From NCBI GenBank assembly GCA_016840465.1, contig JAEOSH010000016.1, forward strand, positions 1-40,925: a stretch of 40,925 nt of DNA, in the 5' to 3' direction. A program made the position numbers and the translations under genes. Below the pieces are notes generated by a model. The model was not told the origin of the DNA, searched no databases, and saw only the letters and a program-made list of their open reading frames with translations. Within the stretch, counting starts at the first letter, position 1. Each line of letters opens with the position of its first letter. Shown piece after piece: positions 1 to 40,925 of this stretch. Origin of the DNA: Candidatus Baldrarchaeum yapensis. Its GTDB lineage: Archaea > Asgardarchaeota > Baldrarchaeia > Baldrarchaeales > Baldrarchaeaceae.

Positions 1-593
1 ATTTTCAGCAATTCTATCAGACCTTCCATTACCCCCTCCCCTTTAATTGCGGACGCCTCAATTATTTTAACACCGTCCAATTTCAGTATTTCGCGAATGC
101 GTTCGGCCTTAAGGGCGTTTTTGAGGTCCTGCTTATTTGCAATTAACACCATAGGTATATTGTCTCCTAAGAAATTCCTTATTTCTTCCAATAGAGCGAA
201 GATATATCCCGCTTGGCCGGGCTTTGTGCTATCTATTACGAAAAGTACGCCGTCGCTACCTTTAGCTATAGCTTCTCTGACGTTCTTGAAATGCAACTGG
301 CCAGGCGCTCCCATGAGAGTTACTTCCCAGATCTCCATGTTTTTGCTCTTCAAATCCTCCCTTCTCAGCTTAGAACTTTCAATTATCTTGTCCTCATCTC
401 CGTGCAGCCATAACACTCTTCCCATGTCGAATCCAACGGTTGTGGAGATGATTGTGGATCCGTGCTTGTATATTCTTTCTATACTTACTGCTTTAGGGTC
501 GAGTGAGTGAACTAGTGTTGTTTTACCTGCTTGGAAGGGACCCACCACGTACACTTTTATTTTTCCCGCCACGTTTGTATGTTGGCCATGCAT
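1..593 (-). CDS. MglA/CvnD-like small GTPase (3' end outside window)
   Basis: The reading frame opens at an ATG at 593 and runs off the window edge after 197 codons, so the C-terminus is missing. The guanine-nucleotide motifs are visible in order: P-loop GPFQAGKT at residues 18-25, switch-I Thr in TTVGFD near 52, G3 as MGAPGQ at 94-99, G4 NKQD at 153-156 and G5 EASA at 179-182. The G3 motif lacks the usual leading Asp (Gly95 instead), as in FGTPGQ-type GTPases of the MglA and Streptomyces CvnD groups, which work with Roadblock partners. No prenylation signal can be judged. Roadblock genes and a second GTPase lie a few kilobases away, which suggests a common signalling theme. The gene is divergent from the GNAT gene. 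The family call is firm; the cellular role is inference. Confidence 0.88.
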   Translation of the reverse strand, partial: MHGQHTNVAGKIKVYVVGPFQAGKTTLVHSLDPKAVSIERIYKHGSTIISTTVGFDMGRVLWLHGDEDKIIESSKLRREDLKSKNMEIWEVTLMGAPGQLHFKNVREAIAKGSDGVLFVIDSTKPGQAGYIFALLEEIRNFLGDNIPMVLIANKQDLKNALKAERIREILKLDGVKIIEASAIKGEGVMEGLIELLK

Positions 594-782
594 TCCACTG
601 ACCTCGCGGTTCTTGAGAACGTGATTCTCGACTTAATGCAAATTTTTCAATTACCGGGTCATCGGGGGCTCTTGATATACTATAATAGTTATGTTACTTA
701 AGTTTTTTACAAAAACTGGCATAGTTCGAGTTTTCTTTTTGGAAGAAACAATAATATTGTGATTTTCTGAATATGCAGGCAG

Positions 783-790
783 TATATAAG
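783..790 (+). promoter_or_regulatory. TATA box for the GNAT gene
   Basis: TATATAAG lies about 83 bases before the chosen ATG at 873. An archaeal start of transcription about 25 bases downstream would fall near 812. That is downstream of the in-frame TTG at 804, so the longer version of the protein is unlikely. Confidence 0.5.
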
Positions 791-872
791 TACGTATTTC
801 TTTTTGGCTAACGTTTCCGTTATTAGGCGGAGGCGCAAGCATAAGTTTAGAGCGTGTACAGAGGTAATTGCT

Positions 873-1289
873 ATGGATGTCAGGTGGGTTCTACGAGATT
901 CTATTCGCATTGCAATGTATTTAAACAGACGCCATGGGGGTGTATATGTATACTTGTGTGATGCAAATAAACTTGTGGGAACAGCTGCCCTTTATCCCCG
1001 TGTTCTTGGCAGGACTCCCTACGTAGAGTTGGCGAATTTCTTTATTATGGAGAATTTTCGAGGAAGGGGTATAGGAAGTGCTGTTGTCGAGGAATTATTG
1101 AAGTTCGTCAAGGATAGGGGGTATAAGGGGCTAATGGGCTATATTCTTTATTCTGATTCTCTCAAAAACATTGTTAGGAGGTTGAAGTTTTATTTTAACC
1201 TTAAAGCCCATATAAAAATAATAATGAGGGAGTATGGCAGGACTTTTAAGGGAACAAAAGTCCCAGTTTTCCGTTTCTTTATATATTAG
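873..1289 (+). CDS. GNAT-family N-acetyltransferase
   Basis: A 138-residue protein of normal size for a single GNAT domain. The acetyl-CoA binding motif A is clear in the second half: a beta strand ending VELANFFI is followed by NFRGRGIGS, matching the R/Q-x-x-G-x-G/A signature, and then an amphipathic helix. It probably transfers an acetyl group from acetyl-CoA to an amine, but the substrate cannot be read from the sequence. I chose ATG 873 because GAGGT at 861-865 is correctly spaced and the TATA box at 783-790 places transcription start after the upstream TTG at 804. The gene converges on the Lrp-type gene with a 4-base gap. Confidence 0.85.
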   Translation: MDVRWVLRDSIRIAMYLNRRHGGVYVYLCDANKLVGTAALYPRVLGRTPYVELANFFIMENFRGRGIGSAVVEELLKFVKDRGYKGLMGYILYSDSLKNIVRRLKFYFNLKAHIKIIMREYGRTFKGTKVPVFRFFIY

Positions 1290-1293
1290 TGGG

Positions 1294-1926
1294 CTATCTA
1301 TCCATCCATTCACTATTTATTGGACACATTCGGCATATCTCTTTGTCTAACATTTCTAATAATATTCGTGATGGAATTACGTCGAAGAACACGGGTTTGA
1401 GAATGTTGGTTGTGGAGAGGGGCAGCACGAGGGATTCCTTCACTCCTGGAAGGTATTGGAATTCGTCAATAACCTTTTGGAGCCTTCTCTCATCACTTTC
1501 AACGATTGTGAGAACGACGTGATACTTTCCGACACTTTTTAATGCCATTAGTACCTTCGGGCAGTGGAGGGCTATATTGAGACACTTGTTTACGTGGGAG
1601 TATTCGTAGAAGGAGAGGCATAGGATTGCAAATTTAAGGTCGAATTTTTTCGCATTAAAGAGAACCCTAAGGGAGATGATTTCGCGCTCAAACAACTTCT
1701 TCAGGCGATTTCTGACGGTGACTCTTGTCACGCCGACGTCTTTGGCTATTTCCTTAAAAGACATTCTGGGGTTTCTTACTAGGTTTTTCAGGATTGCAAG
1801 GTCCGTTTCATCGAATATAGGATCTTTTTCGTGGAATTTTTTAGCCTTTTCAATTACCCTCATCATAAGGACTACCAACTCCTCATTCGTAATGTACATA
1901 ACGAGAATTTTGAAATTTTTACACAT
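1294..1926 (-). CDS. Lrp/AsnC-type transcriptional regulator
   Basis: The N-terminal part contains an AsnC-type winged helix-turn-helix at about residues 41-82 (DETDLAILKNLV, then FKEIAKDVGVTRVTVRNRL). It is followed by a segment of alternating strands and helices that fits a RAM-like effector domain (about residues 95-185). The C-terminus ends with a C-x2-C pair (Cys198 and Cys201), which is not part of the minimal Lrp fold and could bind metal. Lrp proteins usually bind amino acids or similar small molecules and act as dimers or octamers. The start is uncertain: ATG 1926, an internal ATG at residue 10, or the ATG pair at residues 21-22 are all possible. It is divergent from the RHH gene, so it could regulate it. 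Confidence 0.85.
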   Translation of the reverse strand: MCKNFKILVMYITNEELVVLMMRVIEKAKKFHEKDPIFDETDLAILKNLVRNPRMSFKEIAKDVGVTRVTVRNRLKKLFEREIISLRVLFNAKKFDLKFAILCLSFYEYSHVNKCLNIALHCPKVLMALKSVGKYHVVLTIVESDERRLQKVIDEFQYLPGVKESLVLPLSTTNILKPVFFDVIPSRILLEMLDKEICRMCPINSEWMDR

Positions 1927-2113
1927 GTGGAAGTCCGGGAAGATCGTACGTTAATTACCACCGCGCTCATGCAATTAAGGACTGTTGTAGAAAGTGCTAT
2001 ATCTTATTTGTGTGACATGCGTTGCACATTGTTTTACGCTGTCGAACAAGCGATTTTGGACGTGGAATCAAGAAGTTAATAAGTTAACACAATCGCTAAC
2101 GAGAGAGGATTGT

Positions 2114-2674
2114 ATGCCGAAAGTGCACATAGGGATCCGTATAGACGTCGAAAAGCTAAAGTCCATAGAACAAATGGCGAAGAAAGAAGGAAAGACCATG
2201 AGTGCGTTCATACGTGACATATTAGAGGAGTACATCAGGAGGCGAGAGGACGACTTTTTTGAGACGATTCCGGTGATTGTCGAGGTTTATGATAAAATGC
2301 TCGAGAATTTGCTTAATACCGGTAAACTCCCATTAGACGAGGCACTATCTATGCTATATAACTATTTTGTTTGGAAATACGGCAAAAGCCCCGCGGACAT
2401 GGAATTAGACGAGGTACTATCCGAGTTGAGGCATCTTCTGACCCATTTTTGCAAGTTAGAGCTTTGGAGCATCAAGAAGTACGGGGACCGCATTATGATT
2501 AGGATAAAAACAGTGAGCGTCAGACAGACGATTTGGGCTTTAAAGATAGTAAAGGCATTTGTTGAGCGTTTTTCGAAATATACTGTCAAGGTGGAGGATA
2601 AGAACCGGAGGGATGTCATAATATTTCTGCGGCCACGTAGTTCACGTGGAAGTAAACTTATATATCCAAACTGA
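2114..2674 (+). CDS. Ribbon-helix-helix (CopG-like) protein with unknown C-terminal domain
   Basis: The first 45 residues form a ribbon-helix-helix DNA-binding unit: strand PKVHIGIRID, helix with EKLKSIEQMAKKEG, then TMSAFIRDILEEYIRR. The remaining roughly 140 residues are charged, mostly helical with a C-terminal alternating strand/helix part, and match no family I recognise. At 186 aa it is far longer than a plain CopG protein, so the extra domain may sense a ligand or bind a partner. I chose ATG 2114 because GAGAGG precedes it at 2103-2108. The frame stays open to 1994, but that upstream peptide looks non-coding. It converges on the ATPase gene with a 15-base gap. Confidence 0.85.
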   Translation: MPKVHIGIRIDVEKLKSIEQMAKKEGKTMSAFIRDILEEYIRRREDDFFETIPVIVEVYDKMLENLLNTGKLPLDEALSMLYNYFVWKYGKSPADMELDEVLSELRHLLTHFCKLELWSIKKYGDRIMIRIKTVSVRQTIWALKIVKAFVERFSKYTVKVEDKNRRDVIIFLRPRSSRGSKLIYPN

Positions 2675-2689
2675 TTGCAAATTTTGTTA

Positions 2690-3781
2690 TTACAGTCTCT
2701 TGGCGGCCGCCCTTATTATGGGGTCCATGAACTCGTACTTCCCGTTCTCGTCCTTAAGTATAGATGCTTTGACCAGGTTCTTCAGCAATGTTGTAACGGT
2801 TGGGCTTGGGAGTTCCCTTCCTTCCGACGCTTCCATTTTTCTCTTTATTTCGCTCCACCTATTAGTTCCCTCTGCTACGGATTTCAGTATTATCACGTAT
2901 CGTCTTCTTCCCGCCTCTCTAAGTTTCAGGAAGTTGTTTATCTCGCTGATGGCTTGGTGCACTGCCATTTCGAATATTTCGTCTACGATCTCCTCTGTCA
3001 CTTTTCCCACGCTTACGGCTTTAGCGCCGAAAAATGTAAGCCATCCTGGAATTCCGTTGAATTTTTCGACTGCGTATTCCAGCACTTTTGTGTTCGGGTG
3101 CATGTTGTACTGTTTAAAGCCCATTTTCAGGAATTCGAGGGAGAGTTCTCTTGAAAAATTCTCAAGACGTACCTCATGAACGTATCTCCCGTAAAGGGGA
3201 GAGTCAGGGTCATCCAATGCAAGTGTTCCATACAGCAGGCCCATTTCTGAGCCCGTCAAAACCGTTGAGATGTTTCTCCGGTAGTCGTATATGTGGGCGA
3301 GCATTATTACTATCTGTCGGGCTCCTCTTATCTGCTGAAATTCATCAAACGCCAAAACGATTCTTGTTCCGTGATCCCTAGCCCACTCATCCATCTCATC
3401 TATTATTGATGAAATGGAGGCTTTCTTCCAAGATATCGAGATGCCGATGCCTAGAACCTCGACTCCCTTAATGTTTTTCATATAATCCTTAATTGTGTCC
3501 CAGATTTTTCTGTGTTTCCTTGCCATTTGGTTGAAAGCTTCCTGAAACGCGAGCATAATGTCTTTCTTTGAAGGATTGATGGGAAGGTTCCTGCAGTCGA
3601 CTATCACGTGCGGATACCCTGCTTCTTTCAGCCCTACTAAGAGCAGGGATGTCTTTCCGGTCCTTCTAAGTCCTAAAATCAGAGATAACGGATATCTAAG
3701 GCCATCTATGAACAGTTTAAGCTCATGTTCCCTGTCAAAGAAGTCCTCCCTGCGCTCCTTAGGACGAGGGTCAAACAACAT
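2690..3781 (-). CDS. Archaeal STAND/AAA-type ATPase (ATPase_2 family, PF01637-like) with C-terminal winged helix
   Basis: The protein opens with the DR/RE boundary typical of archaeal ATPases of this group (FFDREHEL). Walker A is GLRRTGKT at residues 37-44, Walker B is IVLAFDEFQQ at 141-150 and a sensor-like TGSEMG lies at 176-181. The last about 80 residues look like a winged helix (EIKRKMEASEG, then TVTTLLKNLVKASIL). Length (363 aa) is normal for the family. These ATPases are abundant in archaea, are often linked to mobile or defence regions, and have mostly unknown functions. Two copies of a 12-bp motif sit directly before the start codon. No obvious Shine-Dalgarno precedes ATG 3781, so the transcript may have a very short leader. 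Confidence 0.88.
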   Translation of the reverse strand: MLFDPRPKERREDFFDREHELKLFIDGLRYPLSLILGLRRTGKTSLLLVGLKEAGYPHVIVDCRNLPINPSKKDIMLAFQEAFNQMARKHRKIWDTIKDYMKNIKGVEVLGIGISISWKKASISSIIDEMDEWARDHGTRIVLAFDEFQQIRGARQIVIMLAHIYDYRRNISTVLTGSEMGLLYGTLALDDPDSPLYGRYVHEVRLENFSRELSLEFLKMGFKQYNMHPNTKVLEYAVEKFNGIPGWLTFFGAKAVSVGKVTEEIVDEIFEMAVHQAISEINNFLKLREAGRRRYVIILKSVAEGTNRWSEIKRKMEASEGRELPSPTVTTLLKNLVKASILKDENGKYEFMDPIIRAAAKRL

Positions 3782-3786
3782 AGGGG

Positions 3787-3817
3787 TACCCCTACTAAGT
3801 ATCCCTACCCCTACTAA
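3787..3817 (-). repeat. Two direct copies of a 12-bp motif before the ATPase gene
   Basis: On the minus strand TTAGTAGGGGTA occurs at 3817-3806 and again at 3798-3787, 19 bp apart centre to centre. The copy nearer the gene also forms a perfect 12-bp palindrome, AGGGGTACCCCT, at 3782-3793, which ends one base from the start codon. The layout looks like an operator or promoter element for autoregulation; that role is inferred. Confidence 0.6.
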
Positions 3818-3904
3818 TAATGTTTTCCCTTAGAGTCAATTAGCCCGTTTTTGTGGGCGCATAAATTCGTAAAAATATGCAGTAAGTTGCGGAAAATGAT
3901 GTCC

Positions 3905-4081
3905 TCACTTCTTTTCTTCCTTCTTTATTTCCTTTTTCCATTCTTTTATTATGTCCAAATTTTTATCCTCAAAGGAGAGGTTCTTTGCTTCTAGAGGCTT
4001 TCCAAGCCACTTCTTGTAGAAGGTCTTCAGATCCGGAAGGAACTCGAATATTACGGGATATTCGGGCGGCATGTTTGTCAT
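3905..4081 (-). CDS. Small charged protein coupled to the Ras-like GTPase
   Basis: A 58-residue frame begins with ATG at 4081-4079, overlapping the GTPase stop in an ATGA arrangement, and ends with TGA at 3905-3907. The N-terminal half has a hydrophobic and aromatic pattern (PEYPVIFEFLPDLKTFYKKW). The C-terminal half is a lysine/glutamate-rich helix ending IKKEEKK. There are no cysteines and no membrane segment. The translational coupling and the ordered hydrophobic pattern argue for a real product, perhaps an accessory of the GTPase. I do not recognise the family. Confidence 0.65.
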   Translation of the reverse strand: MTNMPPEYPVIFEFLPDLKTFYKKWLGKPLEAKNLSFEDKNLDIIKEWKKEIKKEEKK

Positions 4082-4599
4082 AGAGTCTCCTTCTTCTTTC
4101 TCGCCAAGAACTCGTTCAGCTTCACATATTCGAATATCATGTCAAAGAGTCTGCCGACATTTTCTTTAAGTAATGCTGATGTTTGGAGGTAGAATTTCAC
4201 GTTTATTTTCTTTTTAAGTTCGTCTATTGCTTTTTCTACAGTTTCGTCATCTATTTTCTTAATATCTCTCTTATTCCCGACAACTATGACAGTCGTGTCC
4301 TTTCCTGCAAACTTAGTTATGTGATCAGCCCATGTGGATAGAAGACTCTCGAGCGTTTCGGGTCTTGACAGATCAAACACTAATACTACGAGGGATGCAC
4401 CTTTAAGTAAGTCTATTATTGCTTTTCTGAACCACTCCTGCCCAGCAAAGTCCCATACTACGATCTTGTAATTATCCTTTGTGAAGGTGTAGAAATCGAC
4501 CCCTCTTGTTGACCTTACCTCCGCAATACTCTCGCCCATGAACGCCTTTATTAAAGATGTCTTCCCGACAGCCGATTCTCCGACAAATGCTACTTTCAT
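4078..4599 (-). CDS. Ras-superfamily small GTPase (Rab/Ras-like)
   Basis: All five G motifs are intact: G1 GESAVGKT at residues 7-14, G2 Thr31, G3 DFAGQE at 50-55 including the catalytic-type Gln54, G4 NKRD at 109-112 and G5 TSA at 140-142. Length is 173 aa, a bare G domain with a basic tail (RKKKETL) and no C-terminal Cys for lipidation. Start is ATG 4599; a TTG at 4608 overlapping the upstream stop (TTGA) has the better spaced GGAGG and would add only LIP before the Met. The gene follows a Roadblock gene by five bases and is coupled to a 58-aa gene. In bacteria and Asgard archaea such GTPases pair with Roadblock proteins that act as GAPs or scaffolds; here this is inferred from position. 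Confidence 0.92.
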   Translation of the reverse strand: MKVAFVGESAVGKTSLIKAFMGESIAEVRSTRGVDFYTFTKDNYKIVVWDFAGQEWFRKAIIDLLKGASLVVLVFDLSRPETLESLLSTWADHITKFAGKDTTVIVVGNKRDIKKIDDETVEKAIDELKKKINVKFYLQTSALLKENVGRLFDMIFEYVKLNEFLARKKKETL

Positions 4600-4604
4600 G
4601 GGTA

Positions 4605-4994
4605 TCAAGCAAAGACCCTCCTCACGCTTGTCATCAGGTCCATTATTATTTCCCTTGAGGTCTCCATTTCCTCCTTTGGGCATGATGTGACAAATATTAT
4701 CCCGTAATCCTCGTATCCTATGAGTAGGACGTTATCTCCCTTATCAATATGCATTATTACTGATCCTTTGAACTCCTTGACATTCATTAGGTCTCTGAGT
4801 TTGTTAATAGCATTGTGCACCAGCGATATCGCAACATCCTCGTCCACACTGCTTTTAAAGAGTATAAATCCGTCTATTGTGGATATAACGAGGTTTTTGA
4901 GGTTACTGATCTTTTTTGCTTTCTTATCTATCACCTTTTGAAAACTGTCCGGTTTTCTTCTGAAAATTTTGTCCAGTAATTTCTGAGGGTGCAT
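4605..4994 (-). CDS. Roadblock/LC7-like protein (operon copy 2)
   Basis: A 129-residue protein with the alternating strand-helix pattern of the Roadblock/LC7 fold. A first strand with NLVISTIDGFILFKS is followed by a helix with AISLVHNAINKLRDLM, then strands around GSVIMHIDKGDNVLLIGYEDYGIIFVTS and a closing helix. The IDGFILFKS segment matches the TDGLILAT signature seen in the other Roadblock protein of this operon, but is more diverged. Family members such as MglB regulate small GTPases or act as Ragulator-type platforms. The ATG at 4994 is preceded by GGTGG. The GTPase gene begins immediately downstream, so the two products are probably made together. Confidence 0.75.
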   Translation of the reverse strand: MHPQKLLDKIFRRKPDSFQKVIDKKAKKISNLKNLVISTIDGFILFKSSVDEDVAISLVHNAINKLRDLMNVKEFKGSVIMHIDKGDNVLLIGYEDYGIIFVTSCPKEEMETSREIIMDLMTSVRRVFA

Positions 4995-5028
4995 GCCACC
5001 ACCGAAAAAAGATGTTGAAGAGGTGGTA

Positions 5029-5511
5029 TTATTGCTTTTTTATGTAAGCTATCTTGAGGATACATTTCTCGTTGTTCAAGTCAGTTTCATGCTCTATGGA
5101 CCCTACAGTAACATTTCCCAACACTGTCTGTACGAACGCCGATGCGAGAGATATCAGGCAAAGAGGGCAGGTTTTTTCTCCCTTTTCTGCGGCGAGCCTT
5201 GCCATTTCGAGAAAATCACATCCCGTGACCTCGCATGTTACCTCGTACGCGTCTCCTGCATCTTCAATCTTGAGGTTAACGTTCTTAACAACACCCATCT
5301 GTTTTGCAAACTTTGCGTAACTCTCGATAAAGTTTGTGATGTTCGAGTAATTAAATCCGTACTCTTGAACTTTTTTCATCAAAAAACCAATGTCCTTGAC
5401 GAGTATATCGGCGACACGTCTGTATATGAGTTTTAATGATATGCCTAAGTTCTCTATCGCTTTGAACAAATAATAAAATATCCATCCACGCGCAAAACGT
5501 TGCTTGCTCAT
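5029..5511 (-). CDS. Putative V4R/TRAPP-like protein in the GTPase operon
   Basis: A 160-residue soluble protein. A helical first half (IFYYLFKAIENLGISLKLIYRR) is followed by strands around NVNLKIEDAGDAYEVTCEVTGC. A helix bearing CPLCLISLASAFVQTVLG comes next, and two final strands end NEKCILKIAYIKK. The order of helices and the closing G-x-E-x-C-x-L-x-I strand resemble the V4R and TRAPP/Bet3 fold, where a C-terminal cysteine helps bind ligand or metal. Cys residues in CDF, CPLC and EKC are the candidates. ATG 5511 has GAGGTGAG upstream. Position between two Roadblock genes supports a role with the GTPase; TRAPP proteins are GTPase exchange factors in eukaryotes. The fold assignment is tentative and the reading frame is secure. 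Confidence 0.6.
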   Translation of the reverse strand: MSKQRFARGWIFYYLFKAIENLGISLKLIYRRVADILVKDIGFLMKKVQEYGFNYSNITNFIESYAKFAKQMGVVKNVNLKIEDAGDAYEVTCEVTGCDFLEMARLAAEKGEKTCPLCLISLASAFVQTVLGNVTVGSIEHETDLNNEKCILKIAYIKKQ

Positions 5512-5534
5512 ATTCTCACCTCAATTCAAAGTAA

Positions 5535-5942
5535 TTATATTTTTTTCAGAACTTCTCTAATTTTGTCAGCAGCCCTTTTCATTTCAACGAACATGAGACC
5601 CAAGTTTGCATCCTTTTGAGCGATAGCAACAAGAGATACTTCCGGGGTAACGGATACAAGCATTATTATCCTGTTTGACCCGCGAATTATCGCATTTTCT
5701 AGAGTTCCACCACCCAACTCCTCAAGAACTCGCGCCCCCACTCCGAAGACGGATGCGCTCATCGCGGCTACGATGTCCCCATCTATATCCTCGGGCAATG
5801 CGGTAGCGAGAATGAGACCATCGGTCCTGACAATAATTGATCCTTCTATTTCGGCGTCCTTTCTTTCCATCTCCTTCAAAATGGATGTTAGAGTTTCTCT
5901 GTATGAAACGATACTTTTCTTTCCTGATTTAAAAATTAGCAT
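5535..5942 (-). CDS. Roadblock/LC7 domain protein (operon copy 1)
   Basis: A clear Roadblock/LC7 protein. It has a helix RETLTSILKEMERKDAEIEG, the strand SIIVRTDGLILATALP, helix DIVAAMSASVFGVGARVLEELG, strands TLENAIIRGSNRIIMLVSV and SLVAIAQKDANLGLM, and a final helix of AADKIREVLKKI. From ATG 5942 it is 135 aa, the usual length. I chose this start because GGAGGT lies exactly six bases before it (5954-5949). The frame is open to an ATG at 6035, but an AT-rich TATA-like stretch sits next to that codon. It is the first gene of the minus-strand operon (V4R-like gene 23 bases downstream) and a good candidate MglB-like GAP or scaffold for the Ras-like GTPase. Confidence 0.88.
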   Translation of the reverse strand: MLIFKSGKKSIVSYRETLTSILKEMERKDAEIEGSIIVRTDGLILATALPEDIDGDIVAAMSASVFGVGARVLEELGGGTLENAIIRGSNRIIMLVSVTPEVSLVAIAQKDANLGLMFVEMKRAADKIREVLKKI

Positions 5943-6144
5943 ATGCGGACCTCCATCAACTAATAAATATTCTCGATATTTTTCGATCTGAATATTGCCG
6001 TGTCCCTTCTGCAAGAAATACTGGTTACCTTTCATTTTTATATTTCGTTTTTCTTGCGATAAGGCATGTAACTTGTTTTAAGTTGGCAATTCCAAGTGAC
6101 GAGAATCTCTGTAACCCCCGAGCACATCGGAGAACGCTGAATAA

Positions 6145-6177
6145 CATGCATTAAAATTCATGCATTAAAATTAATGC
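6145..6177. repeat. Tandem 14-bp repeat with inverted-repeat end upstream of the Roadblock operon
   Basis: CATGCATTAAAATT occurs twice head to tail (6145-6158 and 6159-6172) and is followed by AATGC, so the second copy is also half of an inverted repeat GCATTAA/TTAATGC (6162-6177). It sits between the Roadblock operon and the end of a decayed gene. It may be an operator; no other role is visible. Confidence 0.55.
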
Positions 6178-6188
6178 TATTATTTTCG

Positions 6189-6640
6189 TTAGAGTCTGTA
6201 CTTTATGTGTATTTTCTCCTTACGCCCGGGGCACTCGGGGTTGGGGGCATCTCACTTCATATTCCATGCTCTTCTCGAAAAACTTATACTTTGGCTTCCC
6301 ATCCGCCTTACGTAGTCGAGAACAATCCATGAGGATCGCACGTGAAAGCCTTCTACTGGTTGCTGTATTCTAAGTTCCTTCTTAGACTTTTTGTACAATT
6401 TCCCTTTCTAGCAACACTTCCCAGTGAACCTTGGAGTATTTGAGGGACTCTCGCTCAACTCTGAGCGTACGGTCTCCATTCTTCAATTCGAGTGAGATTC
6501 TTCTTCCATCAACCTGCTCACGGTGGTATCTTATGAGTGCCCTCTCTTTCTTTCTGCCTTCACCAGCAATAAAAAGAAATGCCAGAAGGTGATATAGAGA
6601 TGCTATATTTCTGTGTCGTGCCTCTATCTGTTCCTGACAT
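6189..6640 (-). pseudogene. Decayed gene with C-terminal zinc-ribbon-like motif
   Basis: Translating the minus strand gives protein-like stretches that jump frame several times. One run from about 6636 to 6384 reads as charged, well-formed protein (LLAFLFIAGEGRKKERALI, then RRISLELKNGDRTLRVERES). A second run continues in another frame from the A5 tract at 6392-6388 (KSKKELRIQQPVEG, then SSWIVLDYVR). A third covers DGKPKYKFFEKSMEYEVRCP. Removing one C from the C5 tract at 6247-6243 then joins RCP to NPECPGRKEKI up to a stop at 6191-6189. The end would carry a C-x4-C pair. A start ATG at 6640 and a TATA-like CGTATATTTACG at about 6692-6702 remain. The original protein was about 150 aa. I do not recognise its family. 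Sequencing errors in homopolymers could explain some, but hardly all, of the breaks. Confidence 0.6.
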
Positions 6641-6788
6641 AAAAGTGTGTGTTATGACTCCGTTGTAGTGTGATTCCTCTCACCCTCCCCGTAAATATAC
6701 GAAATCTCTTAAGATTTAATAAATTACCAAGAGTTAGGATTTAAAGGCAAGAACGGAATAAAGTATTGTTCCAAAGGTTGCGTGGGAG

Positions 6789-8558
6789 ATGAGGATGGTA
6801 AGGTGGGAACTGCTTGAGGAATTGTTCGCGCCACCAGAAAAGGGGCCTAATAAACTTTATACTCTAAAGGAGGTAGTTCAGGAGTTCATAAAGCCGGGTT
6901 CTCTGATACACTTTTCGGTTTCTTCGAGTTATCCATTTGCGGTAGTCTACGAGATGATCCGCGAGTACATGGGGACGGCCGACAAGAAATTTGACGTAAT
7001 AGTTGCCGGAGCATCCATGAACGTCGGGATAATGGTCGCGGCGGGACTTATAAGGAAGGTCATAGCAAGTTACGCTGGTGACGTGTATCCCCGTCCATCA
7101 CCATCCCCTATAATTCAAAGGGCAGTCATGAAGGGAGAGATAGAGATCGAAAACTTGTCACTACTTTCTTATGTGCAGAGACTATTAGCAGGTGCGTTAA
7201 ACCTCGAATTTATGCCGACCAATTCGCTTATGGGGACTTCACTTTCCGATGAAAACGCAAAAAGGGGAGTATACAAGGAGATAGAGGATCCCTTTGGAAG
7301 TGGTAAGAAGATAGGGCTTATAAAGGCGATAAAACCGGATATCGCGCTAATACACGGGTGGGCTGCTGACCCTTCGGGCAACACCATCATATGTGCGCCC
7401 CTCGGCGAGGATCGATTTGGAATTTTATCCGCGAGAACCGTTATAGTCACCGTTGAACGGCTTGTGGACATGTCCTTCATCAGAAAGCATGCACATATGG
7501 TTAGAATACCAGCACATTTCGTTGATGCCGTTGTACATATTCCATTTGGAGCGCATCCCGCGTGTATGAGGGGAATACTCCCGCATGAGGGGTATGCCGA
7601 GGACATAGATTTCATTCTGGATTACAGAAGGGCCAGCAAACGCGAGGACACGATGCAGAAGTGGCTAAAGGAATGGGTCATCGATGTGAAGGATCATGAG
7701 GGCTACTTAAAGAAGTTGGGACGAGACCGATTACTAAAGCTTTGCGCGCGGAATGCTCCAGGTGCTTGGAAAACGGAGCTCATAAATAAGGTTGATCAAA
7801 TAAGTGGGGAATATCCATATTCTCCTGTTGAGATGATGACCGTCGCGGCTGCACGTGTGCTTGCATCGAAGGTTAAAGAAAAGAACTACGAGATAATACT
7901 TGCGGGGCACGGAATATCGAACCTTGCAGCGTGGCTGGCGTATAAAATTCTACAAAAGGAAAATGTATCTGCTGAACTCATTGCCGAAATCGGCTTTTAC
8001 GGATATGACCCGAGGCCTGGGAACCCCTTCATCTTCAATTGGCAAAACATTCACGTGTGCAAGTCACTTATTACGATATTAGAGACCTTAGGAATGGTTC
8101 TTCCGAACAGTCGTACGTTAGCATCGCTAGCTGCAGGGCAGATAGATAAAAATGGAAATATAAATTCAACCAAGGCAATGGGCTTCTTCCTTGTTGGTTC
8201 CGGAGGTGCAAATGATGTTGGAAACATGGCAAAGGAAATCGTTGTGACCGTTCCGCATACGAAATTGAGGTTGGTCGAGAAGGTTGAGTATGTGACCACG
8301 AGAGGCGATAAGGTCTCAACGATCGTGACAACGCTGGGAATCCTTGAGAGAAAAAACGGGGAATTTGTACTGACACATGTGCTTCCAATTGAGGACATGA
8401 GTAAGGAAGAAATAATAAGGAAGGCCGTAAAGAATACTGGCTGGGAACTCAAGGTTGCAGATGATGTCAAGGAGGTTCCTCCTCCGACTGAGGAGGAGTT
8501 ACTGATAATACGTATTTACGATCCGGATAGGTTTTATCTACGGGAGGAAAGATTCTAA
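6789..8558 (+). CDS. Fused alpha/beta class I CoA-transferase (glutaconate/3-oxoacid type)
   Basis: At 589 aa this joins the two halves that are separate subunits in many CoA-transferases. The N-terminal half carries the alpha-type nucleotide-like fold (FDVIVAGASMNVGIMVAAGLIRK) and ALIHGWAADPSGN, typical of family I. The C-terminal half has AELIAEIGFYGYDPRPG, whose Glu400 occupies the place of the catalytic glutamate that forms the acyl-glutamyl-CoA intermediate, and the glycine-rich FLVGSGGANDVGN of the GctB side. It should move CoA between a carboxylic acid donor and acceptor in the cytoplasm; the exact acids are unknown. GGGAG directly precedes ATG 6789, and an in-frame ATG two codons later is an alternative. 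The downstream MFS transporter and LUD/Fe-S protein suggest organic-acid catabolism. Confidence 0.85.
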   Translation: MRMVRWELLEELFAPPEKGPNKLYTLKEVVQEFIKPGSLIHFSVSSSYPFAVVYEMIREYMGTADKKFDVIVAGASMNVGIMVAAGLIRKVIASYAGDVYPRPSPSPIIQRAVMKGEIEIENLSLLSYVQRLLAGALNLEFMPTNSLMGTSLSDENAKRGVYKEIEDPFGSGKKIGLIKAIKPDIALIHGWAADPSGNTIICAPLGEDRFGILSARTVIVTVERLVDMSFIRKHAHMVRIPAHFVDAVVHIPFGAHPACMRGILPHEGYAEDIDFILDYRRASKREDTMQKWLKEWVIDVKDHEGYLKKLGRDRLLKLCARNAPGAWKTELINKVDQISGEYPYSPVEMMTVAAARVLASKVKEKNYEIILAGHGISNLAAWLAYKILQKENVSAELIAEIGFYGYDPRPGNPFIFNWQNIHVCKSLITILETLGMVLPNSRTLASLAAGQIDKNGNINSTKAMGFFLVGSGGANDVGNMAKEIVVTVPHTKLRLVEKVEYVTTRGDKVSTIVTTLGILERKNGEFVLTHVLPIEDMSKEEIIRKAVKNTGWELKVADDVKEVPPPTEEELLIIRIYDPDRFYLREERF

Positions 8559-8716
8559 TAACTACATTTTTCTAACTCCACGGCACTCCATGTCATTTCA
8601 TTTAATCATATCAGCGGTTAACCTATTGCCAGTTCTATTCATGCTTTTTACTATCTAAGATTTAAGAGGCGTTAAAGGAATCATACTCATGTTACTATAA
8701 GGCGGAGCGGGTAGAA

Positions 8717-9919
8717 GTGAGGCTCTCTCCCTACGGAGTACTACTACTCGTGGAAACGTTTGTGCTTGTCATGTGCATATTAGGGTTCGGCTGGTCCTCT
8801 TTCTTAGCAATAATGCATGAGTTAGGTAGGGAGTTCGGTGTAGATGTGGTACACATTACGTTCTTACAGTCTATCTTTTGCCTCTCGTTTGCGCTTACAA
8901 CAGTGCCCGCAGAGGTTTTGAGCAGGAAGATGGACGAGGAAGTGATATTCGGCGTTGGAGCGCTTGTTTTTGGAATACTTATGGTACTTCATAGGTTTTT
9001 GATGGGGTTTACGTGGTTTCTTATAATATTTGCGCTAATGGGAGTTTTTGCGTCGGTATTTCTGGTAAATCTCGTGAAATTTCTGCCGAGGAACTTTCCT
9101 CAAGGAAAGGTAAGAGAGTTTGGTATTTGCGGGTGCATCTTCCTAGCGTATAATACGGGATCAGGTATAAGCGTCATCGTGAGTGTACCGCTCAGCGTCA
9201 GAATTGGAGGATGGCGTGGCATTTTCCTCGTATACGGGTTGATTTCTATATTCTTCTCGATCCTATTCTTTGTGATGAACAGAATATTTGCACATTTGTA
9301 TGGTCCGAGAATGACGAGAAAGGAGGCCGATGGAAAAGGAAAGATAGAACTTGCATTCATAAGGTTGCTTATAGTAGTGATGTTGCTGTTATTTGTGCTT
9401 TCTGGGGTCTGGATAGGGGTTACAACGCAGCTTCCACGAGTTTTGTTGCAGTGTCAGTGGACGCTTTCAGAGGTTGGTATGATCCTAGGTGCTCTATTTT
9501 GGTCAGCCGTAGTTGGGAACCTTGTTATTTTGTTCTTACAGAGAAAGTTTGTACGAAAGATACAGGCTAGTACATTCTTGGGATCTGCGGCTGCTCTGGC
9601 GATGCTACTCATGACATTACCGTCTCTGCATTTTTTCATATGGCTAGGCTCGGTGATCATAGGGTTTTCATTAGGTAGTATGGAGATTCTCATTGGTTCC
9701 CTTATTCTTGAGAGATTTCCATTAGACTTTTCTGAGGTTGTACTAGGCGTTATAGTAGTGATGTTGCTAATAATGGTTTCTGTCGGAGGGGCTCTCTTTT
9801 CCATACTCTTGGGCCTAATAGGGATGGCTTCCTTAGATAGGGTATATGTATTTCCGGTCATATGTAGCATTCTTCTAATGCTATCGGTCGCGCTCATGTT
9901 TTTAATTCCGGGGGATTAG
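8717..9919 (+). CDS. Major facilitator superfamily transporter
   Basis: A 400-residue, very hydrophobic protein with about 12 predicted membrane helices in two groups separated by a charged loop near the middle (RMTRKEADGKGKIE). Features of the family include the loop after helix 2 (EVLSRKMDEE, in the position of motif A) and IGGWRGIFLVYGLIS, the helix 5-6 pattern common in MFS carriers. It probably imports or exports a small organic acid in symport with protons, judging only by its neighbours. The start is GTG 8717, with GGCGGAG upstream and TTTAAG at 8661-8666 as a possible TATA box. The next gene begins two bases after the stop, indicating one transcript. Confidence 0.82.
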   Translation: MRLSPYGVLLLVETFVLVMCILGFGWSSFLAIMHELGREFGVDVVHITFLQSIFCLSFALTTVPAEVLSRKMDEEVIFGVGALVFGILMVLHRFLMGFTWFLIIFALMGVFASVFLVNLVKFLPRNFPQGKVREFGICGCIFLAYNTGSGISVIVSVPLSVRIGGWRGIFLVYGLISIFFSILFFVMNRIFAHLYGPRMTRKEADGKGKIELAFIRLLIVVMLLLFVLSGVWIGVTTQLPRVLLQCQWTLSEVGMILGALFWSAVVGNLVILFLQRKFVRKIQASTFLGSAAALAMLLMTLPSLHFFIWLGSVIIGFSLGSMEILIGSLILERFPLDFSEVVLGVIVVMLLIMVSVGGALFSILLGLIGMASLDRVYVFPVICSILLMLSVALMFLIPGD

Positions 9920-9921
9920 CA

Positions 9922-10776
9922 GTGTCACTATCGATTGTACTAATAGTAATTATCGTAATTTCCGCAGTGGTGATCGCGCACATAATTTCAACGAACCTCA
10001 CATTGTATCTTTTCTACAAAAGGGCAATGAAGGTATCAAAGCGGGTAATTCCAGTAATTAACTCTGAAATTGACACAGTAATGAAGAAATCAGAAGTCTC
10101 ATTATCGAAAACTGTACGACCGTTCCTAAGTGACATGATCATGCTGAGATACGAACCCTACATGATATTTTCTCGTAAATTTGATGAATCCGTGGTATTG
10201 GATGGTAAGAAATTGCATTCGATGTTTGGTGCGCCCATCCTCAACAAGGATGGAAAAAGTATTGGAGCGTACTTCTATTGGAAAAGGTATCTATGTTTTA
10301 CGACAACTCATATACTGAGAGCGTTCATCTCCCTAGAACTGAATGGTTTCTCGGTTTATGGAGCGGCAAAAGATAAGCAGAAGTTGAATGAGGCGTTACG
10401 CGTAATAGTAACTGATGACGTGTTTGCCTGTATAGGCGAAGTTCACGTTACACGTTTTAAAGTAAGGGAGAGGATTATCACCACAAAAAAGACACTATTA
10501 CGACCTGTGGCAATAGTAGATTCCACAAATGGCCGGCGCTTCGAGATATCATACGATTTTATGAAGATTCCGGGTATAAGGGAAAGGCATATGTTCAGGC
10601 GCGCAAGGATACTTTATAATGAAAAATTGGTGGCGGAGATGGTCCGCCATAGGGGATATACTGCATTAGTCCCGGGGAAGCACATTAATCTCATCGATAA
10701 TAGGTTGTTATTAGTCGCATTAGTGCTCATGGCCGAGCATCTATGGAATCTCCGGTCATCCGGATTCCTTCTTTGA
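9922..10776 (+). CDS. Membrane-anchored protein of unknown function
   Basis: A 284-residue protein with one strongly hydrophobic segment at residues 4-26 (IVLIVIIVISAVVIAHII), followed by a mainly soluble, basic domain with alternating strands and helices. The domain contains WKRYLCFTTTHIL and a repeated R/K-rich central part (KVRERIITTKKTLLRPVAIVD). The last hydrophobic stretch (LLLVALVLMAEHLW) may be a second membrane or buried helix. I recognise no family. GTG 9922 follows the MFS stop by two bases, so the two are co-transcribed and may work together. The last 21 bases overlap the 3' end of the converging LUD gene, and this overlap covers the final residues RSSGFLL. Confidence 0.7.
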   Translation: MSLSIVLIVIIVISAVVIAHIISTNLTLYLFYKRAMKVSKRVIPVINSEIDTVMKKSEVSLSKTVRPFLSDMIMLRYEPYMIFSRKFDESVVLDGKKLHSMFGAPILNKDGKSIGAYFYWKRYLCFTTTHILRAFISLELNGFSVYGAAKDKQKLNEALRVIVTDDVFACIGEVHVTRFKVRERIITTKKTLLRPVAIVDSTNGRRFEISYDFMKIPGIRERHMFRRARILYNEKLVAEMVRHRGYTALVPGKHINLIDNRLLLVALVLMAEHLWNLRSSGFLL

Positions 10777-12747
10777 TTCTCTGACAAGATGGAGTATGTC
10801 ACACGCCTCTAGTCCGTAGCTGAAAGCGGCCGTTATGAGGTTGTGATAGCATGTGGGGCATGCGGTGGAAATTCTCTCGGCATCCGTTTCCTGTGCCATC
10901 ATACCTATCTTGTCTGACATCTTTTCTGCGACTTCTTGGATGTACATATTAAGCGGGCCACCACAGCACCATGCGAGATTTCTAGATTCCTCCATTTCCA
11001 CAAATTCGAGGTTTTCTATGGATTCCAACACCTTCCTGGGCGGATCATATATTCCGAGGTGGCGACCCAAGTGACATGGGTCATGATACGTTACTTTCAC
11101 GCTAGATGGCATTTTTAGGCGTAATTTTCCACTTTCAATGGCTTCTGCGAGAATTTCGGTTATGTGCAGAAAATTTATACCTGATGCCCTGTAGTGCTTC
11201 TTGAATGTCCTGAGGCACATCGGACAAACCGTTATAACGGTTGATATGCCCATATTTTCCATCCTTGTCCTAACCATCTCCATTATTTCATTGAACTTCC
11301 TCCTCATGCCGATGAGGAGCAACGGCCCTCCGCAACAAATCTCATCTCTTCCCAAAAAGGTGAAATCCACGCCTAGGAACTCTAATATTTCGAAGGAGGC
11401 TACCGCGATGTCTTTATAGCTTATTGATGCCGTGCATCCAATAAACAGAAGTGTTTCACTTCTTCTTTCCCTCTTGGGCAGTCGCGCTTTAATCCCTGCA
11501 CCGAATGGATCAAATTTTGTGAGAATATTCGTGGCGACATTTTTCAGTTCATCGGGGTACAGATCCTTCTCTTCGCACATCTCCCTAATGGTTTCAACGT
11601 GACTTCCCGCATTTATCTGCACTGGGCAAACTTCTCCGCATCTATAGCATTCAGTACACAAGAACAGCCCCGCTTCTACTCCTCTTTCAAGTCCTTCGGT
11701 TAATGCGGTGAAGCATACCCCCCTTCCGCCAAGATAAGGATCTCCTCCGAAGACGTTTCCAACGGCGTTGTAGACGGGGCATTCAACAAGACAATATCCA
11801 CAGCCTATACAGTAAAGCAACTCGCCAAACCCCGCTTCAATGATGTTTGTTCTGCCAGCATCGAGTAAAATAAGACAGAGATCTTTGGCCCCATGTACTC
11901 CTCTGTATAGCTTCTTTTCAATATCGGCCGTCTTACTCGGGCCCGAAACGATATTTATGAATGATGTGGTGATAGAACCTGTCGCGTAGAACGTTTGAAG
12001 CAGGACTGCGTTTAGGGCGTCCTCGAGAGAAGGAAGTATTTTGTCTATTGAGGTTATTATCAGCACCTTTTCACAATCCTGCAAGATACGTGATATGTTT
12101 CCCTCATTGTGGATTGCAACGAGCGCGCCTTCATTTAGGGCTATCGCATTTGCGCCTATTATACCGATTCGAGACTCCCGATACCCCTTCTCGATATTTT
12201 CTTTAATTACACGAACAAGAACCTGAGGATCCGGTTCTACATCGATATTTAAGGTCCTAGATAGCATTTGCGCAATTTCGGTTCTCGAGAAATGGCATGC
12301 AGGGCCCGTTGGATGAGCCGGCTTCTCTCCCGCCAATTGGATTATTCTATCTCCAATATCCGTCTCCACAACCTCAATTCCCTTCCTTTCTAATTCCCTC
12401 GTGAGATGTATCTCCTTAGAAACGTTCGATTTTGATTTCACGAGGACTTTTTCCCCCTTCACCTCCCTTAATATGAAGTTGAGGGCTTCCTCACGTGTTT
12501 TTGCGAAATATACGCGAATTCCTGCAGATTCGAGTTTCGGTATCAACTCGTCCACTGCACGCTTTATATCCTTCAAGATTCTCTCTTTTGCTTCCCGAAG
12601 TTTTGCCTTCTTGCGTTCGAGGTCACTCATTATACTCATGTTTTGCTTCTGCCTGACTTTGACCTCCATGAAGGCCGCTCGCATCGCATTAAGTCTTTCT
12701 TCCGCACTTAATGCTCGCAGGGCCAATTCCCTAACGTTCTTGTCCAT
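10756..12747 (-). CDS. LUD-domain / 4Fe-4S / CCG-domain fusion, LutB-LutA-like oxidoreductase
   Basis: A 663-residue protein combining three parts. Residues about 60-300 form a LUD domain (VLVKSKSNVSKEIHL, then GANAIALNEGALV). Two 4Fe-4S sites follow with Cys313/316/319/323 and Cys364/367/370/374, both C-x2-C-x2-C-x3-C-P. The C-terminal half has two CCG (cysteine-rich) domains: CCGG at 471 with CPMC at 508, and DPCH at 558, CCGG at 594 with CPTC at 630. In bacteria LutA supplies the CCG part and LutB the LUD and Fe-S parts of an L-lactate oxidising complex; related fusions occur in archaea and resemble HdrD/GlpC. It is likely a 2-hydroxyacid dehydrogenase or its electron-transfer component, cytoplasmic or peripheral. 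An N-terminal coiled coil (residues 40-60) is extra. Confidence 0.87.
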   Translation of the reverse strand: MDKNVRELALRALSAEERLNAMRAAFMEVKVRQKQNMSIMSDLERKKAKLREAKERILKDIKRAVDELIPKLESAGIRVYFAKTREEALNFILREVKGEKVLVKSKSNVSKEIHLTRELERKGIEVVETDIGDRIIQLAGEKPAHPTGPACHFSRTEIAQMLSRTLNIDVEPDPQVLVRVIKENIEKGYRESRIGIIGANAIALNEGALVAIHNEGNISRILQDCEKVLIITSIDKILPSLEDALNAVLLQTFYATGSITTSFINIVSGPSKTADIEKKLYRGVHGAKDLCLILLDAGRTNIIEAGFGELLYCIGCGYCLVECPVYNAVGNVFGGDPYLGGRGVCFTALTEGLERGVEAGLFLCTECYRCGEVCPVQINAGSHVETIREMCEEKDLYPDELKNVATNILTKFDPFGAGIKARLPKRERRSETLLFIGCTASISYKDIAVASFEILEFLGVDFTFLGRDEICCGGPLLLIGMRRKFNEIMEMVRTRMENMGISTVITVCPMCLRTFKKHYRASGINFLHITEILAEAIESGKLRLKMPSSVKVTYHDPCHLGRHLGIYDPPRKVLESIENLEFVEMEESRNLAWCCGGPLNMYIQEVAEKMSDKIGMMAQETDAERISTACPTCYHNLITAAFSYGLEACDILHLVRESKKESG

Positions 12748-12846
12748 TTCCCTGACCCCATTCTTCCAAAACGATTATACCTTCACATTCCAAAGAAGAC
12801 ATAAGAAGATAACTGACCCTCATTACGGCGTGATGAGCTGATCGAC

Positions 12847-13446
12847 ATGAGCGATGAGGGCAAAATTGATCCGTTGCTTATTAGATTCATGATAGAGTTA
12901 TTTGATGCGATTTCGGAGGGGATGGTGTCTCGTGTTGTCTACTTGGGTGCGTTTATTGATGAGATTCTAGGGTTAGCAGAAAAACTGAGAAGCGACGGCG
13001 TTTTAGGAGATTTGGAAAAGACGAATTTTAAGAGAACGTGTGATTTCTTAAGGGAAATGTGGAGTGTACGTTATGCGTTCTTCATTAGGATTGCGTTCTC
13101 GATTTGTATTTTGCTGATTGGAGCCTCAGTTTTGTTGTTTTTAGGGCTTACGACAATTTCAGATTGCGCATTCCTGTTATTACTCACCCTGCCGATTGCA
13201 ATCACGTTTTTGTGGATTCAATGCAATGGATACTCTAAAAGATTATTACAGGAGTACGAGGATGTCGTTAGCCCTCCGGTTTTCGTGAAACAGACCGCTA
13301 AAGAAGTTGTTCAAGATTTAATAGGGTTGTGCAAGAATATGGGGTTGCCAAAGGCCATCGGCATTCTAAGGTTGTTTAATGGAGAGTATGAGGGAATTAG
13401 AATCATCAAAAAAGTGAATGATGAGATTTTATGCGAGATTTCGTGA
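12847..13446 (+). CDS. Small membrane protein with two transmembrane helices, unknown
   Basis: A 199-residue protein. Helical soluble N-terminal part (1-72), two adjacent membrane helices at about 77-100 (FFIRIAFSICILLIGASVLL) and 103-125 (FLLLLTLPIAITFLW), and a soluble C-terminal helical part with TAKEVVQDLIGLCKN. Both soluble ends should lie on the same side of the membrane, probably inside given the charge. The family is unknown to me. It starts at ATG 12847, divergent from the LUD gene with a 99-base gap, and is followed by a strong RNA hairpin at 13501-13525. Confidence 0.65.
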   Translation: MSDEGKIDPLLIRFMIELFDAISEGMVSRVVYLGAFIDEILGLAEKLRSDGVLGDLEKTNFKRTCDFLREMWSVRYAFFIRIAFSICILLIGASVLLFLGLTTISDCAFLLLLTLPIAITFLWIQCNGYSKRLLQEYEDVVSPPVFVKQTAKEVVQDLIGLCKNMGLPKAIGILRLFNGEYEGIRIIKKVNDEILCEIS

Positions 13447-13500
13447 ATCATTAGAGTGCTGAATCGAATTGCTCCATCAGTAGGGTCCAAAATCATATTG

Positions 13501-13525
13501 CTTGCGTGGGGAGTGCCCGCGCAAG
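13501..13525 (+). terminator. Strong hairpin after the membrane-protein gene
   Basis: CTTGCGTGGG and CCCGCGCAAG pair over 10 positions (nine Watson-Crick, one G-U) around a GAGTG loop. It lies 55 bases after the stop codon at 13446 and is followed by a short T tract in AGTTTT. It could end transcription, protect the mRNA 3' end or be a structured element. The structure is plain; the role is inferred. Confidence 0.5.
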
Positions 13526-13591
13526 ACTATTGTAAAGAGTTTTAACTACATTCACAATACATTTAAATCCTCTAACCTTTCCTTACCGATT

Positions 13592-13601
13592 GTTATAAGT
13601 A
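13592..13601 (+). promoter_or_regulatory. TATA-like box for vapBC
   Basis: GTTATAAGTA lies 37-46 bases before ATG 13638, placing the transcription start around 13620 and leaving a short leader. ATTTAAAT at 13560-13567 is a second, weaker candidate. Confidence 0.4.
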
Positions 13602-13637
13602 AGACTGTTGATATATTGTAAGAATTAGTGATGTTGT

Positions 13638-13901
13638 ATGTACGAAATAGTTAGTGTTACCAAGAAGGGTCAGGCGACCATACCGAAGAGGTTACGAGAG
13701 AAGTACGGCATCCAGGACAAGGTTATGGTTATAGATGTAGGTTACGGGATACTCCTTAAGCCGGTACCAACGCCCGATCAGGCATATGGGTCTCTCAAAG
13801 GGTTGTTTGGCAAAAAATCGTCAAAGGAATTACTAAGGGAAGCAAGAGAGGAAGACCTAGAAAAGGAGAAGAGGTTACTAGAGCATGTCGGTGAAAAGTA
13901 A
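13638..13901 (+). CDS. vapB: AbrB/SpoVT-type antitoxin (VapB family)
   Basis: The first about 45 residues form the swapped-hairpin AbrB fold, with the signature VTKKGQATIPKRLREKYGI and a following strand KVMVIDVGYGILLKP. The acidic, helical C-terminal half (LREAREEDLEKEKRLLEH) is the part that normally wraps the PIN toxin. Length 87 aa is standard. Its last 17 bases overlap the toxin start, and antitoxin-first order is usual. VapB alone or with VapC typically represses its own promoter by binding repeats near the TATA box. An out-of-frame ATG at 13631 is ignored. Confidence 0.9.
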   Translation: MYEIVSVTKKGQATIPKRLREKYGIQDKVMVIDVGYGILLKPVPTPDQAYGSLKGLFGKKSSKELLREAREEDLEKEKRLLEHVGEK

Positions 13902-14313
13902 GGAGAGAATAGTCTTCGATACTGAGGCCATTCTTGCCTTTTATTTGGGAGAGGAGGGCGGTGATGTGGTAAGAGATTATCTTAAGAGAGTCCAAGCGGA
14001 GGAAATTGAGGGGTACTTCAATATAGTCAATTTAACGGAATTTTACTACATACTTTATAGACGGGATCCTAAGATCGCGGAGGAAAAGGAGAAAGAACTC
14101 CGACTTTTCGGTGTCACCATTGTCCCCATAGAGGATGATGAAATTTGGAGAGAGGCTGGGAAAATAAAGGGGAAACACGCATTGTCTCTTGCGGATGCCT
14201 TTGCCGCCGCAACTGCCAAGGTGTTAGGTGGCAAATTGCTAACTGGTAGCGATGAAGAGTTCGAGGGCTTAGACTTAGAGGTAATAAGAATAAGAAAGAA
14301 AAAGGATTCCTGA
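13885..14313 (+). CDS. vapC: PIN-domain ribonuclease toxin (VapC)
   Basis: A 142-residue PIN-domain protein with all four acidic residues of the metal site: Asp12 (VFDTEAIL), Glu52 (NLTEFYYIL), Asp104 (SLADAFAAA) and Asp123 (TGSDEEF). It should cut RNA using Mg2+ or Mn2+ when not held by the antitoxin encoded just upstream; VapC targets are often tRNAs, but this cannot be read from the sequence. Translation starts at ATG 13885 inside the vapB reading frame, so the two are coupled. The gene is intact. It converges on the broken ilvD gene. Confidence 0.93.
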   Translation: MSVKSKERIVFDTEAILAFYLGEEGGDVVRDYLKRVQAEEIEGYFNIVNLTEFYYILYRRDPKIAEEKEKELRLFGVTIVPIEDDEIWREAGKIKGKHALSLADAFAAATAKVLGGKLLTGSDEEFEGLDLEVIRIRKKKDS

Positions 14314-14376
14314 GATCCATGAGAGCTTATAAATTCCAAGATTATCTCCTAGTTTCATGAACACGAGTATCCCGTA

Positions 14377-16052
14377 TTACTGCAAAATTGCGCCTTTTGA
14401 GGGCGACGTTACATATTTCCGATATCTTGCAAGAATGGTTCCTTCTTTCACCCTATTCTCGACCTCTCGTGGTACTCTCCACTCCTCTCTTCGCCTTCCT
14501 AATTCTTTCTCGGGAACGAGAAGTTCGAGTTTCCTTCCGGTATATCTATGAGTATCTGATCCCCGTCCTCAACTAATGCTATAGGCCCGCCCTCGTATGC
14601 CTCGGGCGGTACATGACCTATGCATGGACCTCTTGTGGCGCCGCTGAACCTTCCATCGGTAACCAGTGCAACTTTATCCCCCAATCCCGATGAAATAACC
14701 GCTGCCGTCACCGATAGCATTTCTCTCATGCCCGGTCCTCCCTTTGGCCCCTCGTACCGTATTACGATCACTTCACCCTCTTTTATTGTCCCCATCAACG
14801 ACGACGTTGAACGCCTCCTCTTCGGAGTTAAATACGCGGGCCACACCCTTGAACTTGAGCATAGACTTGCTGACGGCGCTCTGTTTTACAACAGCCCCTT
14901 CTGGTGCAAGTGTACCATACAATATCGCTATGCCGCCCTCTCTCCTTACAGAATTGGAAACTGGTCTGATGATGTCGGTATTTCCCACGCGAGCGTCTTT
15001 GACATTTTCCCATACAGTCTTTCCGGTCACTGTAAGGCAGTTTTTCTTAATTAATCCCGCATCGCCCAGTACCTTGAGCACTGCTGGTACTCCACCCGCA
15101 CGGTCGAGATCCTCCAAGTGATATGGACCGGAGGGACTGAGTGCTGTAATTGTTGGCACTTTTCTGCTAATTTCGTCAAACGTTTGCAGGGAGAGTTCCA
15201 CACCAGCGCACTTTGCAATTGCGATCAGGTGGAGTATCGTGTTTGTTGAACCACCAAGCGCCATATCAACGGCTATTGCGTTTTCAAAGGCGTCCTCTGT
15301 AAGGATATCAGATGGACAAACATTCTTTTCAAGCAACTTCATGACACATCTTCCCGCGTTGCGGGCAACGTGTATCCTTCTTCTATCAACGGCCGGAATT
15401 GTCGATGAGCCGGGAAGCACGAGTCCTAGCGCCTCGGTAAGGATGTTCATCGTATTTGCGGTAAAGAGCCCGGCGCAACTTCCGCACGTGGGCATAGCAC
15501 ATCTTCCGATTTCATTTAACTCCTCCTCGCTCATAGTTCCTCTTTTAGCGGCTTCAACTACCTCGAATAGGTCCTTGAGATCAATTTTTCTGCCTTTAAA
15601 GGTTCCGGCAAGAGACGGGGCGCCATTTATGAAGATCGATGGAATATCCACCCGAGCTGCGGCCATCAGCATTCCTGGGACTATTTTATTGCAGTTAGTT
15701 ATGAACACGGCGGCATCAAAGCGGTGCGCCTCGAGCATTATCTCGACCGCGTCAGCGATTATGTCCCTACTGGGCAGGGAGTAACGCATATCAATATGCC
15801 CCATAGCTATTCCGTCACAAACTGCGATAACATTGAACTCCAGGGTACCCCGCCCATTTCCCTTATGCCTTCTCTGGCGGCTTCCGCAATGCTCCTAAGG
15901 TGTATATGGCCCGGAGAGGTCTCACTATAACTGTTGATGATTGCAATCAACGGTTTGCGGAAATCCGAGTCGTCGAGTCCGATTGCCCTAAAGAGCGCTC
16001 TATGAGGGATCCTCTCGGGGCCTACGTGTACGGTAACACTCCTATGCTTCAT
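14377..16052 (-). pseudogene. ilvD: Dihydroxy-acid dehydratase, broken by three single-base frameshifts
   Basis: Three reading frames together give a full-length IlvD of about 558 aa, an enzyme of isoleucine/valine synthesis that removes water from dihydroxy acids using an Fe-S cluster. The breaks are near 15843-15846 (one base missing between GGVP and LEFNVIAVCDG), 14790-14793 (one extra G in GGGG before TIKEGE), and 14533-14540 (one base missing before RKLELLV). After the last, the frame would run to TAA at 14377. Conserved parts present include [28 protein letters not shown] and [12 protein letters not shown]. The CDK motif reads C-N-K (Asn codon at 15688-15690) in place of the Mg-binding Asp. 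I chose ATG 16052, which has GAGAGGAT upstream; ATG 16094 is possible. Homopolymer sequencing errors are an alternative for the breaks but not for the substitution. Confidence 0.85.
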
Positions 16053-16082
16053 AGATCCTCTCTCCTGATCTTTCATCTCTCT

Positions 16083-16100
16083 TCCATATACCATATATGA
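16083..16100. promoter_or_regulatory. Shared palindromic TATA region between ilvD and the YdjM-like gene
   Basis: CATATATG within CCATATATGAATG reads as a TATA box on both strands. It lies about 35-45 bases before the ilvD start at 16052 and about 85 bases before ATG 16181. A single bidirectional core promoter is plausible for this divergent pair. Confidence 0.35.
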
Positions 16101-16180
16101 ATGATTTGTTGGGGTCGGTGGATAATTTGTTTAACGCTAACCTTTCAAATTTCAGCCCACTTCTTAACGAAGGTGATGCT

Positions 16181-16666
16181 ATGGTACATGCGATGGAGCA
16201 TAAGATATGGGCGGGCTTCATCTTCTCGTTATACTACATGATCTTCGAGAGGTATTTTGCAGTTCTACGGGTTCCATTTTGGCCTGCACTCCTAATAACG
16301 ATCCTAGGGGCGCATTTCCCGGACTTCGATCTCGACTTCGGCAGACGTTTTCATAGAAGCCCCATAACTCACAGCGCGCTTATACCTGCTATTCTCTTCG
16401 CATATCACATTTTGTACATTCTCGACAAAACGTCGCTGGTGCTCATGGCGTTGTTCTTTCTGGGATATGCCTCACATCTTCTACTAGACATATTCCCGGC
16501 AAATGCGTCGATATTAAAAAGGTTTACTTACATTTTCCGCAATTACGTTCCCGGAGATATTAGAGGGATACCCAAAAGATACGAAAAAACCTTTCTAGTC
16601 GTGTCCGGCGTTCTTTGCATAGTATTTGCGGTCGTATTCCTTACAGTTGCAGCATTTACGCTTTAG
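16181..16666 (+). CDS. YdjM/DUF457-type membrane-bound metal-dependent hydrolase
   Basis: A 161-residue polytopic membrane protein. The family motifs are clear: GAHFPDFDLDF at about residues 43-53, HRSPITHS at 58-65 and GYASHLLLDIF near 97-107. Their histidines and aspartates probably bind metal at the membrane surface. The family is related to LexA-regulated YdjM and is thought to act on lipids, but the substrate is unknown. There are about four membrane helices. I start at ATG 16181, preceded by AAGGTGAT, because the in-frame ATG at 16097 would sit in the divergent promoter and adds a non-conserved 28 residues. The RING gene converges on it with a 13-base gap. Confidence 0.82.
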   Translation: MVHAMEHKIWAGFIFSLYYMIFERYFAVLRVPFWPALLITILGAHFPDFDLDFGRRFHRSPITHSALIPAILFAYHILYILDKTSLVLMALFFLGYASHLLLDIFPANASILKRFTYIFRNYVPGDIRGIPKRYEKTFLVVSGVLCIVFAVVFLTVAAFTL

Positions 16667-16679
16667 ACAACATTAGCGA

Positions 16680-17384
16680 TTAGATTAGGCGGCTTATTAT
16701 TGCCAAGAATACGACCGCCAGCAATAACATCGCAATTGCGGCTATTATCAACAATATGAGTTCGCTCTCGGAGGGGTAATGAGGCATCTGCTCGGGGTGT
16801 GCTAGAAGTTCACCAGCTGTTTCTGGCGATATCACATCTCCCTTCACCGATGCACTTATTATGCTAATTATCGGTTCGGGCTCCTGCAACAGGTCGCCAT
16901 AAGCAGAGGGATCCGCCGGGTCTTCTCCCGCATGCTTTCTAAGGAAATAGCGCACCCACACCTCCTCGAGCAACGCACTGGATAAAAAATACTGTCTCAC
17001 CTTATCGGCGTATACTACGATATTGTCAGTCACCTGATCGTACATTATGGAGTAGGTAATGTTTCTTATCCTCACAAAGAACGGTCTGTTTTTCAGATAG
17101 TTTTTTAACGACCTCCAAAAGTCCTTGAATGCTATACGAAGGGCGTACTCGAGGTCGGTGAGATGTGATGGAACTTTTACTGGGCTTACTTCTATGAGGT
17201 CTCGGACGGTGAGGGGTTTCATGCAGAGGGGGCATGTTCCCTTTTCTTTTAACCACTGCATGATATGATTCTTATGACCCTTTACGTGACAGTACGGGCA
17301 TTCTACGATGGCATCGCTTTCCTTCAACACCTTAAAACATATTATGCATCTCTCCTGCTCGCGATCCTCGGCTCCTTCGCTCAT
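16680..17384 (-). CDS. Tail-anchored RING-finger protein
   Basis: The N-terminus holds a complete RING-like cross-brace: Cys13/Cys16, Cys29/Cys32, His37/His40 and Cys51/Cys54. The last pair occurs in GTCPLCMKPL and the segment HIMQWLKEKGTCPLC closely resembles eukaryotic RING-H2/RING-v ends. A conserved-looking middle (residues 70-180) of mixed helices follows. The extreme C-terminus is a membrane helix (LILLIIAAIAMLLLAVVFL, about 208-229) with only a few residues after it. This would leave the RING domain in the cytoplasm. RING proteins act as ubiquitin or similar ligases in eukaryotes and in a few archaea that have E1 and E2 genes; none of those is seen in this window. A zinc-stabilised interaction domain without ligase activity is the alternative. 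Confidence 0.75.
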   Translation of the reverse strand: MSEGAEDREQERCIICFKVLKESDAIVECPYCHVKGHKNHIMQWLKEKGTCPLCMKPLTVRDLIEVSPVKVPSHLTDLEYALRIAFKDFWRSLKNYLKNRPFFVRIRNITYSIMYDQVTDNIVVYADKVRQYFLSSALLEEVWVRYFLRKHAGEDPADPSAYGDLLQEPEPIISIISASVKGDVISPETAGELLAHPEQMPHYPSESELILLIIAAIAMLLLAVVFLAIISRLI

Positions 17385-17670
17385 TTTGAACGTCTCCGCA
17401 ATTTTTACTCCTTAAGTGCGCAGATGACATCGTGAGACGCACAGTCATGTTATTCTTACCATCCGGTTTAAGAAGTCTTTCTGATGCGGTGTTTTCAAAG
17501 ATTCCTCCAAACATTTGCCTCAAGTACCATAATGTTGTGTAATTGCCGCGAGTAGTCTTTTTACAAACTTGAAATGCAAATGCATTACAGATGATGCGTC
17601 ACTTTAATTTCACATTAAAGCGTAGGAATTTGTGTTACTATCGCGTGGAAGGCTTCGGAAAGGGGGAAGA

Positions 17671-18849
17671 GTGGTGCTAGGAACCAGCATCGGGCGGGAG
17701 GTCACGGAAGTACTTAATAGGTATCGCATACACCCCGACACTCTGGCATCGTGGTTTAGATTGATAAATTTAAACGATAAACCATCCATTGGAAAAACTG
17801 AGCGACGTATCATGGCAATTTTGGCCGTTGCTCCTACCTTATCGAACAGGCAAATATCAAGAATTATCGGGATAAGTGAAAGTAGTGTTGCGTATCACAT
17901 GAAAAAGTTGAGGAATAAGTATGGCCTATGCGTAATGTCGCATTTTAACCCCTGTTTGGCGGGTTTAGAAAACATCCTAGTAATATTAAGAATGCCTCGT
18001 GATCGAGAGAGCAGAAGATTCCTCGGAAATGTCAATTCAAAGTTTTTGATGCTTGCGATGCGAGGGTCTCCTGACAGCGAAAAATATCAAGGCTATCTGC
18101 TTATGTATGCCGTTCCGAGGAATATAGGGACTAAAAGATTCATGAAGGAGTTCTGTGACGTTATCGGATCATACAAAGGGGAGGTCTATGCCTTCACGAT
18201 CAAGGGTGTGTTCACGGGAATCAACTTCGCGCTTCCGTATATTAGCACGTGGAAAGTTCCGCGCAACTGCCGTAATTACGATGCTAGTGAACTGACTCAT
18301 TTCCTTTCTGGGGACATTTTCTGGTATTCCGATAATGGGCATATCAGAGATAAAATAGATCTTCTCCTTTTTCTGCTAAAATCATACGACTTCAAAATGC
18401 GAAGTTCACAACTTGTCACACTGATGCACCGCATATTAGGCAAACGTCTATGTGATGCCGCTGTGAGGAGAAGAGTTAGGAAGTTGTCCGCAATGAACGC
18501 ATGGAGACCCTTCATTTGTTTCCGGAGACTAGGGCTCGACTCTTGTGTTGTATTGAATTTAATAGGGGATTTCGAGACGGTTGCCAGCATAATTATGAGT
18601 GCTTCTTGTTGTTTTCCTCAGTACTTTGCGTACATTCACGAGAAGGGTGCAGTTTTGCTGATCAACGTCTCACGTGCACTACTGGGGGAGATCAGTAAAA
18701 GGATTATGTCATTTGTGGAGGGGTGTGATGATCACCATTTCCTTGTAAGCTACGACAATGCGTTACCCCTGCTCAGGCTAGAAGTCATTGATATGTGGAG
18801 CAACGAGGAGAGGGGATGGCAAGTCGCCAGCATTTTGCGGAACACTTAA
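17671..18849 (+). CDS. Tandem Lrp-like (HTH plus effector, twice) transcriptional regulator
   Basis: About 392 aa. The first helix-turn-helix lies near residues 42-80 (KTERRIMAILAVAP, then NRQISRIIGISESSVAYHMKKL). It is followed by a strand-helix domain with LENILVILRMP. A second unit starts around residue 230 with DKIDLLLFLLKSYDF and AVRRRVRKLSAM, then LDSCVVLNLIGDF and a further effector-like part. The layout suggests duplication of an Lrp-type module in one chain, giving an internal pseudo-dimer. Likely a DNA-binding regulator with ligand sensing. GTG 17671 (or GTG 17674) follows AGGGGG at 17661-17666; GTG 17632 is possible only as a nearly leaderless start from the TTTAAT box near 17603. 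It sits just upstream of the giant TrmB operon on the same strand, with a 103-base gap. Confidence 0.7.
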   Translation: MVLGTSIGREVTEVLNRYRIHPDTLASWFRLINLNDKPSIGKTERRIMAILAVAPTLSNRQISRIIGISESSVAYHMKKLRNKYGLCVMSHFNPCLAGLENILVILRMPRDRESRRFLGNVNSKFLMLAMRGSPDSEKYQGYLLMYAVPRNIGTKRFMKEFCDVIGSYKGEVYAFTIKGVFTGINFALPYISTWKVPRNCRNYDASELTHFLSGDIFWYSDNGHIRDKIDLLLFLLKSYDFKMRSSQLVTLMHRILGKRLCDAAVRRRVRKLSAMNAWRPFICFRRLGLDSCVVLNLIGDFETVASIIMSASCCFPQYFAYIHEKGAVLLINVSRALLGEISKRIMSFVEGCDDHHFLVSYDNALPLLRLEVIDMWSNEERGWQVASILRNT

Positions 18850-18952
18850 AGATTTGGTCGAGATTATAAACACTGTAGCTGGTAAATACCGATGCAGAAT
18901 ACTTTTTACGTGTCTTCGACCTTTGAAACTTTAACCACATGGAGGAGTTATC

Positions 18953-19816
18953 TTGAGCCAAAAGTATCGTGGGGCCCTTGCGGACCTTTTAGGGAATACG
19001 CTCGGAAGGGACAAACGGCTTCTGATAGCGGATGTATTTCTTCGCCATATCGAGGCAACTTGTAAGAAATGTCTTTCGAACAGAATAGTATGTGCGACAA
19101 GGCCCATTTGCGGAAAGGACAGGCCATTTTGCTCGATTCTCGTAGAAATAAATGCTAAAGATCTCATTAGTGAGTTCTGTTACAGGTGGATGCTGGTATC
19201 AGTACGGCAGACGATTCTTGGGAAGAAAATACTTCAAGACTTGTGCGTGTACGCGAAAGACCTGCCACATAGTATTGATAGGAAGAAAAAGCGCCTTCCG
19301 GAGGGTACCTCTTTTAATAAAATTGTCGAGGATCTCGCTGAGGCTTTGCGCGCGAATCACATAAAGTTTCATGTCGAGAACAGGGACATGGTGGCCGCGA
19401 TCGTCTCAGACAATTTCCTAGTATTGATAGATGGCGAAAAGGGAATTGCCCGGGTGAATCCGCGTAATTACGCGTTTTCGAAAAAGGAAGAAATAGAGGC
19501 AGTTTTGAAGGGAATGTCCGAGATAGAGGGAGTTAAACTTGATATTCGAGAGGAGTTCGAGGGTCTTTTGATATTAGAATTTGAACTTTCCAAGATCTCG
19601 CCACATCGCGCCGATGAAATAAAAGATTTACATGTGCCGCCCGAACTTGAAAAGTTCTGCCACCACATCGGGGTTACACGCTCAGATAACTCCGTGAAGG
19701 TGATAATAGACCTGCTGTTGAATCCCTTTCCGTCCATAACGGCTGGTGAGTTGATGAAGGTTTTTGATGTGATAAAGAAGCTGAGGACGGTGTTTTCTGC
19801 TGAGGAGAGGAGGTAG
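18953..19816 (+). CDS. Unknown Cys-cluster protein, first gene of the TrmB operon
   Basis: A 287-residue soluble protein starting at TTG 18953, with a perfect GGAGGAG at 18941-18947. Near the N-terminus five cysteines occur in a C-x2-C-x6-C-x5-C-x6-C spacing (CKKCLSNRIVC, then CGKDRPFC), which suggests a zinc or Fe-S site. The centre has FNKIVEDLAEALRANHIKFHVENRD followed by strands VAAIVSDNFLVLIDGEKG. The end is helical (LMKVFDVIKKLRTVFSAEERR). I recognise no family. The TrmB-like gene begins five bases after the stop, so the two are almost certainly made together and may form a complex. It could be a sensory partner or a redox sensor; this is a guess from the cysteines. Confidence 0.7.
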   Translation: MSQKYRGALADLLGNTLGRDKRLLIADVFLRHIEATCKKCLSNRIVCATRPICGKDRPFCSILVEINAKDLISEFCYRWMLVSVRQTILGKKILQDLCVYAKDLPHSIDRKKKRLPEGTSFNKIVEDLAEALRANHIKFHVENRDMVAAIVSDNFLVLIDGEKGIARVNPRNYAFSKKEEIEAVLKGMSEIEGVKLDIREEFEGLLILEFELSKISPHRADEIKDLHVPPELEKFCHHIGVTRSDNSVKVIIDLLLNPFPSITAGELMKVFDVIKKLRTVFSAEERR

Positions 19817-19821
19817 AGGAA

Positions 19822-22800
19822 TTGAAGGATGAGAAACCAACTTTAACACTCGTGCGGCAACTAGGAATGAGTGATAGAGAGGCTACCATTTACGAGGTTT
19901 TACTCAGATCGGGTGTGCTGACATCAGGTGAGATTTCCGCATTAACAGGTTTTCCGCTGGACGATGTTGAACGGACATTGGCTTCATTAGCGAAGAAAAA
20001 TGTGGTTTTGAAGGTTCCAGGGATCATTGACCGTTACGTGGCGATGCCTCCATTTATGCTCCTTGGCGAGACTTTGAGTACATGTAGGGAGGAGATTTTG
20101 AAGGCATATAAGCAGTTTTCTGACGTCATAAAGCGCATAGAGGGAGAAATAACGAAATTAGCCAAAGATTTCAGGGAAAATTCGAAGAAAATACTGGAGG
20201 ATGGTGTTAAAACTGTTAGTGAGAGGATTCCCGAGTTAATGAAGGACTTAGAGGAAATCTTATCTGAGAATCTCGAAAAGATCTCAAAGGACTTGGAAGA
20301 AGTTGAGAATAAGATAACCAACGTCATAGAGAGAGCCATAAAAGGCATATCGTCGGTTGTGAAGGAGGCTAGAAGTAGCGCGGAGCGAAGCATTTCGAAC
20401 GGAGAAAGAGCTTTAGTGGGAGTACTAGAAAGGACATTAGAGGAGGTAAATTCGACGATTGAGGAAAAGAGTGCGGAGCACGCCTCCGCCGGTCAGGAAG
20501 TTCTGGACGGTTTCCATGTGGAGGTCGAGAGGATAACGGGTGATGTCAGTAAGCAACTTGAGGCCCTCAAAAGCAACCTCATTGAGAGGGTTTCGGGAAT
20601 TCGATCCGACTTCTCAGAGACTTTTAAGTCCATGCTCGAGCGCTTTGAACAAATTTCTGCAGAGTTCACAGAGGTTTTGGAGGGATTAATGACCGGCATC
20701 GAGAGGGACGTACCGGGATCGCTTGGAAAGGTTCTCGAATTGCACCGAGACGTATTAGCAAAGACTAAGGAGAATATCAGTACTACCCTGTCAGAGGTCT
20801 TATCGCGTGTCCAGAGCGGAATTGCGTCCATGAAACGTGATATAACTACTTTTCTTACGGAGACCACAATGACTGAAGAGCAACAGCTCGGAGACCTTGA
20901 GAAGATGATCGATAACTTGCTCAAGGAGTTGCGAGAGACGTTGGATAACGCCTTTAATACAATTTCCAGTACAGTTGCCGGTGCAACAAAGCACGCGAAG
21001 ACAATGATAGAGCAAAACGCGAGAAGCCTAGTCGTTAAGGTCGCGCAAGTTGCCAGATCGTTCATAAATGCCTATTACACACACGCTGTGAGGTTCCGAG
21101 ACTCTGTGCTGAGCGCCATTTCAGACGAGTTTGATGCTCTAAAAGTGGAGTTTGACGGATTAAGGAGGAATCTCACGGAGAAAATAACGGATATTCTTGA
21201 AACCTACAAGAGCGGCTCTAATACTGTGATCAGAGAGATAGAAGGATGGGCCAGCACCACATTTTCGGATATAAGTGCAAATATGGAGAAATTCAGGTCA
21301 GATATCATTAAGATTATAAAGCAGACGAGAGATGCCGTTAATAAGAGAATTTCATCGGTTGCGATTGATAAAGATGTTTTCGGTGATCTCAATCAGGGAC
21401 TGGCGAGGATTTCGGATCTTGCAAAAAGAGCGCTTACTGGCATCATTAGTAATCTTGAGACCCATATCAACAGGCTCACTGATGTGTTGCACAGTTATAT
21501 CTCCTCTCAAATTTCAAGCCTGCGAGCAAGAATTGAGGCAGCCATGCATGAGGTGGAGGGGGCATCGGATCCCGTTAAATTTATGAGCGAAACTCTTGCG
21601 GAAATTGAGGAAATAATACGTACGATGGATGAGGGACTGAAGCAGAAGGTGAGTTTCGAGTTATCGAGGATGCGTCAGTCCGTTGACAGACTTTCATTAA
21701 CCCTAGAGAGCGATGTTGACACCTGGCAGAGGGATTTGGAACAACTTGTCGAGGACATTATGGGACAGATAAACTCGATGCTGAACTTTTCGGTAGATGT
21801 CGTGACTCGCACAATGGAAACTGCCGAGAGGAGAATTTCTTCATCTATGGAAGGTTTACAAAAACTCGTGAGCAGGTTAATAGAACACACGAAGAAGCAG
21901 ATAACATCCATAGTCAGTAGCGAAATCAGGGGGATTGAAAGAGAGACTGAAGCCTTCATTAACGGGCTGAAGGATACTTTTTCAAAATTCATCGAAAGTA
22001 TTTCGATGCTCGGTGGAAGAATTGGCGAGAAGATAAAGTCGGAACTTGAGTTTCTGAAGAGAATGGAGGAGATGGGCAAAAAGTTGGATGATGCGATAAT
22101 GGAGGTGTTTTCAGAGTATCAGAGTTCAATGGTCAAGGTCTTCGACGAGAGCGAGAAGGCAATAGAGTTGGCATTAGACAGCCTCAGGGAGTTAGACGAG
22201 GAAATAATAAGCGTCAGGAAGAGTTTTGAGAAGTCTTTCAAGTCGTTCATCGATGATGTGAAGCGCAGGATCGACGGCGCTGTAAAAGCCCTAGAGGGAT
22301 GCTTTGATGACGTTAGTAAAAGCATAGAGGATGCCATTCAGGAGGTGATGAAGATAGTTTCGCAAAATACCGACAGTTTAGAGAGGAGGGTCGATGGATT
22401 ATTCACCAGTGCAAGAAAAGAGATTATAGATAGGGCGAAGGAGAGGATAAGCAAATGTCACGATAGGATAATCAAAGTTGGTAGGCTGTACGCGGAAGAA
22501 TTGAAAACCGAGTCCTCCGCTATGAACTCGCTCCTCTCTGATATGCAGAACTCCCTTGATGTCTTAATATCGACTGGTACTAAGAATATTCACACTACGA
22601 TGACCTCGATAGAGGAAAAGGTTAGAAAGATGATGAGTGAACACACTGTAAAGGTAAAGAGCGCTCTTGATGACGTTAAAAAGAAGTTAAATGAAAGTAT
22701 AAACAACCTCGTTGCCAGCAGTAAAGATCTGCTGTCTAATATGAGTAAGGAAATAGGATCGACGCTAGACAACGTGAAAAAGAAGCATGAGGAGCTAGGG

Positions 22801-23538
22801 ACATCCATCGGGGCGGAAACGACCTCTACATTATCGAAAGTTTCGCCTCGTGTGTCTTCCCTCCTCGAGGAGTTTCGAAGAAAAGTAGAAGGAGATTTGA
22901 TGTCGGTTGCAAACGAAATATCTCTGAAGGCGAAGGCCCTTTCGCTGGAACTCGATGGCGCGGCATCGCAGATAATAGAGGGGGTTTCACGCGGATTGAA
23001 GCTTGCTCGCGTGGATGAACATATAAATGCTCTTGAGGATGAGATGAGAGATGCAGAAAACCTTATAAAGAGGCTACTGGAGGTTTCCGTGAGCATTGGA
23101 CCATATCTTGCGTCTAAAACGTGGTATTGCATCGGAGTAAATGCCATAATTGCACGTATCAGAGACATAATATCGAGAGCGGAGGAGAAGCTTGCAGTAA
23201 TGGCTCCACGGTTTTCTATGCTTGCAGATCTTGTGGATCCGCTATTGGAGGCCGGGCAGAGATGTAGAATTTTCGTGATAGCGGAAGTAAGCGATGATGA
23301 TGACCTGAAGGTGGCGGGCGAACTTTCAAGATCTGGGAACATACGAGTGAAAAGGGCGGCAACGGGCTCCTATTACTGTGTCCTAAGGGACGACAAAGAG
23401 GTTTTAGTGGCCCCGATGGAAGACGAGGATCGTGAGGCCATGGCTTTCACATCGCAACTGGATGGTTATGTATCGCTGATAAAGGAGATCTTTAACTTCT
23501 TTATGAGAAAGAGCACTAGGGTGATGCAGAAAAAGTGA
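19822..23538 (+). CDS. Giant TrmB-type protein: HTH, about 1000-residue coiled coil, TrmB effector domain
   Basis: A single frame of 1238 aa from TTG 19822 (GAGGAGG just upstream). Residues about 5-75 are a TrmB winged helix (LGMSDREATIYEVLLRSG, then SGEISALTGFPLDDVERTL). Residues about 85-1085 are almost entirely heptad-like helix with few prolines, for example the repeated pattern of S-x-I-x-x-x-L/V-E with K/E. Residues about 1090-1238 look like a TrmB effector core (WYCIGVNAIIARIRDIISRAEEKLAVM, then RCRIFVIAEVSDDD and YYCVLRDDKEVLVAP). Normal TrmB proteins have only a short linker helix. No membrane segment is present. If the helix were continuous it would span about 150 nm. A regulator, a nucleoid-bridging protein or a chemosensory-like scaffold are all possible. 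The permease gene follows by six bases. Confidence 0.85.
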   Translation: MKDEKPTLTLVRQLGMSDREATIYEVLLRSGVLTSGEISALTGFPLDDVERTLASLAKKNVVLKVPGIIDRYVAMPPFMLLGETLSTCREEILKAYKQFSDVIKRIEGEITKLAKDFRENSKKILEDGVKTVSERIPELMKDLEEILSENLEKISKDLEEVENKITNVIERAIKGISSVVKEARSSAERSISNGERALVGVLERTLEEVNSTIEEKSAEHASAGQEVLDGFHVEVERITGDVSKQLEALKSNLIERVSGIRSDFSETFKSMLERFEQISAEFTEVLEGLMTGIERDVPGSLGKVLELHRDVLAKTKENISTTLSEVLSRVQSGIASMKRDITTFLTETTMTEEQQLGDLEKMIDNLLKELRETLDNAFNTISSTVAGATKHAKTMIEQNARSLVVKVAQVARSFINAYYTHAVRFRDSVLSAISDEFDALKVEFDGLRRNLTEKITDILETYKSGSNTVIREIEGWASTTFSDISANMEKFRSDIIKIIKQTRDAVNKRISSVAIDKDVFGDLNQGLARISDLAKRALTGIISNLETHINRLTDVLHSYISSQISSLRARIEAAMHEVEGASDPVKFMSETLAEIEEIIRTMDEGLKQKVSFELSRMRQSVDRLSLTLESDVDTWQRDLEQLVEDIMGQINSMLNFSVDVVTRTMETAERRISSSMEGLQKLVSRLIEHTKKQITSIVSSEIRGIERETEAFINGLKDTFSKFIESISMLGGRIGEKIKSELEFLKRMEEMGKKLDDAIMEVFSEYQSSMVKVFDESEKAIELALDSLRELDEEIISVRKSFEKSFKSFIDDVKRRIDGAVKALEGCFDDVSKSIEDAIQEVMKIVSQNTDSLERRVDGLFTSARKEIIDRAKERISKCHDRIIKVGRLYAEELKTESSAMNSLLSDMQNSLDVLISTGTKNIHTTMTSIEEKVRKMMSEHTVKVKSALDDVKKKLNESINNLVASSKDLLSNMSKEIGSTLDNVKKKHEELGTSIGAETTSTLSKVSPRVSSLLEEFRRKVEGDLMSVANEISLKAKALSLELDGAASQIIEGVSRGLKLARVDEHINALEDEMRDAENLIKRLLEVSVSIGPYLASKTWYCIGVNAIIARIRDIISRAEEKLAVMAPRFSMLADLVDPLLEAGQRCRIFVIAEVSDDDDLKVAGELSRSGNIRVKRAATGSYYCVLRDDKEVLVAPMEDEDREAMAFTSQLDGYVSLIKEIFNFFMRKSTRVMQKK

Positions 23539-23544
23539 TGGGCC

Positions 23545-24843
23545 ATGGCGGATGTAGCAGTATTACTGGCATATATGATACTACTGACCCTTGTTTACGG
23601 CGCGATAGTCAGCGAAGTACTTCCGAAAAGCGTAGCCGCTCTCCTAGGGGGAATTGCGGCAATAATAATCGGCAGGGTTGCGGGAATATTTGATGTTAGC
23701 GAGATAGTGAAATTCATAGACATGAAGGTGCTTCTCATAATAATCGGCATAATGATGTTTGTTGAAGTTGCTAGACGAAGTGGTATGTTTCAATTCATCG
23801 CACTATATATTATGAAGTTCGTGGGCTACAAGCCGAGAAGGGTGCTCATAATTCTATGTGTGCTGTCGGCAATGCTGTCAGCATTTATAGGGAACATAAC
23901 GGCGATGATTATAATCATATCTGTCACGACATTAACCCTGATACCACTGGGGGCAGACCCGATACCATTTCTCATTGCGATTTCCATAGTACTCGATCTT
24001 GGGGGCACAATAACTCTTATCGGGAGTCCTGTATCGATACTGATAGGATACTCGGCCAACTTCTCGTACATAGACTTTCTGATCTATTCGGCTCCCCTTG
24101 CGATGATACTTGTTTTGGTGCATATTCTATTTTTCCTGACGGTATTCAAGAAAACGATTCCACCTAGGTTTGATGTTGATCCGGAGATACTCGCTGAGTT
24201 GGATCCATGGATGGTAATAACAGATAGGGATCTCTTTTACAGATCGATTGCCATCTTCATCCTCACGGTAGTTCTCTTCATGACGTACGAGTTTCTCGAG
24301 TTATCTGCCGAGTTTGTTGCCCTAACGGGTGGTATATTGATGCTGTTCCTTGGATTGCGTGCAAGTGATCCCAAAGAGGTTTTTAAAGGAATTGAGTGGG
24401 AAGTAATCTTCTTTCTGCTGGGACTCTTTCTGCTGATGGGTGCGATTGAGAAATCAGGGCTACTAGAAGTGATTGCTGAGCAGGTAGTCCACCTCACGGG
24501 CGAGAACCTTCTCCTTACAATAATCTTAATAATGGGAGTGGCGTGTGTCCTTTCAGCGATGATCGATAACATACCAGTAACACTGATGATGATACCAATC
24601 ATAAAAACAATCGTCACCATGAGTGGTCTCCCAGCGACCCCTCTCTGGTGGGCACTCTTGTACGGCGTAATACTGGGTGGGAACCTGACGCCTATCGCCT
24701 CTCCCACAAAGATAATTGCTCTTACTGTACTCGAGAGAGAGGGATACAAAATTTCGTTTAAGGAGTTCATGAGGTATAGCATTCCGACTGTGCTCCTTTC
24801 CATGGCTGTAGCGGTTCCGTACCTCATGAAATTAGCGGGGTGA
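23545..24843 (+). CDS. ArsB/NhaD-type (ion transporter superfamily) permease
   Basis: A 432-residue protein with about 11-12 membrane helices. Conserved pairs of the IT superfamily repeat twice: SAFIGNITAMIIIISVT in the first half and SAMIDNIPVTLMMIPI in the second, each followed by a glycine-rich re-entrant stretch (LGGTITLIGSPVSILIG and LGGNLTPIASPTKIIALT). This internal repeat with N-x-T and D-N-x-P-V is typical of ArsB, NhaD and the P protein group, which move arsenite, Na+/H+ or dicarboxylates. The substrate cannot be fixed; Na+/H+ or an anion is most likely. It starts at ATG 23545, six bases after the TrmB gene, and its stop overlaps the GTG start of the universal-stress gene (GTGA). 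Confidence 0.85.
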   Translation: MADVAVLLAYMILLTLVYGAIVSEVLPKSVAALLGGIAAIIIGRVAGIFDVSEIVKFIDMKVLLIIIGIMMFVEVARRSGMFQFIALYIMKFVGYKPRRVLIILCVLSAMLSAFIGNITAMIIIISVTTLTLIPLGADPIPFLIAISIVLDLGGTITLIGSPVSILIGYSANFSYIDFLIYSAPLAMILVLVHILFFLTVFKKTIPPRFDVDPEILAELDPWMVITDRDLFYRSIAIFILTVVLFMTYEFLELSAEFVALTGGILMLFLGLRASDPKEVFKGIEWEVIFFLLGLFLLMGAIEKSGLLEVIAEQVVHLTGENLLLTIILIMGVACVLSAMIDNIPVTLMMIPIIKTIVTMSGLPATPLWWALLYGVILGGNLTPIASPTKIIALTVLEREGYKISFKEFMRYSIPTVLLSMAVAVPYLMKLAG

Positions 24844-25796
24844 TCTTATTGAGTGAGAAAAAGGCTAAGGCCAGAGAAGTGGAAGGACTGATGGAAAAAA
24901 TAATGGAAGAAGTCAGTAGGATGATGCCGGTCGTTGAGCCCCTAAAGCTAGCATTCGAGGTTCCATCCATCCAACACGTGGTTGCGCTTACGGGTGGTGA
25001 AAACCTCCACCCTAACACGGCAACCTTTGCTAAGGAGATTGCAAAGCGTCTGAATGCGGAAATCACAGTATTATTTCCCATGCGTGAGATCACTCCTGAT
25101 GATATCTTTAATGAACGTGCCGAGGAGGTTGCAAAGTATGCTGATGTGCTAAGAGAAGAAGGGATAAGAGTGAGGGAGTCTACCTGTTTTAAATATTCGG
25201 AATTAAAGGAGGTAGTTCAAGAGGTTAATACCAGAAAGGCCGATATGGTCCTTGTCCCCAAATGTTTGGGGGAGGAGGAAGTTAAGGAGAGATGCCACAT
25301 AAGCGATATCGTTCAGGTTCTGACAACCGAGTTGAACGTCCCGCTCTTCATAATAAGTGAGGAGGATATACTGCCCGTATCAATGCTTGATAATCTGCTC
25401 GTTCCAGTCAGACGTACTGACAGAAAGTTCGGAAACGTCGCGTTGAGCGCCGCACTTGCATCTAAGAAGGGTACTATTGAGATTTTCTCCGTCATAACTG
25501 AAGATGAAGTCGAGTCAGGGATGGAGAGTAGCGATAAGCAACGGAATCAGGTTATTAAATCGTTAAGAGAAAGAAGGGAGGCGTTCGTCACTTCTGTGGA
25601 AAAGGCTCTAGCAAAGTTCGTTTCCCCACAACGGATAAAGATGAGTGTGACTGTGGGTCATCTGGATGAGAAGATCATTGAACGCGCGGAGGAGACCAGG
25701 AGCGTGATCGTTGTCAATAAAGTGGGGAAAGTCGGAATAACCGGAATTTTAGAGGCATTAATGAGGGACGCAAAAGCTCTTATAATAGTGCCCTAA
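24840..25796 (+). CDS. Tandem UspA-like universal stress protein coupled to the permease
   Basis: A 318-residue protein with two Usp-type alpha/beta units. The first (about 45-150) has HVVALTGGENLHPNTATFAKEIAKRLNAEITVLFP and ADMVLVPKCLG. The second (about 165-318) has NLLVPVRRTDRKFGNVALSAALASKKGTIEIFSVI and ends RSVIVVNKVGKVG, then DAKALIIVP. The typical G-x2-G-x9-G-(S/T) nucleotide loop is not clearly kept, so nucleotide binding is uncertain. The GTG start overlaps the permease stop, giving tight coupling; Usp domains commonly accompany or form the C-terminal part of cation and anion transporters as regulatory units. It converges on the BtpA gene with one base between them. Confidence 0.83.
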   Translation: MILLSEKKAKAREVEGLMEKIMEEVSRMMPVVEPLKLAFEVPSIQHVVALTGGENLHPNTATFAKEIAKRLNAEITVLFPMREITPDDIFNERAEEVAKYADVLREEGIRVRESTCFKYSELKEVVQEVNTRKADMVLVPKCLGEEEVKERCHISDIVQVLTTELNVPLFIISEEDILPVSMLDNLLVPVRRTDRKFGNVALSAALASKKGTIEIFSVITEDEVESGMESSDKQRNQVIKSLRERREAFVTSVEKALAKFVSPQRIKMSVTVGHLDEKIIERAEETRSVIVVNKVGKVGITGILEALMRDAKALIIVP

Positions 25797-25797
25797 C

Positions 25798-26610
25798 CTA
25801 TTCTCGGTACTTTTGAGCCTCCTCAACCAATTTTTTCACCCTTTCTTCGTCAACGGGGTTTGTTGTCACGTTATTGACCTTCACGCTCGTACCAACGATA
25901 ACGCCATCCGCAATTCTCATGAAATCCCCTATATTCCAGTGATCTACGCCACTTCCCACAATTATTGGCGTTCCTTCTCCGATATGACTCTTCACCTCCA
26001 TTATGTGTTCTATTGGTGGAGGATCACCGGTTCTCCTACCCGTGACTATTATAGCATCTGGATGAGCACGCATGACAATTTCACGCGCAGCATCGCCTAT
26101 CGGTTGTGCCCATAGAGGAGTTGCATGTTTCACGTGAACATCTGCAAATATCTTTACGTCTGATCCGAGGAATCTTTTATATCTTAGGAGATCTGGGGCT
26201 ATACCGGATATTATACCTTGTTCGGTCACATAAGCTCCTATGAGAACATTAACCCTGATGAAACTTGCACCAGTCACGGTTGCGATCGCCATTGCTGATA
26301 TTCCATCATTTCTCAGTACATTGATTCCTATTGGTATGTCCACGTGGCTTGAAACCTCCGATACGACTAAAGTCATCGCCGCAACGGTTTCGGGGCCGAC
26401 TCTTTCCCTATATGGAGTATCGCCGAAGTTCTCTATTATAATTCCGTCAACGCCTCCCCGCTTATAAGCAACGGCGTCCCTTATGGCTCGAGTTATTACT
26501 TTCTGCATGGGAGTGGGGTTGTGAGATCCGGGCAAGGGGAGGAGATGCACAACTCCGATTACTGGCTTGCGTGTCCCGAATATTTTCTCCAGCATTGGCA
26601 ACACGCCCAC
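25798..26610 (-). CDS. BtpA/SgcQ family protein
   Basis: A 270-residue TIM-barrel protein matching BtpA along its length: opening PVIGVVHLLPLPGSHNPT, then GGVDGIIIENFGDTPYRERVGPETVAAMTLV, DIPIGINVLRNDGISAMAIA, FADVHVKHATPL and a closing GSGVDHWNIGDFMRIADGVIVGTSVK. The first member was linked to photosystem I assembly in cyanobacteria, but archaeal members have no photosystem and an unknown enzymatic role; conserved acidic and His residues in the barrel suggest a small-molecule enzyme. Start is GTG 26610, with AAGGAG nine bases upstream; ATG 26595 is the alternative. No linked pathway genes are adjacent. Confidence 0.88.
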   Translation of the reverse strand: MGVLPMLEKIFGTRKPVIGVVHLLPLPGSHNPTPMQKVITRAIRDAVAYKRGGVDGIIIENFGDTPYRERVGPETVAAMTLVVSEVSSHVDIPIGINVLRNDGISAMAIATVTGASFIRVNVLIGAYVTEQGIISGIAPDLLRYKRFLGSDVKIFADVHVKHATPLWAQPIGDAAREIVMRAHPDAIIVTGRRTGDPPPIEHIMEVKSHIGEGTPIIVGSGVDHWNIGDFMRIADGVIVGTSVKVNNVTTNPVDEERVKKLVEEAQKYRE

Positions 26611-26706
26611 GGTTTATAACTCCTTGTAGAGTATATACCGATGACAATATTAATGCCTAGGGATCTCATCCTTTAGGCACAGTTTACGTATTAGAGGTCT
26701 GATCGG

Positions 26707-28008
26707 ATGGAAGGCCTTTACGAAGTTTTCGGCAATTTGCTGATGCGCTCATGTGAACGCTCCTTTATGAATCTGAGGGAGAAAGTCCGCCGGCACACGA
26801 AGGATATAAGAGAAGGAGAACGGGCGGATATTAACGTTGGATTTATCGATGGAAGTCTGAGTTTCGATGATCGAAGAGGAGTGGGTGTGTTCTTATTCTC
26901 AGCATGCGGACTGATAGTGGATGGGAAGTCGCTTAGAATGCATGAGTTCTTTTGTACTTCGAAATCTCCCGTTCCTCATATACTTTTTCCGAAATTTCTA
27001 GTTCAAACTCGCGGAAACAACCTCATGTCAATTTTCGAGTTGATGGTTGCACTTTCAATGATAAGAACGGAAAGCGCTCACTTGATTCTCATGGATGGCT
27101 CATATATCTCAACACTGCTCGCCCCAGCGGGTGCGTTGAGGGCGTTGTATAGGGACATAAGGAACCGGCTTGACAGACTACGAGTTCAGAGGTTCATAGA
27201 CGAGGTGAATTCATTCTTACAGGAGGTTATAGAGAAGAGATTTCCGGGAATTTTGGAGATGAAAGATGCCAAACGATGTTTCATCAACTTTCTTATGAGT
27301 TCTAGGAACATTGCGACCGATTTTTACCGGAGGTTGTACCATATATGTAGTGGTGCAGGCATTGGAGAGGTTTCAATGGATCTACTGAACTATTCAAACA
27401 TGTGTGTCGAGGAGAATTTCTTCCTTTTCCTTCTCGATTTCGTACTGGAAGAGGCAAAAGATAAGGGAATTGCTGTAGCATGGTTTGCGAAGGACAGTGA
27501 CAGTAGGTTCATCACAAGGGGGGATGACCATTTAAAGTGGTTGACCGACGAGGCATTTCTTGACGAGGTGTGGAAGGATCTGTCCAATGTTTACATTAGG
27601 ATTTCTGATATTTCCTCGCTTTCGCCGATCTCCCATGGGAGGGCGGCTGTGAGGAGCGTGGCGGATAAGGGTGACTGCATTTTTCAATATGACCTTGCGG
27701 AGAGGTTTTACAAAGAATGGGGAGGGTATGATGGAATATATGTGAAGTTTCTGAAAGGCCCGGTTTTCCAGATAACATTGCCTGCACACTTCTCCAGCGT
27801 CATTGATCGGATACCGTCGATCCTGTTGCCCATGTGCGAAAAGAGGACAGGTTGTCCTCGGCCGATAATCTATGTGCACTTCAAAGCCCTTATGAAGGAA
27901 AGCGTGGCAAGATTATTTGCAGATGAGTTATGGTTTAAAACCCCTAGGACAGAATGGTTGATTCGTGTCATGCTATCAAGGTCGGGAAGAAGGAGGATAG
28001 GTGTTTGA
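26707..28008 (+). CDS. nurA: NurA 5'-3' nuclease
   Basis: A 433-residue NurA-domain protein. Catalytic-type acidic motifs are seen in NVGFIDGSL (Asp48), FELMVAL (Glu111) and LILMDGSYIS (Asp130). A later segment AVAWFAKDSDSRFIT fits the conserved K-(D/S)-x-x-S-R part. NurA degrades DNA ends in a ring-shaped complex with HerA to make 3' single strands for homologous recombination together with Mre11-Rad50. herA follows directly, overlapping by four bases (TTGA), which strongly supports this assignment. The protein is somewhat longer than well-studied NurA (about 335 aa), with an enlarged middle region. ATG 26707 is used. Confidence 0.9.
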   Translation: MEGLYEVFGNLLMRSCERSFMNLREKVRRHTKDIREGERADINVGFIDGSLSFDDRRGVGVFLFSACGLIVDGKSLRMHEFFCTSKSPVPHILFPKFLVQTRGNNLMSIFELMVALSMIRTESAHLILMDGSYISTLLAPAGALRALYRDIRNRLDRLRVQRFIDEVNSFLQEVIEKRFPGILEMKDAKRCFINFLMSSRNIATDFYRRLYHICSGAGIGEVSMDLLNYSNMCVEENFFLFLLDFVLEEAKDKGIAVAWFAKDSDSRFITRGDDHLKWLTDEAFLDEVWKDLSNVYIRISDISSLSPISHGRAAVRSVADKGDCIFQYDLAERFYKEWGGYDGIYVKFLKGPVFQITLPAHFSSVIDRIPSILLPMCEKRTGCPRPIIYVHFKALMKESVARLFADELWFKTPRTEWLIRVMLSRSGRRRIGV

Positions 28009-29651
28009 GTTCGGAAAAAATAGGAAGAGTTGTTAATGTTGTAGGGAGGAATCGCGTCACAATCGCTGTTAATGAGGACAAACTCGTGAAAGTTTCGAAG
28101 CCGGGTGTTTATGTCAAAATCCCCGTATTCGGGGTAACGTTATTCGGCGTTGTGACGAGTTTCTCTCTAAGTGATGAACTCTACAGAGCATCTAGAATTG
28201 TTGAGGAGTTCGAAGGGTACGGAGAGTTCCGGCTTTCGCGAAATGAAATTCTAGTAACGCTTGTTGGATCCATGGACGAGCATGGTAACATCAAAAGGGG
28301 AATTCCGCTACTGCCGAGACCCGGAGATCACGTTGAGCTGGTGGATACTGATACTCTCAAGAGGGTGTTTGAGAGCGGAGATGTTGAAATCGGCAGACTC
28401 AATACAAACTCCGACGTTAGGGTATTCTTAGACATAAACAAACTATGTTCTAGGCATCTGGCGATTCTTGCGATGACAGGTGCTGGAAAGTCAAACGCGC
28501 TTGCGGTTATACTCGGAGAACTGCTGAAAAAATTTCCATATGCAAGAGTACTGCTTATAGATACCCATAGTGAGTACGTATCGATGGCAAAAACGGAAGA
28601 TTTCAATGCTCGCGTTTTCACTCCGCTCAAACCGATGATAGAATTGCTGGAGAATCAGTTTGACGTGACCCCTCAAATATTTGAGGTGCCATATTGGGTT
28701 CTGAGCCTAGATGAATGGTATAGCTTACTGAGACTCGATACGAGGGCGACGAAGCAACGCATGTACCTACGTGATGGAATCAGAAAGATCAAGAGAGAGT
28801 TGGACATCAACGCAGGTGCAAACGATCCCCTCTATTTTGATATCAATGAACTGATTTCTAAGCTTAAATCGGGTAGAAAGGACGCATCATTAGAAGACTT
28901 ACTAAATAAGATGGAAGAGCTGCTGGAGGATGATGAGAAGAGGTTTATAACGGAACCTGAGGAGACCAAGGATCTTCTCGAGGATCTTAAGAGGGGCTAC
29001 TTGGCAAGCGGGCACAATGAAAAAGAAGCAATAAAGAGAGCGTCTTACGATCTATACTATCGTCTGGCAGAGAGGGTTCTGAAGGAGGGGCTTAACATAG
29101 TTGCTTTAGGCGGGCTGTCGGGCGATACCCAAGATGCCATCACCTCCACAATTTTAAGGATGATCTGGCGCCTGATAACAAATCTGAGATATCAGGGAGT
29201 CGTGTGGCCGACAATGATAGTTTTAGAGGAGGCGCACAACTATGCACCCTCGGGAAGGTATACTGCATCTAGAGGGGTCGTAGAAACCTTAGCAAAGGAG
29301 GGGCGTAAGTTCGGGATTTGCCTTGTTATAATATCACAGAGGCCTAGAGAACTCTCTGAAACCGTACTTGCACAGTGCGGAAACTTAATTGCACTCAGAA
29401 CTGTAAACCCCGCTGATCAGAACTACATTATCAGTAGCCTTGAGGAGGTGAACAAGGAGATAATTGAGGATCTCCCAGGGCTAGAGACCGGAGAAGCGAT
29501 AGTTTCAGGACCTGCGATAAGATTTCCTGCGATTGTGCAGGTTTATAACTTCAAGGAAAGGTTCGGAATAGAGTTAGGCGGGAAGGACATAGACTTTAGA
29601 ACTCACTGGATGCACGGCGCCGTTGGTGGGTCATTTGGAGAGGAGAAATGA
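28005..29651 (+). CDS. herA: HerA bipolar helicase/translocase
   Basis: A 548-residue FtsK/HerA-type ATPase. An N-terminal HAS-barrel (EKIGRVVNVVGRNRVTIAV, then PGVYVKIPVFGVTLFGVV) precedes Walker A MTGAGKSN at about 157-164. Walker B is MIVLEEAH near 404-411, and SQRPRELSETVLAQC is the sensor/arginine region that follows. The acidic helical insert (about 285-350) is the usual HerA helical subdomain. It forms a hexamer that binds NurA and pumps DNA during end resection. I chose TTG 28005, overlapping the nurA stop, since AGGAGG precedes it and the barrel then begins at the usual place; a TTG/ATG-type start at 27954 would add 17 non-conserved residues. Confidence 0.93.
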   Translation: MSSEKIGRVVNVVGRNRVTIAVNEDKLVKVSKPGVYVKIPVFGVTLFGVVTSFSLSDELYRASRIVEEFEGYGEFRLSRNEILVTLVGSMDEHGNIKRGIPLLPRPGDHVELVDTDTLKRVFESGDVEIGRLNTNSDVRVFLDINKLCSRHLAILAMTGAGKSNALAVILGELLKKFPYARVLLIDTHSEYVSMAKTEDFNARVFTPLKPMIELLENQFDVTPQIFEVPYWVLSLDEWYSLLRLDTRATKQRMYLRDGIRKIKRELDINAGANDPLYFDINELISKLKSGRKDASLEDLLNKMEELLEDDEKRFITEPEETKDLLEDLKRGYLASGHNEKEAIKRASYDLYYRLAERVLKEGLNIVALGGLSGDTQDAITSTILRMIWRLITNLRYQGVVWPTMIVLEEAHNYAPSGRYTASRGVVETLAKEGRKFGICLVIISQRPRELSETVLAQCGNLIALRTVNPADQNYIISSLEEVNKEIIEDLPGLETGEAIVSGPAIRFPAIVQVYNFKERFGIELGGKDIDFRTHWMHGAVGGSFGEEK

Positions 29652-30159
29652 ACGAAGGTGGATACTCGCCGTTATCCCAGTCATGTAGAACGTCGACAAT
29701 AGCAATAACACACATTTAGGAGCCGGAGATATTCAACATTGATAACTCGGCGTAACGCTTTACTTATGTTTTTAGGACGATAGATCATTTACCTGCGTAA
29801 AATATGTTTTTTGACAGGACATTCAACGGAATTATAGCCGTAAAATATTTTATTATCATGAAATTCGTGAGGGGTTAGGAAAGTGTCGAACTATATATAG
29901 GGATACCAATATATCGGGCGATATCCTTCTGATAACGCCATAATAATCCGACAGAAAACTTCAATCTTAATGCTAGATTTTAGCATGGAGATATAAAATC
30001 GGAGGGATTGCAGTAATTGCACATGCAGGTGAGAACTGTGAATTAACTTTTTCGACAATGTTGCACTTTTAGGGTCTTTTTCTACAAATCGGGATGGAAA
30101 TTGCTTAAATATCGGAAGGGTACATCTCCTAACAATCTAGTCGGGATAGGGTGCACCTC
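29652..30159. other. Non-coding stretch between herA and the aldehyde dehydrogenase
   Basis: No convincing frame was found on either strand. It holds a TATA-like CTATATATAG at 29891-29900. A hairpin at 29917-29939 (GGCG and TATC arms with one mismatch) begins about where that box would start transcription. A second perfect 6-bp hairpin, ATGCTA/TAGCAT, lies at 29970-29986. CTTAAATATC near 30104 is the likely promoter of the dehydrogenase. A small RNA is possible but unproven. Confidence 0.4.
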
Positions 30160-31833
30160 ATGAACTCATTTGATCTCATAGTTGGTGGAAGAAGAGTCTC
30201 TTCTGGCGTTTACGATTATCAACTCGACATGGAAAGAGTGATTGAAGATCCAGGGCTCATGATTGCCTTTGCATTGAAGAGAGCAGGGTGGTTAGGAAAG
30301 CTTCCATCGTTTATCCTCAAGCGCGTTGGTAAAACTCCGGAGCAACGGTTTCTGACTGATTATATAAGGGTTCATGGAAAGCCGAAACTCGACGAAACAA
30401 AACTTGACGAGATAGTATTCGCGAGATATAGTGTTGCGACGAATAAGGAGATAGAGCAGGCAATAGATGTTGCATATAGAAACAGAAAGAAGCTATACAA
30501 GTCTAAGATATTTGGCGAGCCTAATGGAGGGCTGACGACAGACGAAAGAGTTGATCTGCTTGAGAAGGTCGGAAGGCTCCTGATTAAAGAAAAGGAAACG
30601 TTTAAGAGGCTATCATTTGTCGAAGGAAAACCCCTGAAGATTTTTGAGTGGGAGTTCCATGCGGTTGAGAGAATGGTCAAACGCAACTTTTTGTCCTTCA
30701 TGGCGTCCCTCATAGAGGAGAGAGAGTTGGAAAGCATATATGGACGTGGAAGATTGTATCTTATCAGGCAACCGGTAGGGTTATTCGTAATCTATTCGCC
30801 TTATAATGCCGCACTTGGCCTAGGATTGTATGCCGTCCTGAGCTCACTAATAAGTGGAAATGCCACGATAATAAAGCCTCCATCGAAGAATCCTGTCTCT
30901 ACAATTTACATGGCATACTTATTCGCCGAGGTTTTCGCGCAAGAGAACGTACCTGAGGTCTTCGGTTGCATAGTGGCCCAAGGCGAGAAGTTGATAGGTA
31001 AGTTGATTAAGGATCCGAGAGTTGGAGGAATAATGTTTTATGGACAAAGCGAGCCCGGGTTGAGAATATGGGGAGATGCTGCACGCCATGCAAAGGTCTT
31101 CGTTCCCGAACTGGCCGGAAGTGATGTATGCATAGTATGGAGAGATGCTGACCTCGAAAAAGCGGCAAAGTATGTGGCAAAATACAGATTCCTCGGATCC
31201 GGACAGTTCTGCATGTCGATTAAGAGGCTGATCGTGGACAGGTATATTGCTGATGACTTCATAAAGTTGCTCGTCGAAGAGGCACAGAAGCACAGACCTG
31301 GACTCCCATCCGATCCAAATACGTCCCTAGCAATAATGCCGCCCAATGTGCTGTATCGTGCACTTTTCGAACTAAATGATGCCATTGCAAAGGGAGCAAA
31401 AGTCGAATGTGGCGGTGTTAGACTCAATTACATGGGTGAGGAGGATCCCGCAGGTCTCTTCCTAGCGCCAACGGTTTTGACAAACGTTAAGCCAAATATG
31501 CTCATATGTGACCCGTCGAGGGAGGCATTCTTCCCAATACTCCCAGTTCAAGTCGCGGACTCTATAGAGGAAGCAATAAGACTCGCAAATAGATCAAATT
31601 ACGGCTTAAGGGCATCGTTGATAACTGAAAATGAGGAATTACAGAGAAGATTTGCCGTTGAGGTGGAATCAGGCGGAGTTCTCATAAATAGTGAGGACCA
31701 CATGCATTTAGACATCCAGATGCCGAACTTAGGAGGCGTTAAGTGGACCGGGGTTAAAGGCGCGAAGTACTTCCCGCTAGAAATGACTATCCAGAAGTAT
31801 GTGTACATTGGAAAGGGATACGATGGAAACTAG
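30160..31833 (+). CDS. Aldehyde dehydrogenase family protein
   Basis: A 557-residue NAD(P)-type aldehyde dehydrogenase. It shows the cofactor region (GLFVIYSPYNAALGLGLYAVLSS, ISGNATIIKPPSKNP), FYGQSEPG in the place of the FTGS motif, catalytic-type Glu317 in VPELAGSD and catalytic Cys351 in GSGQFCMS. An extra N-terminal region of about 100 residues, with unusual content before the first Rossmann helix, makes it longer than the usual 480-500 aa. It probably oxidises an aldehyde to an acid, possibly linked to the fermentation-like genes elsewhere in the window. Start is ATG 30160 with GGTG six bases upstream; GTG 30151 in the same frame is an alternative. Confidence 0.88.
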   Translation: MNSFDLIVGGRRVSSGVYDYQLDMERVIEDPGLMIAFALKRAGWLGKLPSFILKRVGKTPEQRFLTDYIRVHGKPKLDETKLDEIVFARYSVATNKEIEQAIDVAYRNRKKLYKSKIFGEPNGGLTTDERVDLLEKVGRLLIKEKETFKRLSFVEGKPLKIFEWEFHAVERMVKRNFLSFMASLIEERELESIYGRGRLYLIRQPVGLFVIYSPYNAALGLGLYAVLSSLISGNATIIKPPSKNPVSTIYMAYLFAEVFAQENVPEVFGCIVAQGEKLIGKLIKDPRVGGIMFYGQSEPGLRIWGDAARHAKVFVPELAGSDVCIVWRDADLEKAAKYVAKYRFLGSGQFCMSIKRLIVDRYIADDFIKLLVEEAQKHRPGLPSDPNTSLAIMPPNVLYRALFELNDAIAKGAKVECGGVRLNYMGEEDPAGLFLAPTVLTNVKPNMLICDPSREAFFPILPVQVADSIEEAIRLANRSNYGLRASLITENEELQRRFAVEVESGGVLINSEDHMHLDIQMPNLGGVKWTGVKGAKYFPLEMTIQKYVYIGKGYDGN

Positions 31834-31839
31834 TTTCTT

Positions 31840-32469
31840 TTATATCATTTCACGTATTAATTGCAAGACTCTATTCTTTGCTCCTCTCAGTACATCGTCT
31901 CCATGACTCACAAATACTATGTCGAAGTCCAACTCCTCAAGCCTCTTTATGGAGGCTTTTAGAAGGTCAAAGTCATAGCAGGAAGGTGCTGGTGGCAGTT
32001 TTAATTGACCTCTTTCTCCGATTAAGGAATCACCTGCAATTAACGCTCTGAAGGTTGGAATATATAGCATTACGGATCCTCTCGTATGTCCCGGTATGTG
32101 TAGTATGCGGATCCCACCACACAGGGGTAATATTTCTCCGCCCTTTAATTTTACATCTGATGTCACTCCGGTTTTTTCCCTTAGTTTTTCGGATTCATCT
32201 TCATGAGCCATTACTCGGAATTTGCAGATTTCCTTCAGGAGAGGTAAACCTCCTATATGTCTGGCATGTGCATGTGTTATTATGCAGATGTTTATCTCAC
32301 TTGGCTTTTTGCCAACTTCAGATATTCGCCTCAGTATTCTTTGCGCATCATTTCTTGAACTTCCGGTGTCTACAAGCAGCGTTCCCCCCATGCACTCGAT
32401 TAGAAAAGCTTTAACTCCAGTTAGGTGTATTATATGGATCTGACCAAGAGACACGTTTCCACACGTCAA
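31840..32469 (-). CDS. Metallo-beta-lactamase-fold hydrolase with altered metal motif
   Basis: A 209-residue MBL-fold protein. The core layout is normal: VDTGSS near 34, THAHARH at 65-71, HIPGHTRGSVMLY near 124-136 (His128), GDSLIG near 146-151 (Asp147) and FVSHGDD near 187-192 (His189). However the HxHxDH motif reads H-A-H-A-R-H, so the Asp that binds the second metal is Arg70. Either it binds a single metal or the chemistry differs from normal hydrolases of this fold. The start is uncertain: TTG 32469 is used, and a GTG five codons in is possible. A TATA-like CTTATATG lies at about 32520-32527 on the minus strand. Confidence 0.83.
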   Translation of the reverse strand: MTCGNVSLGQIHIIHLTGVKAFLIECMGGTLLVDTGSSRNDAQRILRRISEVGKKPSEINICIITHAHARHIGGLPLLKEICKFRVMAHEDESEKLREKTGVTSDVKLKGGEILPLCGGIRILHIPGHTRGSVMLYIPTFRALIAGDSLIGERGQLKLPPAPSCYDFDLLKASIKRLEELDFDIVFVSHGDDVLRGAKNRVLQLIREMI

Positions 32470-32708
32470 CCCCGGTGCAACTCTTGTTTTTTGATGGGAA
32501 CACGTTATGTGCTAACACGACATATAAGTAACATCAAACAAAGTGTTGCATCCAATGTTATCAACATTATGTGAAACGAAACATCTTCTCTCATAGATTT
32601 ATTTCCGGCACAATAAATTTAAGGTACACGATGTTTTTTCGCAGATTCTTATTCATTTATGCCAATGATGGCGAGTTCCTTAATGCTTCAATCGCACTTT
32701 TCAGCGGG

Positions 32709-33734
32709 TCAATAATACCATGTTTCAAATTGTTGCTCGTACAGTTGCCGAAGTTCCTTTTCTTGAGCGGCAGAACAGCTCTCGGCCAGAGGACAGTGCC
32801 CCTTACATTTTATATTAAGCTTAGCCGTCAATTCACATGCTTTTCTCTCACATGAGTCGCATCTTGGAGTTTCTCTGTATGAACAGCAATTTCTCCCAAT
32901 ATACCATAGGATGTCATCTAAGATCGTCGCTTTGATCCCAGAGGTTTCGGAAATTATTGCATAAGCTTCGCGTGCTTGCATTCTGAGTTCTATATCTATG
33001 TCTCTGGAAACCGGTATTCTTTCTCTTAGAACTCTTTTCAATTTCTCGTCCTTGATTTCAAGAATTCCGAATCTTATTGCTATTCGTGTCAAGTGGTTGT
33101 CCACCGGAACTCTGAGGTTTTGGGGATCTTTTATCTTCCATAATCCCCTCCGTTCTAGAAATTTTATTAGCAAGAAAGCCTTTTTGGCAACCGGGTCTTC
33201 ATATGCCGTAAATATGTGCAGATTTTCGACAATTTTCCATACGCTTCCTTCCGCCCTTTCAAATATCTTCATAGTGTCACCGTCGTAGAATCTCAGCAGT
33301 TTTATTCCAGCATCCCTTAAAAGGCTGGCACGCAGTTTTGGATCCTTAACTGTAGCAGGTTTTGGTTTGGAGACCGATAGCCACTCCGTTACTTCCTTTT
33401 CATCGATAGATGACATTCTTTCTGGCGAGAAAAACTGAGGGTCTTCATCCCACTTTAGCTTTGCAAGACGGTATAGAAGCAGAGAGCCCCTGTAAACTTC
33501 CCCATCTATCTCTCCTAAGAATACCGAGCCGGGTGGGTGTGTTCTGTGGTCTATGGCCACAATGAAAAAGAAGTAATTTGCTACATCCTTCGGGGGTGCG
33601 GATGGCGGAGGATAGAGTTTTGGATCTTCAAAGTTATCGGGTTTGAAGTTTCTAAATTTCGATAGAAGATGGGCGAGGGCATTGCATTTTTCGTAATTTA
33701 TACGTATACGTGTGTGCTTATCGTTATGCATCAC
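32709..33734 (-). CDS. HhH/EndoIII-like protein with [Fe-S] cluster loop (putative DNA glycosylase)
   Basis: A 341-residue protein. The N-terminal part has FFFIVAIDHRTHPPGS and DGEVYRGSLLLYRL, the centre has a helical region with LRVPVDNHLTRIAIRFGI typical of HhH-GPD enzymes, and the C-terminus carries many cysteines: CCSYRETPRCDSCERKAC, then IKCKGHCPLAESC. This resembles the cluster loop at the end of endonuclease III (C-x6-C-x2-C-x5-C), but with shifted spacing and extra cysteines. Similar crenarchaeal proteins are annotated only as iron-sulfur cluster loop proteins. Base-excision repair is the likely field. The start GTG 33734 is adjacent to the stop of the upstream membrane gene; ATG 33731 is also possible. 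Confidence 0.6.
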   Translation of the reverse strand: MMHNDKHTRIRINYEKCNALAHLLSKFRNFKPDNFEDPKLYPPPSAPPKDVANYFFFIVAIDHRTHPPGSVFLGEIDGEVYRGSLLLYRLAKLKWDEDPQFFSPERMSSIDEKEVTEWLSVSKPKPATVKDPKLRASLLRDAGIKLLRFYDGDTMKIFERAEGSVWKIVENLHIFTAYEDPVAKKAFLLIKFLERRGLWKIKDPQNLRVPVDNHLTRIAIRFGILEIKDEKLKRVLRERIPVSRDIDIELRMQAREAYAIISETSGIKATILDDILWYIGRNCCSYRETPRCDSCERKACELTAKLNIKCKGHCPLAESCSAAQEKELRQLYEQQFETWYY

Positions 33735-34488
33735 TCAGCCGCCCCATATCATTTTAGACGGAGGCACAAATCCACCGAATAAAAATATGTAGAATACTTC
33801 AGTTAATAAGACTGTAATCAGAGTGATAGCGCAAACTTCGAGAACGATGAGCGTGTCAGATAGGGCTTTGTTATACACTATTAAAGCTATAGTGACCACC
33901 GATCCAGCAATCGCTTCAGGTATGGAGTTACCCTCAACAGCTATAACCGCACATGCCATTCCGAACAGGAGCCCAATTATATAGAGACTGAGGCATCCGC
34001 CTCTCTCTAGGTTTCGTGGTCTTTTTCGACTCCACCAGTACTCCTCCTATTAGCATTAGGAAGAAGGCTGTATAGATGAGTTTATGACTCAATATTTCGT
34101 CGAGGAAGTTTATTAGTCCCTTCTGGGGAACGTCGGTAGAAATCATGATATTTATGGTGTTGGCAGCCGCATGGAGTCCATGGCCTTCGAAAAACATTAT
34201 CAGAGAAAAGAACAGCAGGAACTTTTTCCATGTACTGATTTTCGCCTTACCGCCGCTTGATGTTTCCCTATACGTGAAAAAATCATCACGGCTATTATTT
34301 GCCAGCCCACAAATATGTCTATAAAGCACGCGAGCGGCCATCCCCCACATTGTGACCCGAAAAAATATCCATATTGCATCTGATATCACATAAGCCAGGA
34401 TGATCGCAAGCGACCCAGTAATAAGTATTTTTGACAGATTATCCAAGTTATCACCCTGTGCTATATGGGTGAAATTGTGTAAGCTCAC
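33735..34488 (-). pseudogene. Polytopic membrane protein interrupted by a frameshift
   Basis: Two overlapping frames join to about 250 aa with roughly six membrane helices. The break is at the A5 tract 34026-34022. Before it the chain reads LIGGVLVESKK. After removing one A it continues RPRNLERGGC, then LSLYIIGLLFGMACAVIAVEGN and further helices to the TGA at 33735. Two His-containing motifs, FFEGHGLHAAAN and DEILSHKL, lie on the outer ends of helices 2 and 3 and could bind metal; this pattern occurs in a few uncharacterised archaeal membrane proteins. The start is uncertain (GTG 34488, or TTG 34446 after GGGTGAT). The single homopolymer change could be a sequencing error. Confidence 0.55.
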
Positions 34489-34558
34489 CTCGAATTAAAC
34501 CGTACCGTTATCGAGAAGGAGTAGTATTGAAAAGAAAAAATAAGACGAAAATGCGAAT

Positions 34559-35266
34559 TTACATTCCCTTCAGCAGTTCCATCTTTCTGATGCCACTTAT
34601 ATACGTAACAAGACCTTTTGATGAATATTCTCCCAACGTTATGAGTACTCGTGCCCTCGGAAGTCCGAGTTCTTCCGCAATATCCTTAACCGTGTGATCC
34701 CCATCGCATAATTCGAGCATTTTCCTTACGGTTTCATCTTTTATCTTTTTCAAGATTGTTCTATCCGTGAGAATCGGGTAGTTTGCAGGCTCAACCTCAA
34801 CACGTGGAGGCGCAGGTTTCTCCTCAACAACATGAACTTCCTCAGGGACGGCCTTTTCCGGAGGAGGCGGTGGTGGCGCTCGGGGGACCGTTACTTCCTT
34901 AACCTCAACAGGAGCACCTATCATTAGGCTTTCCAACTCCTTAAACTCGCTATTTAGAAGTGATGCGAGCCTTTTTGCTATTACAATCATGATTCCTTCG
35001 GCTTCTTGGCTATCGAGCGCAAACGCGAGTTTCTCGGTCACTTTATATATCAAAAGGTGGGACTCGCCTAGTGTTTTTATCTGGTAATCGCCAATGTCCC
35101 AAACAGGAAGGGAAGACTTGACTATCTTCTTAGCTGTCTCGAGCGCTTGAGGAGATAGGTTGCTATAGAGGACCTCGCCCTCATCGTTTATTATTGCGAA
35201 ATCGCTTCTGATGGGTAGTGATATTGCTATTCTTGAGCCTATGTCTTGAGCCTTCTCCTTTGCCAT
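34559..35266 (-). CDS. Roadblock/longin-like domain joined to a winged helix by a proline-rich linker
   Basis: A 235-residue protein in three parts. Residues about 10-115 alternate strands and helices like a Roadblock/longin fold (SDFAIINDEGEVLYSNL, then SHLLIYKVTEKLAFALD and GIMIVIAKRLASLLN). Residues about 118-165 are a linker rich in Pro, Glu and Val, including a run of six prolines. Residues about 170-235 form a winged helix (DRTILKKIKDETVRKMLELCDG, then KDIAEELGLPRARVLITLGEYSSKGLV). Such a fusion could link a GTPase partner to transcription. ATG at 35266 gives MAKEKAQ. It stands alone, divergent from the sRNA and nitrilase region. The N-terminal fold call is moderate; the winged helix is good. 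Confidence 0.65.
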   Translation of the reverse strand: MAKEKAQDIGSRIAISLPIRSDFAIINDEGEVLYSNLSPQALETAKKIVKSSLPVWDIGDYQIKTLGESHLLIYKVTEKLAFALDSQEAEGIMIVIAKRLASLLNSEFKELESLMIGAPVEVKEVTVPRAPPPPPPEKAVPEEVHVVEEKPAPPRVEVEPANYPILTDRTILKKIKDETVRKMLELCDGDHTVKDIAEELGLPRARVLITLGEYSSKGLVTYISGIRKMELLKGM

Positions 35267-35435
35267 TTATATCGCCCACTGTCTCTAATTTTAAAAATTA
35301 TTCAATCACTACTACGACGCATATGATTTTAAGCATTTTTCTTGTAATAAAATCTCCAACGCTTTATTTAAATCATTGGATAGACGGCGTGATCTCGTTG
35401 AACAGTTTTGAGGTGTAAGTCCAGTAGCCGCATAG

Positions 35436-35443
35436 TTATATTT
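35436..35443 (+). promoter_or_regulatory. TATA box before the candidate C/D RNA
   Basis: TTATATTT lies so that transcription starting 25-27 bases downstream would begin at about 35463-35467, the first base of the closing stem of the RNA at 35466. Confidence 0.5.
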
Positions 35444-35465
35444 GGGTTGAGATAAAAGTTGTATA

Positions 35466-35534
35466 GGGAAGGGGATGACGACATGAGAGTCAGCAGAGGA
35501 GAACCGTGAAGATAACGCCGGACTGACCCTTCCC
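35466..35534 (+). ncRNA. Candidate C/D box guide sRNA
   Basis: A 69-base element with an 8-bp terminal stem, GGGAAGGG (35466-35473) with CCCTTCCC (35527-35534). Inside it are box C ATGACGA (35475-35481, one change from RUGAUGA), box D' CAGA (35494-35497, one change from CUGA), box C' GTGAAGA (35506-35512, one change) and box D CTGA (35523-35526). The guide regions would be the 12 bases before D' and the 10 bases TAACGCCGGA before D. Order, spacing and k-turn-like closing stem are those of archaeal methylation-guide RNAs. Three of four boxes carry one mismatch and I could not find the rRNA or tRNA target. A well-placed TATA box supports it. Confidence 0.5.
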
Positions 35535-35554
35535 TCTGTATTAAGGGTGGTGAC

Positions 35555-36430
35555 ATGAACTTGGAGACGCTGGTTGTGGGTGCTGTCTTATTTAAAACAC
35601 GTGGTTCCCGAACTTTTGAAGACTTTGAGGCTAAAGTTATGGAGTTCGTTGATAAGGCGGCAGAACATCAGGTTAAGCTAATGGTATTTCCGGAATTGCT
35701 AACTTTTGATATCGTTGCGGGCGCGAAAATCTCTCGAACGAGGGAAATGCTTGAACATATCGAGAAATGCAGGGAGAAATACGTCAAGATGTTTTCTGAT
35801 GCGTCTTCTAGGCACAGCATGATAATACTCGGGGGCTCTACCGTTGAAAAAAGAGGAGACGCGTTCTTTAACAGCGCGCATTTGTTCTTGCCAGATGGTA
35901 GATTTTTCACCTATCACAAAATACATCTCCACTATTTGGATAAGGTTTTAGGAATTCGCCCCGGATTTGCTCCACTTTCCGTGAAGACAGATATAGGGCA
36001 CATAGGCATTGTGATATGCTATGATGTCGGATTTCCCGAACTCTTGAGGTTATTGGCACTAGAAGGCGCATACATATTTCTTGTTCCGAGCGCAGCACCG
36101 GGCAGAAGTGCATACTTATGGTTACGGTACTGTTGCCATGCACGCGCGATAGAGAACCAGGCAATTGTAGTGCATTCATGCTTAACGGGAGAAGTTGGTG
36201 GGGTTTCTTTCAACGGGAAGGCAGCAATATTCACTTCGACAGATTTTCATTCAGATGGTGTGATTATCGAAAGCGATTGGGATAAAAACGATTTAATAGT
36301 TGCCGAAATCAACATGGAGAGATTCATGAAGGTGAGGAGGAAGACTCTAGCTCCTACGTTAAAGGATTTACGCCCAGATGTCTATGTGAAATTGTGTGAG
36401 ATGGGCTGGCGTATGAAGGAGGACGAATGA
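35555..36430 (+). CDS. Carbon-nitrogen hydrolase (nitrilase superfamily)
   Basis: A 291-residue amidase/nitrilase-fold protein with the catalytic triad: Glu47 in VFPELLT, Lys122 in YHKIHLH and Cys155 in GIVICYDVGFPELL. The fourth conserved acid and LFLPDGRF before the Lys motif also fit. These enzymes cleave amide or nitrile C-N bonds of small molecules in the cytoplasm, often as homo-oligomers. The substrate is unknown; the neighbouring ASCH gene and the lack of an amino-acid pathway give no clue. ATG 35555 follows GGTGGTGAC, 20 bases after the RNA element. The next gene starts four bases downstream. Confidence 0.88.
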   Translation: MNLETLVVGAVLFKTRGSRTFEDFEAKVMEFVDKAAEHQVKLMVFPELLTFDIVAGAKISRTREMLEHIEKCREKYVKMFSDASSRHSMIILGGSTVEKRGDAFFNSAHLFLPDGRFFTYHKIHLHYLDKVLGIRPGFAPLSVKTDIGHIGIVICYDVGFPELLRLLALEGAYIFLVPSAAPGRSAYLWLRYCCHARAIENQAIVVHSCLTGEVGGVSFNGKAAIFTSTDFHSDGVIIESDWDKNDLIVAEINMERFMKVRRKTLAPTLKDLRPDVYVKLCEMGWRMKEDE

Positions 36431-36434
36431 GGTC

Positions 36435-36782
36435 ATGATCTTTCGCAAGGAGTTCGTAAAACCGATTCTTGAAGGGAAAAAGACTCAAAGTCGAAGAAAG
36501 TGGAAGAAGCCTCTCGTGAAGGAGGGGCGCATATATAAGGCACGTACTTCATACACTAGCGATTATTTTGCAGAAATTTTGGTAAACAGAGTTTTTAAGC
36601 AAAAGCTTGGAGAGATGACCGAGGAGGATGCTAAAAAGGAGGGTTGCGAGTCTCTGGAGGAATTCAAAAGGGTTTGGGAGAGAGTAACCGGTGAAAAGTG
36701 GAACCCAGATGAGGAGGTATGGGTTGTCGAGTTTTCTGTTGTGAATAGGAAGAATGACGATCGATCGCGAGAAAGAGAGTAG
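36435..36782 (+). CDS. ASCH-domain protein
   Basis: A 115-residue protein with the ASCH/PUA-like pattern: an opening FRKEFVKPILEGKKTQSRRKW, strand VKEGRIYKARTSYTSDYFAEILVNRVF, then LGEMTEEDAKKEGCESLEEFKRVWERVTGEKWNP and the final strand EEVWVVEFSVV. The order of GKKTQ/SRR, LGE and WVVEF is typical of ASCH proteins, which probably bind RNA or modify nucleic acids. It begins four bases after the nitrilase stop and is likely co-transcribed. It is intact. Confidence 0.8.
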   Translation: MIFRKEFVKPILEGKKTQSRRKWKKPLVKEGRIYKARTSYTSDYFAEILVNRVFKQKLGEMTEEDAKKEGCESLEEFKRVWERVTGEKWNPDEEVWVVEFSVVNRKNDDRSRERE

Positions 36783-37054
36783 TATTGGAGAATTTCATTC
36801 ACGTGATACGTTAACTAATTGCGGATAGGAGCGCATCATGACCCCTATTTGAAAACTCATTTTTGCGATTTTGAACATTTTATCTAGTAACATTGATGGC
36901 ATTTTCCCGTCTTGTAGCAGAGTTGTAATACTGCGAGCGTTTTTACGCCCGTGTTAATACTTATCCTTAATAGTGGTTCGAAACAGAACACTTTTTTGGA
37001 TTAATTGTCGTTTTGACATTTTTTGCAGTCATGTTACAACAGGGAGGTTTTGAT
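36783..37054. other. Intergenic region before the winged-helix gene
   Basis: About 270 bases with no gene. TTAATACTTAT at about 36954-36964 is a possible TATA region for the downstream gene. Several T tracts occur, and the strong GGGAGG at 37042-37047 fixes the next start. Nothing else stands out. Confidence 0.4.
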
Positions 37055-37591
37055 ATGAGCCAAGAGGTCATGAAGATCCACAGGATGATGATGAGACTGA
37101 CTGCGGAACTCCGTGACATTTACGAGGACTTTTTGGGGAAACTTTATTCCGTGTTTGACGAGATGCCCTTGGAAGGCAACGGTGCTGAAATTTCAGAAAG
37201 AATAGTTTCACTTGCGGACGACTTCTATCGCAAACTTGTGTGGAGGGTCATCAGGTTCATAAGGCTATCCGTGCTTCCCGAAGCCGCGGAAGGGAGAGAT
37301 TCTACGAGCGGGGGTAACTTTTTAGATGTTATAAAGAAATTTCAGGAGGCCGTGAAGTCGCGTTTACTCGCCGATATGAAGTATAGGGTGTTATCGGTTC
37401 TCGAAAACGCCAAAAGTATGACTTATAAGGATCTCGCGAAGGTCCTAGGGATTAGCGAGAGTTCTCTTCGAAAATACATCAGGGAGCTTGAGGCTCTTAA
37501 CTTTGTAAAAGTGGACAAATCCGTGAGACCATTCAGGGTAGTCTTTCTGGGGGCTCCATGGGTTTACTCGGCCTCTGAACTTTCGGTGTGA
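37055..37591 (+). CDS. Winged-helix DNA-binding protein with helical N-terminal domain
   Basis: A 178-residue protein. The first 120 residues are mostly amphipathic helices with a likely coiled-coil dimer region (MMMRLTAELRDIYEDFLGKLY and DDFYRKLVWRVIRFIRL). The last 60 residues hold a winged helix (MKYRVLSVLENAKSMTYKDLAKVLGISESSLRKYIRELEALNFV). ATG 37055 has GGGAGG seven bases upstream; the in-frame start at 37013 is not supported. The operon has only this gene. It probably regulates transcription. Its 3' end overlaps the converging gene by 28 bases. Confidence 0.78.
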   Translation: MSQEVMKIHRMMMRLTAELRDIYEDFLGKLYSVFDEMPLEGNGAEISERIVSLADDFYRKLVWRVIRFIRLSVLPEAAEGRDSTSGGNFLDVIKKFQEAVKSRLLADMKYRVLSVLENAKSMTYKDLAKVLGISESSLRKYIRELEALNFVKVDKSVRPFRVVFLGAPWVYSASELSV

Positions 37592-38256
37592 ATTTCTCCT
37601 GTGTGCAGATTTATCGTTATTCTCTGCACGCCTGCCAGAGAGGGTATACTTACGACGAGAAAGTCTCCCTCCCTCGTTATGTACGCCCACGGGACCCAGG
37701 ACCCACTTTCGTCATCCCACATATACGTCTTTGCAAACGGATTTTTCTCCAGAAATCTCATGAGTTCGCTTTCTGATGAAAAAAGCAACTCTGTTCCTTC
37801 CATCGTTATCAGCTTGAATGGGCGTATTACAGTTTTTTCCGCAGTGTATTTCTTTCCACTGGGCGGGTATCGCAGATCTCTGAAGATCAATTTTTCATTC
37901 TTCCTAGGGTACTCAATTGTGCAGTCGACAGAAACCACACCAAAGTCGAGCGCCGATATCAACTCGTACCTGCGACGCACCACTGCCAGCAACCTTGCCG
38001 AGGTTATATCTCTGTATTCCGATATGGCGACACAAAAGTTGCTACTGCCGCGCTCCTCCTCAATGTTCCACCTGAGAAGCAACCTGCCACTTTCGTCTTT
38101 TAGCACCTCACTGAGAAAGTTCTTGATGTTTGGAAGGAAAGAAAGTCCCTTCCCCCGTATTCTGACCTTCACCTCGGCCCTTACGATCCGACCCTCGTTG
38201 TTTTCACATCTACGGATAGTTTCCCATGCCTCGTTGTCGCTGATTTCTATTTTCAT
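37564..38256 (-). CDS. Unknown protein, beta-rich
   Basis: A 230-residue soluble protein of mostly alternating strands. The middle carries charged repeats such as AEVKVRIRGKGLSF, LRWNIEEERGSSNFCVAISEYRD and RYELISALDFGVVSVDCTIEYP. The C-terminal part has DFLVVSIPSLAGVQRITINLHTGEIH. I recognise no domain. The start ATG 38256 is preceded by GGAGG at a spacing of seven, while the upstream in-frame ATG at 38274 and TTG at 38322 have no such support. It converges on the winged-helix gene with 28 bases of 3' overlap. Confidence 0.7.
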   Translation of the reverse strand: MKIEISDNEAWETIRRCENNEGRIVRAEVKVRIRGKGLSFLPNIKNFLSEVLKDESGRLLLRWNIEEERGSSNFCVAISEYRDITSARLLAVVRRRYELISALDFGVVSVDCTIEYPRKNEKLIFRDLRYPPSGKKYTAEKTVIRPFKLITMEGTELLFSSESELMRFLEKNPFAKTYMWDDESGSWVPWAYITREGDFLVVSIPSLAGVQRITINLHTGEIHTESSEAE

Positions 38257-38468
38257 TCGGGATCCTCCTTTCATGCGCTTCTGGTGCGGATATTTACTAG
38301 AGAATTCTTCGTCCACACGCAAAAAAACATTATGTCAGCGGTGGTACTCTTCGAAATGCATACATTTTATAAAATTCTCCGATTGAAATTATAAATGGAT
38401 GGCCTCTTCTTGGAGTGAGGCTTTAGTCGCTATTGAACAATAAGAAAAAGCGCGGGTGTTTCTGACAG

Positions 38469-38951
38469 ATGCCCGAGAGCAGATGGGAAACCGTGAGGAA
38501 AATACTCTCTCATCTGCGGGAGAGAAAAGTCGTTGTCTTTGTTGATGGGCCAAACATTTTAAGAAAGGAATTCAATGTGAGGCTTGAGGACATAAGGGAA
38601 ATAGCGGAGCAGTTTGGAAGGGTAACCGTAGCGAAAGTCTTCCTAGACAAATTTGCGCCGAAGAAGCTCATAGAAGCCGTGTCTAATAGTGGCTTTACGC
38701 CTGTGATCTCCCCTGTGGACATCCATGTTTATATGGCAATAGAACTCGCAACGATTCTTAACACGATGAGCGTTGACGTGTTCACGGTGGTGTCACGGCA
38801 CGCACGTTGCGCGCCCCTTGTGAAAATAGCGCGTGAAAGAGGGTTAGAAACGGTAGTTATAGGATTTGAACCGGGATTCAGCGCCGCACTCAAGAACTCG
38901 CCAGATTACGTCTTTAAGTTGAAAATTTCGGAAAGCGCTTTTAGAACCTGA
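38469..38951 (+). CDS. TIGR00288-type NYN (PIN-like) domain protein
   Basis: A 160-residue archaeal conserved protein. The signature KVVVFVDGPNILRKEF carries Asp26 and Asn29, the catalytic-type residues of NYN/PIN-like nucleases. Further acidic residues in DKFAPKKLIE and VDVFTVVSRHARCAPLVKIARERGL follow the fold with ISPVDIHVYMAIELATIL. NYN proteins usually bind or cut RNA with metal; archaeal members of this group are poorly studied. It starts with ATG 38469. The last 11 bases overlap the 3' end of the converging CitG-like gene. Confidence 0.85.
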   Translation: MPESRWETVRKILSHLRERKVVVFVDGPNILRKEFNVRLEDIREIAEQFGRVTVAKVFLDKFAPKKLIEAVSNSGFTPVISPVDIHVYMAIELATILNTMSVDVFTVVSRHARCAPLVKIARERGLETVVIGFEPGFSAALKNSPDYVFKLKISESAFRT

Positions 38952-39900
38952 CACCCTCCAGAAAAAGTACGAACAGCGATGCGGCGGTAAGATCAGCAGT
39001 AGTGCCTGGGTTTAGCTTTCCCCTCGCCGAGTGAAGTTTTTCATCGAATTCCCACAGAAGCTTTATTCCCTCATCTGTCAATATGCCTCCCCTTTTTAGG
39101 ATCTCTTTTGCCGTTTCAGATACCCATTTCGCTTTTCCGTATCCGCTTTTCCTGATGATCAGCGTATCTGGCTCACTAGATAGGATTTTGAGAAATGTCA
39201 TGACAACGGCTTTATTGATATCTCCAATCTCTCTGAGAAAACACTTGAGCGAGGGATAGCCTATTGTAAACGTTATAGAGAAGCCTGTCGCCCATTCTTT
39301 GCATATGGAGTCCCTATAGGAGTATTTTTTAAATATTGAGTATAAAGTTATACGCTTTTCTAGTATCTTCCTCAATGATGTATCTTCCATGACATCGAGG
39401 TCTTCTACCCTACCTAAACCCCCGGGAGATGCCAATCTTATTGCCTTATACACATGAACGGCATCTTCGGGCGTGGTGTTTTGAACCACGGTTCTCACAG
39501 TTCTCCTCAAATTTTGTGCGGTAATCTTTTGATACTTCGCAAGAACAAATCCTGCCGATGCAGCGAGAGGCGCAAGAAGTAGTAATGTTCCGAGATTTAC
39601 ATTACCCCCTTTCTGCCAACTTAGCGTATCCCGTATTGCCTCTAGAATACACTCTCCAATTGCTAGACGAGAAAAAGAAAGTTCCCCAGTGGCAACCCTG
39701 AATCCTCTGATGGCAAGTCTCCTCAGAGGAGCACCACTGACCACAGCTCCAACTAAAAAATGTTCAAAGCGTGTTTTTTCGTAGTTTCTAAGTCTGTGGA
39801 CATTTCCCGGCTTGGGAAAACTTGATACTTCGATGAGAGATGCGAGAATCGCGCAACGTTCAATATAATCTCCAATAGCATTGGGATCCTCGCATTTCAC
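38941..39900 (-). CDS. CitG/MdcB-like (triphosphoribosyl-dephospho-CoA synthase family) protein
   Basis: A 319-residue protein with the family motifs in order: EVSSFPKPGNVHR near 25-36, QKGGNVNLGTLLLLAPLA near 95-112, and LNPGTTADLTAASLFVLFL near the C-terminus. The family joins ATP and dephospho-CoA to make the prosthetic group of citrate or malonate enzymes in bacteria; archaeal homologues have an unclear role, and no citrate lyase or malonate decarboxylase is in this window. GTG 39900 begins one base after the psmA stop, so it is co-transcribed with the proteasome gene. It is an unusual neighbour for psmA. Confidence 0.8.
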   Translation of the reverse strand: MKCEDPNAIGDYIERCAILASLIEVSSFPKPGNVHRLRNYEKTRFEHFLVGAVVSGAPLRRLAIRGFRVATGELSFSRLAIGECILEAIRDTLSWQKGGNVNLGTLLLLAPLAASAGFVLAKYQKITAQNLRRTVRTVVQNTTPEDAVHVYKAIRLASPGGLGRVEDLDVMEDTSLRKILEKRITLYSIFKKYSYRDSICKEWATGFSITFTIGYPSLKCFLREIGDINKAVVMTFLKILSSEPDTLIIRKSGYGKAKWVSETAKEILKRGGILTDEGIKLLWEFDEKLHSARGKLNPGTTADLTAASLFVLFLEGVRF

Positions 39901-39901
39901 G

Positions 39902-40627
39902 TTATATGAACCTCTTAACTATTTCCTTCGTCTCCTCCGGGCTGAGTATTCTGAACTTCTTCGTCGATGTCAGCACTTCCGCAAGTTCGACATTTTCCGG
40001 CTTAAGTTCGGCTTTTATTGCACTCTTAAGTGCCTCAAGAGCAAGTTTATAAGCGTCATCGATGCTCATATCCTCCTTATATCCTTTCTCGAGAACCTCT
40101 TTTGCCGCCTCCTCTCCTCCTCCTATCGCTGTTGCATGCCATTCCCAATATGCACCTGATGGATGCGTGCTGAAGAGGTGTGGCCCCTTTGCATCGATGC
40201 CAGCTACTAGCAACGATACTCCGAATGGTCTAACACCAGCATACTGGGTATAATTTTGCTTCAGGTCGCACACTATTCTTGTCAGTTCCTCTATCATTAT
40301 CGGCTCATCGTAGTAGAGTTTATTCACCTGAGCCTGGACTCGCGCGTAATCGACAAGCCTCCGAGCATCGGCGTGTAGGCCGGCGATTGCAACTCCGATG
40401 TGTTCATCAATCACATAAATTTTCCTTAAGGAAGATGGTTCCATAAGGGGAGATGTTATTCTTTTTTCGACTGCAAGTATTACGCCATCGACGACCTTGA
40501 CTCCTATCGCCGCGGTTCCACGTCTGACTGCTTCTACGGCGTATTCTACCTGAAATAGCCGTCCATCTGGCGAGAAGACAGTAATTGCACGGTCATAACC
40601 CATTTCTGGCCTGAACACGCGCCTCAC
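39902..40627 (-). CDS. psmA: Proteasome alpha subunit
   Basis: A 241-residue archaeal 20S alpha subunit. The N-terminal gate region MGYDRAITVFSPDGRLFQVEYA is fully conserved, followed by VRRGTAAIGVKVVDGVILAVEKR, GLHADARRLVDYAR and TRIVCDLKQNYTQYAGVRPFGVSLLVAGID. As expected of alpha subunits there is no catalytic N-terminal Thr. Seven copies form the outer rings of the 20S core and bind the PAN or Cdc48-type unfoldase. The annotated GTG 40627 gives MRRVFRPEMGYD; GTG 40618 after GGTGAGG or the ATG of MGYD are alternatives. The beta subunit and exosome genes are not in this window. Confidence 0.95.
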   Translation of the reverse strand: MRRVFRPEMGYDRAITVFSPDGRLFQVEYAVEAVRRGTAAIGVKVVDGVILAVEKRITSPLMEPSSLRKIYVIDEHIGVAIAGLHADARRLVDYARVQAQVNKLYYDEPIMIEELTRIVCDLKQNYTQYAGVRPFGVSLLVAGIDAKGPHLFSTHPSGAYWEWHATAIGGGEEAAKEVLEKGYKEDMSIDDAYKLALEALKSAIKAELKPENVELAEVLTSTKKFRILSPEETKEIVKRFI

Positions 40628-40925
40628 CGCACGATCTTTTGGTCGTTAGCACTAGTTCTTTTTTCACATGATTATCAATAAAACTTTTCTCAACCAGCAT
40701 TGAGGGATCTTTACTTGGATCAGTATTGGAACGTTGCTTTTACGTTTGACAACAATATTGAATGCATTAATCTGCACATCTCCATAAGTTCGTTTGAGCG
40801 AGATGTTTCGACACAATATCATTAGGGAGGGTCTGAAACAGTTTTCGGTTTAAGTAATTTTCAGGCATTTTCGTAAAAGTTTAAATGGTATCGCTCCATT
40901 ATTCGGTCAGGTCGAGGCCGATGAA
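40628..40925. other. Intergenic region with a possible promoter and gene start at the window end
   Basis: No gene is seen in the first about 290 bases. GTTTAAATGG near 40879-40888 looks like a TATA box, and GAGG lies shortly before an ATG at 40921, the first codon of a possible plus-strand gene cut off by the window end. Confidence 0.4.

Follow-up and report, generated by a model that had tools for sequence, protein, structure and literature searches.

A conserved Asgard operon that places a Rab-like GTPase with two Roadblock proteins and a V4R-like protein

MglA-MglB is a bacterial system composed of a Ras-like GTPase and a Roadblock GAP. In the genomes of the Asgard archaea, the group closest to eukaryotes, small GTPases and Roadblock proteins number in the dozens. 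Structures of Asgard Rab, Roadblock and TRAPPC3 proteins have been solved one by one (Tran et al. 2024, PMC10933270), and in Thor-TRAPPC3 and PoxR four cysteines, the positions of which vary, coordinate a zinc ion and thereby anchor the sheet onto helix D (PMC10933270). V4R domains elsewhere serve as ligand sensors, as in MopR (PMC10933270). In the TRAPP core, the longin C1/C4 centre forms the active site and is flanked by the Bet3-type subunit C3 (TRAPPC3) (PMC10152722). The small GTPase genes of MK-D1 generally lie outside operons with Roadblock, longin or TRAPPC3 genes, and the matching of GTPases to their GAPs and GEFs by genome layout was stated to be difficult for this organism (PMC10933270). 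An operon uniting GTPase, Roadblock and V4R-like genes was not found in the literature searched, a coverage outside which most subscription journals and preprints fall, and none is described in the passages found of papers dealing with V4R and Roadblock proteins of Ignicoccus.

The window analyzed here is a stretch of 40,925 nucleotides which makes up an entire contig (JAEOSH010000016.1) of the 2.27-Mb genome of Candidatus Baldrarchaeum yapensis. Five open reading frames (ORFs), P0001 to P0005, follow one another on the minus strand from position 5942 to 3905, separated by 23, 34 and 5 bases and then by an ATGA overlap of 4 bases; re-examination of the window reproduced exactly the coordinates, strand and spacing reported in an earlier note on this DNA. 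Most of the starts are preceded by purine-rich, ribosome-binding-like sequences, and a weak putative archaeal BRE/TATA promoter, AAACGAAATATAAAAA, was recognized by eye upstream of the operon (6035-6050, minus strand), its core CGAAATATAAAA occurring once in the window with up to one mismatch against a chance expectation of 0.43. The contig also carries a proteasome alpha gene, which shares 72% identity with that of a genome of the same order, and a mis-binned contig was rejected on this ground. The origin is archaeal, more precisely Asgard and Baldrarchaeia-related.

The GTPase of the operon (P0004, 173 aa; 4078-4599, minus strand) matches the Pfam Ras family with an E-value of 1.6e-27, and its nearest solved relatives are Rab6 (E 1.6e-20). 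Motif inspection and alignment confirmed that all G motifs are kept, including Gln54, as had been claimed for this protein: G1 (GESAVGKT), T31, DFAGQ harboring Gln54, NKRD and TSA complete the series from G1 to G5. A RabF1-type motif is present as RGVDF, which reads IGVDF or IGIDF in relatives, and the remaining RabF motifs are partial only. According to Pfam, P0004 is made of the G domain alone and is devoid of the C-terminal Roadblock domain of Rag-type proteins. Prenylation cysteines are likewise absent from its C-terminus (...RKKKETL), and an action of P0004 at membranes is thus unproven, the protein having no C-terminal cysteine for a lipid anchor.

Both proteins described earlier as Roadblocks could be retained as such, one by sequence profile and the other solely by predicted fold. 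P0001 (135 aa; 5535-5942, minus strand) passes the Pfam Robl_LC7 profile with an E-value of 5.7e-15 and 55.3 bits, for a cut-off of 23, and is 42-46% identical to Roadblock proteins adjoining V4R-like genes in other Asgard genomes. P0003 (129 aa; 4605-4994, minus strand) is highly divergent: it matches neither Robl_LC7 nor any other Pfam family, reaches 63% in a profile comparison with a Roadblock alignment and, used as a lone query against other Asgard genomes, retrieved no relative at E<0.001. Its AlphaFold2 model (pLDDT 73) matches the Thor Roadblock 7f8m, MglB and the Roadblock parts of RagA/C (probability 1.00, E 4e-5 to about 1e-3), such that, on the strength of the model, P0003 is a Roadblock protein by fold (the fold alpha-beta-beta-alpha-beta-beta-beta-alpha). 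Elsewhere in the window, positions 34559-35266 encode a 235-aa protein with a Roadblock-like-looking N-terminal part and a winged-helix C-terminus; it has weak Pfam matches only. At another locus of the same genome (L078:2951-6587, contig C64), an MglA/Arf-like GTPase gene is surrounded by a cluster of four Roadblock genes, after which comes an undecaprenyl-diphosphate synthase-like gene.

Between the two Roadblock genes lies P0002 (160 aa; 5029-5511, minus strand), which the earlier note had described as V4R/TRAPP-like. Neither P0002 nor 17 relatives, nor further relatives, had a Pfam match, the cut-off of the V4R family (PF02830) not being reached. Profile comparison of the P0002 family with the canonical V4R proteins of these genomes nevertheless yielded 83-90%, versus 2-4% with Asgard TRAPP proteins and below 1% with Roadblock and GTPase control profiles; for reference, Asgard TRAPP proteins compared with V4R gave 98.8%. 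The model of P0002 (pLDDT 67) runs through three helices, two strands, two helices and two strands (HHHEEHHEE), which is the Bet3/V4R order. A fold search with this model returned nothing at E<0.001; its sole full-length matches, weak ones (TM 0.48, E 0.04), were to the V4R sensor domain of MopR. Against solved structures, P0002 gave chance matches only, whether as a single sequence or as a profile. In the alignment of 18 family sequences, Cys98, Cys115 and Cys118 are invariant and Cys150 is nearly so, and a CPxC motif opens the last of the predicted helices; the four residues are a possible metal site judging from this conservation, and some members of the wider family are without part of them. 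The same alignment contained no stretch with enough conservation for use in a wider scan. Altogether, moderate profile scores and a model with a pLDDT of 67 allow the family to be called V4R-like with moderate confidence, and P0002 probably belongs to the V4R superfamily. The V4R half of the earlier description thus stood at a moderate level, while similarity specific to TRAPP was not detectable. Direct homology of P0002 to TRAPP was rejected on the 2-4% profile comparison and on the lack of a Pfam TRAPP match, and the term "TRAPP-like" is justified for this protein only through the shared superfamily. In the rest of its own genome as well, no match to Pfam TRAPP (PF04051) was found anywhere, and tandem canonical V4R genes occur on locus L079 (contig C52), convergent with genes for a Rab-like GTPase and a TrmB-type regulator. 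A further form of the V4R-like domain, found in many genomes of family f3, follows about 200 hydrophobic residues resembling membrane helices (L236:922-1980, L237:928-1968 and L238:1492-2544) and is a possible membrane-anchored sensor.

The gene order of the operon, the lack of whose conservation would have counted against the earlier note, turned out to be conserved. The GTPase closest to P0004 (61% identity) is encoded in Asgard group archaeon M2_metabat1_scaf2bin.245, a member of another Asgard family, where a Roadblock gene, a gene for a 162-aa V4R-like protein, a divergent Roadblock gene and the GTPase gene succeed one another in an order identical to that of the window; this exact order is known from these two genomes only. 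A search for related loci seeded with P0004 alone found none. By family profile search, V4R-like proteins are present in 66 of 224 Asgard genomes, and their association with Roadblock and GTPase genes spans Asgard lineages. An arrangement of V4R-like, Roadblock and Arf-like GTPase genes, usually followed by one or two further divergent Roadblocks, was seen at 13 loci in 11 genomes; such divergent extra Roadblocks are common. In Baldrarchaeota archaeon Yap30.bin4.67, a genome of the same order as that of the window (one of its contigs is record JAEOSG010000110.1), the run reads Arf-like GTPase, Roadblock, V4R-like, Roadblock, V4R-like. Other loci comprise only a Longin-Roadblock gene and a V4R-like gene, and the association was found again at eight loci that had stayed outside profile building and were retrieved without use of their neighbourhood. 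Same-strand runs with a Roadblock gene accounted for 37 of 73 distinct V4R-like genes, part of which had longer flanks, versus 9 of 98 canonical V4R and TRAPP genes (Fisher p 2e-9), and with equal short flanks V4R-like genes adjoined a Roadblock gene in 14 of 40 cases versus 1 of 97 (p 6e-8), both p-values being indicative only as related genomes are not independent. Runs holding both a Roadblock and a GTPase gene were counted for 22 of the 73 V4R-like genes and for none of the 98 canonical V4R and TRAPP genes; the window itself, missed in this count because P0003 escapes the Roadblock profile, is the 23rd such case.

That unrelated genes came to form this operon by chance, or that the locus is an artefact of assembly, is disfavoured by this recurrence across Asgard and by the repetition of the order in an independent assembly, in addition to the lineage of the contig attested by its proteasome alpha gene. 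What speaks for some joining of unrelated DNA is confined to the end of the run, namely the 58-aa ORF P0005 (3905-4081, minus strand), which overlaps the GTPase stop codon through the ATGA. P0005 matches residues 137-163 of the PDB entry 5svb_C (E 6.4e-5) and is 52% identical to the end of a full-length, 210-aa gamma-like protein whose gene, at locus L206 of a different genome, neighbours that of a larger subunit; it covers only the C-terminal ~55 residues of acetone carboxylase gamma and is not a full-length subunit. No other copy of this subunit, full-length or not, was found in the same genome, and the matching operon (L060/L125) has no 58-aa ORF beside its GTPase gene. By its sequence, P0005 is a piece of a metabolic gene that has been captured here, and its membership in the operon module, as put forward earlier, had to be rejected. 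For the run as a whole we consider chance or artefact highly improbable; rather, P0001 to P0004 probably make up a four-gene signalling operon with the 58-aa ORF outside the module.

In a phylogenetic tree, P0004 falls in a clade with the GTPases of families f16 and f19 (support 100/99). A separate, Arf-like group gathers the GTPases of the V4R-like/Roadblock cassettes of other lineages together with a second GTPase of the window, which is cut by the contig end (3-593, minus strand). The latter groups with the GTPase of locus L074 (93/75), and its orthologue in the same-order genome Yap30.bin4.67 is the gene that starts the Roadblock/V4R-like cassette; a second cassette may therefore continue beyond 3-593 on another contig. 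That the same Roadblock/V4R-like kit is joined to different GTPases favours a functional module over the inheritance of a single neighbourhood.

The reading we favour, and regard as reasonably probable, is that of a GTPase switch regulated through a platform of Roadblock proteins, to which a V4R-like subunit sensing a ligand or the membrane belongs as well. P0004 would be the switch, on which a homo- or heterodimer of P0001 and P0003 would dock so as to control its nucleotide cycle or its place, after the example of MglB for MglA and of the Roadblock dimers of Ragulator. The V4R-like protein would bind to the Roadblock platform and add a hydrophobic pocket, braced by a metal, that could accommodate a lipid or small molecule and through which a membrane or ligand cue would be linked to the GTPase. 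Of this scheme, we infer the complex, the ligand and the direction of regulation, in which the platform may act as GAP, GEF or scaffold.

An MglA/MglB-like system of two parts, with the V4R-like protein standing apart as a sensor or ligand-binding protein that is only co-expressed, would account for the Roadblock-GTPase pairs that are common without a V4R-like gene in f16, and would agree with the ligand-sensing role of V4R domains elsewhere (MopR; PMC10933270). Yet the adjacency of V4R-like and Roadblock genes is the most constant pairing of all and is found with no GTPase alongside in Jordarchaeia and other lineages; the V4R-like protein thus seems tied to the Roadblock itself, and we find the two-part explanation unlikely on the whole. 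Against the favoured reading, many V4R-like copies stand alone in f12, in one genome of which 14 V4R-like paralogues were counted, those inspected having no Roadblock neighbours.

The eukaryotic parallel invites another explanation, namely that the locus reflects a forerunner of Rab/TRAPP in which a Roadblock or longin protein and the V4R-like protein jointly serve as nucleotide exchange factor for the GTPase, with the layout of the TRAPP core. The same two kinds of fold do adjoin a Rab-like GTPase here, and in seven genomes of family f3 a Rab-like GTPase gene is followed by Roadblock and V4R-like genes, with a gene for a Longin/Roadblock-type protein preceding them in six of the seven. Profile comparison, however, does not bring the P0002 family nearer to TRAPP than to V4R (2-4% versus 83-90%), and none of 34 Asgard TRAPP genes has a GTPase gene in its run; we consider a TRAPP forerunner unlikely. 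Longin + Roadblock fusions were observed next to Roadblock and V4R-like genes at three loci (L196:169-930, L276:1733-2551 and L261:1338-2138); the L196 fusion matches the first longin domain of Fuz/MON1/HPS1 barely above the cut-off, and the fusions are possible relatives of the tri-longin exchange factors. A broader proposal, which we put forward only tentatively, is that an Asgard-wide complex of V4R-like protein, Roadblock or longin protein and GTPase, the operons of which pair GTPases directly with their regulators, was the source of the principle shared by TRAPP and Ragulator, namely that Bet3-type and longin/Roadblock proteins together make a platform which acts on GTPases of the Rab, Rag or Arf kind.

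To return to the sensor-equipped switch that we prefer, similar operons recur in many Asgard lineages, and eukaryote-like parts therefore probably work together already in archaea. The conserved operons provide ready-made, testable pairings of one Rab-like or Arf-like GTPase with specific Roadblocks and with a V4R-like family that had remained unannotated, and by them the association of a TRAPP-superfamily-like protein with a GTPase would predate eukaryotes. In mechanism, the module may be a counterpart of TRAPP-Rab or Rag-Ragulator. The protein kinds are those of the Asgard Rab, Roadblock and TRAPPC3 proteins studied by Tran et al. (2024, PMC10933270), with a possible metal site recalling the four-cysteine zinc site found there; the difference lies in the occurrence of GTPase/Roadblock/V4R-like operons in many lineages and in a V4R-like family missed by Pfam.

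As in MglA-MglB, a small GTPase is encoded with a Roadblock, and the predicted fold of P0003 is close to MglB structures; unlike MglA, the GTPase of the window is Ras/Rab-like with Gln54 in cis, and the operon brings in two Roadblocks that differ from each other, together with a V4R-like subunit. P0002 shares with the canonical archaeal V4R proteins (PF02830) the order of helices and strands, the cysteine regions and a moderate profile similarity, whereas it has no Pfam match, carries a CPxC on its last helix where they have one cysteine following strand 2, and belongs to a family that sits with Roadblock genes, a context that the canonical genes mostly lack. Rag-Ragulator (LAMTOR) likewise combines a Ras-like GTPase with pairs of different Roadblocks, but P0004 has no C-terminal Roadblock domain and Ragulator has no V4R/TRAPP-type subunit; the operon is not a member of that system. 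TRAPP-Rab resembles it in setting a Bet3/V4R-superfamily-like protein and a longin/Roadblock-type fold beside a Rab-like GTPase, and differs from it in that P0002 has no TRAPP profile match and that the window has a Roadblock where TRAPP has a longin.
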